A stretch of DNA of 64,000 nucleotides from Terebella lapidaria. Lineage: Eukaryota > Annelida > Polychaeta > Terebellida > Terebellidae. This document shows positions 1 to 64,000 of this stretch, in pieces; the stretch's first letter is position 1; each line of letters begins with the position of its first letter. Location of the stretch: contig OX424568.1 of NCBI GenBank assembly GCA_949152475.1, forward strand, positions 26,759,667-26,823,666, written 5' to 3'. The position numbers and the translations under genes are program-made. The notes under the pieces are model-generated. The model saw only the letters and a program-made list of their open reading frames with translations. It was not told the DNA's origin and ran no database searches.

Positions 1-2686
1 TTTTTGACCCCATATGTGTCTCTTGCCGTTTGATCGATTGCAGTCCATCATATAAATGTGTTTTATAAATAAATTTCATACAGCACATAAATTAGTCCCC
101 TGTACAAGGCACCTATGTGACCTAATGTCGGTGATCTCTGGCTTACAGAAACCATATTTTCAACAAATTGTCTACGTTTTTGTGTTTTGTCAAGATTAAA
201 ACCTTGGAGTTTTTGCTTAATTTAGAAATATACTATATTGAGAGTGTGGTGGTAGCATTTTGCGACATTTGAATACTATTGGTGTAGACAGCAGTATGGT
301 AGAAAGTGTTTGGTGCTAAGCAGCGGGGTAGGACTACCAACTCTTTTAAAATTTTGACATATTTAGTCCAAGGGGAATCAAACTGATGGTAATATATGGG
401 TGAATAATACATTTATCTGAAACGAACCCCAAATTGTCCTTGAGCATGTTTGATCGGGCGTCAAATCAAAATTTCCAAAGAAAATCTCACTTTTTTGTTC
501 AAAATATTTCCTTTCTTAAGTGCAAAAATCACTGTTTTATTTCTTCTCTACAAGTCTTCCCTTTTCACATAAGAGCTCAATAATTGGGGATTATCACCTC
601 TGTATGTGGGGTGTTATAATTGTAAAATGTGAAGAAAATTGCCATTATTTAGGTTATGGACCTGTATTGATTTCCTTATATGGTCAAAATGAGGCATCAA
701 AGTACTATATTATTTAAAAACTCCCAGTTTCTTCTCCAAATGCACATGTATCACTTTAAAATGTCTCTGTTTTGGTTTGTATAGTGGTATTATGGGTATT
801 CCTCTATGTACATGTGAATTTTCATGTTGATTGGAGCTGTTACTGTGCGCATGAATACATATAAACAAACCGGCCCTTTCTGGGAGTTTGCTTTCTGAGG
901 AATTCGCCAGGTGTCAGCAGCTAACAGTCAAATGCTTGTAGCGTTTGATCTATTCCAACAACATGTGCTGATTTTTTAATATTTTGTAAGTTATATATAT
1001 TGCTTCAACATACTGAAATTTTATGAAAATTGAAACATTTTGAAAGTGATTTCTCTCATAAAACGTTATAATGGAGTTAAATGGCAATCCTATATGTGTT
1101 CGTATACCTAAACCGAGGACATGAAATTTTGTGTATTATAGATTTTTAGCAGGTTTTGTGGCATTTCTTTAATTTGTTGTGGATAGTGTGCAGTATTCAT
1201 GAATTTTTCATCATTGCAACCATAATTTTCGTTCACGTGGATTTTTATTACATATGTAGGATTATATCTACATGCTAATAGCGGCGGTGTTTATCCCCCC
1301 CCCCCCCCTTGAATGCTAAAGACATGGAGTTAGTGCCTTTTTATTTTCTTTATTTTCATATAGTAACCAATATTTCAAATCACTGTAAAATATTATACAC
1401 TTTCACTGAGGACTACTGGACTCAGACACAGCCTAACCGAAAAAGGTGTCGAAATGGCCACCAAAAATTGAACGGTGGATAATACTAGGTGTCTCTGAAA
1501 TTCATCACCACAACCTATATAGTCGATCATAAATAAGCTAGGTTAGGCATTGCAGAATGCATTTGGTATATTATTTGCAATTTCGGCACCATATCTGGTC
1601 AAGTACGCACTTTTCCGATTTTTTTACCATATTTTTTTTTCGATATTGCCGTAGAACCACATTTTTGACCCCATATGTGTCTCTTGCCGTTTGATCGATT
1701 GCAGTCCATCATATAAATGTGTTTTATAAATAAATTTCATACAGCACATAAATTAGTCCCCTGTACAAGGCACCTATGTGACCTAATGTCGGTGATCTCT
1801 GGCTTACAGAAACCATATTTTCAACAAATTGTCTACGTTTTTGTGTTTTGTCAAGATTAAAACCTTGGAGTTTTTGCTTAATTTAGAAATATACTATATT
1901 GAGAGTGTGGTGGTAGCATTTTGCGACATTTGAATACTATTGGTGTAGACAGCAGTATGGTAGAAAGTGTTTGGTGCTAAGCAGCGGGGTAGGACTACCA
2001 ACTCTTTTAAAATTTTGACATATTTAGTCCAAGGGGAATCAAACTGATGGTAATATATGGGTGAATAATACATTTATCTGAAACGAACCCCAAATTGTCC
2101 TTGAGCATGTTTGATCGGAGCGTCAAATCAAAATTTCCAAAGAAAATCTCACTTTTTTGTTCAAAATATTTCCTTTCTTAAGTGCAAAAATCACTGTTTT
2201 ATTTCTTCTCTACAAGTCTTCCCTTTTCACATAAGAGCTCAATAATTGGGGATTATCACCTCTGTATGTGGGGTGTTATAATTGTAAAATGTGAAGAAAA
2301 TTGCCATTATTTAGGTTATGGACCTGTATTGATTTCCTTATATGGTCAAAATGAGGCATCAAAGTACTATATTATTTAAAAACTCCCAGTTTCTTCTCCA
2401 AATGCACATGTATCACTTTAAAATGTCTCTGTTTTGGTTTGTATAGTGGTATTATGGGTATTCCTCTATGTACATGTGAATTTTCATGTTGATTGGAGCT
2501 GTTACTGTGCGCATGAATACATATAAACAAACCGGCCCTTTCTGGGAGTTTTGCTTTCTGAGGAATTCGCCAGGTGTCAGCAGCTAACAGTCAAATGCTT
2601 GTAGCGTTTGATCTATTCCAACAACATGTGCTGATTTTTTAATATTTTGTAAGTTATATATATTGCTTCAACATACTGAAATTTTA
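1..2686. repeat. 1.66-kb tandem unit, about 1.6 copies
   Basis: Bases 1-1016 recur almost unchanged at 1662-2686; only single-base length differences were seen (for example the extra base near 2119). The unit is therefore about 1661 bp, cut by the window start and by the N block. It is AT-rich, has a poly-C run near 1298 and only short open frames, so I see no gene in it. Either a long tandem repeat or two alleles laid end to end by the assembler. Confidence 0.85.
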
Positions 2687-2886
2687 NNNNNNNNNNNNNN
2701 NNNNNNNNNNNNNNNNNNNNNNNNNNNNNNNNNNNNNNNNNNNNNNNNNNNNNNNNNNNNNNNNNNNNNNNNNNNNNNNNNNNNNNNNNNNNNNNNNNNN
2801 NNNNNNNNNNNNNNNNNNNNNNNNNNNNNNNNNNNNNNNNNNNNNNNNNNNNNNNNNNNNNNNNNNNNNNNNNNNNNNNNNNNNNN
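2687..2886. other. Assembly gap (200 N)
   Basis: Exactly 200 N characters, typical of a scaffold gap of arbitrary size. It interrupts the second copy of the 1.66-kb unit, so true copy number and distance are unknown. Open frames drawn across it are meaningless. Confidence 0.99.
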
Positions 2887-4133
2887 CAGACTCTTTGTCA
2901 AATGGACCACAGCGGCCCCACATTATCGCAATTCGATGCTCTGGGCAACACGCCCACTTGAAATACACAAGTTTATGGAAGACCGGTGACGAAATGCTGA
3001 TTGCTAATGCCGATTGTCAATGCTAATGCTGATTGCCAGTGATAATGCCATTCGGATTGTCATTTGTTCTTCTCCGTCTTTCACGATTATATAGATAATA
3101 TGGATGGGCCTAAACATAATTATATCTTTGTCGGGCGCTTAATTAATTGTCACGGTGTATATTATATTCATACTTGATATCTACTAGTAGCCTATTTTGA
3201 AGCTGTGAACTTTTTCTTACGGGGGTTCATGAGTTTCCCTGTCATTTTTGTTTTCTCTCACTTCGTATGCCTGATATGACTTTCTGTCCCCGGACTATGA
3301 GATTGGATAACGGACCCTGTTTTGTTTGCTCGGAATACTTGATACTGGGTATTGATTCCACGTCTATTATATGACATCTTCAACATGGTCAACTATATTG
3401 ACAATATTTTCCAAACTTTCCTTAGCCTTCTTTGAACATGATCATTCAGTGCAGCTATATTTTTCCAAGAGTTACAGCAATTTTGAAATTGTGTGCGCGC
3501 TGGGCTTGACTCATGGGATATGGAGGAGGTAATTGAAAACAATGTGCCTATTAATGTAGATGTCTTAAATTTGGCCGTCCCGTATAAGTTAATGTTTTCT
3601 TTTCATTGCCACACAGTTGATGGAATATGAATATATCAGAATTCCTTTAAAAATGACAAAAGGGAATATGGGAATAAGCTTCTGCAAGTATTCCATTTTA
3701 TTTGGAGCAAAAAGTAATATCTACATCATCAGACAAGTGCAAAATGAACTTTCCTGGGGCTGAGAAGAAAAGGAGCAAAAAGTATCCATGATGAAATTGT
3801 GCAGGCTGGAAGAAAGATATCACTTTATGTACTTGTCACGTAAGGCTAGCTTATAATTGGCCCGCAATTCTACGATATTATACATATAAATGGACCAGAT
3901 CTATAATCTACTTGCACATACATGTTCAATTATACTTTTTTTCTAATGCCAAGCATCACACATACTCCACATATGCCTTACAGTTAACATTCATACACAG
4001 ACACACAAGATAAGTGCTTCAACATCACTCATAATTGTCATAAAAAGCGGGACATCATCTGTGTATATTTCAGACAATCAACATGATCAAAAAGAAACTA
4101 ACACATTATATACTGGTCTATTGTGCCTCCAAT
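2887..4133. other. No gene seen
   Basis: Unique-looking AT-rich sequence after the gap. I found no long open frame, RNA gene or clear repeat apart from a short run of similar 'gctaatgc/gattg' words near 2995-3050. Confidence 0.5.
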
Positions 4134-4790
4134 CTACCGAGTCCAGTGTACTTGGAGACCATTTTCTTGGCATCCTCCACCACTTTCTTCATCTTCCGTA
4201 AGGAAAACACACTTTTCTTTCTCCCACTTGAAAGTTCCCTCTGGCATATTTCCGACAAAACCAGACGGATATATCTCCATGGTGTCTTCCTTAGCGAGGC
4301 TCCTTTGTCGGGCGCTTATTGACATGAGTGTGAAGGTACCATCATCTTCTATTGTTGTGATAGGCTGTTTACAAAAGTGTACTCTCCTCCCGCCAACAGC
4401 CCTTGGTACCACCATCTTCTATTGTTGTGATAGGCTGTATACAAAAGTGTACTCTCTCCTCCCACCAACACCCCTTGCGAAGAATATTTCGCGCCGGCCT
4501 TGTGTGTAATCTACTAACACCAGACTATCCACTGCCATACAGCTCCAAACTGCCTTCGCGGTCACCTTCATCCTCAGGATAATTTTCTGGCGCCTCATCT
4601 ACTTGTTTCGATTCTACGTCAATCTTCGACATCAATCCCTCTCGACGGACGCCAAAATGTCCCCAGGACTCCACCCGCTGTATGTACTTCTGTTTGGAGG
4701 CCATTCCCTCCTCTTGTGACACCACAACTATATCGAAATCTGCAAGTTCTCCAAAAAATGCAAGCTCAGGTGACGATTCCCCTTATGTAC
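4134..4790 (-). pseudogene. Unidentified coding-looking fragments
   Basis: Two minus-strand open stretches have protein-like composition. The upstream one (about 4525-4786) has a mixed hydrophobic start followed by a highly charged Glu/Asp-rich part and ends at a stop. The downstream one (4134-4415) contains a segment starting EDDGTFTLMSIS and a Lys/Glu-rich end. No flanking splice sites could be fixed with confidence and a 70-bp duplication (4335-4474) lies inside. I do not recognise the family. It could be a decayed host gene, exons of a gene continuing elsewhere, or part of a mobile element. Confidence 0.3.
4335..4474. repeat. 70-bp direct tandem duplication
   Basis: The block starting GGTACCATCATCTTCTATTG at 4335 recurs at 4405 (GGTACCACCATCTTCTATTG) with few changes; the period is 70 bp. 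It duplicates part of the coding-looking minus-strand fragment. Confidence 0.85.
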
Positions 4791-4799
4791 CTTTATGAT

Positions 4800-6150
4800 G
4801 TTTATAGGTTTTGTTGCCCTTGAATCGCCGGCCACCGTGTGGCGGCCATTTTGAATTTTTGGCGGGTCGACGAAAAAAATTTTTTTTGCCCCAAATCACA
4901 TTATCCATTTTTGGTTAAATTTATATTCCTAGATTTAATAAGTGTACGTGGTCAAATCCAAATGATACTAAAGTATCAAAGTCAAAGCCATGTGAACTTC
5001 ACAGACACCTATCCAGCTCAGTGTGAGATCGGGTGCCCCGTAAGAGTAAGGTCATTCCTTATTGTTTTGCATAGGGGGTTTCGCTATTCACCCTTCGAAA
5101 AAAATTTTGGCACTTTTTCCCTTCATAATTAGAACTGCCATGACTGTACTCATAGAACGCTTGAAGATAGAGCTTAGATATTGGCACTTTCAAATAGGAA
5201 GTCATATATGGCAATTTGGGAGGTGACCTTGAATTTGACCTTAGATGACCTTGAAAGGTAAAAAAAACAGCCATTTTTGGGTGAAAAAAAAGCCCAAATT
5301 TTCCTCTACAGATGAAATGCATGTAGATAGAGCTTCAGTTTGCATTATGAACATATAGGAAGTCATATATGGAACAACTAATGATGACCTTGATTTTGAC
5401 CTTGGATGACCTTGAGTGCTAAATGTCTGGCTTGAAGTCTTTCACCCTTCGAAAAAAAATTTGGCACTTTTTCCCTTCACAATGGGAGCTGCCAGGTCTG
5501 TACTCATAGAACGCTTGAAGATAGAGCTTGATATTGGCACTTTCAAATAGGAAGTCATATATGGCAATTTCGGAGGTGACCTTGAATTTGACCTTGGATG
5601 ACCTTGAAAGGTCAAAACAGCCATTTTTGGGTAAAAAAAAAGCCCAAATTTGCCTCTACAGATGAAATGCATGTAGATAGAGCTTCAGTTTGCATTATGA
5701 ACATATAGGAAGTCATATATGGAACAACTAATGATGACCTTGATTTTGACCTTGGATGACGTTGAGTGCTAAATGTCTGGCTTGAAATCTTGAAAGTGGC
5801 CTCTGAAGTTCAAACTTTTGCACATACAGGTTAGGATTGTGTATAAGCCTATAAAAAGTCATGTATAAATGGCACATCTTTTGCTGACCTCGAACTTGAC
5901 CTTAAACGACCTTGAAGGGCAAATCTCAAAATCTTAAATTGGCCTCTACAAACGAAATATTTGTTGATAAAGCTTATATGTTTGTATTATGGACATACAT
6001 GTATATGAAGTCATATGTAGCATACCTAATAGAGACCTAATGAAATTCACAAAGATGACCTCGACTGGTAAATCTCAAAATCGTATGTCACCTACAATGC
6101 TTAAAACCAAAATTGTCCGGTAACCTATCTTTGCCCTTGGGCTAATTTTT
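4800..6150. repeat. Satellite-bearing dispersed repeat, copy A
   Basis: Begins with a TATAGGTTTTGTTGCCCTTG-type head and ends with CCGGTAACCTATCTTTGCCC followed by a T-rich tail; the same head and tail pair bounds copy B downstream. Inside are two tandem copies of a 354-bp unit (about 5089-5442 and 5443-5796) and further degenerate units. The units are dense in TGACCTTGA/TCAAGGTCA words. No coding capacity. Head and tail suggest a non-autonomous mobile element with a tandem-repeat core; the class is inferred. Confidence 0.6.
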
Positions 6151-6209
6151 TCCTTTTGATACAAAACAGTCCTCATATGTACTCCTATATGCAACCTGTG
6201 TAAATGTAC

Positions 6210-7036
6210 TGTCTATAAATTTCGTTGCGCTTGAATCGATCGAAGTGGGCCATTGTGGCCCAAACTAGGGCCCAAATGGGACTTTCCCATGTTAAATTCT
6301 CCTATGCTTTATAATGGGACACATTATGCCTAATATCTCACTTAATATTTAGATTAGAGACTAGGAATCGATTGTGGGCATATATGAAATGATATATGCT
6401 GAATATTCTCGTGACCTTGAGTTCGACCTCTGACCTCAGTTTCAAGGTCAGAGCACACAATGGCTTATATCTCGCTTATTATCGACTTAACAGCTTAGGA
6501 ATCAATTGTGGACATATAGGAAATGATATATATATGCTGAATATTCTGATGACCATGAATTTGACCTTTGACCTCATTTTCAAGGTCACAGGACAAAATG
6601 GCTAATATCTTGCTCGTAATCGACTACAGCTTAGGAATCAATTATGAACATATATATAGGAAATGATATATGCACCTTATTGTCATGACCTTGAATTTGA
6701 CCTTTGACCTCATTCTCAAGGTCACATGATAACAGTTCACTTATTATCAATTTTACAGCTTAGGAATCAATTGTGGACATATGGGAAGTGATATGACCTT
6801 GAATTTGACTTTGATCTCATTTCCAAGGTTAGAACACAAAATGGTTAATATCTTGCTCATTGTCGATTTTGCAGGCTAGGAATCAATTGTGGACATGAAA
6901 TGATATATGCTGAATACTCTTGTGACCTTGAATTTGACCTTTGACCTTGTTTTCAAGGTCACGGGGAAAAATGGCTAATATCTAAGATGTAAAACATTGT
7001 CCGGTAACCTTTCTCAGCCCTTGGGCTAATTTTTTT
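6210..7036. repeat. Satellite-bearing dispersed repeat, copy B
   Basis: Begins TCTATAAATTTCGTTGCGC, holds about five degenerate units of roughly 110-130 bp built on TGACCTTGAATTTGACC, and ends CCGGTAACCTTTCTCAGCCC then TTGGGCTAATTTTTTTT. The tail contains a small hairpin (AGCCC-TT-GGGCT) followed by AA and T. TC at one end and hairpin plus CTAA before T at the other recalls Helitron-type ends, but the left flank is not the expected A, so this is tentative. Confidence 0.55.
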
Positions 7037-7058
7037 TTGTGTGTGTCAATTATATAGC

Positions 7059-7316
7059 GGTGTCTTGGAATGCTCCGGCTTGGGGGCGGTGTCTTGGGAT
7101 GCTCCGGCTTGGGGGCGGTGTCTTGGGGTTCTCCGGCTTGTGGGCAGTATCTTGAGATGCTCCGGCTTGGGGGCAGTGGGTTGGGGTGCTCTGGCTTGGA
7201 AGCGGTGTTTTGGGGTGCTCTGGCTTGCGGGTGGTGTCTTGGAATGCTCCGGTTTGGGGTTGGTGTCTTGGGGTGCTCTGGCTTGGGGATGGTGTCTTGA
7301 GATGCTCCGGCTTGGA
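7059..7316. repeat. 29-bp minisatellite, about 9 copies
   Basis: GC-rich tandem units of the form GGTGTCTTGGGATGCTCCGG plus CTTGGGGGC. Because 29 is not a multiple of 3, the array produces open frames on both strands that are artefacts of the repeat. Confidence 0.9.
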
Positions 7317-7510
7317 GTAAATTTCAAAGATCTACGACGCAGCAATAACAGACGGGTAAACAGATGGACCTTGTGGGCTAATTCAATAAATTTCCTGTTA
7401 ACCTTCAGCGTAAGTCATGAAAAATTTCCCGTTAATTTCACTTAAACCATGGTTATGGGCTATTTTCAGCTAACCCCCCCCCCCCCCCCCCTGAACCCTC
7501 TGGGTTTGCC

Positions 7511-7604
7511 CTAGCCCCAAAAGTGGCTCTTCAACCTGATGATCGATATGGCGGTTCCATCAACCGCCCATATCGATCACCAGGTTGAAGAGAGACTTGG
7601 GGCT
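7511..7604. repeat. Imperfect inverted repeat (hairpin)
   Basis: Arms of about 44 bp: TAGCCCCAAAAGTGGCTCTT... on the left is matched in reverse complement by ...GAGAGACTTGGGGCTA on the right, with a loop of a few bases near GGTTCCATCAACC. It lies about 235 bp upstream of the INTS4 start codon. Either a small foldback element or a structured promoter-proximal sequence. Confidence 0.8.
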
Positions 7605-7839
7605 AGGTTTGCCCTAGCTATCGGACATGTAGGTCCGATAATTTAACATGTTGGAATTGGATGACCTAAGAAACATTTCGCATAGGCCTAGTTCGATGCT
7701 ATGGAAGCTCTCATGATCTTTTTATACGAGTTTACTTATGTTAATTCCCGGGTGCTCTTTCAGTTTCATTGCGGCTTCTGTTAGGAGAGGAAGCTGGGAA
7801 GAGTGAGTCGATTCCGGGTCTTGATTGAATCCGAAAACA

Positions 7840-10800
7840 ATGGCTGCTCTGTTGAAGAAACGGGCTTTGGCTGAATTTACTCAAGTTATCCAGGTATATT
7901 ACAATAATCATCAATTGTGTTCTGTCAGTTATTATTAGCGGTACCTGTGACGAGTAAAACACATGATAAGTAATAAAATAAATAATCACTTAACCGTAAT
8001 ATCAACTGGAACCTGAGCGATAATATGTTAATTTGGGGGTACCTATAATGTCCGAATCGGACTGAAGCGAGCCTGAATGTCCGAATCGGATTGAGTCGGA
8101 CCATTTCAAGTGGGAAATGTCACGAAACGGGCCCAGTGATAAGTCGTACTCTAATAGATAGCAAATATAGACACCTACGACGTATTTACACCACCGTATG
8201 TTGAATTTGACTCAAAATGTCAAAAAAAAATATCGGAGCACATGTACAATTTAGTGGGCAATCCTGTTTCTTCATGATAGTCAATGACAATGATGAGTTA
8301 ATCAGTGGCACAAAATGATAAATACAGATAAAAGAAACATCTGGTGTGTAATAAACACTCTTCTATCATAACCAATTGTCATTCCGGTTCTTAAGCATGG
8401 GAAATTAGTTTGTAATAAAATTGCCCACATTATTGTACATCCTAGCCAAAATATCAACAAAATACTACGACGCGCCCCGCTATGAGTGATCCGCCATTGT
8501 TGTTGATGGCCACAGTTTGGTGCACAATCGTCAGATGTCACCACGTGTTCAAGCTTCAAACTATTATAGCGTAGTGACCATGCCTGTGTTCTTACCCACA
8601 TACTCTAAACCCGAAAATTAATAGCGTCTGTTTATTTACCCTTTTTTTAGCTTTTTGTATAAAACGCTAATATTAATGGACGCTAATATATTCATTTGTT
8701 AAACACAACATTTGATTGCAATTTAAAAACGCTAAATTAAACAGTCGCTAATATGCCAGGACAACCCAAAAACGCTTAATTCAACGAATGCTAATATTTC
8801 AGGGTAGTGTAACACTGCGAATTGCGAAATCGTATCTTGTTATATCCAATCTATTAGTGAATTGTGATTTGCATTACCATAGACATAGAAGAGATGGACT
8901 GCCAACTTCGGTATCACTCTCTCTGTTTCTAGTCTTTGAGCTTGAGGTCACACAAGGTCAGAGGAAGAGGGTAGTTACACTTCCGTTGTCAACATATAAC
9001 GTCATATTGCCATTGTTCATTCCTGACGATCCTCAGAGTGTTGACGTATCGTACAGTATTCGACGGATTTTTACAATCCAAATTTCCCATAAAACTTCAA
9101 ACCGGAAATAAAGTACCCAAATTTCTCTGGTCGAAAGCTCAAGGTCACTGAGGTCGAGTTGGCAGTCCATCTCTCTTCTATGTCTATGGCATTGCAGACT
9201 AAATGAATCTGAAATAATTTTCAAATAATTATTTCTAATGAAATAACACAGAAAACTGAGCTTCCTCGTATTTATCCATTTATAATACTGGCAATAGTTA
9301 CAGCATTCACATTTACAGCAGACAAATTAGTGTAATTACATCAGACATGTTACTGGGAAATAATATATAAATTATATTAATTTACATGTAACAGAATATT
9401 ATTAAAATGCAGATTGCAACATAGATTTTCATGTGGGCGAGCTGTCGGTATTCCGCCTTCGCACTATTACAGCCTGCAATGACAGGATGATTGTTGTGAC
9501 AAAGTCTGTATGGTGCTGCTGCCATGTGGTGAAGTTTTATATTAAAACCTGATCGTACATCTCGAAACGGAGTTCTTGTAGGCGCCCTTCTTGTGGCCGC
9601 AACGAAATATGAGTGGATGACAATGAATTATACATATTTACACTTGAAACTAGCTCATAAATCATGACAAAGGTCCGTTCTGAGACATTTTCACCTGCAA
9701 GTGATCCGAGTCAGTCCGCTTTGGACATTTGGGCCCGCCTCAGTCCGATTCAGATATCACAAGTAGATGAACCATTTTTTCCGTTTTTTTTGTCAGCTAC
9801 ATTACAAGTAGATGAAAGTTTTTTTCTTAACTGGTGTAGCATTAATCACAATTTCGGTTCATGTATAGGCCTATACTTGCAGTTGTAGGTGTCATATTGC
9901 ATGTATTGTGCCCCTGCTGTCCCTGGTCACCACTTTACAACATGAGCCTCTCTTGAGATTGAATCCTGCACACAGCCGTAGGGGTCTTTCATCAACATAT
10001 TTGTCTAACTCTCACCTTGGAAAGTAACTCTGTATTGTATTTTATGCATGTAGGAAGAACCAAAGCCTGTGAAGCGATTGCGTCTGACTCACGTGCCAGC
10101 CAAGCCGGAGGAACCTCCAATCAACTTGAAAGAATGTACAAGTTCAGCAGAGATCATAGACCAGTTGTTCAAGCTGGAAGGGAACCTGCCGATTTCAGCA
10201 GAAACTGCCGACATGGCCATCAATCAGATGAAGGCATATTTCCACCCGGATCAGGATGAAGATGTTCGATCGGCGATCATCTTACTACTGGGAAAACTTG
10301 GCACACTGCCAAATGTTGAGAAGACGTACATCTGTGATGACATCATGAAGTGGCTAAAATTGGAAAGTAAGTAAGATTTTGAACTTGATTGAATTTTGAC
10401 CATTGTTGAATATTATTCCATGAACCAACTTGGATTGGTTACTGATATATTCTCTTTCGTTGCAACAAAACACAAACTTGTAAAACAAATATTGGTGCAA
10501 AAGCCGAACATGACTGATCACATTATAAAACTGAATGTTGAGTGTTTTATCTTTCGCAGAATCACACAAATTGATAAGTCAGATGTTGTCTGCACTCTTG
10601 GAGATTGGGAAATCTATGTCGCATGACTCTGCCCTTCACCAGAAAGTGTTACAAGTCGCTGTCAAAGTTGGTACCTTGAATTTTGGTCTCGTATAATTGC
10701 CCAGGTTTCTCACCGGTTTTTCTAAACTGAATTAGTTCTGATAGTAAGTTTGTCGTTAAATGTTGATCAGTCATTACGGATAAACATGTATGTATTTCAT

Positions 10801-13800
10801 CAATGTCCAGCGAATAATTTGTATGTCCTTGATTTGTACACAAATTCGCAGCACCTGCAGGACTCGAGTCACGTTGTTCGATGCAAGTGTCTAGATGTGG
10901 TGGGCTGTCTGTCCACGCCGGACCGAGAAGTCCCCGGCCTGACTGACGCACTCAGAAAGTCACACACCATGCAGACAACCATAGGCAGATTCACCAGCGA
11001 TAACGACCCGCGTGTTCGCTCGAATGCCCTCAGGGTTCTTGTAAGTGAATACCGCATGTTTATCATGTACAGTAGAATATATATTGCCTGGTTGTGAATG
11101 TACTCTAAAGATCAAACTGATAAAACTTTTTAGATTGCTGGCCTGCATAGAAAAGAATGGAATATATATACTGTAGAGCTTCAAATTTTGGCGGACGATT
11201 TATTTGGCGGATTTGGCGGTAGGGGAAAAACAGCCAAATTAAATCATCTGCCATCTAGTGTAAAACATCGGAGACAGCTCACAGATCGAGTGGTTTTAAA
11301 AAACCGCCAAATTAAATCTCGGCCAAATAACGTGGGGCTCACAATCAACAAATTTAATAGCCGCCAAAATTAGTCTTTTTACAGTATATGTTCTATATTC
11401 CAGTGAAAAATACGAACATGAAAATCTTGTGACATCATGGAACACAGTCTGTGGTGAATTTTAGCAATACCGTCTCTACTGTCCATCACCGTCGCATTAT
11501 ATCAGCATATAATGCCCTTCCCTCCCACAGTTGCAGTGGCATGAGCGTGGTTTGATGATCGACAAGTCTGCGTACGGTCAGGCGTGTACCGCGCTTACAG
11601 ACGACTATGAGGGTGTGCGTGTGTGCGCCGTACAACTGATCTGGGTGCTTAGTCAACTCTACCCTGACAGGTGTGGTATACATGTAGTAGAGGTCAAAGT
11701 TGATATAACAGCCTCTAAACAAGACTCTCTGATAGTTGAAAGTGTTTGTTACTCGATTTCATTGTTGCAGACAAAGTGTACGATAAGAGAATACCGATAT
11801 ACATAATGAGTACTACCAGTAGATCTAGTCTTGGCCCAAGTACCATATCCAGTGCTTTCATTTATATTGAATGAACATTAAAAAAGTAGTATTAAGGTGC
11901 AACGTATGATACTTGGGCCAAAATCTTTGTTGCCATTAAACCTCTGTGTCGTTACTTTTCAAAATATGTCGCTACATTTCTGGAAATGTTAACATGATTA
12001 TTAACAGTAAAGTGTGGAGTTGTTTAGGAGAATTCTTCAATATTGCGCATCTTTCGAAGAAATTCTTGCGCACAGCCCCCATGTAAAAATTATCCCCTTT
12101 GTTTGCAGCCTAGTAAAAGTATCCGACATTAGCAGTGATGAAATACGGCTGACGGACGACGGATTTGCCAAGATTTGTAACATGGTCAACGACGTGTCGA
12201 TGTCTGTCAGATCTACAGCCGCCGGTCTGCTGGTCTGTGTTACACTCTTTAATCACATATATATCTAAGTGGTGAAGGCGTAGAATTCACAAACATTTGT
12301 GTTGTCGAGAATGTATAGAATTTGGGGGGGGGGGGGGGGGGGGGGTTTATGAGCATGAAATATATTGATATATGTTTCGATTTTTGTTGATTTTACACAG
12401 GGTTCCCTGCATAATGTCAGTCCACGATTTCTGGAGCAGACTTTGGACAAAAAGCTCATGTCTAATATGAGGGTATGTAAGTGAATAGTTCAAATATTCA
12501 AATAAACATTTTATCATGAGACAAATCAAGTCAATTTGGCATCAATTGGTTGTAGCGCAAGGAAAGTGCACACAAGCGACAGCGCGACCACTTTGAGAGC
12601 GGCGAGTGGTCGACTGGACAGAAGTGGGCCGACGATGCCCCTAAGGAGGACGTTGACCCAGACAGTGTCAGTGTCATGGCCAGCGGAGCCTGTGGGGCCT
12701 TTGTACATGGGCTGGAGGACGAATTTCTGGGTACAATGAAGTTCTTGTACATTTGCAGTACTACCATGTGGAAAACTAACTTCTGCAAAATATTTTGGAA
12801 AAAGTCGAGGACTAAAACTTAATGTAGTTCCAATATACTACATTAAATTAAAGTATACTAATGGCTTTTCCCTGCCTCATTCGGGCATCTGACCAGCAAA
12901 TCGATATTTCAGAGGTGCGGAATGCGGCTATTGACTCGATCTGTGAGCTGTCATCGCAGTCTCCGATGTTTTCCATCCTGTCGCAGGACTTCCTAGTTGA
13001 CATGCTGAACGACGAGATTGACTCGGTCCGTCTCAATGCCATTAACAGTCTCCGTAAGATGGGCAAACACATCATCCTGAGAGAAGACCAACTCGACAGC
13101 ATCCTTGGTGTGCTCAAGGTAACAAATTTTTGCAACTTTTTTCTCTCCGTACTTTCATACAATCACAAATTTCGTTCAGTTCGTCGCAGTATGTAAACTT
13201 TGTATGCTGAATGGAGAACCGTATTAGGTATTAAGCAGAACAAAATCAAATCACTTTCTTTAGTATACTCAATTTCTTCCCACGCTCCACCTCCGTCAAG
13301 GATTTCTCATACACAATCCGCGAAGCTTTGCGAGGGATGATCTCCAATGTTACCTTGGCGACTAAAGCTTGTATGAATACCTGCGTCCTTGCTCTACTTG
13401 ACAACCTGCGGAGATACGAAGCCGACCGGGAGTCCATATGGGGGTATGTAGGGTACATAAAAAAAATAAGGTTATGGTACATGTGTATACAGATTCAACT
13501 GTCTGTGGCATATTCATCATAGTAATTTGAGCCAATAAAAATAGGTCTTCATATTTGGGTCATCATGGGAAAAAAAAACCCTTCGATTTTCACTAGGTAG
13601 CTGTAATATTGTTCACAAACACAGTGATAAACAATAATGATAACAAATCCTAGTCTTATTCTGGCACTGAGCAAGTACACTGTCGAGTTTAACTACCAGT
13701 GTCGACAGCCAGAGTATACCAATACAAACTTCACTTCTAGCTGCATGCGACACCTCGGCTTGAACCACTCGTTCCTCGTCATGGCGATGGCCCCGGACCT

Positions 13801-16748
13801 GATGAGTTGTCACCCGTACTTCGAGTCAATTGAGCCAGAGGTTGAAGACCCAGCGTGTATCCTAACTCATAGTGATACATGTGCGACAAGTCTGGCTGGA
13901 AATTGTCGATTTTAGTAAATATACAAGTTTACATTGAGTAAAATATCCGGAGCATTATAATATTAGGTGTTTCCGTGATTGGCATATTATACCATATTGC
14001 ACCAAATGAAATGTAAGCCCAGGCTTATGGTTATTAAAAGCTATCAAAGCAGATGTACCTATCTTATGCACACCTGCCCTGTCTGTCCATGCAATGACCT
14101 TGACCTTGTCCACTAGATGTCAGTATCTTGATGCTGGTGTTTAACGCCACCAAGAATTGTCCGACGATGGCGGCCCTGTTCCCGGAACACGCAGCTCGTC
14201 ACTACCGATATCTCAATGATACGCTGCCCAGCATGGTGCCTAAACTACAGGTGAGGGCTGCGTTTACTTTTATACGTCTAGCCTGCTGATACACTGCCCA
14301 GCATAACTTTAGTATGTGTAGCCTTTTGATTCGAGAAAATGTTTTCCAGTAGATTAGACTAAACCTTTACGCAATTACACCATAGTTAGTACATAAACCC
14401 AAATCAAACCAAATTTACATGTAGTAGAAGACATACAATGCCAATGTTTTAGAAATCATTCTTTTGAGGAAGATTATGAGTCATTGATGAACCATTGATG
14501 AACAAATTTTGTCAATGTTGTTACATTGATGTTACTTGGAACCTCGCCCTGATTCCTTGACAGTTTGCCACTGACAGCTCATCATCTACATCAGTCAAAC
14601 CCAGTCTATCCAGTGGGCGAGACGCACAGACTTTCCTGTCAGAAACCCTCAAAAGACTCGAATGTTTGGACTCAATGACTACAGAATCAGCACTACAGCT
14701 TCTAAACATTTCGATCAGGTATATACCCATTATGAAAGAATTTCGTTGATACCTTGTACATTGTATTGTAAGTCAGATTTTAACATTTGATTTTGCTATG
14801 GGTAATTGAAAGGAATAGTGGAGCAGACAACTCTGATGTTTAAGTGAACTAAACCTAGACCTTTATCGTGTTTTCTCAGGGATTTACACTGCGTCCCAGA
14901 GCAAGATCCACAGCTAGCCGCCACAGCCAAGTGCCATGAACACTACATGACCTGCCAGAAAATTGTTCTCGCCGTATGTTCCCTGCATATAATAAAGCAC
15001 CATTGATGTTTGCAATCTCACATACTTAAATCCCCTCTGAATATATAAATAAATGTCTACAATATTTTTATTCTTCGGCAGCTCATTTCACACTATAGCA
15101 AAGGTGGTTCCATGCTCGTACGAGGCACTGAAGATTCTGTCACCTCCACGAACATAAAACAGGTCAGGTCTAAACCACTGACCAGTGTGAAAATCATATA
15201 TAAGATGGTGCCAGTTCTGGGGCATCTATAGACTCAAAACTTAAAGCAGCCATTGAATTTAATGTTACCATAACCTGAACTTTTCTTAGATCTACCGCCT
15301 GTCGGACGAAATGGAGCACAGTTTTCTTGGACTGGGGACAGCCGGGCGACTACAGGTTCGACAGCTACGACTGCGAGCGCACACCTTACAACTACTGCTG
15401 CAGCTACAGAGCGGGGGCACCAAGGGAGCTTGCGTGGACTTCCTACAGATACTCAACACACTACAGAGGTACAGAGGAAGTGCAAATTCTGTTCAATACA
15501 TGTATATCACCATTCATATTACCAACTGTGGCATGATTTTATGTTCGTCGTATTCTTTGCCTTTTGATGCTACGTATTTCTTATCTTCTCTCATTGGTGT
15601 TGTTAAGTGATGTGTTTGTAATGAGTATCAACTGGATTTTGTCAGTAGAACTTCAGAATCAAGGCCAGCAGTATCTAGCTTGGTACAAGATACCTTGACT
15701 GGAATTCTCTGAAAGCGAACCATTTCTTGAGTAGGTCTATCTGTAACAACTACTGATTTTATAACCCCCCCCCCCCCACAAACAGACACCTAAAGAAGGA
15801 TGGTATACCTCCCGATGACTTTTCTGCATCGCTTCTCTCCGAGATGTCTCGCCTGGAATCATGTGAATTGCCGACGTTTCTCCCCATTTTGGAAGCATCC
15901 CTCTCCCACCACAAGCCGAGCGTGCTCTCCCTGTCTGGCTCAGTACAGCACGCCCACGGCACGATCCTACAGCCCACTGGGACGTCCGACATGGCCCTAC
16001 AGTTTATTGCTGGTCTCACAATGGGGATTGACGTTGTTGCCAACATGGAGAATGTGGAATGTGTCCAGGACGTCTGCATTCGGGTACGTTTGGTTCAGTG
16101 ACAAATTTTCTTGTCAAAATACTGCCGGTGGTTTCATGCATTTCTTTCTAACATTCTTATTTACGTAGATACTTAAGCCAGTTTTGGTGGACTTTTGTCT
16201 TGTATAAAGAACGTTAAGAAGCCACAACTACACGAATCACCACAGTCGTTTGCAATAAGTTGTACCAGTATTTATTTATATCCCAAGAAGTCATTTTATG
16301 TTCACTTTTGTTCCGATAAAAGGTGAGCTACCCTGATCAGAAGTGTCAATATACGACGCCCAAACCTGTCGACATCCAACAGCTCGGCCCGCTCAAACAC
16401 AAACTGTCATCTAGTGTGCTCATCTCCCACTCAAAGTGGTCAGGTAAAGAGATTGATATTGGCTGTTCATGATTAACCTGACTAATTCAAACTCGAATCG
16501 CCGCAATGTTTGCCTTTGATGTAAAAATGTTATAAAAATAAGACCGAATGTAAGATATGATTTTAGAATTTGTGCTTCCAGATTCTTCTCCGATTGAGAT
16601 CTGCCTCGTTCTTCGCTACAAAGTTGGTCACATGATACGAACATCAACTGATTCGGCATCCACATCCTCGTCCAATAAAACCTACAACTACATTGAACTA
16701 TCCGATTCGGTTAAAATTCTTGTGCAGCCCATTGGTGAAAAACGATGA
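7840..16748 (+). CDS. INTS4: Integrator complex subunit 4
   Basis: INTS4 is the HEAT-repeat scaffold that, with INTS9 and INTS11, forms the Integrator RNA cleavage module in the nucleus. I traced 19 coding exons, all phase-consistent: 7840-7893, 10054-10366, 10560-10666, 10852-11040, 11531-11670, 12109-12232, 12401-12472, 12556-12730, 12913-13118, 13301-13443, 13741-13856, 14117-14250, 14564-14718, 14880-14973, 15082-15162, 15290-15468, 15786-16083, 16323-16443, 16582-16748. Total 2868 nt, 955 aa, against about 963 in human. Recognised segments include MAALLKKRALAEFTQVIQ at the start, a KSHKLISQMLSALLEIG block, QLIWVLSQLYP, LEQTLDKKLMSNMR, CGAFVHGLEDEF and RLNAINSLRKMG, followed by a beta-rich C-terminal part. 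Start chosen from family similarity and a good context (ACAATGG). No sign of damage. Confidence 0.97.
8877..9189. mobile_element. Palindromic MITE in INTS4 intron 1
   Basis: Ends are inverted repeats: CCATAGACATAGAAGAGATG at the left and the reverse complement CTCTTCTATGTCTATGG at the right, extending about 40 bp inward (GGACTGCCAACT shared). About 313 bp, no coding capacity. The target duplication is unclear (GCATT-like bases on both sides, offset by one). Confidence 0.75.
11168..11387. mobile_element. Short inverted-repeat element in INTS4 intron 4
   Basis: Starts ATACTGTAGAGCTTCAAATT then TTGGCGG and ends with CCGCCAAAATTAGTCTTTTT then ACAGTAT; these are imperfect inverted repeats. Internal sequence is rich in TTTGGCGG words in both directions. 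About 220 bp and non-coding. Confidence 0.7.
12326..12346. repeat. Poly-G run in INTS4 intron 6
   Basis: About 20 uninterrupted G. Comparable poly-C or poly-G runs occur near 1298, 7474, 15767, 21563, 22931, 30050, 30108, 52266 and 62081. They are prone to sequencing error. Confidence 0.9.
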
Positions 16749-16831
16749 TTGTATATATATGTATACAGTGTGGCGAATGGATGTTTATTTGTGTGCATGG
16801 TGTATGATTTGTTGGTATTTGTGGATGTGAA

Positions 16832-16837
16832 AATAAA
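16832..16837 (+). terminator. INTS4 polyadenylation signal
   Basis: AATAAA 84 bp after the INTS4 stop codon, the only canonical signal close to it. Cleavage would be expected near 16850-16865, which overlaps the signal of the convergent gene. Confidence 0.8.
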
Positions 16838-16859
16838 ACACATTTTTACATGATCGTAA

Positions 16860-16865
16860 TTTATT
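16860..16865 (-). terminator. FERRY3 polyadenylation signal (candidate)
   Basis: TTTATT on the plus strand reads AATAAA on the minus strand, about 290 bp beyond the FERRY3 stop. It sits 28 bp from the opposing INTS4 signal, so the two mature 3' ends probably overlap. Confidence 0.6.
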
Positions 16866-17156
16866 TCACATCCATAAACATATTACTCTGCATTTCTCAC
16901 TCGTAAGAAATGTTGTAAAGACCTATCAAATTATTCCCAAAGGTACTTTAGATCCAGAAAATGCTATTAAATGCAATTGTGACAAGTACATCTTTCAAAT
17001 GAGTGCTACAACATTGTGCATGGAACAGTTTCTGAACAGCATGATTTATACATACAAATGATACAGTGGAATATACTCACTAAATATTACAGATTGAACC
17101 ATCGACACCATGTTGAGAATTGACTACATACATACACTTAAATATATGGTGGCATG

Positions 17157-20100
17157 TCAGGACTTGGCAACCACTGGGTTGGACATTCGGAATATAGAGG
17201 GCAGCATCGCACTGATCGCAGAGAATGTTTCGTCTGAAAGACCCTGTTAAAACAACAAAAATATCCCCTATATTGCTTAAATCAAGATTATTAGAACATG
17301 ATAGAGTGAATGACCACATAACACTATAGGATTGATGGGCAAATATCAAAGAGGTTTTAAGATTTTCGAAATGCAAAAATTCAGGAAAAATTCACCTGTG
17401 GGACAACAAACTGGATTGTCATCGATTCTTGGCTACTCCAAGTCGCGAACTCCATTACAAATCCCTTGACACACTTGAAAATTAACTCCGCACGCTTCAT
17501 GCACCAGCTAATTGTCATTTCCTGCGACAGAAAACAAAGACATGAAGACCTGCAACACTATTTTCAGAAGATTTTGTGTGTAAAGAAATGATGAGACAAT
17601 AATACTTGATAATTTTGAACCAACAGAAATACATGAAATTTACTGCAAAAATCAGTGTCAGGTAGACTTTTACCCCATCCTGCACCCCCACAGTCAACTG
17701 TTACCATGACAACCTACCTCAGACATGTCGTGCACCAGCAGTAGCGGGAGTATGACGGAGCGGATGTCGTACCGGTAACAGGCACGGAGGACGTTTCGAT
17801 AGCCGAGGATGACCGGGTGTCTGGATGAGATGTCGGCCTGCGGCGTGCGCACGCTGCCATCGCTAACCAGGTGGAACACGTTGTGAACTTCAGCGAGATT
17901 CGAGTGGCGCGTAATGTAAAAGTCTCCAGGCTGCATCTTTATGCTGCGCTCCTCCCGCTAGAGCAACGTCAAGGTCGTTAAGTGAGACGCCAATAATGAA
18001 TGCAGAGGCAGAGTTTCATCTGTGCTGTATTGGTCTATTTTATCAGCTGTGATTTATCAAACATTCAAAATTAATTTGAAATTGAAATTATAAGGTCAGC
18101 AAAGAGAATCTTGCCCACACTCACATCACTAGACCCGCTGGCATTACTACGGAGACTGACGCGGTCGCTGCCGAGACTTTTAACGCTGCCACGATCTCCT
18201 TCGTCAGCAGCCTTGCGCTGGGCACGCCACTCGTTAGCCCTGAGAACCGCCTCCTCCACCACCTCGAGCTGGTCCGCCAGACACCGGAAGTGGAACTCGG
18301 TAGCCCTCTCGCATGTCCGCGCAAACTCTGAAAACATTGGGGTGAGAGATGGTGCCCCTATTAGTCATGTCCTACTTCTCTCACCTTATGCCCTAACTTG
18401 CCTCGCTCTATGCCCTAACTGGCCTCACTCTATGCCCTGACTTGTCTCGCTCTATGCCCTGACTTGCCTCGCTCTATACCCTGACTTGCCTCACTCTATG
18501 CCCTGACTTGCCTCACTCCATGCCCTGACTTGCCTCGCTCTACGCCCTGACTTGCCTCACTCTATGCCCTGACTTGCCTCACTCTATACCCTGACTTGAC
18601 TCACTCTATGCCCTAACTGGCCTCACTCTATGCCCTGACTTGCCTCGCTCTATGCCTGACTTGTCTCGCTCTATGCCCTGACTTGCCTCGCTCTATGCCC
18701 TGACTTGTCTCGCTCTATGCCCTGACTTGCCTCACTCTATGCCCTGACTTGCCTTGCTCTATGCCCTGACTTGCCCCCACTCTATGCCATGACTTGCCTC
18801 GTTTTATGCCGCTGTAGGAGTTGAGTCTGTCGTCTACGATGAGCACAAGTCCGCAGAGTTTTGTGGAGTAGAGGGCGAGCGCGGTCTGTAGACGCTGGGG
18901 CTGCGGCAGCAACATGCCCCTGTCAAATCAACAACAAATAAACTATTTATAACTATTAATACAGTTTGAGTACAACAATGACCAAGTGCCTGTTGACATA
19001 CCCCTCATTCACAGCTGGTTTGTGGCGACACAGCTGCAGGATATCTGCACTGACAAGACGCAGGTTGTGCATCGTCTTCATCTGTGCACCTGAGGGTTCA
19101 TCAGAATATTTGTGGTATGCAGTAATGTGTTTGCAGTGCTATATAATATGATACGATTACAGAGGGTAACCTCCTAGAAAAAGTACAAGTCGTGGTTATG
19201 CTTAAATGTTCAGTTTCTTTGTTGGGTGGGGTCCTGGTTGCCTGTCTTTTTTGCTGTTCCAAACAGTCGCAGTTATTGTGAATATCCTGTAAATCATGAT
19301 TTGAACCCAAACATTGTTCAAAACTTTGATGTTGGCTTTTTTCAAACTATTTCGAAGACCACATGGCTGCCTCACCGAGGTGAACTGTGAAGCTTTCCTC
19401 CTTTCTAACGGCTGGGACAGTGTCGTCTTTCCAGGGTTTTTCCTTCGTGCTTTTGTTGGACAGCGAGTTCACATGATGTCTGTAACCATGGTAATATGTG
19501 TCAAGTATTTTCGTAAATTTCTACAGCGCGCATTTTCAGCATGCTTCAGTACATCTTTCAAATTCTGACCGAGCTCTAAAACTTCTTTTGTATAAACAAA
19601 TGTTAGCACATGAGTTCATACACAAGTTTCCAATAACAATTATTTTAGTGTCCATTTTGACTGACACATAGGCAGGGGTGGTGTTGGTCAGTTGCGTATC
19701 TTGATGTAGGTTCATCACCCAGTGTTGGAACTCTCTCTTCTGTGTCTGCTGGAGGTTGGAAAGTTCACTCGCCCACTTGCTCTCGATCATCTGGGGGAAA
19801 ACAAATTATTGGCAAAAATATATGCGAATAAATCATTCTATTAATTTAATAGCAAAACAAAAAATTAATTGTTTTTCTGTAATATCAGAGTTAACGAGAT
19901 AACTATTACTACCAGTACTGTCAGTACAATTTCATTTCATAAATGTGACTCTATTTAGTTTGCAACTTTGCGCTTTTGTTTTCATTACATGTAAATGACT
20001 TACAAAGTTTTCTTTAAATACTCTGTAAAACCATTTTTTATTCTCCATTTTCTTTTTTCTTACCTGTATATTTTCGAAGTGCCTCTGGGCCATCTGGTTG

Positions 20101-21389
20101 ATTTGTTCGTCGGTGTAGAATGTCCCTAGTTTGGTGATAGCGTCTTCCATCTCATCCTGTTGTCTGCAAATTATCATTTATGCGAATGTATGCAAGTAAA
20201 CTGTACATTTCTGACAGCTACGGCTGATATCAGGCCTGAAATAATCGTCAAACTTCTTTATTTACACCTATCAAAGTTGTGATCAGAAATCTCAGCTATA
20301 TTGGAAGAATTATCATTACTGTATCTATCATCATAGTATGTATCTTGGCTTGGCTGTCATAGGTCAACACTAAGGCATTGGTTGCAGAATGGTGAATATT
20401 CACATATAACGCAAGGACTTGAAACAAAACCTCTTGCTCCCAACCGCCATATGTATTCAGCGAACATAAAGAACACACAACTACTTGAGCACGATAAATA
20501 TACCGGTAGTGTGTACTATTTATTCATAGCATTATTTTACCTTTTCTCCAGATGTTGCATGTCCCTGTCGCGCTTTTCAATCTTCTTGACGACAGTGACA
20601 CCATATGTTTGTTCCAGATTGAGCAGCGTCTCCAAAGACGGGGAGTGAATCAACGTGTGGTACACCTCTCCGAACACTTTCTCATTCGTCACTGGCTCGG
20701 GTTCCGCGTACTGTGCAACTTCCTGAAATCGAAGTTCACAGTTATTACGTAAATCAAATAGTGAAACTGGAATATATACACGTTTGCCATACGATAACAA
20801 TACCTGTACCAAAAAGGTAAATATAAATAAACATAGATGATGTACACATGTGACAAACCCAAACACATAAATGAAGGTGGCAATGCCTCAAATTCAATTC
20901 GCACTGTGATCACGTCAAATATATTACCTGTGAGAACGCCTTCTCCCATTGGCTGGCAAGTGTATCGATACCCACTTCCCCACTCCTGACCTTCTGAATG
21001 GCTTCCTCGGCATTTTGATTCTCAATGTTTCTTTTCTCCACGGATATGAACTTCTTCAGTTCATCCGTCAGTGCTTATAATTAAAGAAGAAGAATCAGAG
21101 AGAGTAAAGGGTATTGGTCCACAATTAATAGGATCTTTGGCCCCATTTATATATAAACACAATGTACCATACTAGATTTACTAGAACAAAAGATCTTTTA
21201 ACAAAAAGATTCCATGTCATTATTACCTGAGTGTACGGAGTCCACAGGTAGGTTGTGTGAATTGGCGAGTCGTATTGCAAATTCTTCAACATTTTGCATG
21301 AAAGGGAATTGTATTGCAGTTTGGAAAGCTATTTTTTCTCCGTTCAATTCCGTGGTGAAAGAAAACACTTTGTGTGACAACTGAGCCAT
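17157..21389 (-). CDS. FERRY3: FERRY complex subunit 3 (C12orf4 orthologue)
   Basis: FERRY3 belongs to the five-subunit Rab5 effector complex (with TBCK, PPP1R21, CRYZL1 and GATD1) that links early endosomes to mRNAs. Exons in transcript order: 21389-21227, 21073-20928, 20722-20541, 20163-20064, 19790-19668, a linker exon ending at 19376, 19089-19002, 18919-18798, 18327-18125, 17957-17718, 17521-17396, 17243-17157. Landmarks: [126 protein letters not shown]. The linker exon start is uncertain: the phase-0 acceptor at 19521 fits but is weak. The exon 8 donor is GC (GAG|GCAAGT), not GT, and is the only phase-consistent site. An acceptor at 21394-21395 just before the ATG implies an unseen 5' UTR exon. 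Confidence 0.93.
18387..18801. repeat. 22-bp minisatellite in FERRY3 intron 8
   Basis: Nineteen units of TATGCCCTGACTTGCCTCGC TC (22 bp; one unit 21, one 23). Read on the gene strand the unit is GAGCGAGGCAAGTCAGGGCA TA. The last unit spans the exon 8/intron boundary itself: its coding part gives Gly-Ile-Lys-Arg and its GAG|GCAAGT is the splice donor. Eleven units including that one keep the exact GAGGCAAGT donor motif. Confidence 0.95.
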
Positions 21390-21649
21390 CACCCTGGGGA
21401 AAGAATTAACACAAATTCACATCAGCACTGTTCCTATCTGTTGCGACTGCGGAAGTAGGCGGAACAAAAACTGATTTGTGGCTTCGAATATATAATCTCC
21501 CCTTGAGACTAGAGTATCGTATTGGTCCTAATAGAAGCATGTGCCCTAAAAGACGAGCCCCCCCACCCCCCCCCCCCCCCCCAGCCCTCTTTTGCAGGAA
21601 AAATTTGTCATGTTCATACTGTTTTGCACTTTTATAGGTTATTCCATCA

Positions 21650-21950
21650 TGGTAACAGTTCTAACCGGCACTATTGGCAAACGACAGTAAGAAGTTAGAT
21701 TGACGCGCGCTATTGGCAGCATCGTCAAGCGACGTAAGAACAACACCTCTGACCAGCGGTATTGACGGCATGGTCAAGCGACGGTAAGATGGACAGTTCT
21801 AACCGGCGCTACTGGGGGTATCGACGAACGACAGTAAGAATGCACCTCTAACCGGCGGTGTTGGTGGCATCGTCGAGCGACAGTAAGATAGATACTGGAC
21901 TGTGGACACTTCTAGCCGGCACTATTGGCGGCAGAGGAGAGGGAAAAAAA
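21650..21950. repeat. Degenerate about 55-bp tandem repeat
   Basis: Five or so units built on CTAACCGGCGCTATTGGCGG followed by CATCGTCAAGCGACAGTAAG, with many substitutions. Lies 260 bp upstream of the FERRY3 start codon, so inside its promoter or 5' UTR intron. Preceded by a C-rich run at 21551-21581. Confidence 0.8.
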
Positions 21951-22852
21951 TTGGGAATACTGAAAAAAACATGGGGAGGTTACCATGAAGGGGTAACCCT
22001 TTTATTACTGTCCCTATATTTTGTTATATAGTATAAGGTATTATATCTATTGTTTCAAACATCTTATCAAGCCTATTTCAATAAAAATTAACACACAAAA
22101 TATACTGTATACATGCGGGATTTACCAACAATGTCTCTTAAAGTCATAGTAGCAAGGTACCATTATATGGTTTTATTCCTGTTCAGATAAAGGCATTGTG
22201 GACATTTGGTGATAAAAAAAGATGTTCGCGTTAATTGGTAATTAATAACATCGACATATAATCGAGTATATTGAGCCAGTATTGCAATCGCCTTCTCATG
22301 CCGATGACAAAAATAGCTTCGGCAGTTTCCGTAATCGTGACGTCAGTTGAGGCAAAATGTGCTTTGATGGCTGGCCAAAAACGTAAAACACGTAATTTGG
22401 GCGGTGAGCTCAAAGATAGAAAATCCGTCCAAAATGCATGAGATTCAAAAGAAAACACATGAAAACCAACAAATACTGGACATCTTGCAGTTCAACAAAC
22501 CTCCCTTCTGGGAGAATGAATAGTGCTGATTCTAAATTTCAAGACAAGAAATGCCGTATTCCAACCATCTCACCCGTTCCTTTGAATTGTCAAACATACA
22601 CAACGAGAATGAATATGCGACATACAGTTTACCTTGCTGGTTACATGTACTTTCAGTACTGCCTCAAATGACGTCACAAACCACGTGACCCATACTAAAA
22701 TCGTGATCAAAATCTTCGGCAATTTACGGAAGGAGTGCCTATTTGATTCAATATCTCGAAACCCATTGATTGTATTTGTAAAATTCGTTCGAATTTACAG
22801 ATAACTATTCATAATGGACTAAATGAAAAGCACTTTCATTGGCATGCTACTA
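21951..22852. other. No gene seen
   Basis: Sequence upstream of FERRY3. Probably contains its promoter and a non-coding first exon, but I could not identify either. No repeat ends recognised. Confidence 0.4.
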
Positions 22853-23373
22853 CAGTGGCGCCCACAGGGGTACGCAGTATACGCACGTGCGTATACAAAA
22901 ATTTCAGACGACCCACCTTTCCCGCCCCTACCCCCCCCCCCCACCCCCACCCCCACCCGCTCCAAATCCATCGTGTTCGTATTGATTGTCTTTTCGGACG
23001 TTAGGCCCCTATAATTCCAATGGTCTTCTCCTAATCCTCAAATTTCAGGCTCGATAGAAACTTTGATGCACAACCACAATGACGCTATTAAATACTAGAT
23101 AGGCCTACCGGGTAGTATTAGGTCCTACTCCACATGTATTACCTTGAATAGGCTGACGTTAAATCTTTTGTTCATTGAAAATTTAATTTTGATCACACTG
23201 GATCTAAGACTGTGTTACATGTAGGTACCCGCAAAACGCCTAGATTCGACCAGAGAGCATCTAGACCCCTTGAGCTTTTGGGGCCCTAGGCGGGCCCCAC
23301 ACCCCACGCCTACTGGCTAGGACTCCCTCCTGCATGTGTGCGTCCTCTTTTTCAAAGCCTGTGGGCGCCTTTG
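22853..23373. mobile_element. hAT-type non-autonomous DNA transposon
   Basis: Terminal inverted repeats CAGTGGCGCCCACAGG (left) and, read inward from the right, CAAAGGCGCCCACAGG. The element is flanked by a perfect 8-bp duplication TGCTACTA at 22845-22852 and 23374-23381, which is the hAT hallmark, as is the CA-G-GGCG start. It is 521 bp, has a poly-C tract near 22930 and encodes no transposase. The perfect target duplication suggests fairly recent insertion. Confidence 0.92.
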
Positions 23374-23465
23374 TGCTACTAGGTCTTTAAGGAGTTTTAT
23401 GGCCGACTGCGAGTCGTCGCAAAGCTCGAGGACCACCCCCTAGAAGCTAAATCTACCAATACGTG

Positions 23466-23710
23466 AGTTCGGAAATGTTTTCAGGTCAGGTCAGTGGAAT
23501 TGGGTCGGGGTCAAGCGGTATAAACATAGCCGAACCATGCTGTCACGCTACCATTGTCGAGTCACTGTCACCAACACATTACTCGATTTCGCCTGTACAA
23601 TACTATATACTTTGTTTACTTCGAGTTCACCGCGTCACTCGCGTTTGAGCATGGTGTGTACGAATGTTTTGTTTATACCACTTGACCTGACCTAGAAACA
23701 TTTCCGAACT
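23466..23710. mobile_element. Palindromic MITE
   Basis: Left end AGTTCGGAAATGTTTTCAGG then TCAGGTCA; the right end read inward is AGTTCGGAAATGTTTCTAGG then TCAGGTCA. The arms continue through GTGG-ATA/TATAC words to about 65 bp. 245 bp, non-coding; no clear target duplication. Confidence 0.8.
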
Positions 23711-24074
23711 GGCTTATTATCACCCACCGATTCAACAAATCTCGTTCTCTTGACTTTCTGTTGCAGTTTAGGTGGCGAACTATGGTCTTCACGAACAAGC
23801 GCAGATATCTTTATTTATAATCTTCTATTTCGAGATGTCACTGACATGACATCGAGCGTTGCAAAGTGACAACTTCACAAACTTTTCTGAATCTGGGCGA
23901 TATTATGACGATGGCAGATTGACAGTTACCGTATTTGCGAGTAAAAAGATCACGCTCATTCACAGTTAGGCTCTCGTCACACTACTGCGAGTTTGTTCAG
24001 AGATTGACAACGAATGCTCAGCACTCGGGCGCACTCTATTTGTAAATGCATGGTGTCTGTCTCTCGATATAAAG

Positions 24075-25322
24075 GAGTTTTTAGGTTACTGAACGTATGG
24101 TCCGATAAACATAGGTTATAAAATGGCTTAAAGTCTGCGAGGATCCGGAATAGCGGGCGTGCGTCCGTCGTGACCCATGGTGAGCGGCTTATACGCGAGG
24201 ATCCGGGATAGCAGACGGCGTCAAACTTTATGTAAAGTTTTAACGTCGTCCGCTATCCGGGATCCTCGAGGATAGTCCTCTCACCACAGGTCACGAGAAT
24301 ATTCAGCATATATCATTTGTAGTTTGACAACAATTGATTCCTATGCTGTAAAGTTGATAATAAGTGAGATATTAGCCATTTGTGATCTGACCTTGAAAAT
24401 GAGGTCGAAAATCAAGTACAATGTCATGAGAATATTCAGCATATATCATTTCCTGTTCGCAATTGATTCCTGAACTGTAAAGTCGATAATAAGCGAGATA
24501 TTAACCATTTTGTTCTCTGACCTGGAAAATGAGGTTGAAGGTCAAATTCAAGGTCACCAAAATATTCAGCATATATATCATTCCCTGTATGTTCACTGTC
24601 GAATCCTAAGCTGTAAAGTCGATAATAAGCGAGATACTAGCCATTTTGTGCTCTGACCTTGAAAATAAGTTCAAGGTCATCAAAATAATCAGTGTAAATC
24701 ATTTTCCATATGTCCACAACTGGTTCCTAAGCCATGAAGTCAATAGACGAGCAAGATATTAGCCATTTTGTCCTATGACCTTGAAAATGAGGTCGAAGGT
24801 CGAATTCATGGCCATGGCAATATTCTGCATATATCATTTTCTATATGTTCACAATTGATTCCTAAGCTGTAAAATCGATAATAAGGGAGATATTAGTCAT
24901 TTTGTCCTGTGCCCTTGAAATTTAGCTCAAAGGTCGAATTGAAGGTCATGAGAATAGTCTGTATATACAATTTCCTCTATGTTCATAATTGATTCCCAAG
25001 CTGTAAAGTCGATCAGAAGCGAGCTATTGGCCAAATTTGTCCTGTGACCTTGAAAATTTCGGTCAAAAATGGTCAAATTCAAGGTCATGACAATATTCAG
25101 AATATAACATTTCCTATATGTTCAGAATTGAATCCTAAGCTGTAAAGTCGATAACAAGCGAGATATTAGCCCTTTTGTCCTGTGACCTTGAAAATGAGGG
25201 CAGAGGTCAAATTCAAGGTCATGACAATAATCGGCATATATCATTTCCTATATGTTCATAATTGATTCCTAAGCAACGCCATGCCAATAGGTTATCGGAC
25301 CATAGGTCCGGTAACCTAAAAA
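24075..25322. repeat. AGGTCA-rich satellite array with inverted ends
   Basis: From about 24290 to 25270 runs a degenerate tandem array (period about 125-130 bp, 7-8 units) with TGACCTTGAAAATGAGGTC, ATATTCAGCATATATCATTT and TTCCTAAGCTGTAAAGTCGA words. It is the reverse-strand relative of the array at 6400-7000. Flanking it are imperfect inverted sequences (24075: TTTTTAGGTTACTGAACG and 25290-25322: CCGGTAACCTAAAAAAA), so the array probably sits inside an element, which itself contains the insertion ends at 24138-24287. Confidence 0.65.
24138..24287. repeat. Head-to-head ends of a dispersed repeat
   Basis: Two copies of the same about 55-bp end meet at 24231: GAGGATCCGGGATAGCAGAC...CAAACTTTAT on the left and its inverse GTAAAGTTTTAACGTCGTCC...GGATCC on the right. 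Related ends occur at 26150-26206 (plus orientation) and 63736-63840 (inverse). The palindrome would form a long hairpin. Confidence 0.8.
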
Positions 25323-25639
25323 AATCACCAGTTTCCGACCGTTTTGCCGACGAGCGTCTGACAGCCGAGGTCCCCTCGAAACACGTGTGTTCGGCGTAGG
25401 AATACCAGACCTTTAAGGTTTTGTCAAAACGACATGTAAAACAATGTTTGAAGCTTTTTAACTGCAAAACACCACTAGTTATGCAAAATCCACAAAGACT
25501 GCATACATACCATAGAATCCAAAGTTTTTTTAGGCACTATTTGATTGGGTACACGGATGTTCATCGGAGGAACACAGGTGTGATTCCGCCCAAAGATCAC
25601 GGCATGAGATCACACTACTCTTGTTTCGGCCGCTTCATG

Positions 25640-26207
25640 TTCGAAGCACGTGCGCTGCATAGCAACGCCCTCAAATCCTCTCACTCCATTGTATTGTAAC
25701 AATGGTCTTACGTCATCCCTCGTGTCTCGTGCTTCAGGGTTATAAATACTCTGGAGCCGTCTTGTTCAGTGGAGTTGTCTCAGTGCTGACAAGGCGAGAG
25801 GACAACGGAGAGCTCGGCCATGATCTCTACGTCCCCATTCACCGGTTGAGGCCCGCGAGGGCCCTGGGGACGATTCTTATAGGGGGCCCAGGAGGGGGAC
25901 TGTGACTATTCGGGGCTCGTCCCTGTGATCACCGGTCTCTCGCCCTGGGATGGTGTGACACGTACAGGCTCTGGCAGACCGTCGGGCTGTCCAGGGTTCT
26001 ATCCCTGTGGCAGTGCCGTCGGCGAGCCAGCCACAGTTAACACCACGGTGATGATCCAGTATCTGAGTGGTGTCCATACGTCTGGGTTTGCTAGGCGGGC
26101 TGCTACCTGGTTAACTTACCTGAAGTAGATACTGCGCCTGCAGTGACCCTCGGTGAGCGGCCTATCCGCGAGGATCCGTGATAGCGGACGGCGTCAAACT
26201 TTACATT
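25640..26207 (+). mobile_element. LTR-like fragment, Ty3/gypsy-associated (fossil)
   Basis: About 570 bp related, in opposite orientation, to the segment beside the gypsy-type relic at 39481-40030. It shows a promoter-like TATAAATA at 25741-25750, a leader-like GC-rich part and an end ...CAAACTTTACA. A third partial relative begins at 63736. It carries no coding domain and is best read as a solitary terminal repeat plus leader, old and incomplete. A TIR-type DNA element cannot be excluded because the end also occurs inverted at 24232. Confidence 0.5.
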
Positions 26208-26224
26208 AGCATATGAAATCACTT

Positions 26225-26488
26225 GATATGAAATGATATATGGTGAATATTGTTATGACCTTGAATTTGACCTTTGACCTCATTTTTCCTTCATGATGGG
26301 AGCTGTAATTAATCTCCTAGAACACTTCAAGATAGATCTCAAATATTGCAGTTTCAATGGTGACCCTAAATTTGACCTTCAATGACCTCGAAAGGTCAAT
26401 ACGGCAATTTTTTTATGAAAAAAAGTGATGGTCTAAAACTAAACATTTTACCGGTAACCTTTCTTAGCCATTGGGCTAATTTTTTCAA
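26225..26488. repeat. Truncated satellite-bearing repeat tail
   Basis: Contains one degenerate unit like those at 5089-5796 (TTCCTTCATGATGGGAGCTG and GACCTTCAATGACC words) and ends with the shared tail CCGGTAACCTTTCTTAGCCA then TTGGGCTAATTTTTTC. Third copy of that tail in the window. Confidence 0.75.
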
Positions 26489-27251
26489 GCTCAGTCTGAT
26501 AGCTTATAGTCCTGGAGCATATGTCACAGTTTGAGATTCCGAGTTTTTTGTCTGTAAATTCTTGTCACCGAGCAATTTATCGATCTTCAGTCATCCTAGA
26601 AATTGAAAAAGTTATGGTGCCATTTTTTTTTCATAAAACCCGAAAATGCATATTAAATCCCCTTTATATGGGAAATTTTTTTTTCCAGAATCATGTTTTG
26701 GGCGACAACTCAAATTCTATTGCTGGTAGAGGCATAGTTTTGGGGTCTATACCCATGTTGTTGATAACAGGCATTGCAATGCATGGTGTCAGTGCTGAGT
26801 ACCTGTGACTGTTGGTTGCCTCAAAATTCAAAATGGTTAACAATGAAACCTGCAGAAATCACATTTCCTGTCATGGTGCAACTGATATGTGCAGCAATCC
26901 TGAACGGGGTCCAGATTGATGGTAAAATCAGTTTCTTGTCCACATAGCAAGCTGAGCATATAAGAATGATTTCACTCAAACAGTGCCAAGGTGAATACTC
27001 TTGAATTCCTGGATATACGACCCGATGATGAACGTGACGCTCGCTTCCGGCCGCTGTGAAATTTTGCTATTTGTTATCATTTGAGCTACTAAGATGGCGA
27101 ATAATGCACATAACCAGTATTGGAACTTGCAGAAACCATCGCTATTAGTTGTGCATGATAGGCAATTGTGTTTATCTTCACAAAAATAAGGGAAAATCCA
27201 AGATGACACGCACACCCAACATATATAATTTCTGGATAATCCAACACTTAA

Positions 27252-28145
27252 AGTACTAGGAACATGAAAATATGATGTGAGCTCAAATCAAAGTACCATG
27301 TGAGCTGATCAGAACGGTTTTTACGGCATGTGAATATCTCAATTCCTTCAAAAGTTACAGTGTTTCAAAGTTCAAATTGCTCAAAGTACAATTTGAAAAA
27401 TCATATAGCTCATTAATATGCAAATTTGTATGCATGACGTCACAGGGGGAATATTTTTTAATTAGATGGTTTTATTGGCTTATTGAAGTCTTAAGAAATT
27501 GCAATTATTCAACAAAGCTCATTCCACATGCTCTACATAATTGATAGTCAATGAATTTCACATCCGGATAGTTGCCAAGGTCACCAGTATTGATGTAAAG
27601 CCCCTAGCAACCAGGGTTGCTATGGCCCAAATCCACAGTCATATCGATAAGCAAACAAAACCAAAGGTGAAAATGGATTGACTCCACATGCATAATTAAT
27701 ATACAATAATCAAATTATGTCAGAACCCCTATTTCTGGCAGTTAGGACCCATAGCAACCAATGGTTGCTAGGGACTCCAGCAGGTGAATAGTAACCATGG
27801 CAACAGTAACACTTTGAACAACACTGATTATTGATCATGCGTATCAATGTTTGAAGATTAGGTTTGCAATAATTCTGACCAGATCAATTATATTAAGACT
27901 CAAACTTGCCTAATTAAAAATGTTCCCCCTTCTACGTCACGAATACCTCATTTGCATACTAATTAGCTGCTCATAAAATCCTGAATTGTTCAATCCAGCC
28001 TATGTCATAACCTGCCAAAATGTGACATTCAAATGGCCATAACATTTTAACCAATAGAGATATTGGCATGCAGTAAACTGCATTTTACTCAGCAAAACCA
28101 GGTCTATCATTTTAGTTCGCATCATATTTTCATGTTCCTAGTACT
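27252..28145. mobile_element. TTAA-specific inverted-repeat element
   Basis: Ends AGTACTAGGAACATGAAAAT and its inverse ATTTTCATGTTCCTAGTACT are perfect inverted repeats; TTAA flanks both sides exactly (27248-27251 and 28146-28149). 894 bp, no transposase. TTAA targets are used by piggyBac and Kolobok superfamilies; the ends do not decide between them. Weaker inverted similarity continues inward (ATGCAAAT and GACGTCAC words in both arms). Internal motifs include a palindromic X-box at 27791-27804. Confidence 0.9.
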
Positions 28146-28149
28146 TTAA

Positions 28150-29650
28150 ATTACCCAAAAAGTAGTTTGAAATACTGGTCTGTAATGATGACCTAAACAA
28201 TCCAACCAATGATAGACCACACAGTGCAGATCTCGTAATTTCCATTCTATTGCCTTGGAATCAAGGCACTCTAGCAAGCCATTTATTATTTGTTTTATCA
28301 ACTGCCATGAACATGTGAAATATTCCCACTTCAGTGTCAACACTCACATAATTTGGTCTGCTTGTCAAATGAAGCATATTCACTGGAGAAGAGATTTCTT
28401 GTTTATACAATGATGTTTTCAATACACTCAAAAATTATTACCCCTGTGTATGATACAGTCATGATACATGTGTTTCTTTCCAGCCGGGTATGACAGTGAA
28501 TTGAACACAATGCAGTAGTTCAAGGCAATTGTTGAGCGCCGAAGCTAGCTTTGACATCTTGTCTCAATAACTGTTACACAACAAAATTACATCTGCTGTG
28601 CACATACTTGAGTCACCTTTCTCAGTTCGTCCATGGTCTTCGGAGTTTTGAACAGCTCCAGATGGTTCATGGGCTCTAGTCCTTATGCTTGCTTGGAAAA
28701 CTATTGAGGTGTTAGCATCGCCTGTGGGAGTAATTAACATCACTTATGGGAGGAATTCGTTACACATTCATGGTCTTGTCACAGGGAACCTCTATCCAGA
28801 TGAGGTCAAAATTGCTGTTATCAGTGATAGAATCACTGAAGATTAGCTTGTATACTAAATGCATCATCACTTCTCTCAACTCTGGCGACACTTGAATTTC
28901 AGGGAGGACGTGCTGTCAGATCTGGCTATGGCTGCGTGGTCATGGTCCTATCACTGACAAAATATTGGCCCATCATAAAAAGCATAATAGAGAGCAAGTT
29001 CTGATGTAAATCTGGTGGTATTTTTAAGGTGAAAGGTGGATTTATTTCAGAGCTACATGTATGAGATAGGACATTTATTTTCGAAATTTAGTGAGAATTG
29101 AGAAGTGCAATCACATTAGAGCGCTTCTCATACTTCAGTAACTTTTATTGGATTTCCATGGAAACGGGATATTTCCGAGACATTGGATAATGCTTCTCAA
29201 TCCTAAATTTTTGAGAATATTGAATTGAACGTTTTTAAGTCATTGACGTGGATGTCTTGGACCACAGTAAAAATATATAATTATGCGAGCGGAGAGAATT
29301 GCAAACTGTGGATGACATTGAGGTTCCACCCCCATGCGTGCCCTCCAGGATCGCTGACCTCAATCCCAGGGACCGATCCTGTTTGATCTCACTAGTATTT
29401 GAGCGATGTGATTTGGAAAACCCAAATTCGAGCACCTGTCACCATCTATGTGGATATCCTATTAGAGGATCCTTGGTTAAAAGGTTCTCGGTGCAGTTCA
29501 AATGTTTTCGTCACGGTAAAAGAGCTATCGTCACGGCTAAAAGGGTTTTTGTTGTGGTTAACGGTTAAAATGGTTTTCGTCACGGTTAAAAAGTTTTTGT
29601 TACCAAAAAAAATTGGTGTTGAGGTCTTCAATTATGGCTGAAAGAAGCCA
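28150..29650. other. No gene seen
   Basis: Mostly unique AT-rich sequence. Near 29500-29600 there are a few copies of CGTCACGGTTAAAA-type words, a short degenerate tandem repeat. No long open frame or splice-consistent coding block. Confidence 0.45.
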
Positions 29651-29689
29651 TCGTAGTGCGGGGCGAAGAGGAGATATATAAGTATGAGA

Positions 29690-30030
29690 TGAAAAGAAAA
29701 TGCTACTTGTGCTACTAAGGCCATCCATAATAACCATTAGACATGTTTGTCTAATGACATGACTCCGAAAATAATGTCCGTTTCGCTGTACTATGCACTG
29801 TTTCTGAGATACCGATGAAAACAAAAAATGCTGATTCAGCGAAAAAATTTAAGGTCAAGGTCAAAGGTCATCCCAAATGCCCTAAAGACATGTTTGTCTA
29901 GGGCCACGAGTCCGAAAAATAACGTCCGTTTCACTCTACGACGCACCGTTTCTGAGATATCGAAGAAAACGAAAAATGCTGACTCAGTGAAAAAATTTAA
30001 GGTCAAGGTCAAAGGTCATCTCCATAATAC
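29690..30030 (-). repeat. Two units of a 147-bp satellite family
   Basis: Reverse-complement relatives of the array at 48140-49515: shared words GACATGTTTGTCTA, CCGAAAATAA-GTCCGTTTC and GAGATA-CGA-GAAAAC. The GACATGTTTGTCTA word recurs 147 bp apart (about 29741 and 29888), the same period as the large array. Followed by two poly-C runs. Confidence 0.85.
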
Positions 30031-30197
30031 CCCTTAAACATGTTTAATACCCCCCCCCCCCCCCCGGTAATGTTGAAACTGAAAGTGTGACCCCGAGTTT
30101 TTACACCCCCCCCCCCCCCCCCCCCAGAGAGTTGCCGTTCGACTCTCATATAAAATTACATTAGTCAAGTTATACTTTTCACTGTCACTGCGGGCAA

Positions 30198-31019
30198 TAC
30201 GGTGGCTGATAAACGACATGGTTAAATTGTTTTTTGGGAATTAAATCCAACCTGGTAGCAGTGGAGCTAACTACCTGGAGAAAATGTCTACATCAGTGGA
30301 GGAAAGGTTAAATCCGGGGAGGAAAGGTTAAATCCAGGGAGGAAAGTTTAAATCCACAGAGGAAAGGTTAAATCCGTGGAGGAAAGGTTGAATCCACGGA
30401 GAAAAGGTTAAATCCGAGGAGGAAAGGTTAAATCCGCGGAGGAAAGGTTAAATCCACGAAGGAAATGTTAAATCCGCAGAGGAAAGGTTAAATCCGCGGA
30501 GAAAAGATTAAATCCGCGGAGGAAAGGTTAAATCCGCGGAGAAAAGGTTAAATCCGCGGAGGAAAGGTTAAATCCGCGGAGGAAAGGTTAAATCCGCGGA
30601 GGAGAGGTTAAATCCGCGGAGGAAAGGTTAAATCCGCGGAGGAAAGGTTGAATCCACGAAAGAAAGGTTATATTCGGTCTACAGCTACATGTGAGGTACT
30701 ATACCTCGAAAGCCACAAATAACCATAACAATTTCTTGGTGTGTATATCCCAACTGGAGATACATATTAATGAAATCGTCACGAGCACCGCGCTGTTGGA
30801 AGTCAGCCATCATGATGTGGAATCGTATGAATGAAATTGGTTAGATCCTTTGTTGTATTATGTGCATTATTCTTTCCTGTGTGTATTTAACCTTTCCTCC
30901 CCGGATTTAACCTTTCCTCCGTTGATGTAGACATTTTCTCCAGGTAGTTAGCTCCACTTCTACCAGCGTGGATTTAATTCCCCAAAACAATTTAACCATG
31001 TCGTTTATCAGCCACCGTA
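30198..31019. mobile_element. Foldback element with internal minisatellite
   Basis: Inverted repeats of at least 120 bp start TACGGTGGCTGATAAACGAC at both ends and include CTAACTACCTGGAGAAAATG. A 6-bp duplication GGGCAA flanks it (30192-30197 and 31020-31025). Inside, starting within the left repeat, is a 20-bp minisatellite (GGAAAGGTTAAATCCGCGGA, about 19 copies, 30296-30665); the right arm carries only two or three inverse units. 822 bp, non-coding. Superfamily not determined. Confidence 0.9.
30296..30665. repeat. 20-bp minisatellite, about 19 copies
   Basis: Tandem GGAAAGGTTAAATCCGCGGA, most variable at the GCGG positions. The same units are part of the element's inverted repeat, so the array has expanded from one arm. 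Confidence 0.92.
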
Positions 31020-31025
31020 GGGCAA

Positions 31026-32154
31026 AGAAGCACACACAAATTTACATGTAAACAGGGTGAAAAAAATCAGACTAGGCCTATACGTATATTGTCGCAGATC
31101 TTGAACCGTGTCGCTGAGGCGTAATGGATTGGGGTCGTAATGAAGTTGGCCGGGCCCCCTTCTCGTTACAGCTTCCTGTCCCCGTAATATTACGGGTACG
31201 TTTTAGACTGTGTCACCTCCCATTCGCAGTCCCACGAAGAGGCTAATATTACTGAAAGCCAAGAGGAACATTAAATTTCTTTAGCTTGGAACCTTTGCGG
31301 GTTGGTTAAGAAAAAACATTCCTCGTACAGAGACTCGTTCAGGTCTAATTAAAGTATGTTTTTTTTTCAACAACTATAAGAAAATCAAATTTGCTGAAGG
31401 TTCCCTTTAATAATACCAGAAATACATAAGACTTGTGTATTTCTGATAATACATACGCCTACTTCCTTATAACACCCCGAATCGTATAACCCAAACGTAT
31501 AGCTAGGCCTATGTAGGGTATGAAAATGGCAGAAGGTTTTATAGCTCCAATTTGTTTCAGGCTTTTTCGAGGGAACAATTAGGGAAGAAGGGGGCAAAAC
31601 GCCCATGCTAAGGGGAAATCCTCAAATCTTCCCCAATATTTGCCCAAGTTGGAACGTCTCCACACCTCAATGCGTGACTCATGATACGTCACAACTTGAC
31701 CTAGCACAGTACCGTTCAGAATACAAACCAACTTCTGTAGATCATTCAGATTGTTTTGCCTATCGATGGGCGTTTTACCCTACCGTTGAGGCAAGACGCC
31801 CACCAGGTTGAGGCAAAACGCCCACGGTGGGCGTTTTACCCCTTTGCAGATAAATACTTCAGCGTAAATTTTCAAATGAATTAGAAATGTCATGCCCATA
31901 CTTGTATATTATATATACACTATAATATTGCTATGAACTTTAGTGAACATTAAAGATACCCATAATTAGCTTATCGGCCCAAAATGTACAGATTGGTCTC
32001 TCAGGATCTGGGTACAAAACGCAAGTAGGTAGATATATTGGTGACCATAAAATTGACCTCAAATCTCAAGGTCACTTCTATACTGAAATAGGGAAATTGG
32101 CCTATGCAGGCAAAACGCTTGTAGATGGAAGTATGATTATATGATTAGCCTATA
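31026..32154. other. No gene; small GGGCGTTTT hairpin cluster
   Basis: No coding block. Around 31590-31845 the word GGGCGTTTTACCC and its inverse occur five times; at 31812-31834 AAAACGCCCAC and GTGGGCGTTTT form a perfect 11-bp stem with one base between. Confidence 0.6.
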
Positions 32155-32156
32155 TA

Positions 32157-35100
32157 GTCAGGAGGAAATTTCACACAGGGTGGAAACGTAGTACAGACTT
32201 TTTCTATCTATTGATATGGCTTCATAATGGTCTAAGACAACCTTTTTCAGAGGGTGTGTAAAATTTTCTCCCGGGCTAACTTTTTTATGGCCTTTTTCAA
32301 AATGGCCGACATCGAAAATTTTGTATTTTAGGGAAAAAAACAAAATTATCCTCCTGGCATGATGCTTTTGGTCTATTAAGGTGACATTTAGTTATATGGA
32401 GATATATTCTTCATAACAATACTAATAATACCGATTCAAACGCCCCGAAAATAGAAAAAATCCAAGATGGCCGCCAAATTCTCGCCATTTTTACACAAAT
32501 GTTCATAACTTCTTGCCAAATTGAGATAGGAAGCCAATTTTGGTGTCTAACCCTGGGTTTTGGGGTATGAGGATTTCAAATATATAACCAGTTTTGTGAT
32601 TGGATGGTTTGAAGCTGCTCAGAATCTAAGATGGCTGCCAAATTTTAGCCCGATTTCGCAAATAAGCAACAATGACCGTCATATATATCAAGATAACAAG
32701 CCAATCTGGTGGCCAGTCCTGGGCCTTGGGGTATGAGGGTGCTACTTGAAGAAATACTCTCGTGTGTAGATGGTGACTGGCGAAGATAACCATTAATTAA
32801 TGTGAAACATGTAAACGAACCCGTCTAGCACCCACTCGCACAAAATCAACAGAATCAACCACTATCAGACAGAAAAAATAATTTCTGAGTCAACTCTTCG
32901 GGAGATCTGTTGGTGATAAGGCACGGGCATTGATGCCAAATTGGTCATTGTCAAATCTAACACACACACATTGTGGTTGGCATAGAGGTTTGGATCCTTC
33001 GATGATTCTCAAGACCGTTCCCATGACGCCACTCACCAGACCATCCTCTACAGAGTGTAACATCAGCAGAAAGGTTGCATTCAATGGGTACAGGTGTGGT
33101 ATTCTTCTTCAAGCCAGATCTATTCTCGATAACATTCACAGCCACAATCTTCGATTTCTGTCTGTTCAAAAAATCAGTCATCTTTACATTGTGTGCAGCA
33201 GCAACTTGTTGGAGAGGAAACACTTGAAGTACATCTGCTTGGATCTGTGATCCTTAAGCATATCCTAATTTTCAGAGCTCTATGATTCAACATCTCCGAA
33301 AACGATTTGTCATTTTTTTGTCTCATTATGTCGGTCAAAGTAGTAACCTTGAAGTCGTCCCAAGGCTCTACAAGGGCAGCTGGGTCTCAGTATTTGTCTT
33401 CTTACATGCGGCAGTGGATAAAATCACTCACTGCCAGAATCATGAAGAACTTTTGTTTCTCTTGAGTTGATCCAGACGACCTCTGATGAAATTCAGCATG
33501 CCTTTGCTGAAATCTCATCAATGATTATCAGCTCGAGGTTTTAATACCTAACATTTCTTCAGCAAGTGGTATATACTTTTGTCCCACTCCCCTTTGCATG
33601 GAAGCATGATTCCGCCACTGATGGTAAATGCTGCTTTGCCAGTTGGAGCCACACATCAGAGCTTTGATGATATAAAACTTTCCTTTATCAATATGTTGAA
33701 TGTCCCCAGACATTTTCCGTTCATCTCATCGATGCACCACTAGCGAGTATGAATGAAGACTTTCCCTTGCACATTGTTCATGCACCGCATGAGAACTTGA
33801 GCCTGGTTCTATGGGATTGCCAAGATGCTGTGTTCTACTGACAACTGAGCCCATCTTGGTATTGGAGCTCCGAGGCAGCCACTCAATCTGGCAGGTCTTC
33901 CAGACTGATGTCCTCGAGGTAAGTGTCATCTAGGTTGGCTTTTGTTTCCAAGCGTCCAGCCGCCACTTGCCGGGGCAATGTGTGCCAAGGCATCTTCTGC
34001 AAGATGATTTTCTTGGATCTCTTCATGGCTACTTCAACCTCTTTGATATTATTTCCAAATAGCGCTTGCTTTTCTCTGGTAATGTTGCTGATGCTTGTCC
34101 TTCTGCCATAGTAGGAAATGCTCCCACTCATTTAAATCCATTTCAAAGTGGTGAAGATAAAGAACCACGAGATTCTGATAATGTTTCTCACTGTCTAGGT
34201 CCTGTTACCCTTCTTGCATGACTTCGTATAATTCTTGGAATGAAGTTGAACATCATTTATTATGTCATGTAACTTGCTGTATCTCGTCTAATCAACGTCC
34301 TCTGTTATATGTACAGCGTAGCAGGATTTTATACTCAGAAAAGGCAGTGAATGTAAGTACCAATGTGAGGCCAATCTCCTTGTAGAAACTCAATTGAAAC
34401 AAAGTAGTCACAGACTTTGCCAATTTGATTTGATGGTGAAGTGATCATCAATTTCAAGGAGTTTTTTTTTTACTATCTGATCAAACATTCTGGCAGCGGT
34501 TATATGGTTTTAAATGCCTAATATAATATACTTGGTATTGAAATGCTTAATATAATATACTTGGGTTTGATTGCTTGGAAAAAAATTATGCCTGGTAGTG
34601 GTACTGAGTGAGTGCTATTAAACAGGTTTGGTCGCATGTGTTTTATTAAGTAGTCCTTATCTTGACTTTTGGACAGTTGGATAGTTTTAAAATGGCTAAT
34701 CACCATCTACACACAAAAGTATTTCTTCAGGTAGCACCCTCATACCCCAAACCCCAGGACTGGCCAACAAAATTGCCTTCTTTTTTTGAATATGTGACAG
34801 TTATTGGTGCTTATTTGCGAAATCGAGCTATCATTTGGCAGCCATCTTGGATTCTGAGCATCTTCGAACCATCCAATCATGAAACTGGTATTTATTTGGA
34901 ATCCTCATACCCCAAAACCCAGGGTTAGACACCAAAATTGGCTTCCTATCTCAATTTGGCAGGAAGTTATGAACATTTGTGTAAAAATGGCGAGAATTTG
35001 GCGGCCATCTTGGATTTTTTCCATTTTCGGGGCGTTTGAATCGGTATTTTTAGTATTGTTATGAAGAATATATCTCCATATAACTAAATGTCACCTTAAT

Positions 35101-35329
35101 AGACCAAAAGCATCATGCCAGGAGGATAATTTTGTTTTTTGTTCCTAAAATACCAAATTTACGAAGTCGGCCATTTTGAAAAAGGCCATAAAAAAGTTAG
35201 CCCGGGAGAAAATTTTACACACCCTCTGAAAAAGGTTGTCTTAGACCATTATGAAGCCATATCAATCGATAGAAAAAGTCTGTACTACATTTCCACCCTG
35301 AGTGCTATATGCTCACTATTCCTCCTGAC
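32157..35329. mobile_element. 3.2-kb element with 620-bp inverted repeats
   Basis: Left arm 32157-32776 and right arm 34700-35329 are inverted copies (words such as CATGATGCTTTTGGTCTATT and AACCCTGGGTTTTGGGGTAT in both, inverted). Ends are GTCAGGAGGA with TA on each side (32155-32156, 35330-35331), compatible with a TA target duplication. The arms contain ATGGCGGCCA/ATGGCCGCCA words and AT-rich tracts. The 1.9-kb centre holds a broken PIF1-like helicase. TA-target superfamilies normally do not carry such a helicase, so a composite or internally deleted larger element is possible. Confidence 0.8.
32890..34131 (-). pseudogene. PIF1-like helicase relic
   Basis: On the minus strand, separate stretches resemble parts of PIF1-family DNA helicases in the expected order: a Pro/Leu-rich lead-in (33883-34131), a region with the Walker B signature LIIIDEIS near 33520-33545, and a C-terminal part EDGLVSGVMGTV (32890-33084) with CVCVRFDN. 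The gene is clearly broken in several places and lies entirely between the two long inverted repeats. Such helicases are common cargo of large DNA elements in marine invertebrates. Family call from remembered motifs, not a search. Confidence 0.6.
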
Positions 35330-35508
35330 TAATAGGAATGCTTCTAATTATGCCGGCTCCTGTTTCGAAGTTGACCTCAATTGACATCGAGTGGCGAATC
35401 TCAAGATCACGTTTGACCTGACAAATTGACCCTTGTAAATCGACATCTCTAACAATACACTTGTACATACAGATACAGCTTGTATTGTGAGCAAATTTAT
35501 ATGAAGTA

Positions 35509-36213
35509 CCGGGGTTTTCCGTAATATGGCCCTGGGCGATCTTTCGGAAAATAGCATCTCACCAAATAAAAATCGAATCCGAATTATGGCCCATGGGCGA
35601 TTTTTCGGAAAAAACGTTCTCCACCAATACATCGCAAAAATACTAAATATATGACGGATATATGTTCAGTTTTGAAATGCATGTCTATATCAGAGAAACA
35701 CCAGGCAATAGAAAAAGAATTCTCACGGATAGATAAAAATTGCGCATCGGTGCCTCTAAAACGAAATTATACACACCTTGGTATACAATTAAGCTCTTTT
35801 CAATTATTCCGGTTACATATTTCACACGAAATATTATAGTACAAGTAATACCTATACACATAGCTTAGGTCTATAGTATACTGATTTAACTTGAAACTTT
35901 CTGCGGTGCAAGAAAGTTTCCTCACATTGAATTTAGATTTTAACGCCCCTATTTCAAGCCAATAAGCGTAGCAGTCGCCCTATTGTGATTTAGACGCCCC
36001 TGTGACGTATTCATGATGTAAAAACTTGACATATGTTTGATGGAATATATCCATGTTCAATAAATCGTTTACATTTTCATCGAAAATACGTCATAGAAAA
36101 AATCACATCACCAAAAATTTAAATAAAAATGAATCCGAATTATCGCCCATGGGCCATCTTTTGGGATTTTCTCCCGAAAGATGGCCCATGGGCCATATTA
36201 CGGGAAACCCCGG
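35509..36213. mobile_element. MITE with TA target, 705 bp
   Basis: Left end CCGGGGTTTTCCGTAATATG then GCCC and inverse right end GGGCCATATTACGGGAAACC then CCGG are inverted repeats of about 45 bp; TA flanks both (35507-35508, 36214-36215). The internal part repeats GGCCCATGGGC palindromes with TTTCGG. Non-coding. Confidence 0.85.
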
Positions 36214-36215
36214 TA

Positions 36216-37220
36216 TGATTAGCATCTTTTTGGCCTTGATCTTGACTTCAGGTGATGTTAACCTGGATGTCAATGCCATGCCAGCATGCAACTGATCTGG
36301 AATGAATTAAATGGTATCGACAGCCAAAGCGCTTGTACACGTACATAGAGCTGAGGTTTGCATTTGAAACATACAGAAAGCCATAGATAGTGGATGTTTG
36401 GTGACCTTGAACTTGGTCAAAGATGTATACATTCTATAAATTAAAATATATAAATTGGGCCTCGTATATACATGTATCACCGGTATACTTTTAGACAAAG
36501 GCATTGGGTTGTGTCATCATTTATATTATGGTCTTTTTTTATGGAAGGTCATAGTATTTTGGTGGATCCCTTGGTTAACACAACAACAAATGACACTGAC
36601 TGGTAAATCTCAAGGTCCTGTCCATCATGATGTACAAAATATGGCATTCGAACGCACGACACATGAAGCTGTTGCTCAGTTTTGTATTCTGTTATCTACA
36701 GGGTTGAGAGTTTTCGGTAGATCTAATTTGATGGCCTCGAACTTTGCCTCAAAAGGCCCATGAAGATTTGTGGATTTTGCTTGGATTTGATGGTGTATAG
36801 GAAGTCGGCATCTCATGAAAACATTGAACTTGGCATCAAATCACCTCGAATGTTCAAATTCTGAGAAAAGAAGAGTATCCTCGGTGCTATTTTTCTTTCC
36901 CATTTCAATTGAGGTGATCAATAGACTTATCGTTGAGACTAGCAGATTTCATGTGGTTCCATGACAACGGCCATATTTCCGTGTATGATAAATCGTATTT
37001 GCCATCACAATAATGTTCGCTTGTGGAAAATGACTTAAGCTAACTTGTTTTTAACTTGTTTTCAACTTCCGGGTAAGTCCGGTAACTGTGTGATCACAGC
37101 GATTTATCTCTCGTGTTGCTTGATTTCACCTCAACAGTTAGTTTCAGGTAACAGGCAATTTTTATAATATTAATAGGTACACCAGATATATATTACATTG
37201 TTCAACATATATTGTAATTG
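36216..37220. other. No gene seen
   Basis: Contains short degenerate GACCTTGAACTTGG-type words, like a worn satellite, but no array with a measurable period and no coding block. Confidence 0.45.
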
Positions 37221-37641
37221 AGGCGATTTATTTTTTATTTCTTGGTTTACAAACCCGCTGACCCTAGATTTTCTGTTTTGAGAATAAAAAATAAAATTGA
37301 GTTTTTGTCCTTTTTTTTATTTCCGCCGACAGCAATTTTCCCATGTGGAAATTTTAAAATGTTAAAATAAGGGTAATTCCCTCAATTTTGTGTCTGCTGC
37401 ATTCACGACGTGTTGCTTCTGTTTTGAAACAAGTGAGCATTTGTTGTTTTTGTGCATTTTCAAGAAAAAAACTGTTTATTGTTCCCGATTTATGCATTTA
37501 GGCATAATTTATACTTTTTGAAGATTTTATTTTCCCTGACACTACATTTGAGCCAATTTTATTTTTATTTTTATTCCTCCCTCCGACCCAACATTTTTTC
37601 ATCCATCGTTCGTGAACCAAGAAATAAAAAACAAATCGCCT
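37221..37641. mobile_element. Short inverted-repeat element, 421 bp
   Basis: Left end AGGCGATTTATTTTTTATTT then CTTGGTTTACAAAC; the right end read inward is AGGCGATTTGTTTTTTATTT then CTTGGTTCACGAAC. About 34 bp of near-perfect terminal inversion. AT-rich core, non-coding; no clear target duplication. Confidence 0.82.
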
Positions 37642-38716
37642 GAATCAAAATGCAGAAATATAGCTAATTTAGGATTATTTTGCTATTGCAATGCACAATA
37701 TTCACAGTGGTAGCTGGTGCAATTACTATTCTTTGCTGAACTGACGCTAAGCAATAAGGGAATATTCATATGATCTATGTTTTAGAGATGAGATGTAAGA
37801 TATTTATTATCAGTTGCACGTGCACCAGTGGTAGATCTGTTGTATATCATCTTTGAATTTTTGCTTCATGAAAATGAATGGCTCAATTCAATTAATTCTG
37901 AACTTACATATTACAATGTGAATATTCTTTTATTCACAATTGCATAAACAGGGACAGTGCTCCCCTGCATACGGATAAAATGATGCCTGAATAGTGATTT
38001 TTAGGTCTGTATGGCAGATCACAAATTTGGAATTTAGCATGGTAGCTGGTAGGCTAAATTTTAACTTAATCCACAAAACTAACGGCTAAAACTCGCTTGC
38101 TTCACTTCCAATTTCTTTTTACAAACTTTCTTGAAACATACATCATAACATAAAAAAGTTTATTGATTTTGGGCCCTCGAGCGTGCATTGATTAATTCAC
38201 GGATCCATTAATGAAAAAATATGAGCGTACATGTACAGAGTAAATGTAATAATTAGGGATTAAAGTGGATCATCAATTGAAAATGGCAAGAAATTTCGAA
38301 ATTTTGACCCTACATTCATTGTCAAATTCGGATGAAAACTACACCAAATAATATACATTCTTCAAATTCCATGAATGCTACCATAATAGTCCATAAGAAA
38401 ATTCATCAAGGAAGACAAAAAAAATTCAGGCGAATGAAAGACCGCACCAAAGTTGAGTTATTAGACTAGGAATACACAGACATTAATCACAGTCGATTGG
38501 TCAAAATAATTTTAAAATGAGCGATTGTATTGGTTGAAGTACATAGGCCTATATAGGTACAGTGTGTAGGCTACTTGGTATTGGTAAAGTTATCAAAATT
38601 ATGCAGACAGTCTCATACATTGTACGTTGCACAATGTACATGTAGCATAGCATGTAGACCGAGATTAGTAAATTTCAATGTACTTACATGACATTAGTAA
38701 TCTCATATGTATACTT
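37642..38716. other. No gene seen
   Basis: AT-rich sequence without long frames, RNA genes or obvious repeats. Confidence 0.45.
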
Positions 38717-38814
38717 TTACAATCATTTTATAATGATCCCCATATAAATATGCTAAGATCTGACATTACAATCATTTTATAATGATCCCCATATAAATAT
38801 GCTAAGATCTGACA
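38717..38814. repeat. 49-bp direct tandem duplication
   Basis: TTACAATCATTTTATAATGA then TCCCCATATAAATATGCTAA occurs twice with a period of 49 bp and no differences seen, so the duplication is recent or an assembly stutter. Confidence 0.9.
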
Positions 38815-39480
38815 TGTTACAGTATATTTTGAATTAAACATGGTATTACGGTATTCGCTAAGCTTTCCTCTTCCACACACACAAGACACACGGAGTTACG
38901 GTATATGCTGGACCCTATTTTATTACAGGTGCTAGGTACCCGCATCCATTACAAGGCCGCTGTAACGAATTGGGGTAGACCCCCAATCTATTACAGCCAG
39001 GCCGTAATAAACCCGGGTCTATGACGGGCCCCCTATCCATTACGCGACAGTCGCCCATCCGCCATCTTGGACCTGGTACTGCCTGCGTACATGTAAGGTA
39101 TTAATTTATGCAACCAGGATGTGCATAGATGAAATGGCTGCTGTACAGCGAACGCCATGTCAGTGATGTAATCATATCTCGTTCAATGTCCACGGTCGGA
39201 AGATGGCCATGAAATGTAACATCATAAAGTGAGTATATGCTGTATTAGAAATTTTACGAAATATTATTTTTTGGTTATCCTTTCCAAACAACCATGTACA
39301 GGGTGTCTCGAAGAGTAGCCCCAAATTCAGGTGCGACTTTCTTTGTTGTATCTCGAGACGACAAGTCGTATATATAATGGTTTCGCCATGTTACCAACCA
39401 ATTCGTTTAGATGACCGCGCCACAATTTTGCATGAACTGATCCGTAATTTCATTCAGGCATTCTATAATATATAGTATGT
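38815..39480. other. No gene seen
   Basis: Includes a short GC-richer part (38930-39060) with repeated ATTACAG/GTAATA-TGGG words in both directions, resembling a segment at 31110-31240. No coding block. Confidence 0.4.
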
Positions 39481-42400
39481 AAAGTTCGGCGGGTGCCCGC
39501 TACAGGACGTCCGGCACTACTCTACGGAACATTACAACCAGGTACAGTCAGCCCGGAACGAGTCCGGCCGTCATACACTACGACATAACACATGCATCTC
39601 ACCAACTCCTTAACTACAAGTACAACATGCATATTACACAGTTTGGTAATGTAGCCGTATGTAGAGCCCGAGGTGCCATGGGAGCGGCACCACGGAACCC
39701 GTACACGTGGGCATGTTGCTGGCCGGCCTCGCCGAAGGCACTGTCGCAGAAATGGAACTCTGAGCCAGCCCGACGGTCTGCCAGAGTCTGTGTCACACCA
39801 CCCCAGGTGGTAGAAAACCGGTGATCCACAGGGCGTGAGCCCCCGAGTCAACAACGGTCTCCCCCACCTGGGCCCCCAATGGAAATCGTCCCCAGGGCCG
39901 GCGTGGGCCTTACCCAAGATACAGGGACGTAAAGCTCATGGCGAGCCTCTCGTCCTGCCTCTCGGCTTGCTCTGGGACAATCTCACAGACCAAGCAAGTG
40001 CTCGCGTATATATATCGAACCAAGAGGCGGGAGGAGAAACTAGGTCAAACCATTTGTTATAGTTTACTGGGCGCGATCAAGTACAGTGCGTTGCTAGGCA
40101 GCGCACGCTCCAAACTCGAGCGGTCTAAAAATAGGCCGTAATACTTGCTAGTGTTTGGGCAAAATCGCCACCTATTCATTTGCACCGGAAACCCCGAAGG
40201 TGGTTGTGCAATGCCAGTAGGGGCATTTTGGACAGAAGCGGGGAGACCACAGGCATCCAGAGGAACAACCATGACAAAAAAATCTCCACCATGTCCACTG
40301 TTTTCGCACCGTACATTCTCCGCACAACCTCACGAGTATGAGGTGGACCACTAACTCCAGGGTGGCTTCAGAGCGATTGGCCTCAATTTGAGCAAGGGCT
40401 GACGACGGGGGGTCATCTATGCCCTGCTCTGCATGATCCAGGGCACTCACAGCGTCAGTAGACTCCGGAATTCTGTCTCGTGCATAGCTGCTCCAATTCC
40501 TCCTGTACCTGTGGCAGCAAGGAAGACTGACCGGCATGAGCAAATCAACCAAGGGTGCATGGTTTAATCGACACGTCGACGCCCAGTCTGGAAAACCTCT
40601 AAAAGGTGTAGAAATCAATTGCTGGAGGGAGTCTGCAACTGCCCATGAATGGAGTCCAATTCTAAACCACCTCACTTAATGACAAATGACCTGGGATGGG
40701 TAATGATAGAAATATATGATAGAGATTACCACAATGTATGCTTAACCAGTAGAATTCCATCCCTTAGAAGAGAGAGGATTTGGTCATTCCAGCCAGGCCA
40801 TCTGCAAGGATGTCAGAAGCGATAAATCTGGGTGAAACAAGCGTTTCCCAACTGCCACAGTCGTGCCACAGGTGCCGAACACGATTGAAATCATTATAAT
40901 AAATGATTTATAGCTTTCTGCCATGAGAAGCTTCATGGACTTCAACATATGTACAGTAAGAAATGGCATGTGGGTGGTGGCTACCAACTACACCTCCTAA
41001 AAGCGCCTGGAAACTGGCCAGGAGCCAGAACCTGACACTGAGGACAAGTGACGCACCAATGGGTCATGTCCGTATTGCTACCTGGTCCATAAAAGCGCAG
41101 TTGCGAGCGAGGAATGGTCTTCTGGATGACCATGACTCGTCACCTGGAGGTCGTGGAGTTGGTGCAGCACTTCCACCTGGATTATCGCCGGAAGCAGCAG
41201 CTGCCAGATGGCAGGCTTAACTTTAAACTTCATTTATTTTACAACAATTGATTAACAAGCATCAACTTATATTAACATCTCTTGTTGGCTCGGATCTTGG
41301 CGTAAGGGTGGTCATTACTGTGGGAGGAAACCAGAACCTGTTGAGAACTCACTTGCCCAGTTTGGCGACCACATACCACCTCACATACTGCCGAGACCGG
41401 GGATCGAGCCCGCGCCTAAACTGACTGCATTGGTGAGAAGCCAGCCCACATACAAACTGAGCTAACTGGGCAACCAATTGGCGCCAGGGTGGCGTCCGCC
41501 CTTGCTTCCCGACCAGTTGCATGTAAGAGCAGACATTCAGGTAGGATGGTTCCTCCACTGGGGCATCCAGCTGCGGTTTGGCAGTCAGGGCCTGTCTGGG
41601 CAGTGGTTGCTCAAATCTGGAATCCGAGCTAGACGAGGTCAGAACCCACGAGGGGAATACCTTATCCATGGAGATCCACTTCGTCTGTATCACATTCCAA
41701 GATCAAATGCAGGGCAGTTTCGTCAATACTGGCGTGTTCTAGCCAAGGGTGGACACCTGGTAGCCGGGCCACCATATTCGTCCTAGTGCCTGTGACCTGC
41801 AGTTTTCCAAGAAGGTCCAGCTCAGAATCTGAGGAAGAATCCGTTTTGAACCCGATGGTGAAAGCACCAGCTCAATTTGGATTCTTGCAGTTATGACAAG
41901 ACAGGTTGTCAGCATTGCCATGATGCTTACCAGAACCGTGTTCAATTTGTATGACATAATCTTGGAGTTTAACAAGCCACCGCGCCACCAAACTTTCAGA
42001 TGTGCAGTTTGAAGTGCAGTTCAGCAACCACCTGAGGAGAAGACATTGCGTTACAAAGAGGTCAAGAAAGACAACCTCCAACAAAGTTTCCCAGACTAAA
42101 TCGGGTCACTTTTCTGTGAGAAAGTTTAAAGGACATGCAATTTCCACGAAACCCCACGTGAAGTGGCGGTGGTGGATTTCAAATCAAGTCTCCCATGTTG
42201 CATGGCTGAGGCCACTTGCGCACACTATTCAGCTTCACAGGTCCGTACAGACGCCCATATTGGTCACTATGAAACCCAAGTACAAAATCTCCTTTGCGAA
42301 GAGTTATTACCGCGACAACCACTAGCCCATAGACACTCTAACAGGTCAGATCACTGGAGCCAGAAGTGACCTACTTGGAACAATAGTAACAGGACCTTCT

Positions 42401-42600
42401 GTCACCAGTACTGGACGAAATGTGCAGTATTGAGCCTAGCCCAGAACTTCAAACCTCAGCATAGGGTGCAATCATCTGCATCGCACCAAGGTCGTATTGC
42501 TCCTCCTGGTACATCTCATCCTGGAAGTCTTATGGGACAATAATCATTGATGAATTGGTCAATAAGAGTTGCCTTGAATCTCATCGGAGTTACATCCGAA
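39481..42600 (-). mobile_element. Ty3/gypsy-type LTR retroelement relic (fossil)
   Basis: Minus-strand relic. In order on that strand: an RNase H end of Ty3/gypsy type (41872-42084; ARWLVKLQDY and HHGNAD motifs), an integrase zinc-binding-like part (around 40960-41220), an unassigned part (40172-40675), then a terminal-repeat/leader-like segment (about 40030 down to 39481) with a TATA-like ATATATATA. That segment is related to 25640-26207. The coding part is broken many times and looks old; no matching second terminal repeat was identified on the other side. Confidence 0.7.
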
Positions 42601-44142
42601 AAGGCCTTGTGGTTGAGCACCCAGAGTGTGAAAGCATAATCTGTCGATGTATCTAGTGGGGACGTTCGTTGGTGACGTTCTGTCCACGGTCCATCAAAAT
42701 CTGCAACCGCGTCCCATCAAAGCAGCCCCTGACCTAGCCTATGCTCAGGAGCAGTGCTGGTGAGATCTTCTGTCAGGCAACTGTAGAGGTGAAGGCCAAA
42801 GATCCCAGCAGTGGCGCTGGCATCCTATGCTAGGCGGAATCTTGTGCCTCTTCTGCAGAAATTCGTGCATGTTCTCAAAGAGAGGACGAGTCCCTCAGGG
42901 ACGAGGGAATTTTCGGCCAGCACACTGTAGGCTGCAATGCCTTTATCATCGGACAAATTCAGGATACGGCACCAATGTAAAGTTTGGCGCTGGCTCTCTA
43001 TGGCGCGAGTGCCCCGCTAAGCAGCAGCATGGTCAACGCCAGTGTTAGTCTGTCGGACAAGGTATGACTCCTACATGGCATGAGTTAATGCAAGTAACTC
43101 ATGTATCCTGGATTACCCGAGATTCATGAGAGCCATGAATGCAATTCCCAGTACATGAGCACGTGAATGTGTTGCTGGCCGGACCAACAGATGGTACCAA
43201 CTGCCTGAGCATGTATGTACCACCTCAGGGCTGAGCCATTGTCTCAGGTGCGGACACCAAATATGGAGCCAAGGCCTCCTGTGGAAGTCATACTCACTCA
43301 TACTCCCAGATTCCATGATGCTGGCAGTATTTATAGCGCCAGTGCACGAGGGAGAAACAGTGAATGCAGTTGATAAAAGACGTTACTATGGTAACGCATG
43401 CTTCAGACCCGAAGCAGCCAAATATGATATTGTGTTATGTCCAAACACCTCTCCAGATCTATGGGCAAATTCGCCACACTATTATACTCAGCCCAATTTT
43501 TCACAGAATGGATCAATTCACAGTGACTCGAATATCTTTGAAGTCTGAAAATATCGGAATCAAAAGCAAGTGGCTTTAAATCAGTTTCAACCAATTTGTG
43601 CATACCCTTGTAAATTTGTACATTTATACATCGAAATTCCTCAAATAAGACCAAAATTTGACTTGTCTAGAATAACTTAAAGATAAAAAACAAAGTTTAA
43701 TGTTTTACGATAAGACACATTTCGACTGTACATGTCCATTTCTCCATTCTCAACGGTCTTCAGCATACATATAATCACGTCATGTGAATCCTTGCGCGTG
43801 CACATAGACGAGTGACTGCATACAACTTAAGACACTATCAGAATCTCATGTATGGTTTCATGCTGCCATGGAAGCGCGTGTTATGCCCTCAGTAGTTATT
43901 GGTTCGTTTTGAACTGAGGAAATTACATAGTAATGCCATATTCAATAGTTCCATGGATTTCCTGTGAAATGCTCTAAATTTGAGCAGTTTGGTTGTTCTC
44001 ATGGTACAGACTGATGATCAAGACACTAGTATACAAATACTGCAGGGCACATGTCCTTGAGGTCGATTGACACAGGTCTGTCGCCCCTACTGTTGCATCT
44101 GAGTCAATAACTTCAGCATGGGGTATAGACATCTTGATGTAA
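42601..44142. other. Mostly unassigned, some retroelement-like sequence
   Basis: 42601-43320 keeps the GC-richer texture of the LTR relic next to it and may belong to it, but no domain could be named. 43320-44142 shows no gene or repeat. Confidence 0.4.
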
Positions 44143-44343
44143 AGACTCTTCATCTGGACTCCCTCTCCCCTAGGTGACGTGAAGTCGACCCTACCATCCT
44201 TCGAAGTAGGCGACGTCTATGTCGAATCTGTCGAATCCTGCATCAATGATGTCATTCCGACTTTGGTGATGCTTGAGCCACGAAGTAGTTTCTTGTCTGA
44301 CATCCACTGTCTTTTGCAGATATGTGGTGCATATATTGCCTGA
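44143..44343 (+). other. Possible upstream exon of the Schlafen gene
   Basis: A 66-codon open stretch with protein-like composition (segment GDVKSTLPSFEVGDVYVESV) follows a good acceptor CTCTCCCCTAG at 44163-44173. It ends at a stop before the Schlafen ORF and no donor joins it in frame, so it is either 5' UTR, a worn duplicate exon or chance. Unrecognised. Confidence 0.3.
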
Positions 44344-44756
44344 TAGTAATGAAGCAAGGCTGTTAGAACTGCCAATACAGAATTGGTTACTGTAACTTCC
44401 AAACCAGTGATGACAGTTCCCTCACTGCCAGGATGTGTGCATGTAGAACTTCCTGACGTTCCTCTCTCAGCTTCCAAATCTAAGCAGATCACACGAAAAC
44501 TAGGAAGTGAAAACACAAGGCACAATAATGTGTGTACATGGTGAAGCAAACGTGGATATGGAAGCACGTCCATTGCAGGCCTTGCATGTGCAAATAACTG
44601 AAACACAAAGTGTAAATTATGCCTGTAAGCTATCCCATATCCCATGTCGATAAAGAAGTATGTTTTAACGAATGTAGGATGTGTGAGAACACTAAAGATC
44701 AAAATTAACATATGAATATCCTGTTTTTCCAGACTGTTGTACGCTCGACATGAACC

Positions 44757-47700
44757 ATGATGGCGACGAACAGTTCGCCTATTCCTGAGCTTACTGAGTA
44801 TCTCGTGCCACCGGAGGAACTCAGCTATGGAGAATATGTCTATCGAGTGCATCTGTATCTCAGGGAAGCTAAGAAAGGGTTCAAGTATGAAGCAGATGAA
44901 TGTCTCCCTAAGATAATATCTGCAATGTTGAATTCCAGTGGAGGAGTCATTCAGCTGATACCAAGTATCCCACAGAAGTCGCTGGATGGCAAGGAGTTTG
45001 ATTCTTGGCTGAACACACTCAGGGGTAAACTTCACTTTGTTCCAGATGTTGTGTATCAGCATTGTATTTCCGTACAAGAAGACGATGGAAAATGCATTCT
45101 GGTGCACAAATCTCATCAGTTTATTACGACCAATGGGCACATGTTTACCAGAGGCGTGAACGAAAACAGTGAAGCCAAGAGTTATGATAGCCTGGCACAA
45201 CTTGTGAACCAAGTCCAAGTGAATCCAAGAACCAGCGAGCTGCCTGTCACTGGTCCCTTCATTTTGAATGGGAAATGCTTCGAAACAGAAAGTAAACGTC
45301 TGGAATTCAAACACTACAAAGTCAGAACACTTGAGCATTTGTTCCAACGAATGCAAACATGTCGTACCTTCGAAGCTCTATTCGGCATGGCAAATCTAAA
45401 GGGTGGAGGTTACCTGATCCTGGGTATCAAGGAAGATGAACAGAGTGGAGAAAACCTCTATGCTGGTCTCAATATAGAAAAAGCTGAGGAGGACATTTTC
45501 AAGAAAACCTTAACAAAATGTATGACAGAGACTGAACAGGGCGAGAAGCGAGTCTGGGGCAACCCTGGTGTTGTGCCTGAGGAAGGCAAGAACTGGAGGT
45601 GTGAATTTGTCCAACTTCGAGGTTCACAGGAGAGGGCAGTGCTGATTGTTATCCAAGTGTTCCAGTGTGAGGGCGGAATGTTTGCACAAAGTCCAGAAGC
45701 ATTTTTGATGGACGACGATGGGAACATTTGCCAGGTTTCCTTTCATGACTGGTACAAAGTACATGCACCCAGACTGACGAGAATATCGAAGAAATCCACA
45801 GACACAGACTCGTCACAAAGGAATGCAGTCAAGATGTCTCCACAAAAGAATGATTTCACGAACCAAACCATCGAAAGGGAATCTGGCTTGGAAGGAGTCA
45901 CATTTGCAGATAACACAACCATATCATTTAGCAAGCATAGTTCTTCATGGAACTCTCACCAAATTCCAAGAAACGCAGAACACACAAAGTGTCCTGAAGT
46001 TAGCCAGTTGTTCCTGACTGATCGTCCTGTGAGTTTTAAACTACCGAGTCGAGATATCATTGAGTACATTCTAGCCAACAAGGATGTTCTTCCCTACATA
46101 GATGGCCAGATAGAGGGTCGCGCATTCGGAATCACCATGGATACTTTAGCAGACAGTCTCAACCATCATTGCATGAAACCACAGAATCATATCATGGACT
46201 TGGTTGTTGTGAATGAGTCAGCAAGTATCACTGTCTTTGTCATCAGTTCTGGAGGTGTTGCAGATCAAAAGTATTCAGTTGTACTTCCAAGGCTGTTGAA
46301 GAAGAGAATTGCAGAGGCTATGCCACCTGAGAGTAACTACATGCACTGTGCCATTGCAGTTACATGTCACGCTATCGACAAAGATGATATGTCAACAGTA
46401 CAATACGACTTTCATTCTCGGTGGTTCAAACACTTGCCGAAATTCAAACACGTGTGTATGGCTCTACATAGCTTGCTGGCAGACACTGACAAGTGTTTTG
46501 GACAGATTCTGCTTGGGGACGCTGAGATTCATCTGTCGTCAAGTCAGATGAATACCTTTACAAGAATCGCTGGGAATCGATTCTCTATTGTTGAAGGACC
46601 ACCTGGTTGTGGGAAAACAGTTCTGGCCAGGTACCTCTGCAAGCACTTGGGCACTGAGAAATCAGCGTACGTCACCTCTTCAAAGCAACTAAATGCGCGA
46701 ATAAAACATGATGGAATAGACACATTTATTGCAACTAATGGCGAAACATTGATGCAACTCTTGGAAGGGCCACTGGAAGAGCACAAGCAGCATGTGATCT
46801 TAGATGACAACCACACCATAGTTTACAAAGAAGAACATCTGGAATATATTTGTATGCATTTCGCCAGCCATGCGAAACGTCTGTACGTGTTCCAAGACAC
46901 GGAATTCCAGAACTATCAAGAAGTTCCTGAGTCAGTTTCTTTCAGGGACTTCTTGAACCGCCATGACAAAACATATGGCACCGTTCTTTGCCACACAATG
47001 AACCAGATACAGAGGAACAGTCAGGTGGTGGCATCTTTCCTGCAAGGCCAAGTGGAACGACTCAACAAGTTAACTGCCGATGAACTCAGATGCATGAATT
47101 CTGTGAAGGGAGATGATATCCATATCATACACGTGGCTAACCTACGACGACAGAGGGAAGACAATGGTTTATTGGAGCATCTCAGGAAACTCGTGGAGTG
47201 CACGTCAATTGATCCTAAGCTTCGTCACTACACTGCTAAGCAAGTCGCTGTTCTTGTTGATCGAGAAGACTCAGAATCTACTCAGCGTGAAGTGGAGATG
47301 TTTGTGCAACTATTCAAGAGATTCTGGCCTGTGAGCAATGTTCATAATGCAGATGTATTCCCTGTCGAAGGACTGATTGTTGACTCCCTGAAAAACTTCT
47401 CTGGACTGGAATCGAGAGTTGTTATCATCGTAGAACCGGCAGAGATGTCCAGTCCGAATGATCACCGAAACATCAAACGTCTAATAGCAAAAGCATCCAG
47501 AGGTGTTGAAAGAGTGGATTTTCTACATGAAAAGAACTTGGATGGCAGCACTGTTGCTGCCATGAAATGTGACACTGTGCCGCAGGATCTAATGTGAGTA
47601 TTGTGTGATTTTGTTGTCTGAAAACAGAAGTATTACAATAATTTACCAAGTAATGGGGGCGAATAAAAATTGTGTCTCAGCTGGAGATCATATTTTCAGG

Positions 47701-47793
47701 AAGAAAAAGACATTCGACGATGCAGAAATCAGGGTACGTAGGCTACAAGATAATTAAGGCATTTCGGCAGAAATGCCTTTATGGTTTTAGCAG

Positions 47794-47834
<41 letters not shown>

Positions 47835-50800
47835 CTTCTTCCGCCACTTTTGGTTTCCGGACGATAACTTTAGATTGCCTTGACGGATCCTTGTCAAATT
47901 TTCACCACAAGTCAGAAATGATATGTGGAAGAACCCTATTCTTTTTGAGCCGGATCCGAGGTCCGTGAGGTCCGTGAGGATGAAATCAAGGCTAATTTTG
48001 AGACTTGGTTTCCGGACGATAACTGGAAAAATATTTATGCAATAGTTGCAGAACTCTGCATGGAGGTTCATATGCCACCAGGGAAGAACCCTATTGATTT
48101 TGGGATCGATCCGTCAAACGACCTTTGACCTAGAGGTCAAAATAATTTTTTGCTGATTCATCCTTGAGGCTTCCTGCATATCTCAGAAACCGTGCATCGT
48201 AGAGCGAAACGGACGTTATTTTCGGACTCGTCACCCTAGACAAACATCTCTAGGGTGTATTTTTTTTTTGATCCGGCTCCGAGGTCCGTGAGGTCCGTGA
48301 GGATGAAATCGAGGAACTTGGTTTCCGGACGATAACTCAAAAAATATTCAGGCAAAAGTTGCAGAATTTTGCACGGAGGTTTATATATCACCAGGGAAGA
48401 ACCCTATTGATTTTGGGATCGATACCTCAAACGACCTTTGACCTAGAGGTCGAAATAATTTTTTGCTGAGTCATCCTTGAGGCATCCTGCATATCTCGGA
48501 AACGGTGCGTCGTAGAGCGAAACGGACGTTATTTTCGGACTCGTCGCCCTAGACAAATATGTCTAAGGGGTATTATGGATGAACTTTGACCTTGACCCAA
48601 ATTTTTTTTGCCGAATCGGCATTTTTCGTTTTCGTCGATATCTCGGAAACGGTGCGTCCTAGAGCGAAACGGACGTTATTTTCGGACTCGTCGCACTAGA
48701 CAAACATGTCTAAGGGGTATTATGGATGAACTTTGACCTTGACCCGAAATTTTTTTGCCGAGTCGGCATTTTTCGTTTTCGTCGATATCTCGGAAACGGT
48801 GCGTCGTAGAGCGAAACGGACGTTATATTCGGACTCGTCGCACTAGACAAACATGTCTAAGGGGTATTCTGGATGAACTTTGACCTTGACCCGAAATTTT
48901 TTTCCCGAGTCGACATTTTTCGTTTTCGTCGATATCTCGGAAACGGTGCGTCGTAGAGCGAAACGGACGTTATTTTCGGACTCGTCACACTAGACAAACA
49001 TGTCTATGGGGAATTATTGATGAACTTTGACCTTGACCCGAAATTTTTTTGCCGAGTCGGCATTTTTCGTTTTCGTCGATATCTCGGAAACGGTGCGTCG
49101 TAGAGCGAAACGGACGTTATTTTCGGACTCGTCGCACTAGACAAACATGTCTATGGGGAATTATTGATGAACTTTGACCTTGACCCGAAATTTTTTTGCC
49201 GAGTCGCCATTTTTCGTTTTCGTCGATATCTCGGAAACGCTGCGTCGTAGAGCGAAACGGAGGTTATTTTCGGACTCATCACCCTAGACAAACATGTCTA
49301 AGGGGTATTATGGATTAACTTTGACCTTGACCCGAAATTTTTTTGCCGAGTCGGCAGTTTTTGTTTTCGTCGATATCTCGGAAACGGTGCGTCGTAGAGC
49401 GAAACGGACGTTATTTTCGGACTCATCACCCTAGACAAACATGTCTAAGGGGTATTATGGATTAACTTTGACCTTGACCCGAAATTTGTCGACATTTTTC
49501 ATTTTCGTCGATATCTAGTATTATAAATTATTCATCACACCGAAATGCCTCCAAGGCATCTTTAGGCCTTGACGTCTAGTTTTTCATAGTATGTGCTGTC
49601 CGTGAACACATCACTGCTGAATACATTGACATTTATAGTTTTGCAGATGGCTAATTGTTTGAGCTTTGTATTATACTGTAAAACATGATGAATTTATTAT
49701 GCGTGATAATCTGATAGATTATGGTGATTACAATATTCCTCACAGAATCCGAGCGATGCAGATGATACTATTGAGACCAGTGGTGCTAAAGCTGACGTGA
49801 ATTGCGATGTCGTGGAACGACTCAACAAGTTAACTGCCGATGAACTCAGATGCATGAATTCTGTGAAGGGAGATGACATCCACATCATACACGTGGCTAA
49901 CCTACGACGACAGAGGGAAGACAATGGTTTATTGGAGCATCTCAGGAAACTCGTGGAGTGCACGTCAGTTGATCCTAAGCTTCGTCACTACACTGCTAAG
50001 CAAGTCGCTGTTCTTGTTGATCGAGAAGACTCAGAATCTACTCAGCGTGAAGTGGAGATGTTTGTGCAACTATTCAAGAGATTCTGGCCTGAGAGCAATG
50101 TTCATAATGCAGATGTATTCCCTATCGAAGGATTGATCGTTGACTCACTCAAAAACTTCTCTGGACTGGAATCGAGAGTTGTTATCATCGTAGAACCGGC
50201 AGAGATGTCCAGTCCGAATGATCACCGAAACATCAAACGTCTAATAGCAAAAGCATCCAGAGGTGTTGAAAGAGTGGATTTTCTACATGAAAAGAACTTG
50301 GATGGCAGCACTGTTGCTGCCATGAAATGTGACACTGTGCCGCAGGATCTAATGTGAGTATTGTGTGATTTTGTTGTCTGAAAACAGAAGTATTACAATA
50401 ATTTACCAAGTAATGGGGGCGAATAAAAATTGTGTCTCAGCTGGAGATCATATTTTCAGGAAGAAAAAGACATTCGACGATGCAGAAATCAGGGTACGTA
50501 GGCTACAAGATAATTTTTCATAGTATGTGCTGTCCGTGAACACATCACTGCTGAATACATTGACATTTATAGTTTTGCAGATGGCTAATTGTTTGAGCTT
50601 TGTATTATACTGTAAAACATGATGAATTTATTATGCGTGATAATCTGATAGATTATGGTGATTACAATATTCCTCACAGAATCCGAGCGATGCAGATGAT
50701 ACTATTGAGACCAGTGGTGCTAAAGCTGACGTGAATTGCGATGTCGTCAAAACTGGTGTTGTTGAAGCCATAGGTGCTAGCGCAAGTGATTCCAGCATTA

Positions 50801-51132
50801 CAAGTGTGACCTCTCGAAGCCATAAGAACAAAAGCAAAAGATTTGAACACCAACGGTCTACACCAATGGAAGATGTTGACCTCAGTCTTAGGTCAAATGA
50901 TGACAATGGATATGATGCATTCGGTGATGATGTAGATGTTGATGTAAGAGAACTCCCTGATCATGTTGATGTCTATGATGTGCCTGATGATGTTGATGTA
51001 AGGGGAGTTCCTGATCATGTTGATGTTAATGATGTGCCTGATGATGTTAATGATGTACTTGATGATTTTCAAGCTTTATATTTAGAGGCCATCCTAGATG
51101 TGCGTGATCCAGAATATGATTATGACGATTGA
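44757..51132 (+). CDS. Schlafen-family protein with duplicated helicase end
   Basis: Schlafens are RNA-cleaving or translation-restricting proteins with an AlbA-type core and, in long members, a superfamily 1 helicase-like domain. Predicted exons: 44757-47593, 47700-47733, 49746-50353, 50460-50493, 50680-51132; phases agree, giving 1321 aa. N-terminal half-core about residues 20-150; second AlbA lobe about 170-330 with ETESKRLEFK (Glu178, Glu183) and GIKED (Asp227), matching the spacing of the nuclease triad in SLFN11/13. Walker A GPPGCGKT at 614-621; Walker B-like VILDDNH near 683; late motifs SLKNFSGLESRVVI and KASRGVERV. The C-terminus is an acidic DVPDDVDV repeat. An acceptor (44721-44732) precedes the ATG, implying a 5' UTR intron. 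Skipping the duplicated exons would give a shorter form; retaining intron 1 stops at once after residue 946. Confidence 0.8.
47662..47667 (+). terminator. Intronic polyadenylation signal
   Basis: AATAAA 65 bp after the in-frame TGA created when Schlafen intron 1 (47594-47699) is kept. It offers a short 946-aa isoform. The same site is repeated at 50422-50427 in copy 2. Confidence 0.5.
47754..49579. mobile_element. 1826-bp satellite-bearing block in copy 1
   Basis: Present in copy 1 of the duplication, cleanly absent from copy 2, where GATAA joins TTTTTCATAG directly. One end is TTAAGGCATTTCGGCAGAAA then TGCC (a perfect 7-bp hairpin), the other ends CGTCTAG after GAAATGCCTCCAAGGCATC. It contains a 35-base poly-T (47799-47834) and the 147-bp satellite. 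Read in reverse it starts CTAGACG, like the element at 54437, and enters between A and T without target duplication. Deletion from copy 2 is the alternative. Confidence 0.75.
48140..49515 (+). repeat. 147-bp satellite array, about 9 units
   Basis: Units contain GATATCTCGGAAACGGTGCG, AGCGAAACGGACGTTATTTT, CTAGACAAACATGTCTA and TTTGACCTTGACCCG. The GTGCGTCG word recurs at 48505, 48652, 48799, 48945, 49093, 49239 and 49387, so 146-148 bp spacing. Preceded by longer, more diverged units (47840-48480) with GGTTTCCGGACGATAAC. Confidence 0.93.
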
Positions 51133-51344
51133 CGATGATTAGCATCATAATATACGAGGTGGGAAAGATGTTGGAGATGACTATGTGGCTGTTATTGCAG
51201 TAGGGTTCCCATGATGATAATGTATACCAGTAGTTGCTAGTATTCTTGTAAATATATACTAGTCTTCTTGAAAAGTGTGTGATGTATTCTTGTAAAGTGT
51301 GGAACTAACGTTTTGGCCTACAAGTGACACAAATACGTACCAGA

Positions 51345-52060
51345 AGCCAACCGGTAAACCTTGCTTTGATTCCCGCTTACAGCTTGGTACTAGTCCATGC
51401 AGAAAACGGTCACCGAACAGCCTGAAAACCCGGGATTTTCGTGTTGGGCTATATCTCGTGAAATGCAATGTGTATGTGCCAATAAATGTGTCAGAGCCAT
51501 GGGGGACCCTCATAGCCATTCTATGGAAACATTTTGAGTAGTCTACATTGGATATAGTTGATATATTTTCCAGTTTAATATCCAAACGTGAGATTTCTGG
51601 CAACCTTTACCTGGGTCAACAAACTGCTCTCAAGCATGATTTTTTAAAAGAATTATTGTTTTTTCTTTGGAAAATATCACCCTTGATGTTGAATATGCCT
51701 CTGACAGTTGATTTGGTCAGCTATCTCGGGTAAATAATATTACCTGCAACAATGTATATCCATTTACTCATGATGGTTATATCAACGATTTATGAAGTTG
51801 CCAGAATTCTTCCATATTTGACTATGGAAACTCAGAATATACCAAATATATACACCTGTAGACCATCCAAATGCCTACATTGAATGGATATGAAGGTATT
51901 TCATGGCTCTGACACATCTATTGGCACACACACACAGCATAAAATGTATTTCATAAGATATTGGTCCAACACGAAAATCCCGGGTTTTCAGGCCGTTCGG
52001 TAGCCGTTTTTTTGCATGGACTAGTACCAAGCTGTAAGCGGGAACCAAGTAAGGTAAACC
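51345..52060. repeat. Inverted repeat, arms about 180 bp
   Basis: The sequence about 51345-51520 (CCGCTTACAGCTTGGTACTA, CCCGGGATTTTCGTGTTGG, GTGTCAGAGCCATG) is inverted at 51895-52055. Likely a foldback DNA element. Its left arm holds AATAAA at 51481-51486, which could end the Schlafen transcript about 350 bp after the stop. Confidence 0.8.
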
Positions 52061-52690
52061 AGACATGAATCATGAATTGATTTATGACCGGGGAACTGAG
52101 GTCGGTTGACCAGTGACAGACCAGAAATCCAGACATGGACCTTGAATTGACCTGTGACCAATTAACTGATGTTTCGGCCCACCTGTTACAAAGAGGCAGA
52201 CCAGTAACCCGTCTCTGTATACATAAGACACATGGACCCTGAACGGACCTGTGACTGATAAACTGCGGGGGGGGGGGGGGGGGGGGTAGGTGGGTAGGTG
52301 ATAGACCAGCTACGAAAAGACAGACCAGAAGCCGAATGGTAAAGCAGACAAGCACCTTGACCTGTGAACTGACGTTACAGCCAACCAGCTACAAAGAGAC
52401 GGACCAGAAGCCAACCGGTAAACCAGACATGGACCTTGAGTTCACTTATGACCGAGGAACTGACGTTGGAGTCGATCAGTAACAATGAGACAGGCCAGAA
52501 GCCGAACAGTAATCCAGATATGGACATTGAATTGACCTGTGCCTGGGGAACCGAGGTGGGGACTGACCGGTGACACAGAAATGGACATGAATCCAACTGG
52601 TAATCCAGACTGAGTCAGAGACATGGACTTCAAACTGACCTGTGACATTGAACTGACCTTGGGCTGACCACGTCGACCAGTGACCCATGA
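52060..52690. repeat. Degenerate tandem repeat, about 90-bp units
   Basis: Worn units with GACCAGAAGCCAACCGGTAA, ACCAGACATGGACCTTGA and TTGACCTGTGACC, interrupted by a poly-G run at 52266-52286. Open frames on the minus strand here are repeat artefacts. Confidence 0.75.
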
Positions 52691-53600
52691 GATGAACCTG
52701 CCTTCATGAGATGAATCCTGCTGCCAGAGGCATTTGGCTTGCAGAATCCAAACACCAACCATCATAATATAAGGCAAATGAGCTGCAACAACCCTGACCC
52801 TGTAGTAGGGAGAAGCCTTTCGCTGACAAAAACCGATTCCGACTATGCTATCAAATAAAGAGCCGGTCACAAAATACATCACACATATCAGTAAGAACTA
52901 TTCCTAGCCTAGCTTTCTGCTAGCATCTGACTGCATAACACCAGAAATATATAAGACTTAATACCCATACCAAAGACCTTCTCAGTGACATTCTTAGTCT
53001 CTACCCATACTCAGGTTCACAGTGCATCATCGCATAGGCAGGTGTATATTGTGTTTAAATTCATTACTGTGAAGTACACAATCTGATAGAATCAAATAAT
53101 AATAGTTGTTCTTGAATTGGAGTGAACACGGGGCTCTGCAAAGACCAATTCAGTTACTTGTATGATATAATGTGTGATTTTATTATCAAATGGCAGATCT
53201 ACAGAGAAATCAATAGGACAGAGATTCAAAACAAATACTTATATGTGTATAATAATATACATATTGTGTGTTGGCGACATCACAAATGAAAATTAAATTG
53301 CGACAAAATCAAACATACTGAAAATGTACTTTTTTACGGTGGATTTACATTTCGGATTTCATGGTCAAAACAAAACCGTGAAATTAAAACTGAAAATTTA
53401 AGTACATGTACGGTGAATAGTTCATGGTACTTATAGAAATCCCCATAAAAAATAGTATGATTACAGTAAATGACTAATTCATCAGCAATGTTCTTTCTTT
53501 TACAGTAATTGATCATAAATTGTGTAATAAAAGGTATAACTATATAATAAAAGGTATGCTTAAGACCTTGCTACCCTAAATTTGGATCGGCACTCTATTG
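52691..53600. other. No gene seen
   Basis: AT-rich spacer between the convergent Schlafen and aprataxin genes. TTTATT at 53605-53610 gives a minus-strand AATAAA that may end aprataxin. Confidence 0.45.
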
Positions 53601-53993
53601 ACCTTTTATTGGCAGCTTCTTCATGTGTTGAACTTATACCACAGAAGAATTCCCGAAACTACGTGTTAACTCCACTCTCTCCCATTATGATTACTTCTAA
53701 ATCAGAGGCATGGGAATTGTCAGATAAAGTCATTTCCATATAGAGCTAAATCTGATTTCAGTATGGAACAGACAAGCATATCAGGAGAGAAATTTAGATA
53801 CATGTATAAAACAAAACCACAACAAAACTCTAACATATATATGTATAGGGGGGGGGCAGAGATCAGCTAAATGACTACATAAACACGAATAATCCTCTTG
53901 TTACAAAAGCTTTCACGCAATACTGCGATCTAATAAATAAAGCGTACAAAATGTACAACAGTCCATTCATCCAGAACAGTTAGCTGTGAGGCG

Positions 53994-56900
53994 TCACGAT
54001 TTTTTGGCAGCCTTCGGTATATGTGCTGGCAGGTGAGCCTTCAACGCAGGTATGGTCTTGAATTCTTTGTCGCATCGATGGCACCTATAGAATCAACAGT
54101 GGGAATATGATTAGTGATTATGAGTTATGAATAGCAATATGCCAGGACATGTATACAATTGGTATTCTATATATTATCCTAGTTAATAAACTACATGCAC
54201 ATCAAAATCCACACAGGAAGAAGCACACATTTCCTCTGTGGTCTTATACTGGTACATGTAAATAATTATTCAAACATTGCATCATTTAGGGAAGACCTTT
54301 AGTGCCAGGTGTGAGAATATTCTCATCTGGCAGCCACCACTTAATAAGATGTAACAAATAGTTAATGTTAACTGAGTGGCAGCCACCAGATAAATATATT
54401 TTCACATCTTGCACTTACGTGGTGACCACTAGATAACTAGACGCTTCCGGTCGCCTACGACCGCTTGGGTGTATCCCCCGTAGCCCTATCATCTCTGTTG
54501 CCCCAAATATATCGCTGTCAATTGTGAAAAACTAGAGTAAGGGCTGAAAAAGATTACCAGAGAAATGTTAAATCTCAAGTCACAACTGTTTTCTTTTCCC
54601 CACCAAAATTGCTGCACTGATTTTCCGAGGTTATTGAAGGTCGAATTCAAAATCACCACTGAAATCTCTTTATATGAATTTCCATTCGACATGTTTGATA
54701 AAATAACGAAAATACAGATAGATCAATCTTTTCACCTATTTATATTTCAACTCAGAATATTTTACAAACTTGGTTCCAAGTTGAAATTCAAAGTAAAATT
54801 TGACCAAAAATGCATTTCAAGATGACAAAATTGGAGCTAGATTGAACTTCTCACCATAAGTTATATTTCGATCCATAATACATGTATGTGCCAAACATGG
54901 TTTCAAGTTGAAATTCAAAGTAAAAGGTAATCAAAACTGCATTTCAAGATGACAAAATTGGAGCCAGATCAAACTTTTCGTCATGAGCTATATTTTAACT
55001 CATAATACCTGCCCAACTTGATTTCAAGTTGAAATTCAAACTAAAAGTTTACCAAAACTGCATTTTAAGATGACGAAATTGGACCCAGATCAAACTTTTC
55101 GCCATGAGTTATATTTCAACTCATAATATGTGCCAAACTTGGTATTAAGTTGAAATTCAATGTAAAAGTTGACCAAAACTGCATTTCAAGATGACGAAAT
55201 TGGAGCCAGATAGAACTTTTCGTCATAAGTTATATTTTAACTCATAATATGTGCCAAACTTGGTTTCAAGTTGAAATTCAAGCTAAAAGTTTACCAAAAC
55301 TGCATTTCAAGATGAAGAAATTGGAGCCAGATCGAACTTTCCATCATAAGTTATATTTTAACTCATAATATGTGCCAAACTTGGTTTCAAGTTGAAATTC
55401 AAACTAAAAATTGACCAAAACTGCATTTCAAGATGACGAAAATGGAGCCAAATCGAACTTTTCACCATAAGTTATATTTCGACTCATAATATGTGCCAAA
55501 CATGCTTTCAAGTTGAAATTCAAAGTAAAAGTTGACCAAAACTGCATTTCAAGATGACAAAATTGGAGCCAGATCGAATTTTTCACCATAAGTTATATTT
55601 TAACTCATAATTTGAGCCAAACATGGTCTCAAGTTGAAATTCAAAGTAAAAGTTGATCAATGTTTTCATAAAAAGCTATTGTGATCAATAATAGACTTAA
55701 CTAGCAAAAAAATAATGTTGACTTATTTGGTCACAGCCATAAAATCTCTACTGGACAAAGCCTTCACCTTGTTGAGCCCAATAATAAATATTTCTTGTCT
55801 TAACTATTTTCATTGTCGTCACTTATAGACTTAACATGTAAAAATAAAGTTAACTTATTCGGTTACACCCAGAAATTTCTACCGGACAAAACCTTAACCT
55901 TGTTGAGCTCAATAATAATTGTTTCTCATCTTAACTATTTTTATTGAGGTCAATAATAGACTTAACTAGCAAAAAAAATGTTAACTTATTTGGTTACAGA
56001 CATAAAATGTCTACTGGACAGAATCTTTACCTTGTTGAGCCCAATGATAAATATTTCTTGTCTTAACTATTTTTATTGTAGTCAATAATAGACTAAACTA
56101 GTAAAAATAATGTTAACTTATTCAGTACACCCATGAAATCTGTACTGGACATACTTTCACCTTGTTGAGCTTAATAATAAATATTTCTCATCTTAACTAT
56201 TTTTATTGTGGTCAATAATAGACTTAACTATTTTTATTGTGGTCAATAATAGACTTAACTAGTGAAAATAATGTTAACTTATTCAGTTACACCAATGAAA
56301 TTTGTACTGGACAAAACATTTACCTTGTCGAGGTTAATAATAAATATTTCTTGTCTTAACTATTTTTATTGTGGGCAATAATAGACTTAACTATTAAAAA
56401 TAATGTTAACTTATTCAGTTACACCCATGAAATTTGTACTGGACAAAACCTTTACCTTGTTGAGCTTAATAATAAACGTTTCTCGTCTTAACTATTTTTA
56501 TTGTGGACAATAATAGACTTAACTAATAGAACTAATGTTAACTTATTCAGTAATATTGTCCTGTTTTCACTGGAAACTTCAGTTCTCCATTCTGAACAAG
56601 AAACCAGTGTCATTACCTTCCACTGTACAGGCTATTGGAATGATCGTACATGTCAAAATGGATATTTCAAAATTCTGTAATAAGTTAGGCTGTTAACATA
56701 TTAATATGTATATGATCATTCTAAAAAAACGATTGGTTTCGTGTGACAGCCCTTCCCAACAACACTTCCAAATATTATCGAGATTCGTCAAAAATTGCCA
56801 TCTGTAGAGCGTTCACAAGCCATGTGTCTCAAACAGGCTGTTTTCAATGCAAAATGTGTCCCCAAACGACCAATTCAGTTGCCACGGCAACCAAAATCGA

Positions 56901-59900
56901 TTGGTGTCGGGATCTTACCATAATATATGTGCCTGCGAAAAATAATGGTGATCGGGTGAGAATTGCGGCCTATAGCGCGTTCACAAGCCATGTGTCTCAA
57001 ACAGGCTGTTTTCAATGCAAAATGTGTCCCCAAACGACCAATTCAGTTGCCACGGCAACCAAAATCGATTGGTGTCGGGATCTTACCATTATATATGTGC
57101 CTGCAAAAAATAATGGTGATCGGATGAGAATTGCGGCCTGTAGCGCGTTCACAAGAAAATCTCTGCGGACGCGGACACGGACGCGGACGCGGACGCGGAC
57201 GACGAAGCCAAATCCATAGTATCCGCCGAACTTTGTTCGGGGGATACAATAAATGGCAGCCACCAGATACTTAAGTGGCAGCCACCAGATTTATATATTT
57301 TCACATCTTGCACTTATGTGGTGATCACTAGATAATAAATGGCAGCCACCAGATACGCAAGTGGCAGCCACCAGATTAATATATTTTCACATGTAGCACT
57401 TTATGTGATGACCACTAGATAATAAATGGCGGCCACCAGATACTTAAGTGGTGGCCGACACTTAAGTATACCGGTATATTTCCACATGTGGCACTAACAG
57501 GCTTCCATATGATTGGATACCTGAGGTCGTTTTTCAGCAGTGCGTTTAGCTCCGAGTTGTTGACATTCACAGTTCCTTCTTCATCCAGCATTTCAATGAC
57601 CTCTGCAAATATTTTGAGAGTTGGAGGATTAACTTGTCAATGAATGACCATCAACCAATCACAATCAACTGTCAGCTAATTTCAGAATGTCACACAACTC
57701 AGCTTGACACCATGTTTTTACATGTTCAGATGTACTGGTATTCACATATCTAGATCTCTTCCGATTTATTACTAGATCTCTTCACACTTCTACACGTTTC
57801 ACATTACACATAACACATAACAGATTCACAGTACTAGATTTCTTCACAGTACCACAAACTAGATTTCTTCACTCACTTAATCTATTCACATTACTGGGTG
57901 GCTTCTTCATAATAATTACTAGATATCTTCACATTACAAGATCTCACACATTACTATATAACTTCCCAGGACCAGATATCTTCCCGAATTCCGCTGTAGG
58001 GCACTCACGTTCAGAGTCGAGGAAGTAGCCGGTGGTGAAAGAGTTCCAGTGTTTCTTGGTTTTCAGACTCGGAGAGTCAAAGTCCTGACTAATAACGTGT
58101 AGGTGAACATGACTGTAAAATAAACAAAAAAATTTCAGCAAGATTGCGGTGTTTTCTTGCTTCTTACGATTTGAAAATGCTTTTAAGTCAGTTTGTTCTA
58201 TGAGCCCTGTGAACAGGTGAACATACTAATTTTTGCAATGGATTTGTTTTGACGAATTTGTTGTGAGAACAAAACTGCAAAAATCAAAACATGAAGGTTG
58301 CATACATTATGCTTCCCATTGTAAAACTGCAAATGATACTTCTTGCAAATTGGTCTGCGGTAGGAGAATCAAATTCTCACAAATTTCAGTACATTTACAG
58401 TACTAGTACGATTACAGAATTGGCACTCTCTTTGGTTACTTGCACAAGTTTACGATTCTAACATTATTTCCATGCTATACATAAAAACGTCATCACAACT
58501 TCACTGTAACACAACAACTAGAGGCATATGCACATACAAACTGCTCTTATTTCACTGGCAGCAATGAATATTAGAAGACAAACCTCATACTGGGCACACC
58601 ATGGTAGCCATATCGGAAATCCAGCCCTGTGTCTTGCCTGCAAAAAACAAGATGCGGAAAGGTCAATTATATGTACTTCATGTATTCACAGCCATGTGCA
58701 TGATGTGGAGATCTTTAGTGTTTAGATGCCCTGATCAAGTAACATGCTAGCTCGACAATAGACTGAGAAATAAGAGAAAACTTAATTGCTATATCTCAAG
58801 AATGTATGCATCTATTGTTAATATCAGTTACATGTATGTATTTCTAAGATTAAACAATTTTGAAACGGTTATCTTTAAATTAGCAGCCAAGCATATCGCA
58901 CAGGACAGTTTAACTGATTCAGGGCAGTTTAACACACAGCAAAATGTTTTTGAAATATCACAGGTACTTACTCATTGACAAAGTCCTGAGCAATTTCATG
59001 CATGTGTCGCAACAGTGGGATATCATCAGGCTTCAAACTCTTCAAGTTGGGAATCTGTCGACGTGGCAACACAAGATAGTGGAATCGAGCCTGGCAAAAA
59101 AAAAAAAACATTGGACTCCGATTTGCCCATGCCAAGAGTAATAGTTGATATCGATAACTGATATTGTACAGAATTTTTAGGTTATGATGATGATGACTGC
59201 AAAAGTTGAGTCGGCCAAAGTTACTGTAAACCCCTTTTCACTTGCATTTGAGTTCGTGTTTAATTTCACGTTTAATTTCACGTTTGCATTAGTATATGGG
59301 TTGCGGAAGGAAAAATTCGCGTCCAGAAATTCCGTGTTTCTAGATCTAATCATGCTAATAAACACGCAAAAATCACGAACATTATACTCTGATTTTTCTA
59401 ACTCGTTTACCGGTACACCGTTTTTTGCCGATATTTTTGCGATGTTTAATGGTATCGTATTGTAACTTGGCACACTTCACCTGGAGATCAAACAGCATTT
59501 TTCTGCAAACTTCCAAACTTCTGCTCATAGAACTGTGAGAGTTAGCAATCTACTGCAATGATACACGGTGGCTAGGCATTACGCGTTATTCAGGGAGTGC
59601 CGCGTAAAATCATGAGTATTACGCGTTATTCGTGAGGAAAGGCAGCCGCTGGTTGACCCCTAGCAGGAAATACATACAATTTCGCTAATTTTACCGTTTT
59701 GAAATGTCGAATTTGGGTTTGCACGGAACATTACACATATTCATGATTGTTGTTGAGAGTTTAAATTAAATAAATAAGCCAGTGTAGCGATACCTTCGGC
59801 TGCACAGTATCTGTCAATTTTGCTCCGACAGCCGCTCTCCTCGGTTTTGGGGTTGAAAAATGTCATATATGGACATTATTGTGAATAGAATGAGAGGTCT

Positions 59901-61716
59901 GTGATATTGATAGTATGGGCTTCACATGTGCCTGTCTTCAAAATGTTTCACAATGGTCGCAAGCGTCACGAATCTAAGTTGAATGTGTCATTTGTTTATT
60001 TGCTATACTTTACGCGATTTGCGTGAGTGCATTACGCGTATGTGCATGAGTAAATATTATGTTGAGATTGGGATATTTCTTTTTTTAATGCGAATTTTTC
60101 TCCAGTTTTCACTGCTCAATTGATGGGATAAATTCAAGTTCAAGGGATAATGTTTTCACTTGGCGAGCTTTTGTGCAAAAGACACGAATAGCTCTTAGTA
60201 TTGTCAATTTCAGATTTATGATGATTGGGAGGAACATCTTAATGATAATGATAAATGAGAAGTATCGTCAGTATTGGAACATGTGCAGCCTCAAATCATA
60301 CTTTAAAAATATCTATGTATGCATTGCCACTTCTACCATCCCCGACAACGCTCACATGTTTCCTCATGCTGTAACGCGTATGTAGATTTTCTCCCTCAGG
60401 CTGATACGCGTAAACCATAAAAAGCTTCTCATTTCATAAAATACTCCATTAAAACAATTGGTTGCATGGTGTAACAATAAAGAAAGATTTCTGCGAGCAT
60501 TCTATGATTTACCAACATGCACTTTGTTGGTTTCAATTGATAGCCGATGATAATTCACAAACGAGTCGCAAGCGTGCGGGTGTTGTCACGAACTGTGTGT
60601 CCATTTTCGTAAATATAACGATGTATGCAAGTGATTCATAGTATCATACGTGATGTTTGCTCATTGGGATGTTCCGTGGAAACAAAATTTCAGGACGAAA
60701 ATGAACTTTTTCACGAACTCACGTCATTTGAAGTGGGGACCTATGTCGTTTCCTGTGCAATTTCCTCACGAATAACGCGTAATACTCAAGATTTTACGCG
60801 GCACTCCCTGAATAACGCGTAACGCCTGGCCACCGTGTGATAAATTTTCCCTGAAATCCTGTCGTTTGCATGTCAACAAATATTGTTTTCCTTTGGCACG
60901 TGATGGGCGCTTCTGTTCCGATAATTTGCATAGGGGCGAGGGCTAGGATTCGGGACCGCCCACGCAGGTAAACTGATTCAAAATTACTCGCACGTGCAGG
61001 CACCTTGACGACCACTGACAACCCGATCCCCCTACTATAACAAATTTGAACTTGTCCATTTAAATTCCGTCATCAGTTGTCGAGAACCAAGCAATATGTC
61101 GGCGCCCATGGTTCGAGCAAATCCTCGCTCAAATAAAATTTTTGTGTTTTGAAAGAAACAGATAGCATTCCGAAAGGCAGGTTTGTGTAAATTAATTGCC
61201 GTTTGTATCATAGATATGCAACATTCAGTTGAACAGTTCGCTCGAAGTAACTTGACTGAACTGAAGGCAAAAAACGGTGTAAACGAGTTAAAAAAATCAG
61301 AGTATAATGGACACAAGAAATTACGGGGTTTACAGTAAGTGCAGAATAATTGACCTATATCGCAAATCCAGTTTGTCCGAGTCTCTACGTCATTTTTTTC
61401 AACATTTTCTGCAAAAAGTTAATATTGGCCAAAGATAAGTTTTCTGACGTATTTTGTGAAACACGGACAACTTTTGGGAGCATTTGGGATAGGTCAATTG
61501 TTAATCGTTAATCTACCGTAAGCTAACGGCCTAAAAAAAGGGGGGGGTGTAGTGCACCTTGGGATATTTATCTTTGATCATAACGCATTGATCATCGCCT
61601 GTCACTCTGACTGAAGGATCATCCATCGCAGCTTTCAGTCCTTGCTGCCACGGCATAGCCGGCTTCTTGGTGCCGACAGAATCTTCCTCGTTTTTACGTT
61701 TTGTGGATGATGCCAT
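53994..61716 (-). CDS. APTX: Aprataxin, short form without FHA domain
   Basis: Aprataxin removes 5'-AMP left on DNA by failed ligation, in the nucleus. Exons in order: 61716-61558, 59090-58972, 58637-58584, 58112-58009, 57602-57521, 54084-53994; phases agree, 609 nt, 202 aa. A basic start (MASSTKRK) leads to [16 protein letters not shown] and VMIKDKYPK, then [13 protein letters not shown] and the HIT signature [17 protein letters not shown], with [13 protein letters not shown] after it. The end has a C2H2 zinc finger CHRC...HLPAH and a Lys-rich tail. The human long form has an extra N-terminal FHA domain; this protein starts directly before the HIT domain, as in several invertebrates. ATG context AAAATGG is good. 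Introns 1 and 5 are swollen by mobile elements. Confidence 0.96.
54330..57505. repeat. About 86-bp satellite split by an insertion
   Basis: Units with GTGGCAGCCACCAGAT, ATATATTTTCACATCTTGCA and GTGGTGACCACTAGATAATA occupy 54330-54436 and 57250-57505. The two parts fit together exactly once the block 54437-57249 is removed. Confidence 0.88.
54437..57249. mobile_element. Helitron/Helentron-like satellite-bearing element
   Basis: Intact satellite units read CTAGATAATAAATGG; here CTAGATAA and TAAATGG are separated by 2813 bp with no target duplication, so insertion was between A and T. Starts CTAGACGCTTCCGG with a small hairpin (CGGTCG-CCTA-CGACCG) and TGTATCCCCCG; ends with hairpin CCGAACTTTGTTCGG and the inverse CGGGGGATACA. 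The core is three tandem arrays: about 121-bp units (54640-55665), about 130-bp units (55670-56545) and a 181-bp unit twice (about 56784-57145), then a CGGACG run. Non-coding. Subterminal inversions, satellite core and terminal hairpin match the Helentron-derived (HINE) plan. Confidence 0.75.
59224..61335. mobile_element. TA-target inverted-repeat element, interrupted
   Basis: Ends CTGTAAACCCC and GGGGTTTACAG with TA on both sides (59222-59223, 61336-61337). Further inverted words lie inside (ATTATACTCTGATTTTTCTA and TTAAAAAAATCAGAGTATAA). Lies in aprataxin intron 1 and is interrupted by the element at 59564-60837. Non-coding. Confidence 0.75.
59564..60837. mobile_element. Nested element with CACGGTG ends, 5-bp target
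   Basis: Inverted repeats of about 75 bp start CACGGTGGCTAGGCATTACG and include GGGAGTGCCGCGTAAAATC. Flanked by TGATA (59559-59563, 60838-60842). 1274 bp, no transposase found. A CAC-initial end with a 5-bp duplication resembles Transib/RAG-like transposons, whose ends start CACWATG or CACAGTG; the class is only suggested. Confidence 0.88.
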
Positions 61717-61899
61717 TTTTACGGATGCTGGAAAGTATGCCCCACTTGGTGTTTTCTTGATACACGACTGCAATAGAAGTGGTCTTAACCGCGCAAAATA
61801 TTGTAGAATCATCAAAAAGTGTGAACAGAAACCGGTTCTCGAGTTTAGCTCTTTTGGGGAAAACCCAGATATCGAACAGTTTACGTTCGATAGAAAACA

Positions 61900-63530
61900 A
61901 ATTTGCTGAGTACCATATAAAAACGAGCCCAAGCACATACCCACCAACTATCGTGGAATCACGGTTAAATCTCCATCATTGGAAAACTGCTCGAACCTGT
62001 CATTCTTGGCCGCATCCGATGTCTGTTCCCCGAGGCGCAGTCTGCACTCCAAAGAAGATTCACAGAGAAGATCTCCTCCCCCCCCCCCCCTCTATGCAGC
62101 TCTGCTCGTCACAGAGAGTACAAGAGTTCAGGGATCAAGGACGCGACCTCTGTGTTGTTCTGTTTGATGCAGAGCAGGCCTTCGACAGAGTCTGTCATGA
62201 CAACTTGTTCGTCAAACTGCACCATCTTGGTGTACCAACTCAGTTCTGGAACGTCATGAGGGATTGGTACTCTGATTTTTTCCAGCTGTGTGAGATGGGG
62301 CGGATCTCTGTCAAAACCATTTGATGTTCTGCAGGGCACCATTCAGGGCAGCCTGTCCCCGGATCTCTTCAAGGCCGACATGAACCACATGCTCTTGGAG
62401 ATAGAGAGAAAGCACCTTGGAGCAATCATCGGGACCGTTTGCTGTGGTGCCCCCACGTACATGCGCCGACGATGTCGCGATCGCCTCCCCCATCATGATG
62501 TCTGAACTCCAGCCACTGATGTCCATTGTGGAAGACCACTCCGATAGAGACTGGCGCTCCATCAACAACACGAAGTCTGCTGTGCTCTTGTACACCAACT
62601 CGGGCCGACAGACCCAGCATGTGCCAACCTTGACCCTCAAGAACAGCGAACTTCCAGTGATGGATGCCGCCACACACCTTGGTGTTCTGCAGAGCCCAGA
62701 TCCCAACATCAACAACAGGCAAGTGGATGAGCGTCTCACCATGGGACCGAAGACACTCTATGCACTTTTCGGAGCCAGTCTACATGCCAAAAATGTTCTT
62801 AACCCAGCCTCTACCCGAAAACTCTGGATCACATACTTGCTTCCTCGGCTACTGCTCAGGTCTGAATTGTGGCTGTTGGAGCCGAAGCACATTGCGAGAC
62901 TTGAGGATTTCCAGCGAAAAAAGTTGAGGCAGCTCCAAGGCCTGGCAGAACGGACATCAAATGTGGCAGTTCTAGGGCTCATCAGCATCCACCGAGTTGA
63001 GGCTGAGATAGACTGCCATCTTCTCACCACGTTCAGAAAAATTGCTAATGGTCCTAACTCCATCGAACATCACATTGGAATGAGACAACTCGCTACTAAG
63101 ACAAAGACATCTAGTAGCTGGTTCATCAGAGTTGAGAAAACACTCCTGAAATATGACCTTCCCTCGGCCCACACCATCATGGAAGAACCACCGTCAAAAC
63201 ATGGAAGAAGACAATCTCACAGAAAATAAATCAACATTGGGAAGAGATCCTATTGTCAAAAGTGTCGGCCCAGCCCTCCAGGCGATACGAGGCACACACA
63301 AACCTCAAGCTTGGGTTCCCTTCTCTGCTGTGGACCAGCTGCCTACAGTCTCACAGAGATACTGTCAAAGCCTACATGAAGGTGAAGGTCCTGACGGGCT
63401 CGTATTGGCCACAGAGGTGCTCCCAGCAGGGAGGAATTTAACAACAACAACAACAGCAGATGGTGACCAGGACTGGAATCTCAAAACACTTTTCTGGATA
63501 CTGTTGCTATTTCATTGCCATCCTTAAAAA
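61900..63530 (+). mobile_element. LINE reverse transcriptase, 5'-truncated and decayed
   Basis: Plus-strand remains of a non-LTR retrotransposon in three frames. 61779-62324 holds TNYRGITV and the palm motif A LFDAEQAFDRV; 62290-62400 holds QGSLSPDLF (motif B); 62417-63229 holds CADDVAI (motif C, the catalytic Asp pair) and the long thumb/connection with KLRQLQGLAERT. A further C-terminal part (WTSCLQSHRDTVKAYMKVKV) lies in another frame at 63330-63400. So at least three frame changes, plus a poly-C tract at 62081. It starts about 190 bp upstream of the aprataxin ATG, on the opposite strand. The clade looks jockey/CR1-like. Confidence 0.85.
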
Positions 63531-63735
63531 TTTAGTTGGGGGGGAGGGGGGCTTTCACTCAGAGAGTGAAATGTCTTCTGAAAACAGAATTTCGGGGGTT
63601 AGATTTATATTTATTCAATTAACGTGAGATTGTCGGTAATTTTCACCTGCAAAACGTTGCATGTGAGACCAGAGTGGGTGTTCTTGATATGAACAATATT
63701 ATCTCGTTCTCGGGATATTTATTCTATCATTACGT

Positions 63736-64000
63736 AAAGTTTGACGTCGTCCGCTATCCCGGATCCTCCCGGACAAGCCGCTCACCGTGAGTCACGGCGG
63801 ACCCACGCCCGCTATCTCGGGTCCTTGCGGATAGTCTGCTCACCAAGGGTCACTGTGGGTGCAGTGTTCACGCTAACCAGGTAGCAGCCTGCCCAGCATG
63901 CCCAGAAATACGGACACCACTCAGATACTGGATCATCACCGTGGTGTTAACTGTGGCCGGCTCGCCGATGGTCCGCTCGGGGGACGGAACCAGAGTCCGT
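63736..64000 (-). mobile_element. End of a dispersed repeat running off the window (fossil)
   Basis: Starts GTAAAGTTTGACGTCGTCCG and continues through two tandem versions of a GGATCC/GATAGCGG word pair into sequence that is the inverse of 25970-26206 (CCACTCAGATACTGGATCAT then CACCGTGG). Belongs to the same LTR-like family; only one end is in view. Confidence 0.8.

What the first reader, a model, noticed from the sequence alone, without database searches (positions are those of the whole stretch)
18328..18919. Minisatellite grown from a GC-AG splice donor
FERRY3 exon 8 ends GAG|GCAAGT, a GC donor and the only site that keeps the frame into exon 9. The last 13 exon bases and first 9 intron bases form one unit of a 22-bp minisatellite repeated 19 times downstream in the intron; 11 units keep GAGGCAAGT exactly. 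The intron thus offers a ladder of near-equivalent donors. Use of an inner donor would add 22n bases, so any n not divisible by 3 shifts the frame.
Basis: partly seen in the sequence, partly recalled or inferred. Interest (0 to 1): 0.85.

Follow-up and report, generated by a model that had tools for sequence, protein, structure and literature searches.

The report
Splice-donor minisatellite in the FERRY3 gene
A 22-letter stretch straddling an exon edge of the FERRY3 gene has been copied about nineteen times into the neighbouring intron, leaving a row of look-alike splice sites; this is a clear example of a known but little-studied kind of repeat, and the same genome holds several more.

Summary
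On the minus strand, FERRY3 (Pfam Fy-3) exon 8 (18919..18798) ends GAG|GCAAGT. The last 13 exon and first 9 intron bases match the array consensus at 19 of 22 sites. Nineteen more units follow (about 18788..18373) in a 470-base intron. The unit, with up to 2 mismatches, occurs only here in the 761-Mb genome.

Corrections: 10 intron units (11 counting the exonic one) keep GAGGCAAGT. Offsets are 23, 45, 67, 111, not 22n. The exonic donor is not the only frame-keeping one: +45 (AAG|GCAAGT) keeps the frame without a stop. Every candidate donor from +111 on lies past an in-frame TAG.

Pfam supports the exonic donor as ancestral: exons 7-8 end at profile position 302, exon 9 starts at 303. The inner donor cores are not significantly more conserved than the rest, so they look like decoys.

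It is not alone. Of 13 assessed array families with donor words in this genome, 8 include an exon end, among them SLC28-, MORC2- and SEC14L2-like genes. The kind is published as amphioxus "mirages" and the human IFI6 minisatellite. The GC donor is the unusual part. Which donors are used is untested: no transcript data were available.

The parts
18798..18919 (-). FERRY3 coding exon 8 (122 nt), encodes GMLLPQ...LNSYSGIKR, ends GAG
   Evidence: with exon 7 it matches PF10154 positions 240-302
18789..18810 (-). unit 0: last 13 exon bases plus first 9 intron bases, GGCATAAAACGAG|GCAAGTCAT
   Evidence: 19 of 22 identical to the array consensus
18373..18788 (-). units 1-19 of the 22-bp minisatellite (unit 1 is 23 bp, unit 6 is 21 bp, unit 19 diverged and cut at 20 nt)
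18328..18797 (-). intron 8, GC-AG, 470 nt
18747..18755 (-). inner donor at +45, AAG|GCAAGT, in frame and stop-free (would add 15 aa)
18715..18717 (-). first in-frame stop (TAG) if the exon is extended into the array
18379..18387 (-). donor at +413 in terminal unit 19, AAG|GTGAGA, the strongest predicted U1 pairing in the intron (-9.6 kcal/mol)
18360..18367 (-). branch-point-like TGACTAAT about 35 nt before the acceptor (motif recalled)
   Evidence: sequence
18125..18327 (-). FERRY3 coding exon 9, starts AGTTTGCGCGG after TTTTCAG
   Evidence: exons 9-12 match PF10154 positions 303-497

Best explanation
It is a minisatellite seeded at a splice donor. A tandem duplication straddled the exon 8/intron 8 junction of FERRY3, when the donor was already GC, and expanded on the intron side. 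Because each copy carries the exon end and the donor, splicing at the first (exonic) donor still gives the normal mRNA, so growth into the intron is tolerated. Most inner copies then act as decoy donors under little or no selection. Shown: anatomy, homology, uniqueness of the unit in this genome, protein-family continuity at the exonic donor, and recurrence of the arrangement in other genes of this genome. Inferred: that the exonic donor is mainly used in RNA; that a minority may splice at +23, +45 or +67; and that longer forms are truncated and probably removed by nonsense-mediated decay.
For: Exonic bases in the unit: first unit 19 of 22 identical to consensus; alignment score 32 against 15-19 at eight other exon ends. 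Exon end is old coding sequence: exons 7-8 and 9-12 match PF10154 at 240-302 and 303-497 with no gap, and the peptide with the 15-aa extension scores 124.4 against 138.8 bits. Nine of ten single alanine changes in or near SYSGIKREF lower the score by 0.7-6.0 bits; the tenth, just outside the motif, raises it by 0.1. Unit found only here. No GT in the register of the GC donor in any unit. Donor core not significantly more conserved than the rest: 6 of 144 against 15 of 208 changes over the 16 inner units of exactly 22 bp, p=0.26. Array RNA folds no better than shuffles, z -0.27. The same arrangement at other exon ends.
Against: No RNA evidence at all. The exonic donor is predicted no stronger than the inner ones and has the weakest U1 pairing of the nine FERRY3 donors computed; within the intron +413 (AAG|GTGAGA, -9.6) and +193 (AGA|GTGAGT, -6.5) pair better. 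Family continuity shows the ancestral junction, not present-day use. The recurrence survey was ascertained with donor words, so for AGGTAAGT a large share at exon ends is expected anyway. The control-word survey is thin: the flanks of one control array were read.
Confidence: 0.8

Rival explanations
1. A working ladder: several inner donors are used as regulated alternative 5' splice sites, +45 giving a 15-aa longer protein and the others lowering FERRY3 output through premature stops.
For: Exonic and exact inner donors have the same predicted U1 energy; +45 is in frame and stop-free. In human IFI6 two downstream repeat units are used as donors, giving three mRNAs (passage of PMC4526556). GC-AG introns take part preferentially in alternative 5' splice site events in human (passages of PMC7242645).
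Against: No significant excess conservation of the donor core; unit length is not a multiple of three; from +111 on every product hits the same TAG; passages on amphioxus mirages say regular splicing is not disturbed.
Confidence: 0.3
2. The array is a copy of a dispersed repeat that landed in the intron, and the exon resemblance is chance.
For: A 35-bp array at C3:51295865-51296729 shares GGCATAGAG, GCAAGTCA and GGGCAT in the same order (I built that pattern after seeing the likeness). Dispersed minisatellites exist here, such as a 20-bp family on C1, C5 and C6.
Against: The 22-bp unit occurs only here, and the array as a DNA query finds only itself, though that search skips common words and missed the C3 likeness. 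The C3 array itself begins in an exon of another gene, an SLC28-type transporter. FERRY3 exon bases in the unit encode residues that fit the family profile.
Confidence: 0.05
3. Assembly artefact: the array is collapsed, expanded or invented by the assembler.
For: Tandem arrays are prone to this, and only one haplotype is seen.
Against: Units differ from one another in an irregular pattern with two length variants and diverged ends, as real minisatellites do; the copy number remains in doubt.
Confidence: 0.04

Closest known systems
Amphioxus 'mirages' (Adh3, troponin C, globins, PGBD5)
   Same: [quoted passage not shown] Adh3 units of 10-72 bp (passages of PMC3087553; PMC3902484).
   Different: Organism here is unidentified; a search for the GFP family, which lancelets carry (recalled), found nothing (not conclusive). 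The amphioxus units are described with AG/GT signals; the donor here is GC. Length variation and splicing not tested.
Human IFI6 (6-16) minisatellite, Turri et al. 1995
   Same: A minisatellite supplying multiple splice donors; the title was seen in reference lists and the use of two downstream units in a passage of PMC4526556.
   Different: The paper itself is not held. A 12-bp unit that keeps the frame, and GT donors, are recalled. Here the unit is 22 bp, shifts frame and is GC.
Human introns derived from tandem arrays (Zhuo et al. 2007)
   Same: Tandem arrays tied to splice sites; GC-AG introns reported as strongly overrepresented there (passage of PMC7242645; the Zhuo paper itself was not seen).
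   Different: That work concerns gain of new introns; the FERRY3 junction fits the protein family without a gap, so the array need not have made the intron.

Membership tests
Mirage (boundary-spanning minisatellite) | tandem repeat units span an exon-intron boundary | tested here: met
   13 exon + 9 intron bases form unit 0, 19 of 22 identical to consensus
Mirage (boundary-spanning minisatellite) | many units carry splice signals | tested here: met
   12 of 19 intron units carry GCAAGT, 10 of them GAG|GCAAGT
Mirage (boundary-spanning minisatellite) | array unstable in length between haplotypes or tissues | not testable with these tools
   one assembled haplotype
Mirage (boundary-spanning minisatellite) | regular splicing not disturbed | not testable with these tools
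   no transcript data; family continuity at the exonic donor is indirect
Mirage (boundary-spanning minisatellite) | found in a cephalochordate | tested here: inconclusive
   organism not named; GFP family none, molluscan haemocyanin domain none; both answers warn that nothing rang in any control genome
FERRY3 / Fy-3 (PF10154) | match above the curated cut-off | tested here: met
   383.7 bits against 25.8; seven exon-sized matches in the genome, all in this locus
IFI6-type multiple-donor minisatellite | several units used as donors in mRNA | not testable with these tools
   needs cDNA

The most novel reading that the evidence does not exclude
Splice donors are recurrent birthplaces of minisatellites in this genome, and GC donors are over-represented among the survivors because weak GC decoys compete poorly with the exonic site, so long decoy arrays are tolerated. 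FERRY3 would then be a natural test of how the spliceosome picks the first of about a dozen near-identical donors.
Probability: 0.25. Interest if true: 0.7.

Novelty: new member of a known kind. Interest (0 to 1): 0.5.

Why it matters
Identical donors set in a row are the kind of construct one would build in a minigene to ask how a 5' splice site is chosen. Here a genome holds one with 10 exact inner copies of a non-canonical donor, two near copies, and a GT donor with stronger predicted pairing at the far end. If the first donor dominates, position or first-come commitment must decide rather than donor sequence. That the same genome holds several such arrays, in SLC28-, MORC2- and SEC14L2-like genes among others, makes the question open to comparison across genes. 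It also suggests a simple rule for where minisatellites can grow without harm: a duplication across a donor leaves the exon end intact.

Tried and rejected
Rejected: 22n spacing and 'only frame-keeping donor'. RNA structure hiding the inner donors: fold z -0.27, and mean unpaired probability is 0.58 at the exonic donor and 0.46-0.57 at nine of the ten exact inner copies, with one at 0.03. Extra conservation of the donor core: 6 of 144 against 15 of 208, p=0.26, over 16 inner units of exactly 22 bp; units 1, 6 and 19 were left out. Retrocopy showing the spliced form: none found. Solved FERRY3 structure for an alignment: no real match, the single weak hit (E 0.5) is unrelated. Naming the organism by GFP and haemocyanin families: nothing rang. 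The carboxylesterase gene as a clear case: its exon end scores 17, background. TPR identity of the C3:1739616 exon: no match in Pfam or PDB, so that name is recall only.

The literature searches cover open-licence papers only; nine were answered. I make no claim that a GC-donor case is unpublished. Papers were seen as search listings and found passages, none as a whole text.

Full report
Observation. On the minus strand the window carries a gene whose exons 7-12, spliced by eye, match the Pfam family Fy-3 (FERRY complex subunit 3) at 383.7 bits against a cut-off of 25.8. A whole-genome search found seven exon-sized matches, all at this locus, and no second copy. Exon 8 is 18919..18798. The intron runs 18797..18328, 470 bases, and exon 9 starts at 18327. 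The donor is GAG|GCAAGT. Eight other donors of the gene that I could place are all GT; the ends of coding exons 5 and 6 and of the last exon were not settled.

The array. Splitting the sequence at its GGCAT-like starts gives unit 0, which is the last 13 exon and first 9 intron bases, and units 1 to 19 in the intron. Unit 0 agrees with the consensus of the 16 inner units of exactly 22 bp at 19 of 22 sites. A local alignment between the exon end and the following array scores 32 and begins 13 bases inside the exon; eight other exon ends of the same gene, treated the same way, score 15-19. The unit with up to two mismatches occurs 16 times in 761 Mb, all here, with no match for the backwards control. 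The array as a DNA query also finds only itself, but that search skips common words and is not proof of rarity.

GAGGCAAGT is exact in ten intron units and in the exon, eleven in all; AAG|GCAAGT (+45) and GGG|GCAAGT (+23) come close. Unit 1 has 23 bases and unit 6 has 21, so the early offsets are 23, 45, 67 and 111. Among the 14 candidate donors listed, two keep an open frame into exon 9: the exonic one and +45, which would add 15 residues. +23 and +67 shift the frame. The other ten, from +111 on, lie past an in-frame TAG at intron bases 81-83, so frame no longer matters.

Direction of growth. The exon end is old coding sequence. Exons 7-8 alone match Fy-3 positions 240-302 and exons 9-12 match 303-497; the peptide with the 15-residue extension loses 14 bits. 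Alignment ends at the ends of a query are partly forced, so the neat 302/303 join is supportive rather than proof; the bit loss is the firmer point. In an alanine scan nine of ten changes lower the score, mostly by 1-2 bits, so conservation of the motif is mild. The array therefore most likely copied the junction, not the reverse. No unit has GT in the register of the GC donor, so the simplest reading is that the donor was already GC when the array began.

Are the inner copies kept for a purpose? There is no sign of it. Changes from consensus are 6 of 144 sites in the donor core and 15 of 208 elsewhere, p=0.26; 8 of the 15 are at a single C/T site. The array RNA folds no better than shuffled sequence. 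So the donor that should be used is the weakest of those nine and has ten equals and two better rivals downstream by this measure. If the exonic site is used, something other than donor sequence must decide; position in the growing transcript and exon definition are the natural candidates (inference).

Recurrence. I searched the genome for three AGGCAAGT or AGGTAAGT words in close tandem. The tool lists only the first places, so later contigs are under-sampled; FERRY3 itself falls outside the lists. They hold 16 array families by my grouping. Three were not assessed: C3:37839938 not fetched, C4:1094579 start not reached, C6:9021076 a simple repeat. Of the 13 assessed, 8 have an exon end in the unit. 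Five have a database match for the exon: an SLC28-type transporter C3:51295865 (24 exon bases, 33 of 33 aligned sites identical; Pfam, PDB), MORC2-like C2:364115 (10 exon bases; PDB, Pfam), SEC14L2-like C2:10386437 (37 exon bases; PDB, alignment), a discoidin-like lectin C3:25670135 (first of three copies; Pfam below cut-off), and Ly6-like genes at C3:33.1 Mb (three paralogues read, one exon scanned; Pfam). Three are open frames without a database name: C2:52234586, C3:1739616 and C3:2012562. Two are borderline: a carboxylesterase C2:53959822 with a background score of 17, whose unit recurs at C2:53966361 without an exon in view, and C7:38404550 with only 6 exon bases. Three show no exon end: C1:42397768, the dispersed 20-bp family (two of its four places read) and C2:55458829. 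Those three were judged by eye from about 300 upstream bases. The alignment test has a floor, since any donor next to donor words shares about 8 bases, so the lower scores (C3:1739616 at 29, C7 at 30) are the weakest.

How strong is the recurrence? For AGGTAAGT a large fraction of all such words in a genome are real donors, so finding arrays at exon ends says little about preference. For AGGCAAGT real donors should be a few per cent of occurrences (rough estimate from base composition and recalled intron numbers), yet 3 of 6 families other than FERRY3 are at exon ends, 2 with GC at the exon itself. Places matching the triple AGGCAAGT pattern number 122 against 6 for the backwards control, while AGGTAAGT gives 182 against 157, and 290 against 177 at wider spacing. 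Places within one array are not independent, so these ratios are only suggestive. Of the control-word arrays, the flanks of one (C8) were read; no exon was recognised by eye, though one frame is open through the 200 bases on one side. The other control loci could not be cut.

What is known. [quoted passage not shown] passages of PMC3087553 and PMC3902484 name Adh3, troponin C, globins and PGBD5, and say that regular splicing is not disturbed; PMC3087553 adds that lengths are unstable. The human IFI6 minisatellite supplies several donors (title in reference lists; a passage of PMC4526556 says two downstream units are used). A passage of PMC7242645 reports that GC-AG introns are over-represented among recent introns in repeat-associated segments (citing Zhuo et al. 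2007). FERRY3 therefore belongs to a known kind by its anatomy.

Verdict. The open question worth testing is how the first of many equal donors is chosen, and whether GC donors favour such arrays.

Noticed in passing
window 9869-16200, plus strand: An INTS4-like gene (by recall of its sequence from the frames) lies tail to tail with FERRY3.
   Followed up: no
window 30298-30670 and 7057-7315: Two further minisatellites (20 bp x 18.6 and 29 bp x 8.9); whether exons lie beside them was not checked.
   Followed up: no
window 48491-49487: 147-bp satellite, 6.8 copies, 95% matches; by eye, similar sequence lies in reverse at 29724-30045 and after the carboxylesterase array in L055, so probably a dispersed family.
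   Followed up: no
L079 1486-2371 (G000:C3:51295850-51296735): SLC28-type exon ends GAG|GCAAGT and seeds a 35-bp x 25 array; its unit shares GGCATAGAG, GCAAGTCA and GGGCAT in order with the FERRY3 unit, an exact pattern found at these two places only.
   Followed up: partly
L091, L092, L093 (G000:C3:33.11-33.15 Mb): Three Ly6-like paralogues with a 30-bp array at a CAG|GCAAGT exon end; the unit keeps the reading frame, so the first inner donors would add ten residues each until a unit with a stop.
   Followed up: partly
L102 with L096 (G000:C2:52234000-52234600): An array of 57-bp units, in frame, beginning at the end of an open exon-like frame (GAGMSPQLGLHSSLG|GTAAGT); the repeat reaches about 51 bases into it.
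   Followed up: partly
L048, L053 and G000:C5:9000282, C6:37864600: A 20-bp minisatellite AGGCAAGTGTTTCCAAAGTA; the two copies read (L048, L053) have near-identical upstream flanks, suggesting it travels inside a larger repeat.
   Followed up: no
window 18379-18387, minus strand: The most diverged terminal unit has lost the GC donor and carries a GT donor (AAG|GTGAGA).
   Followed up: partly
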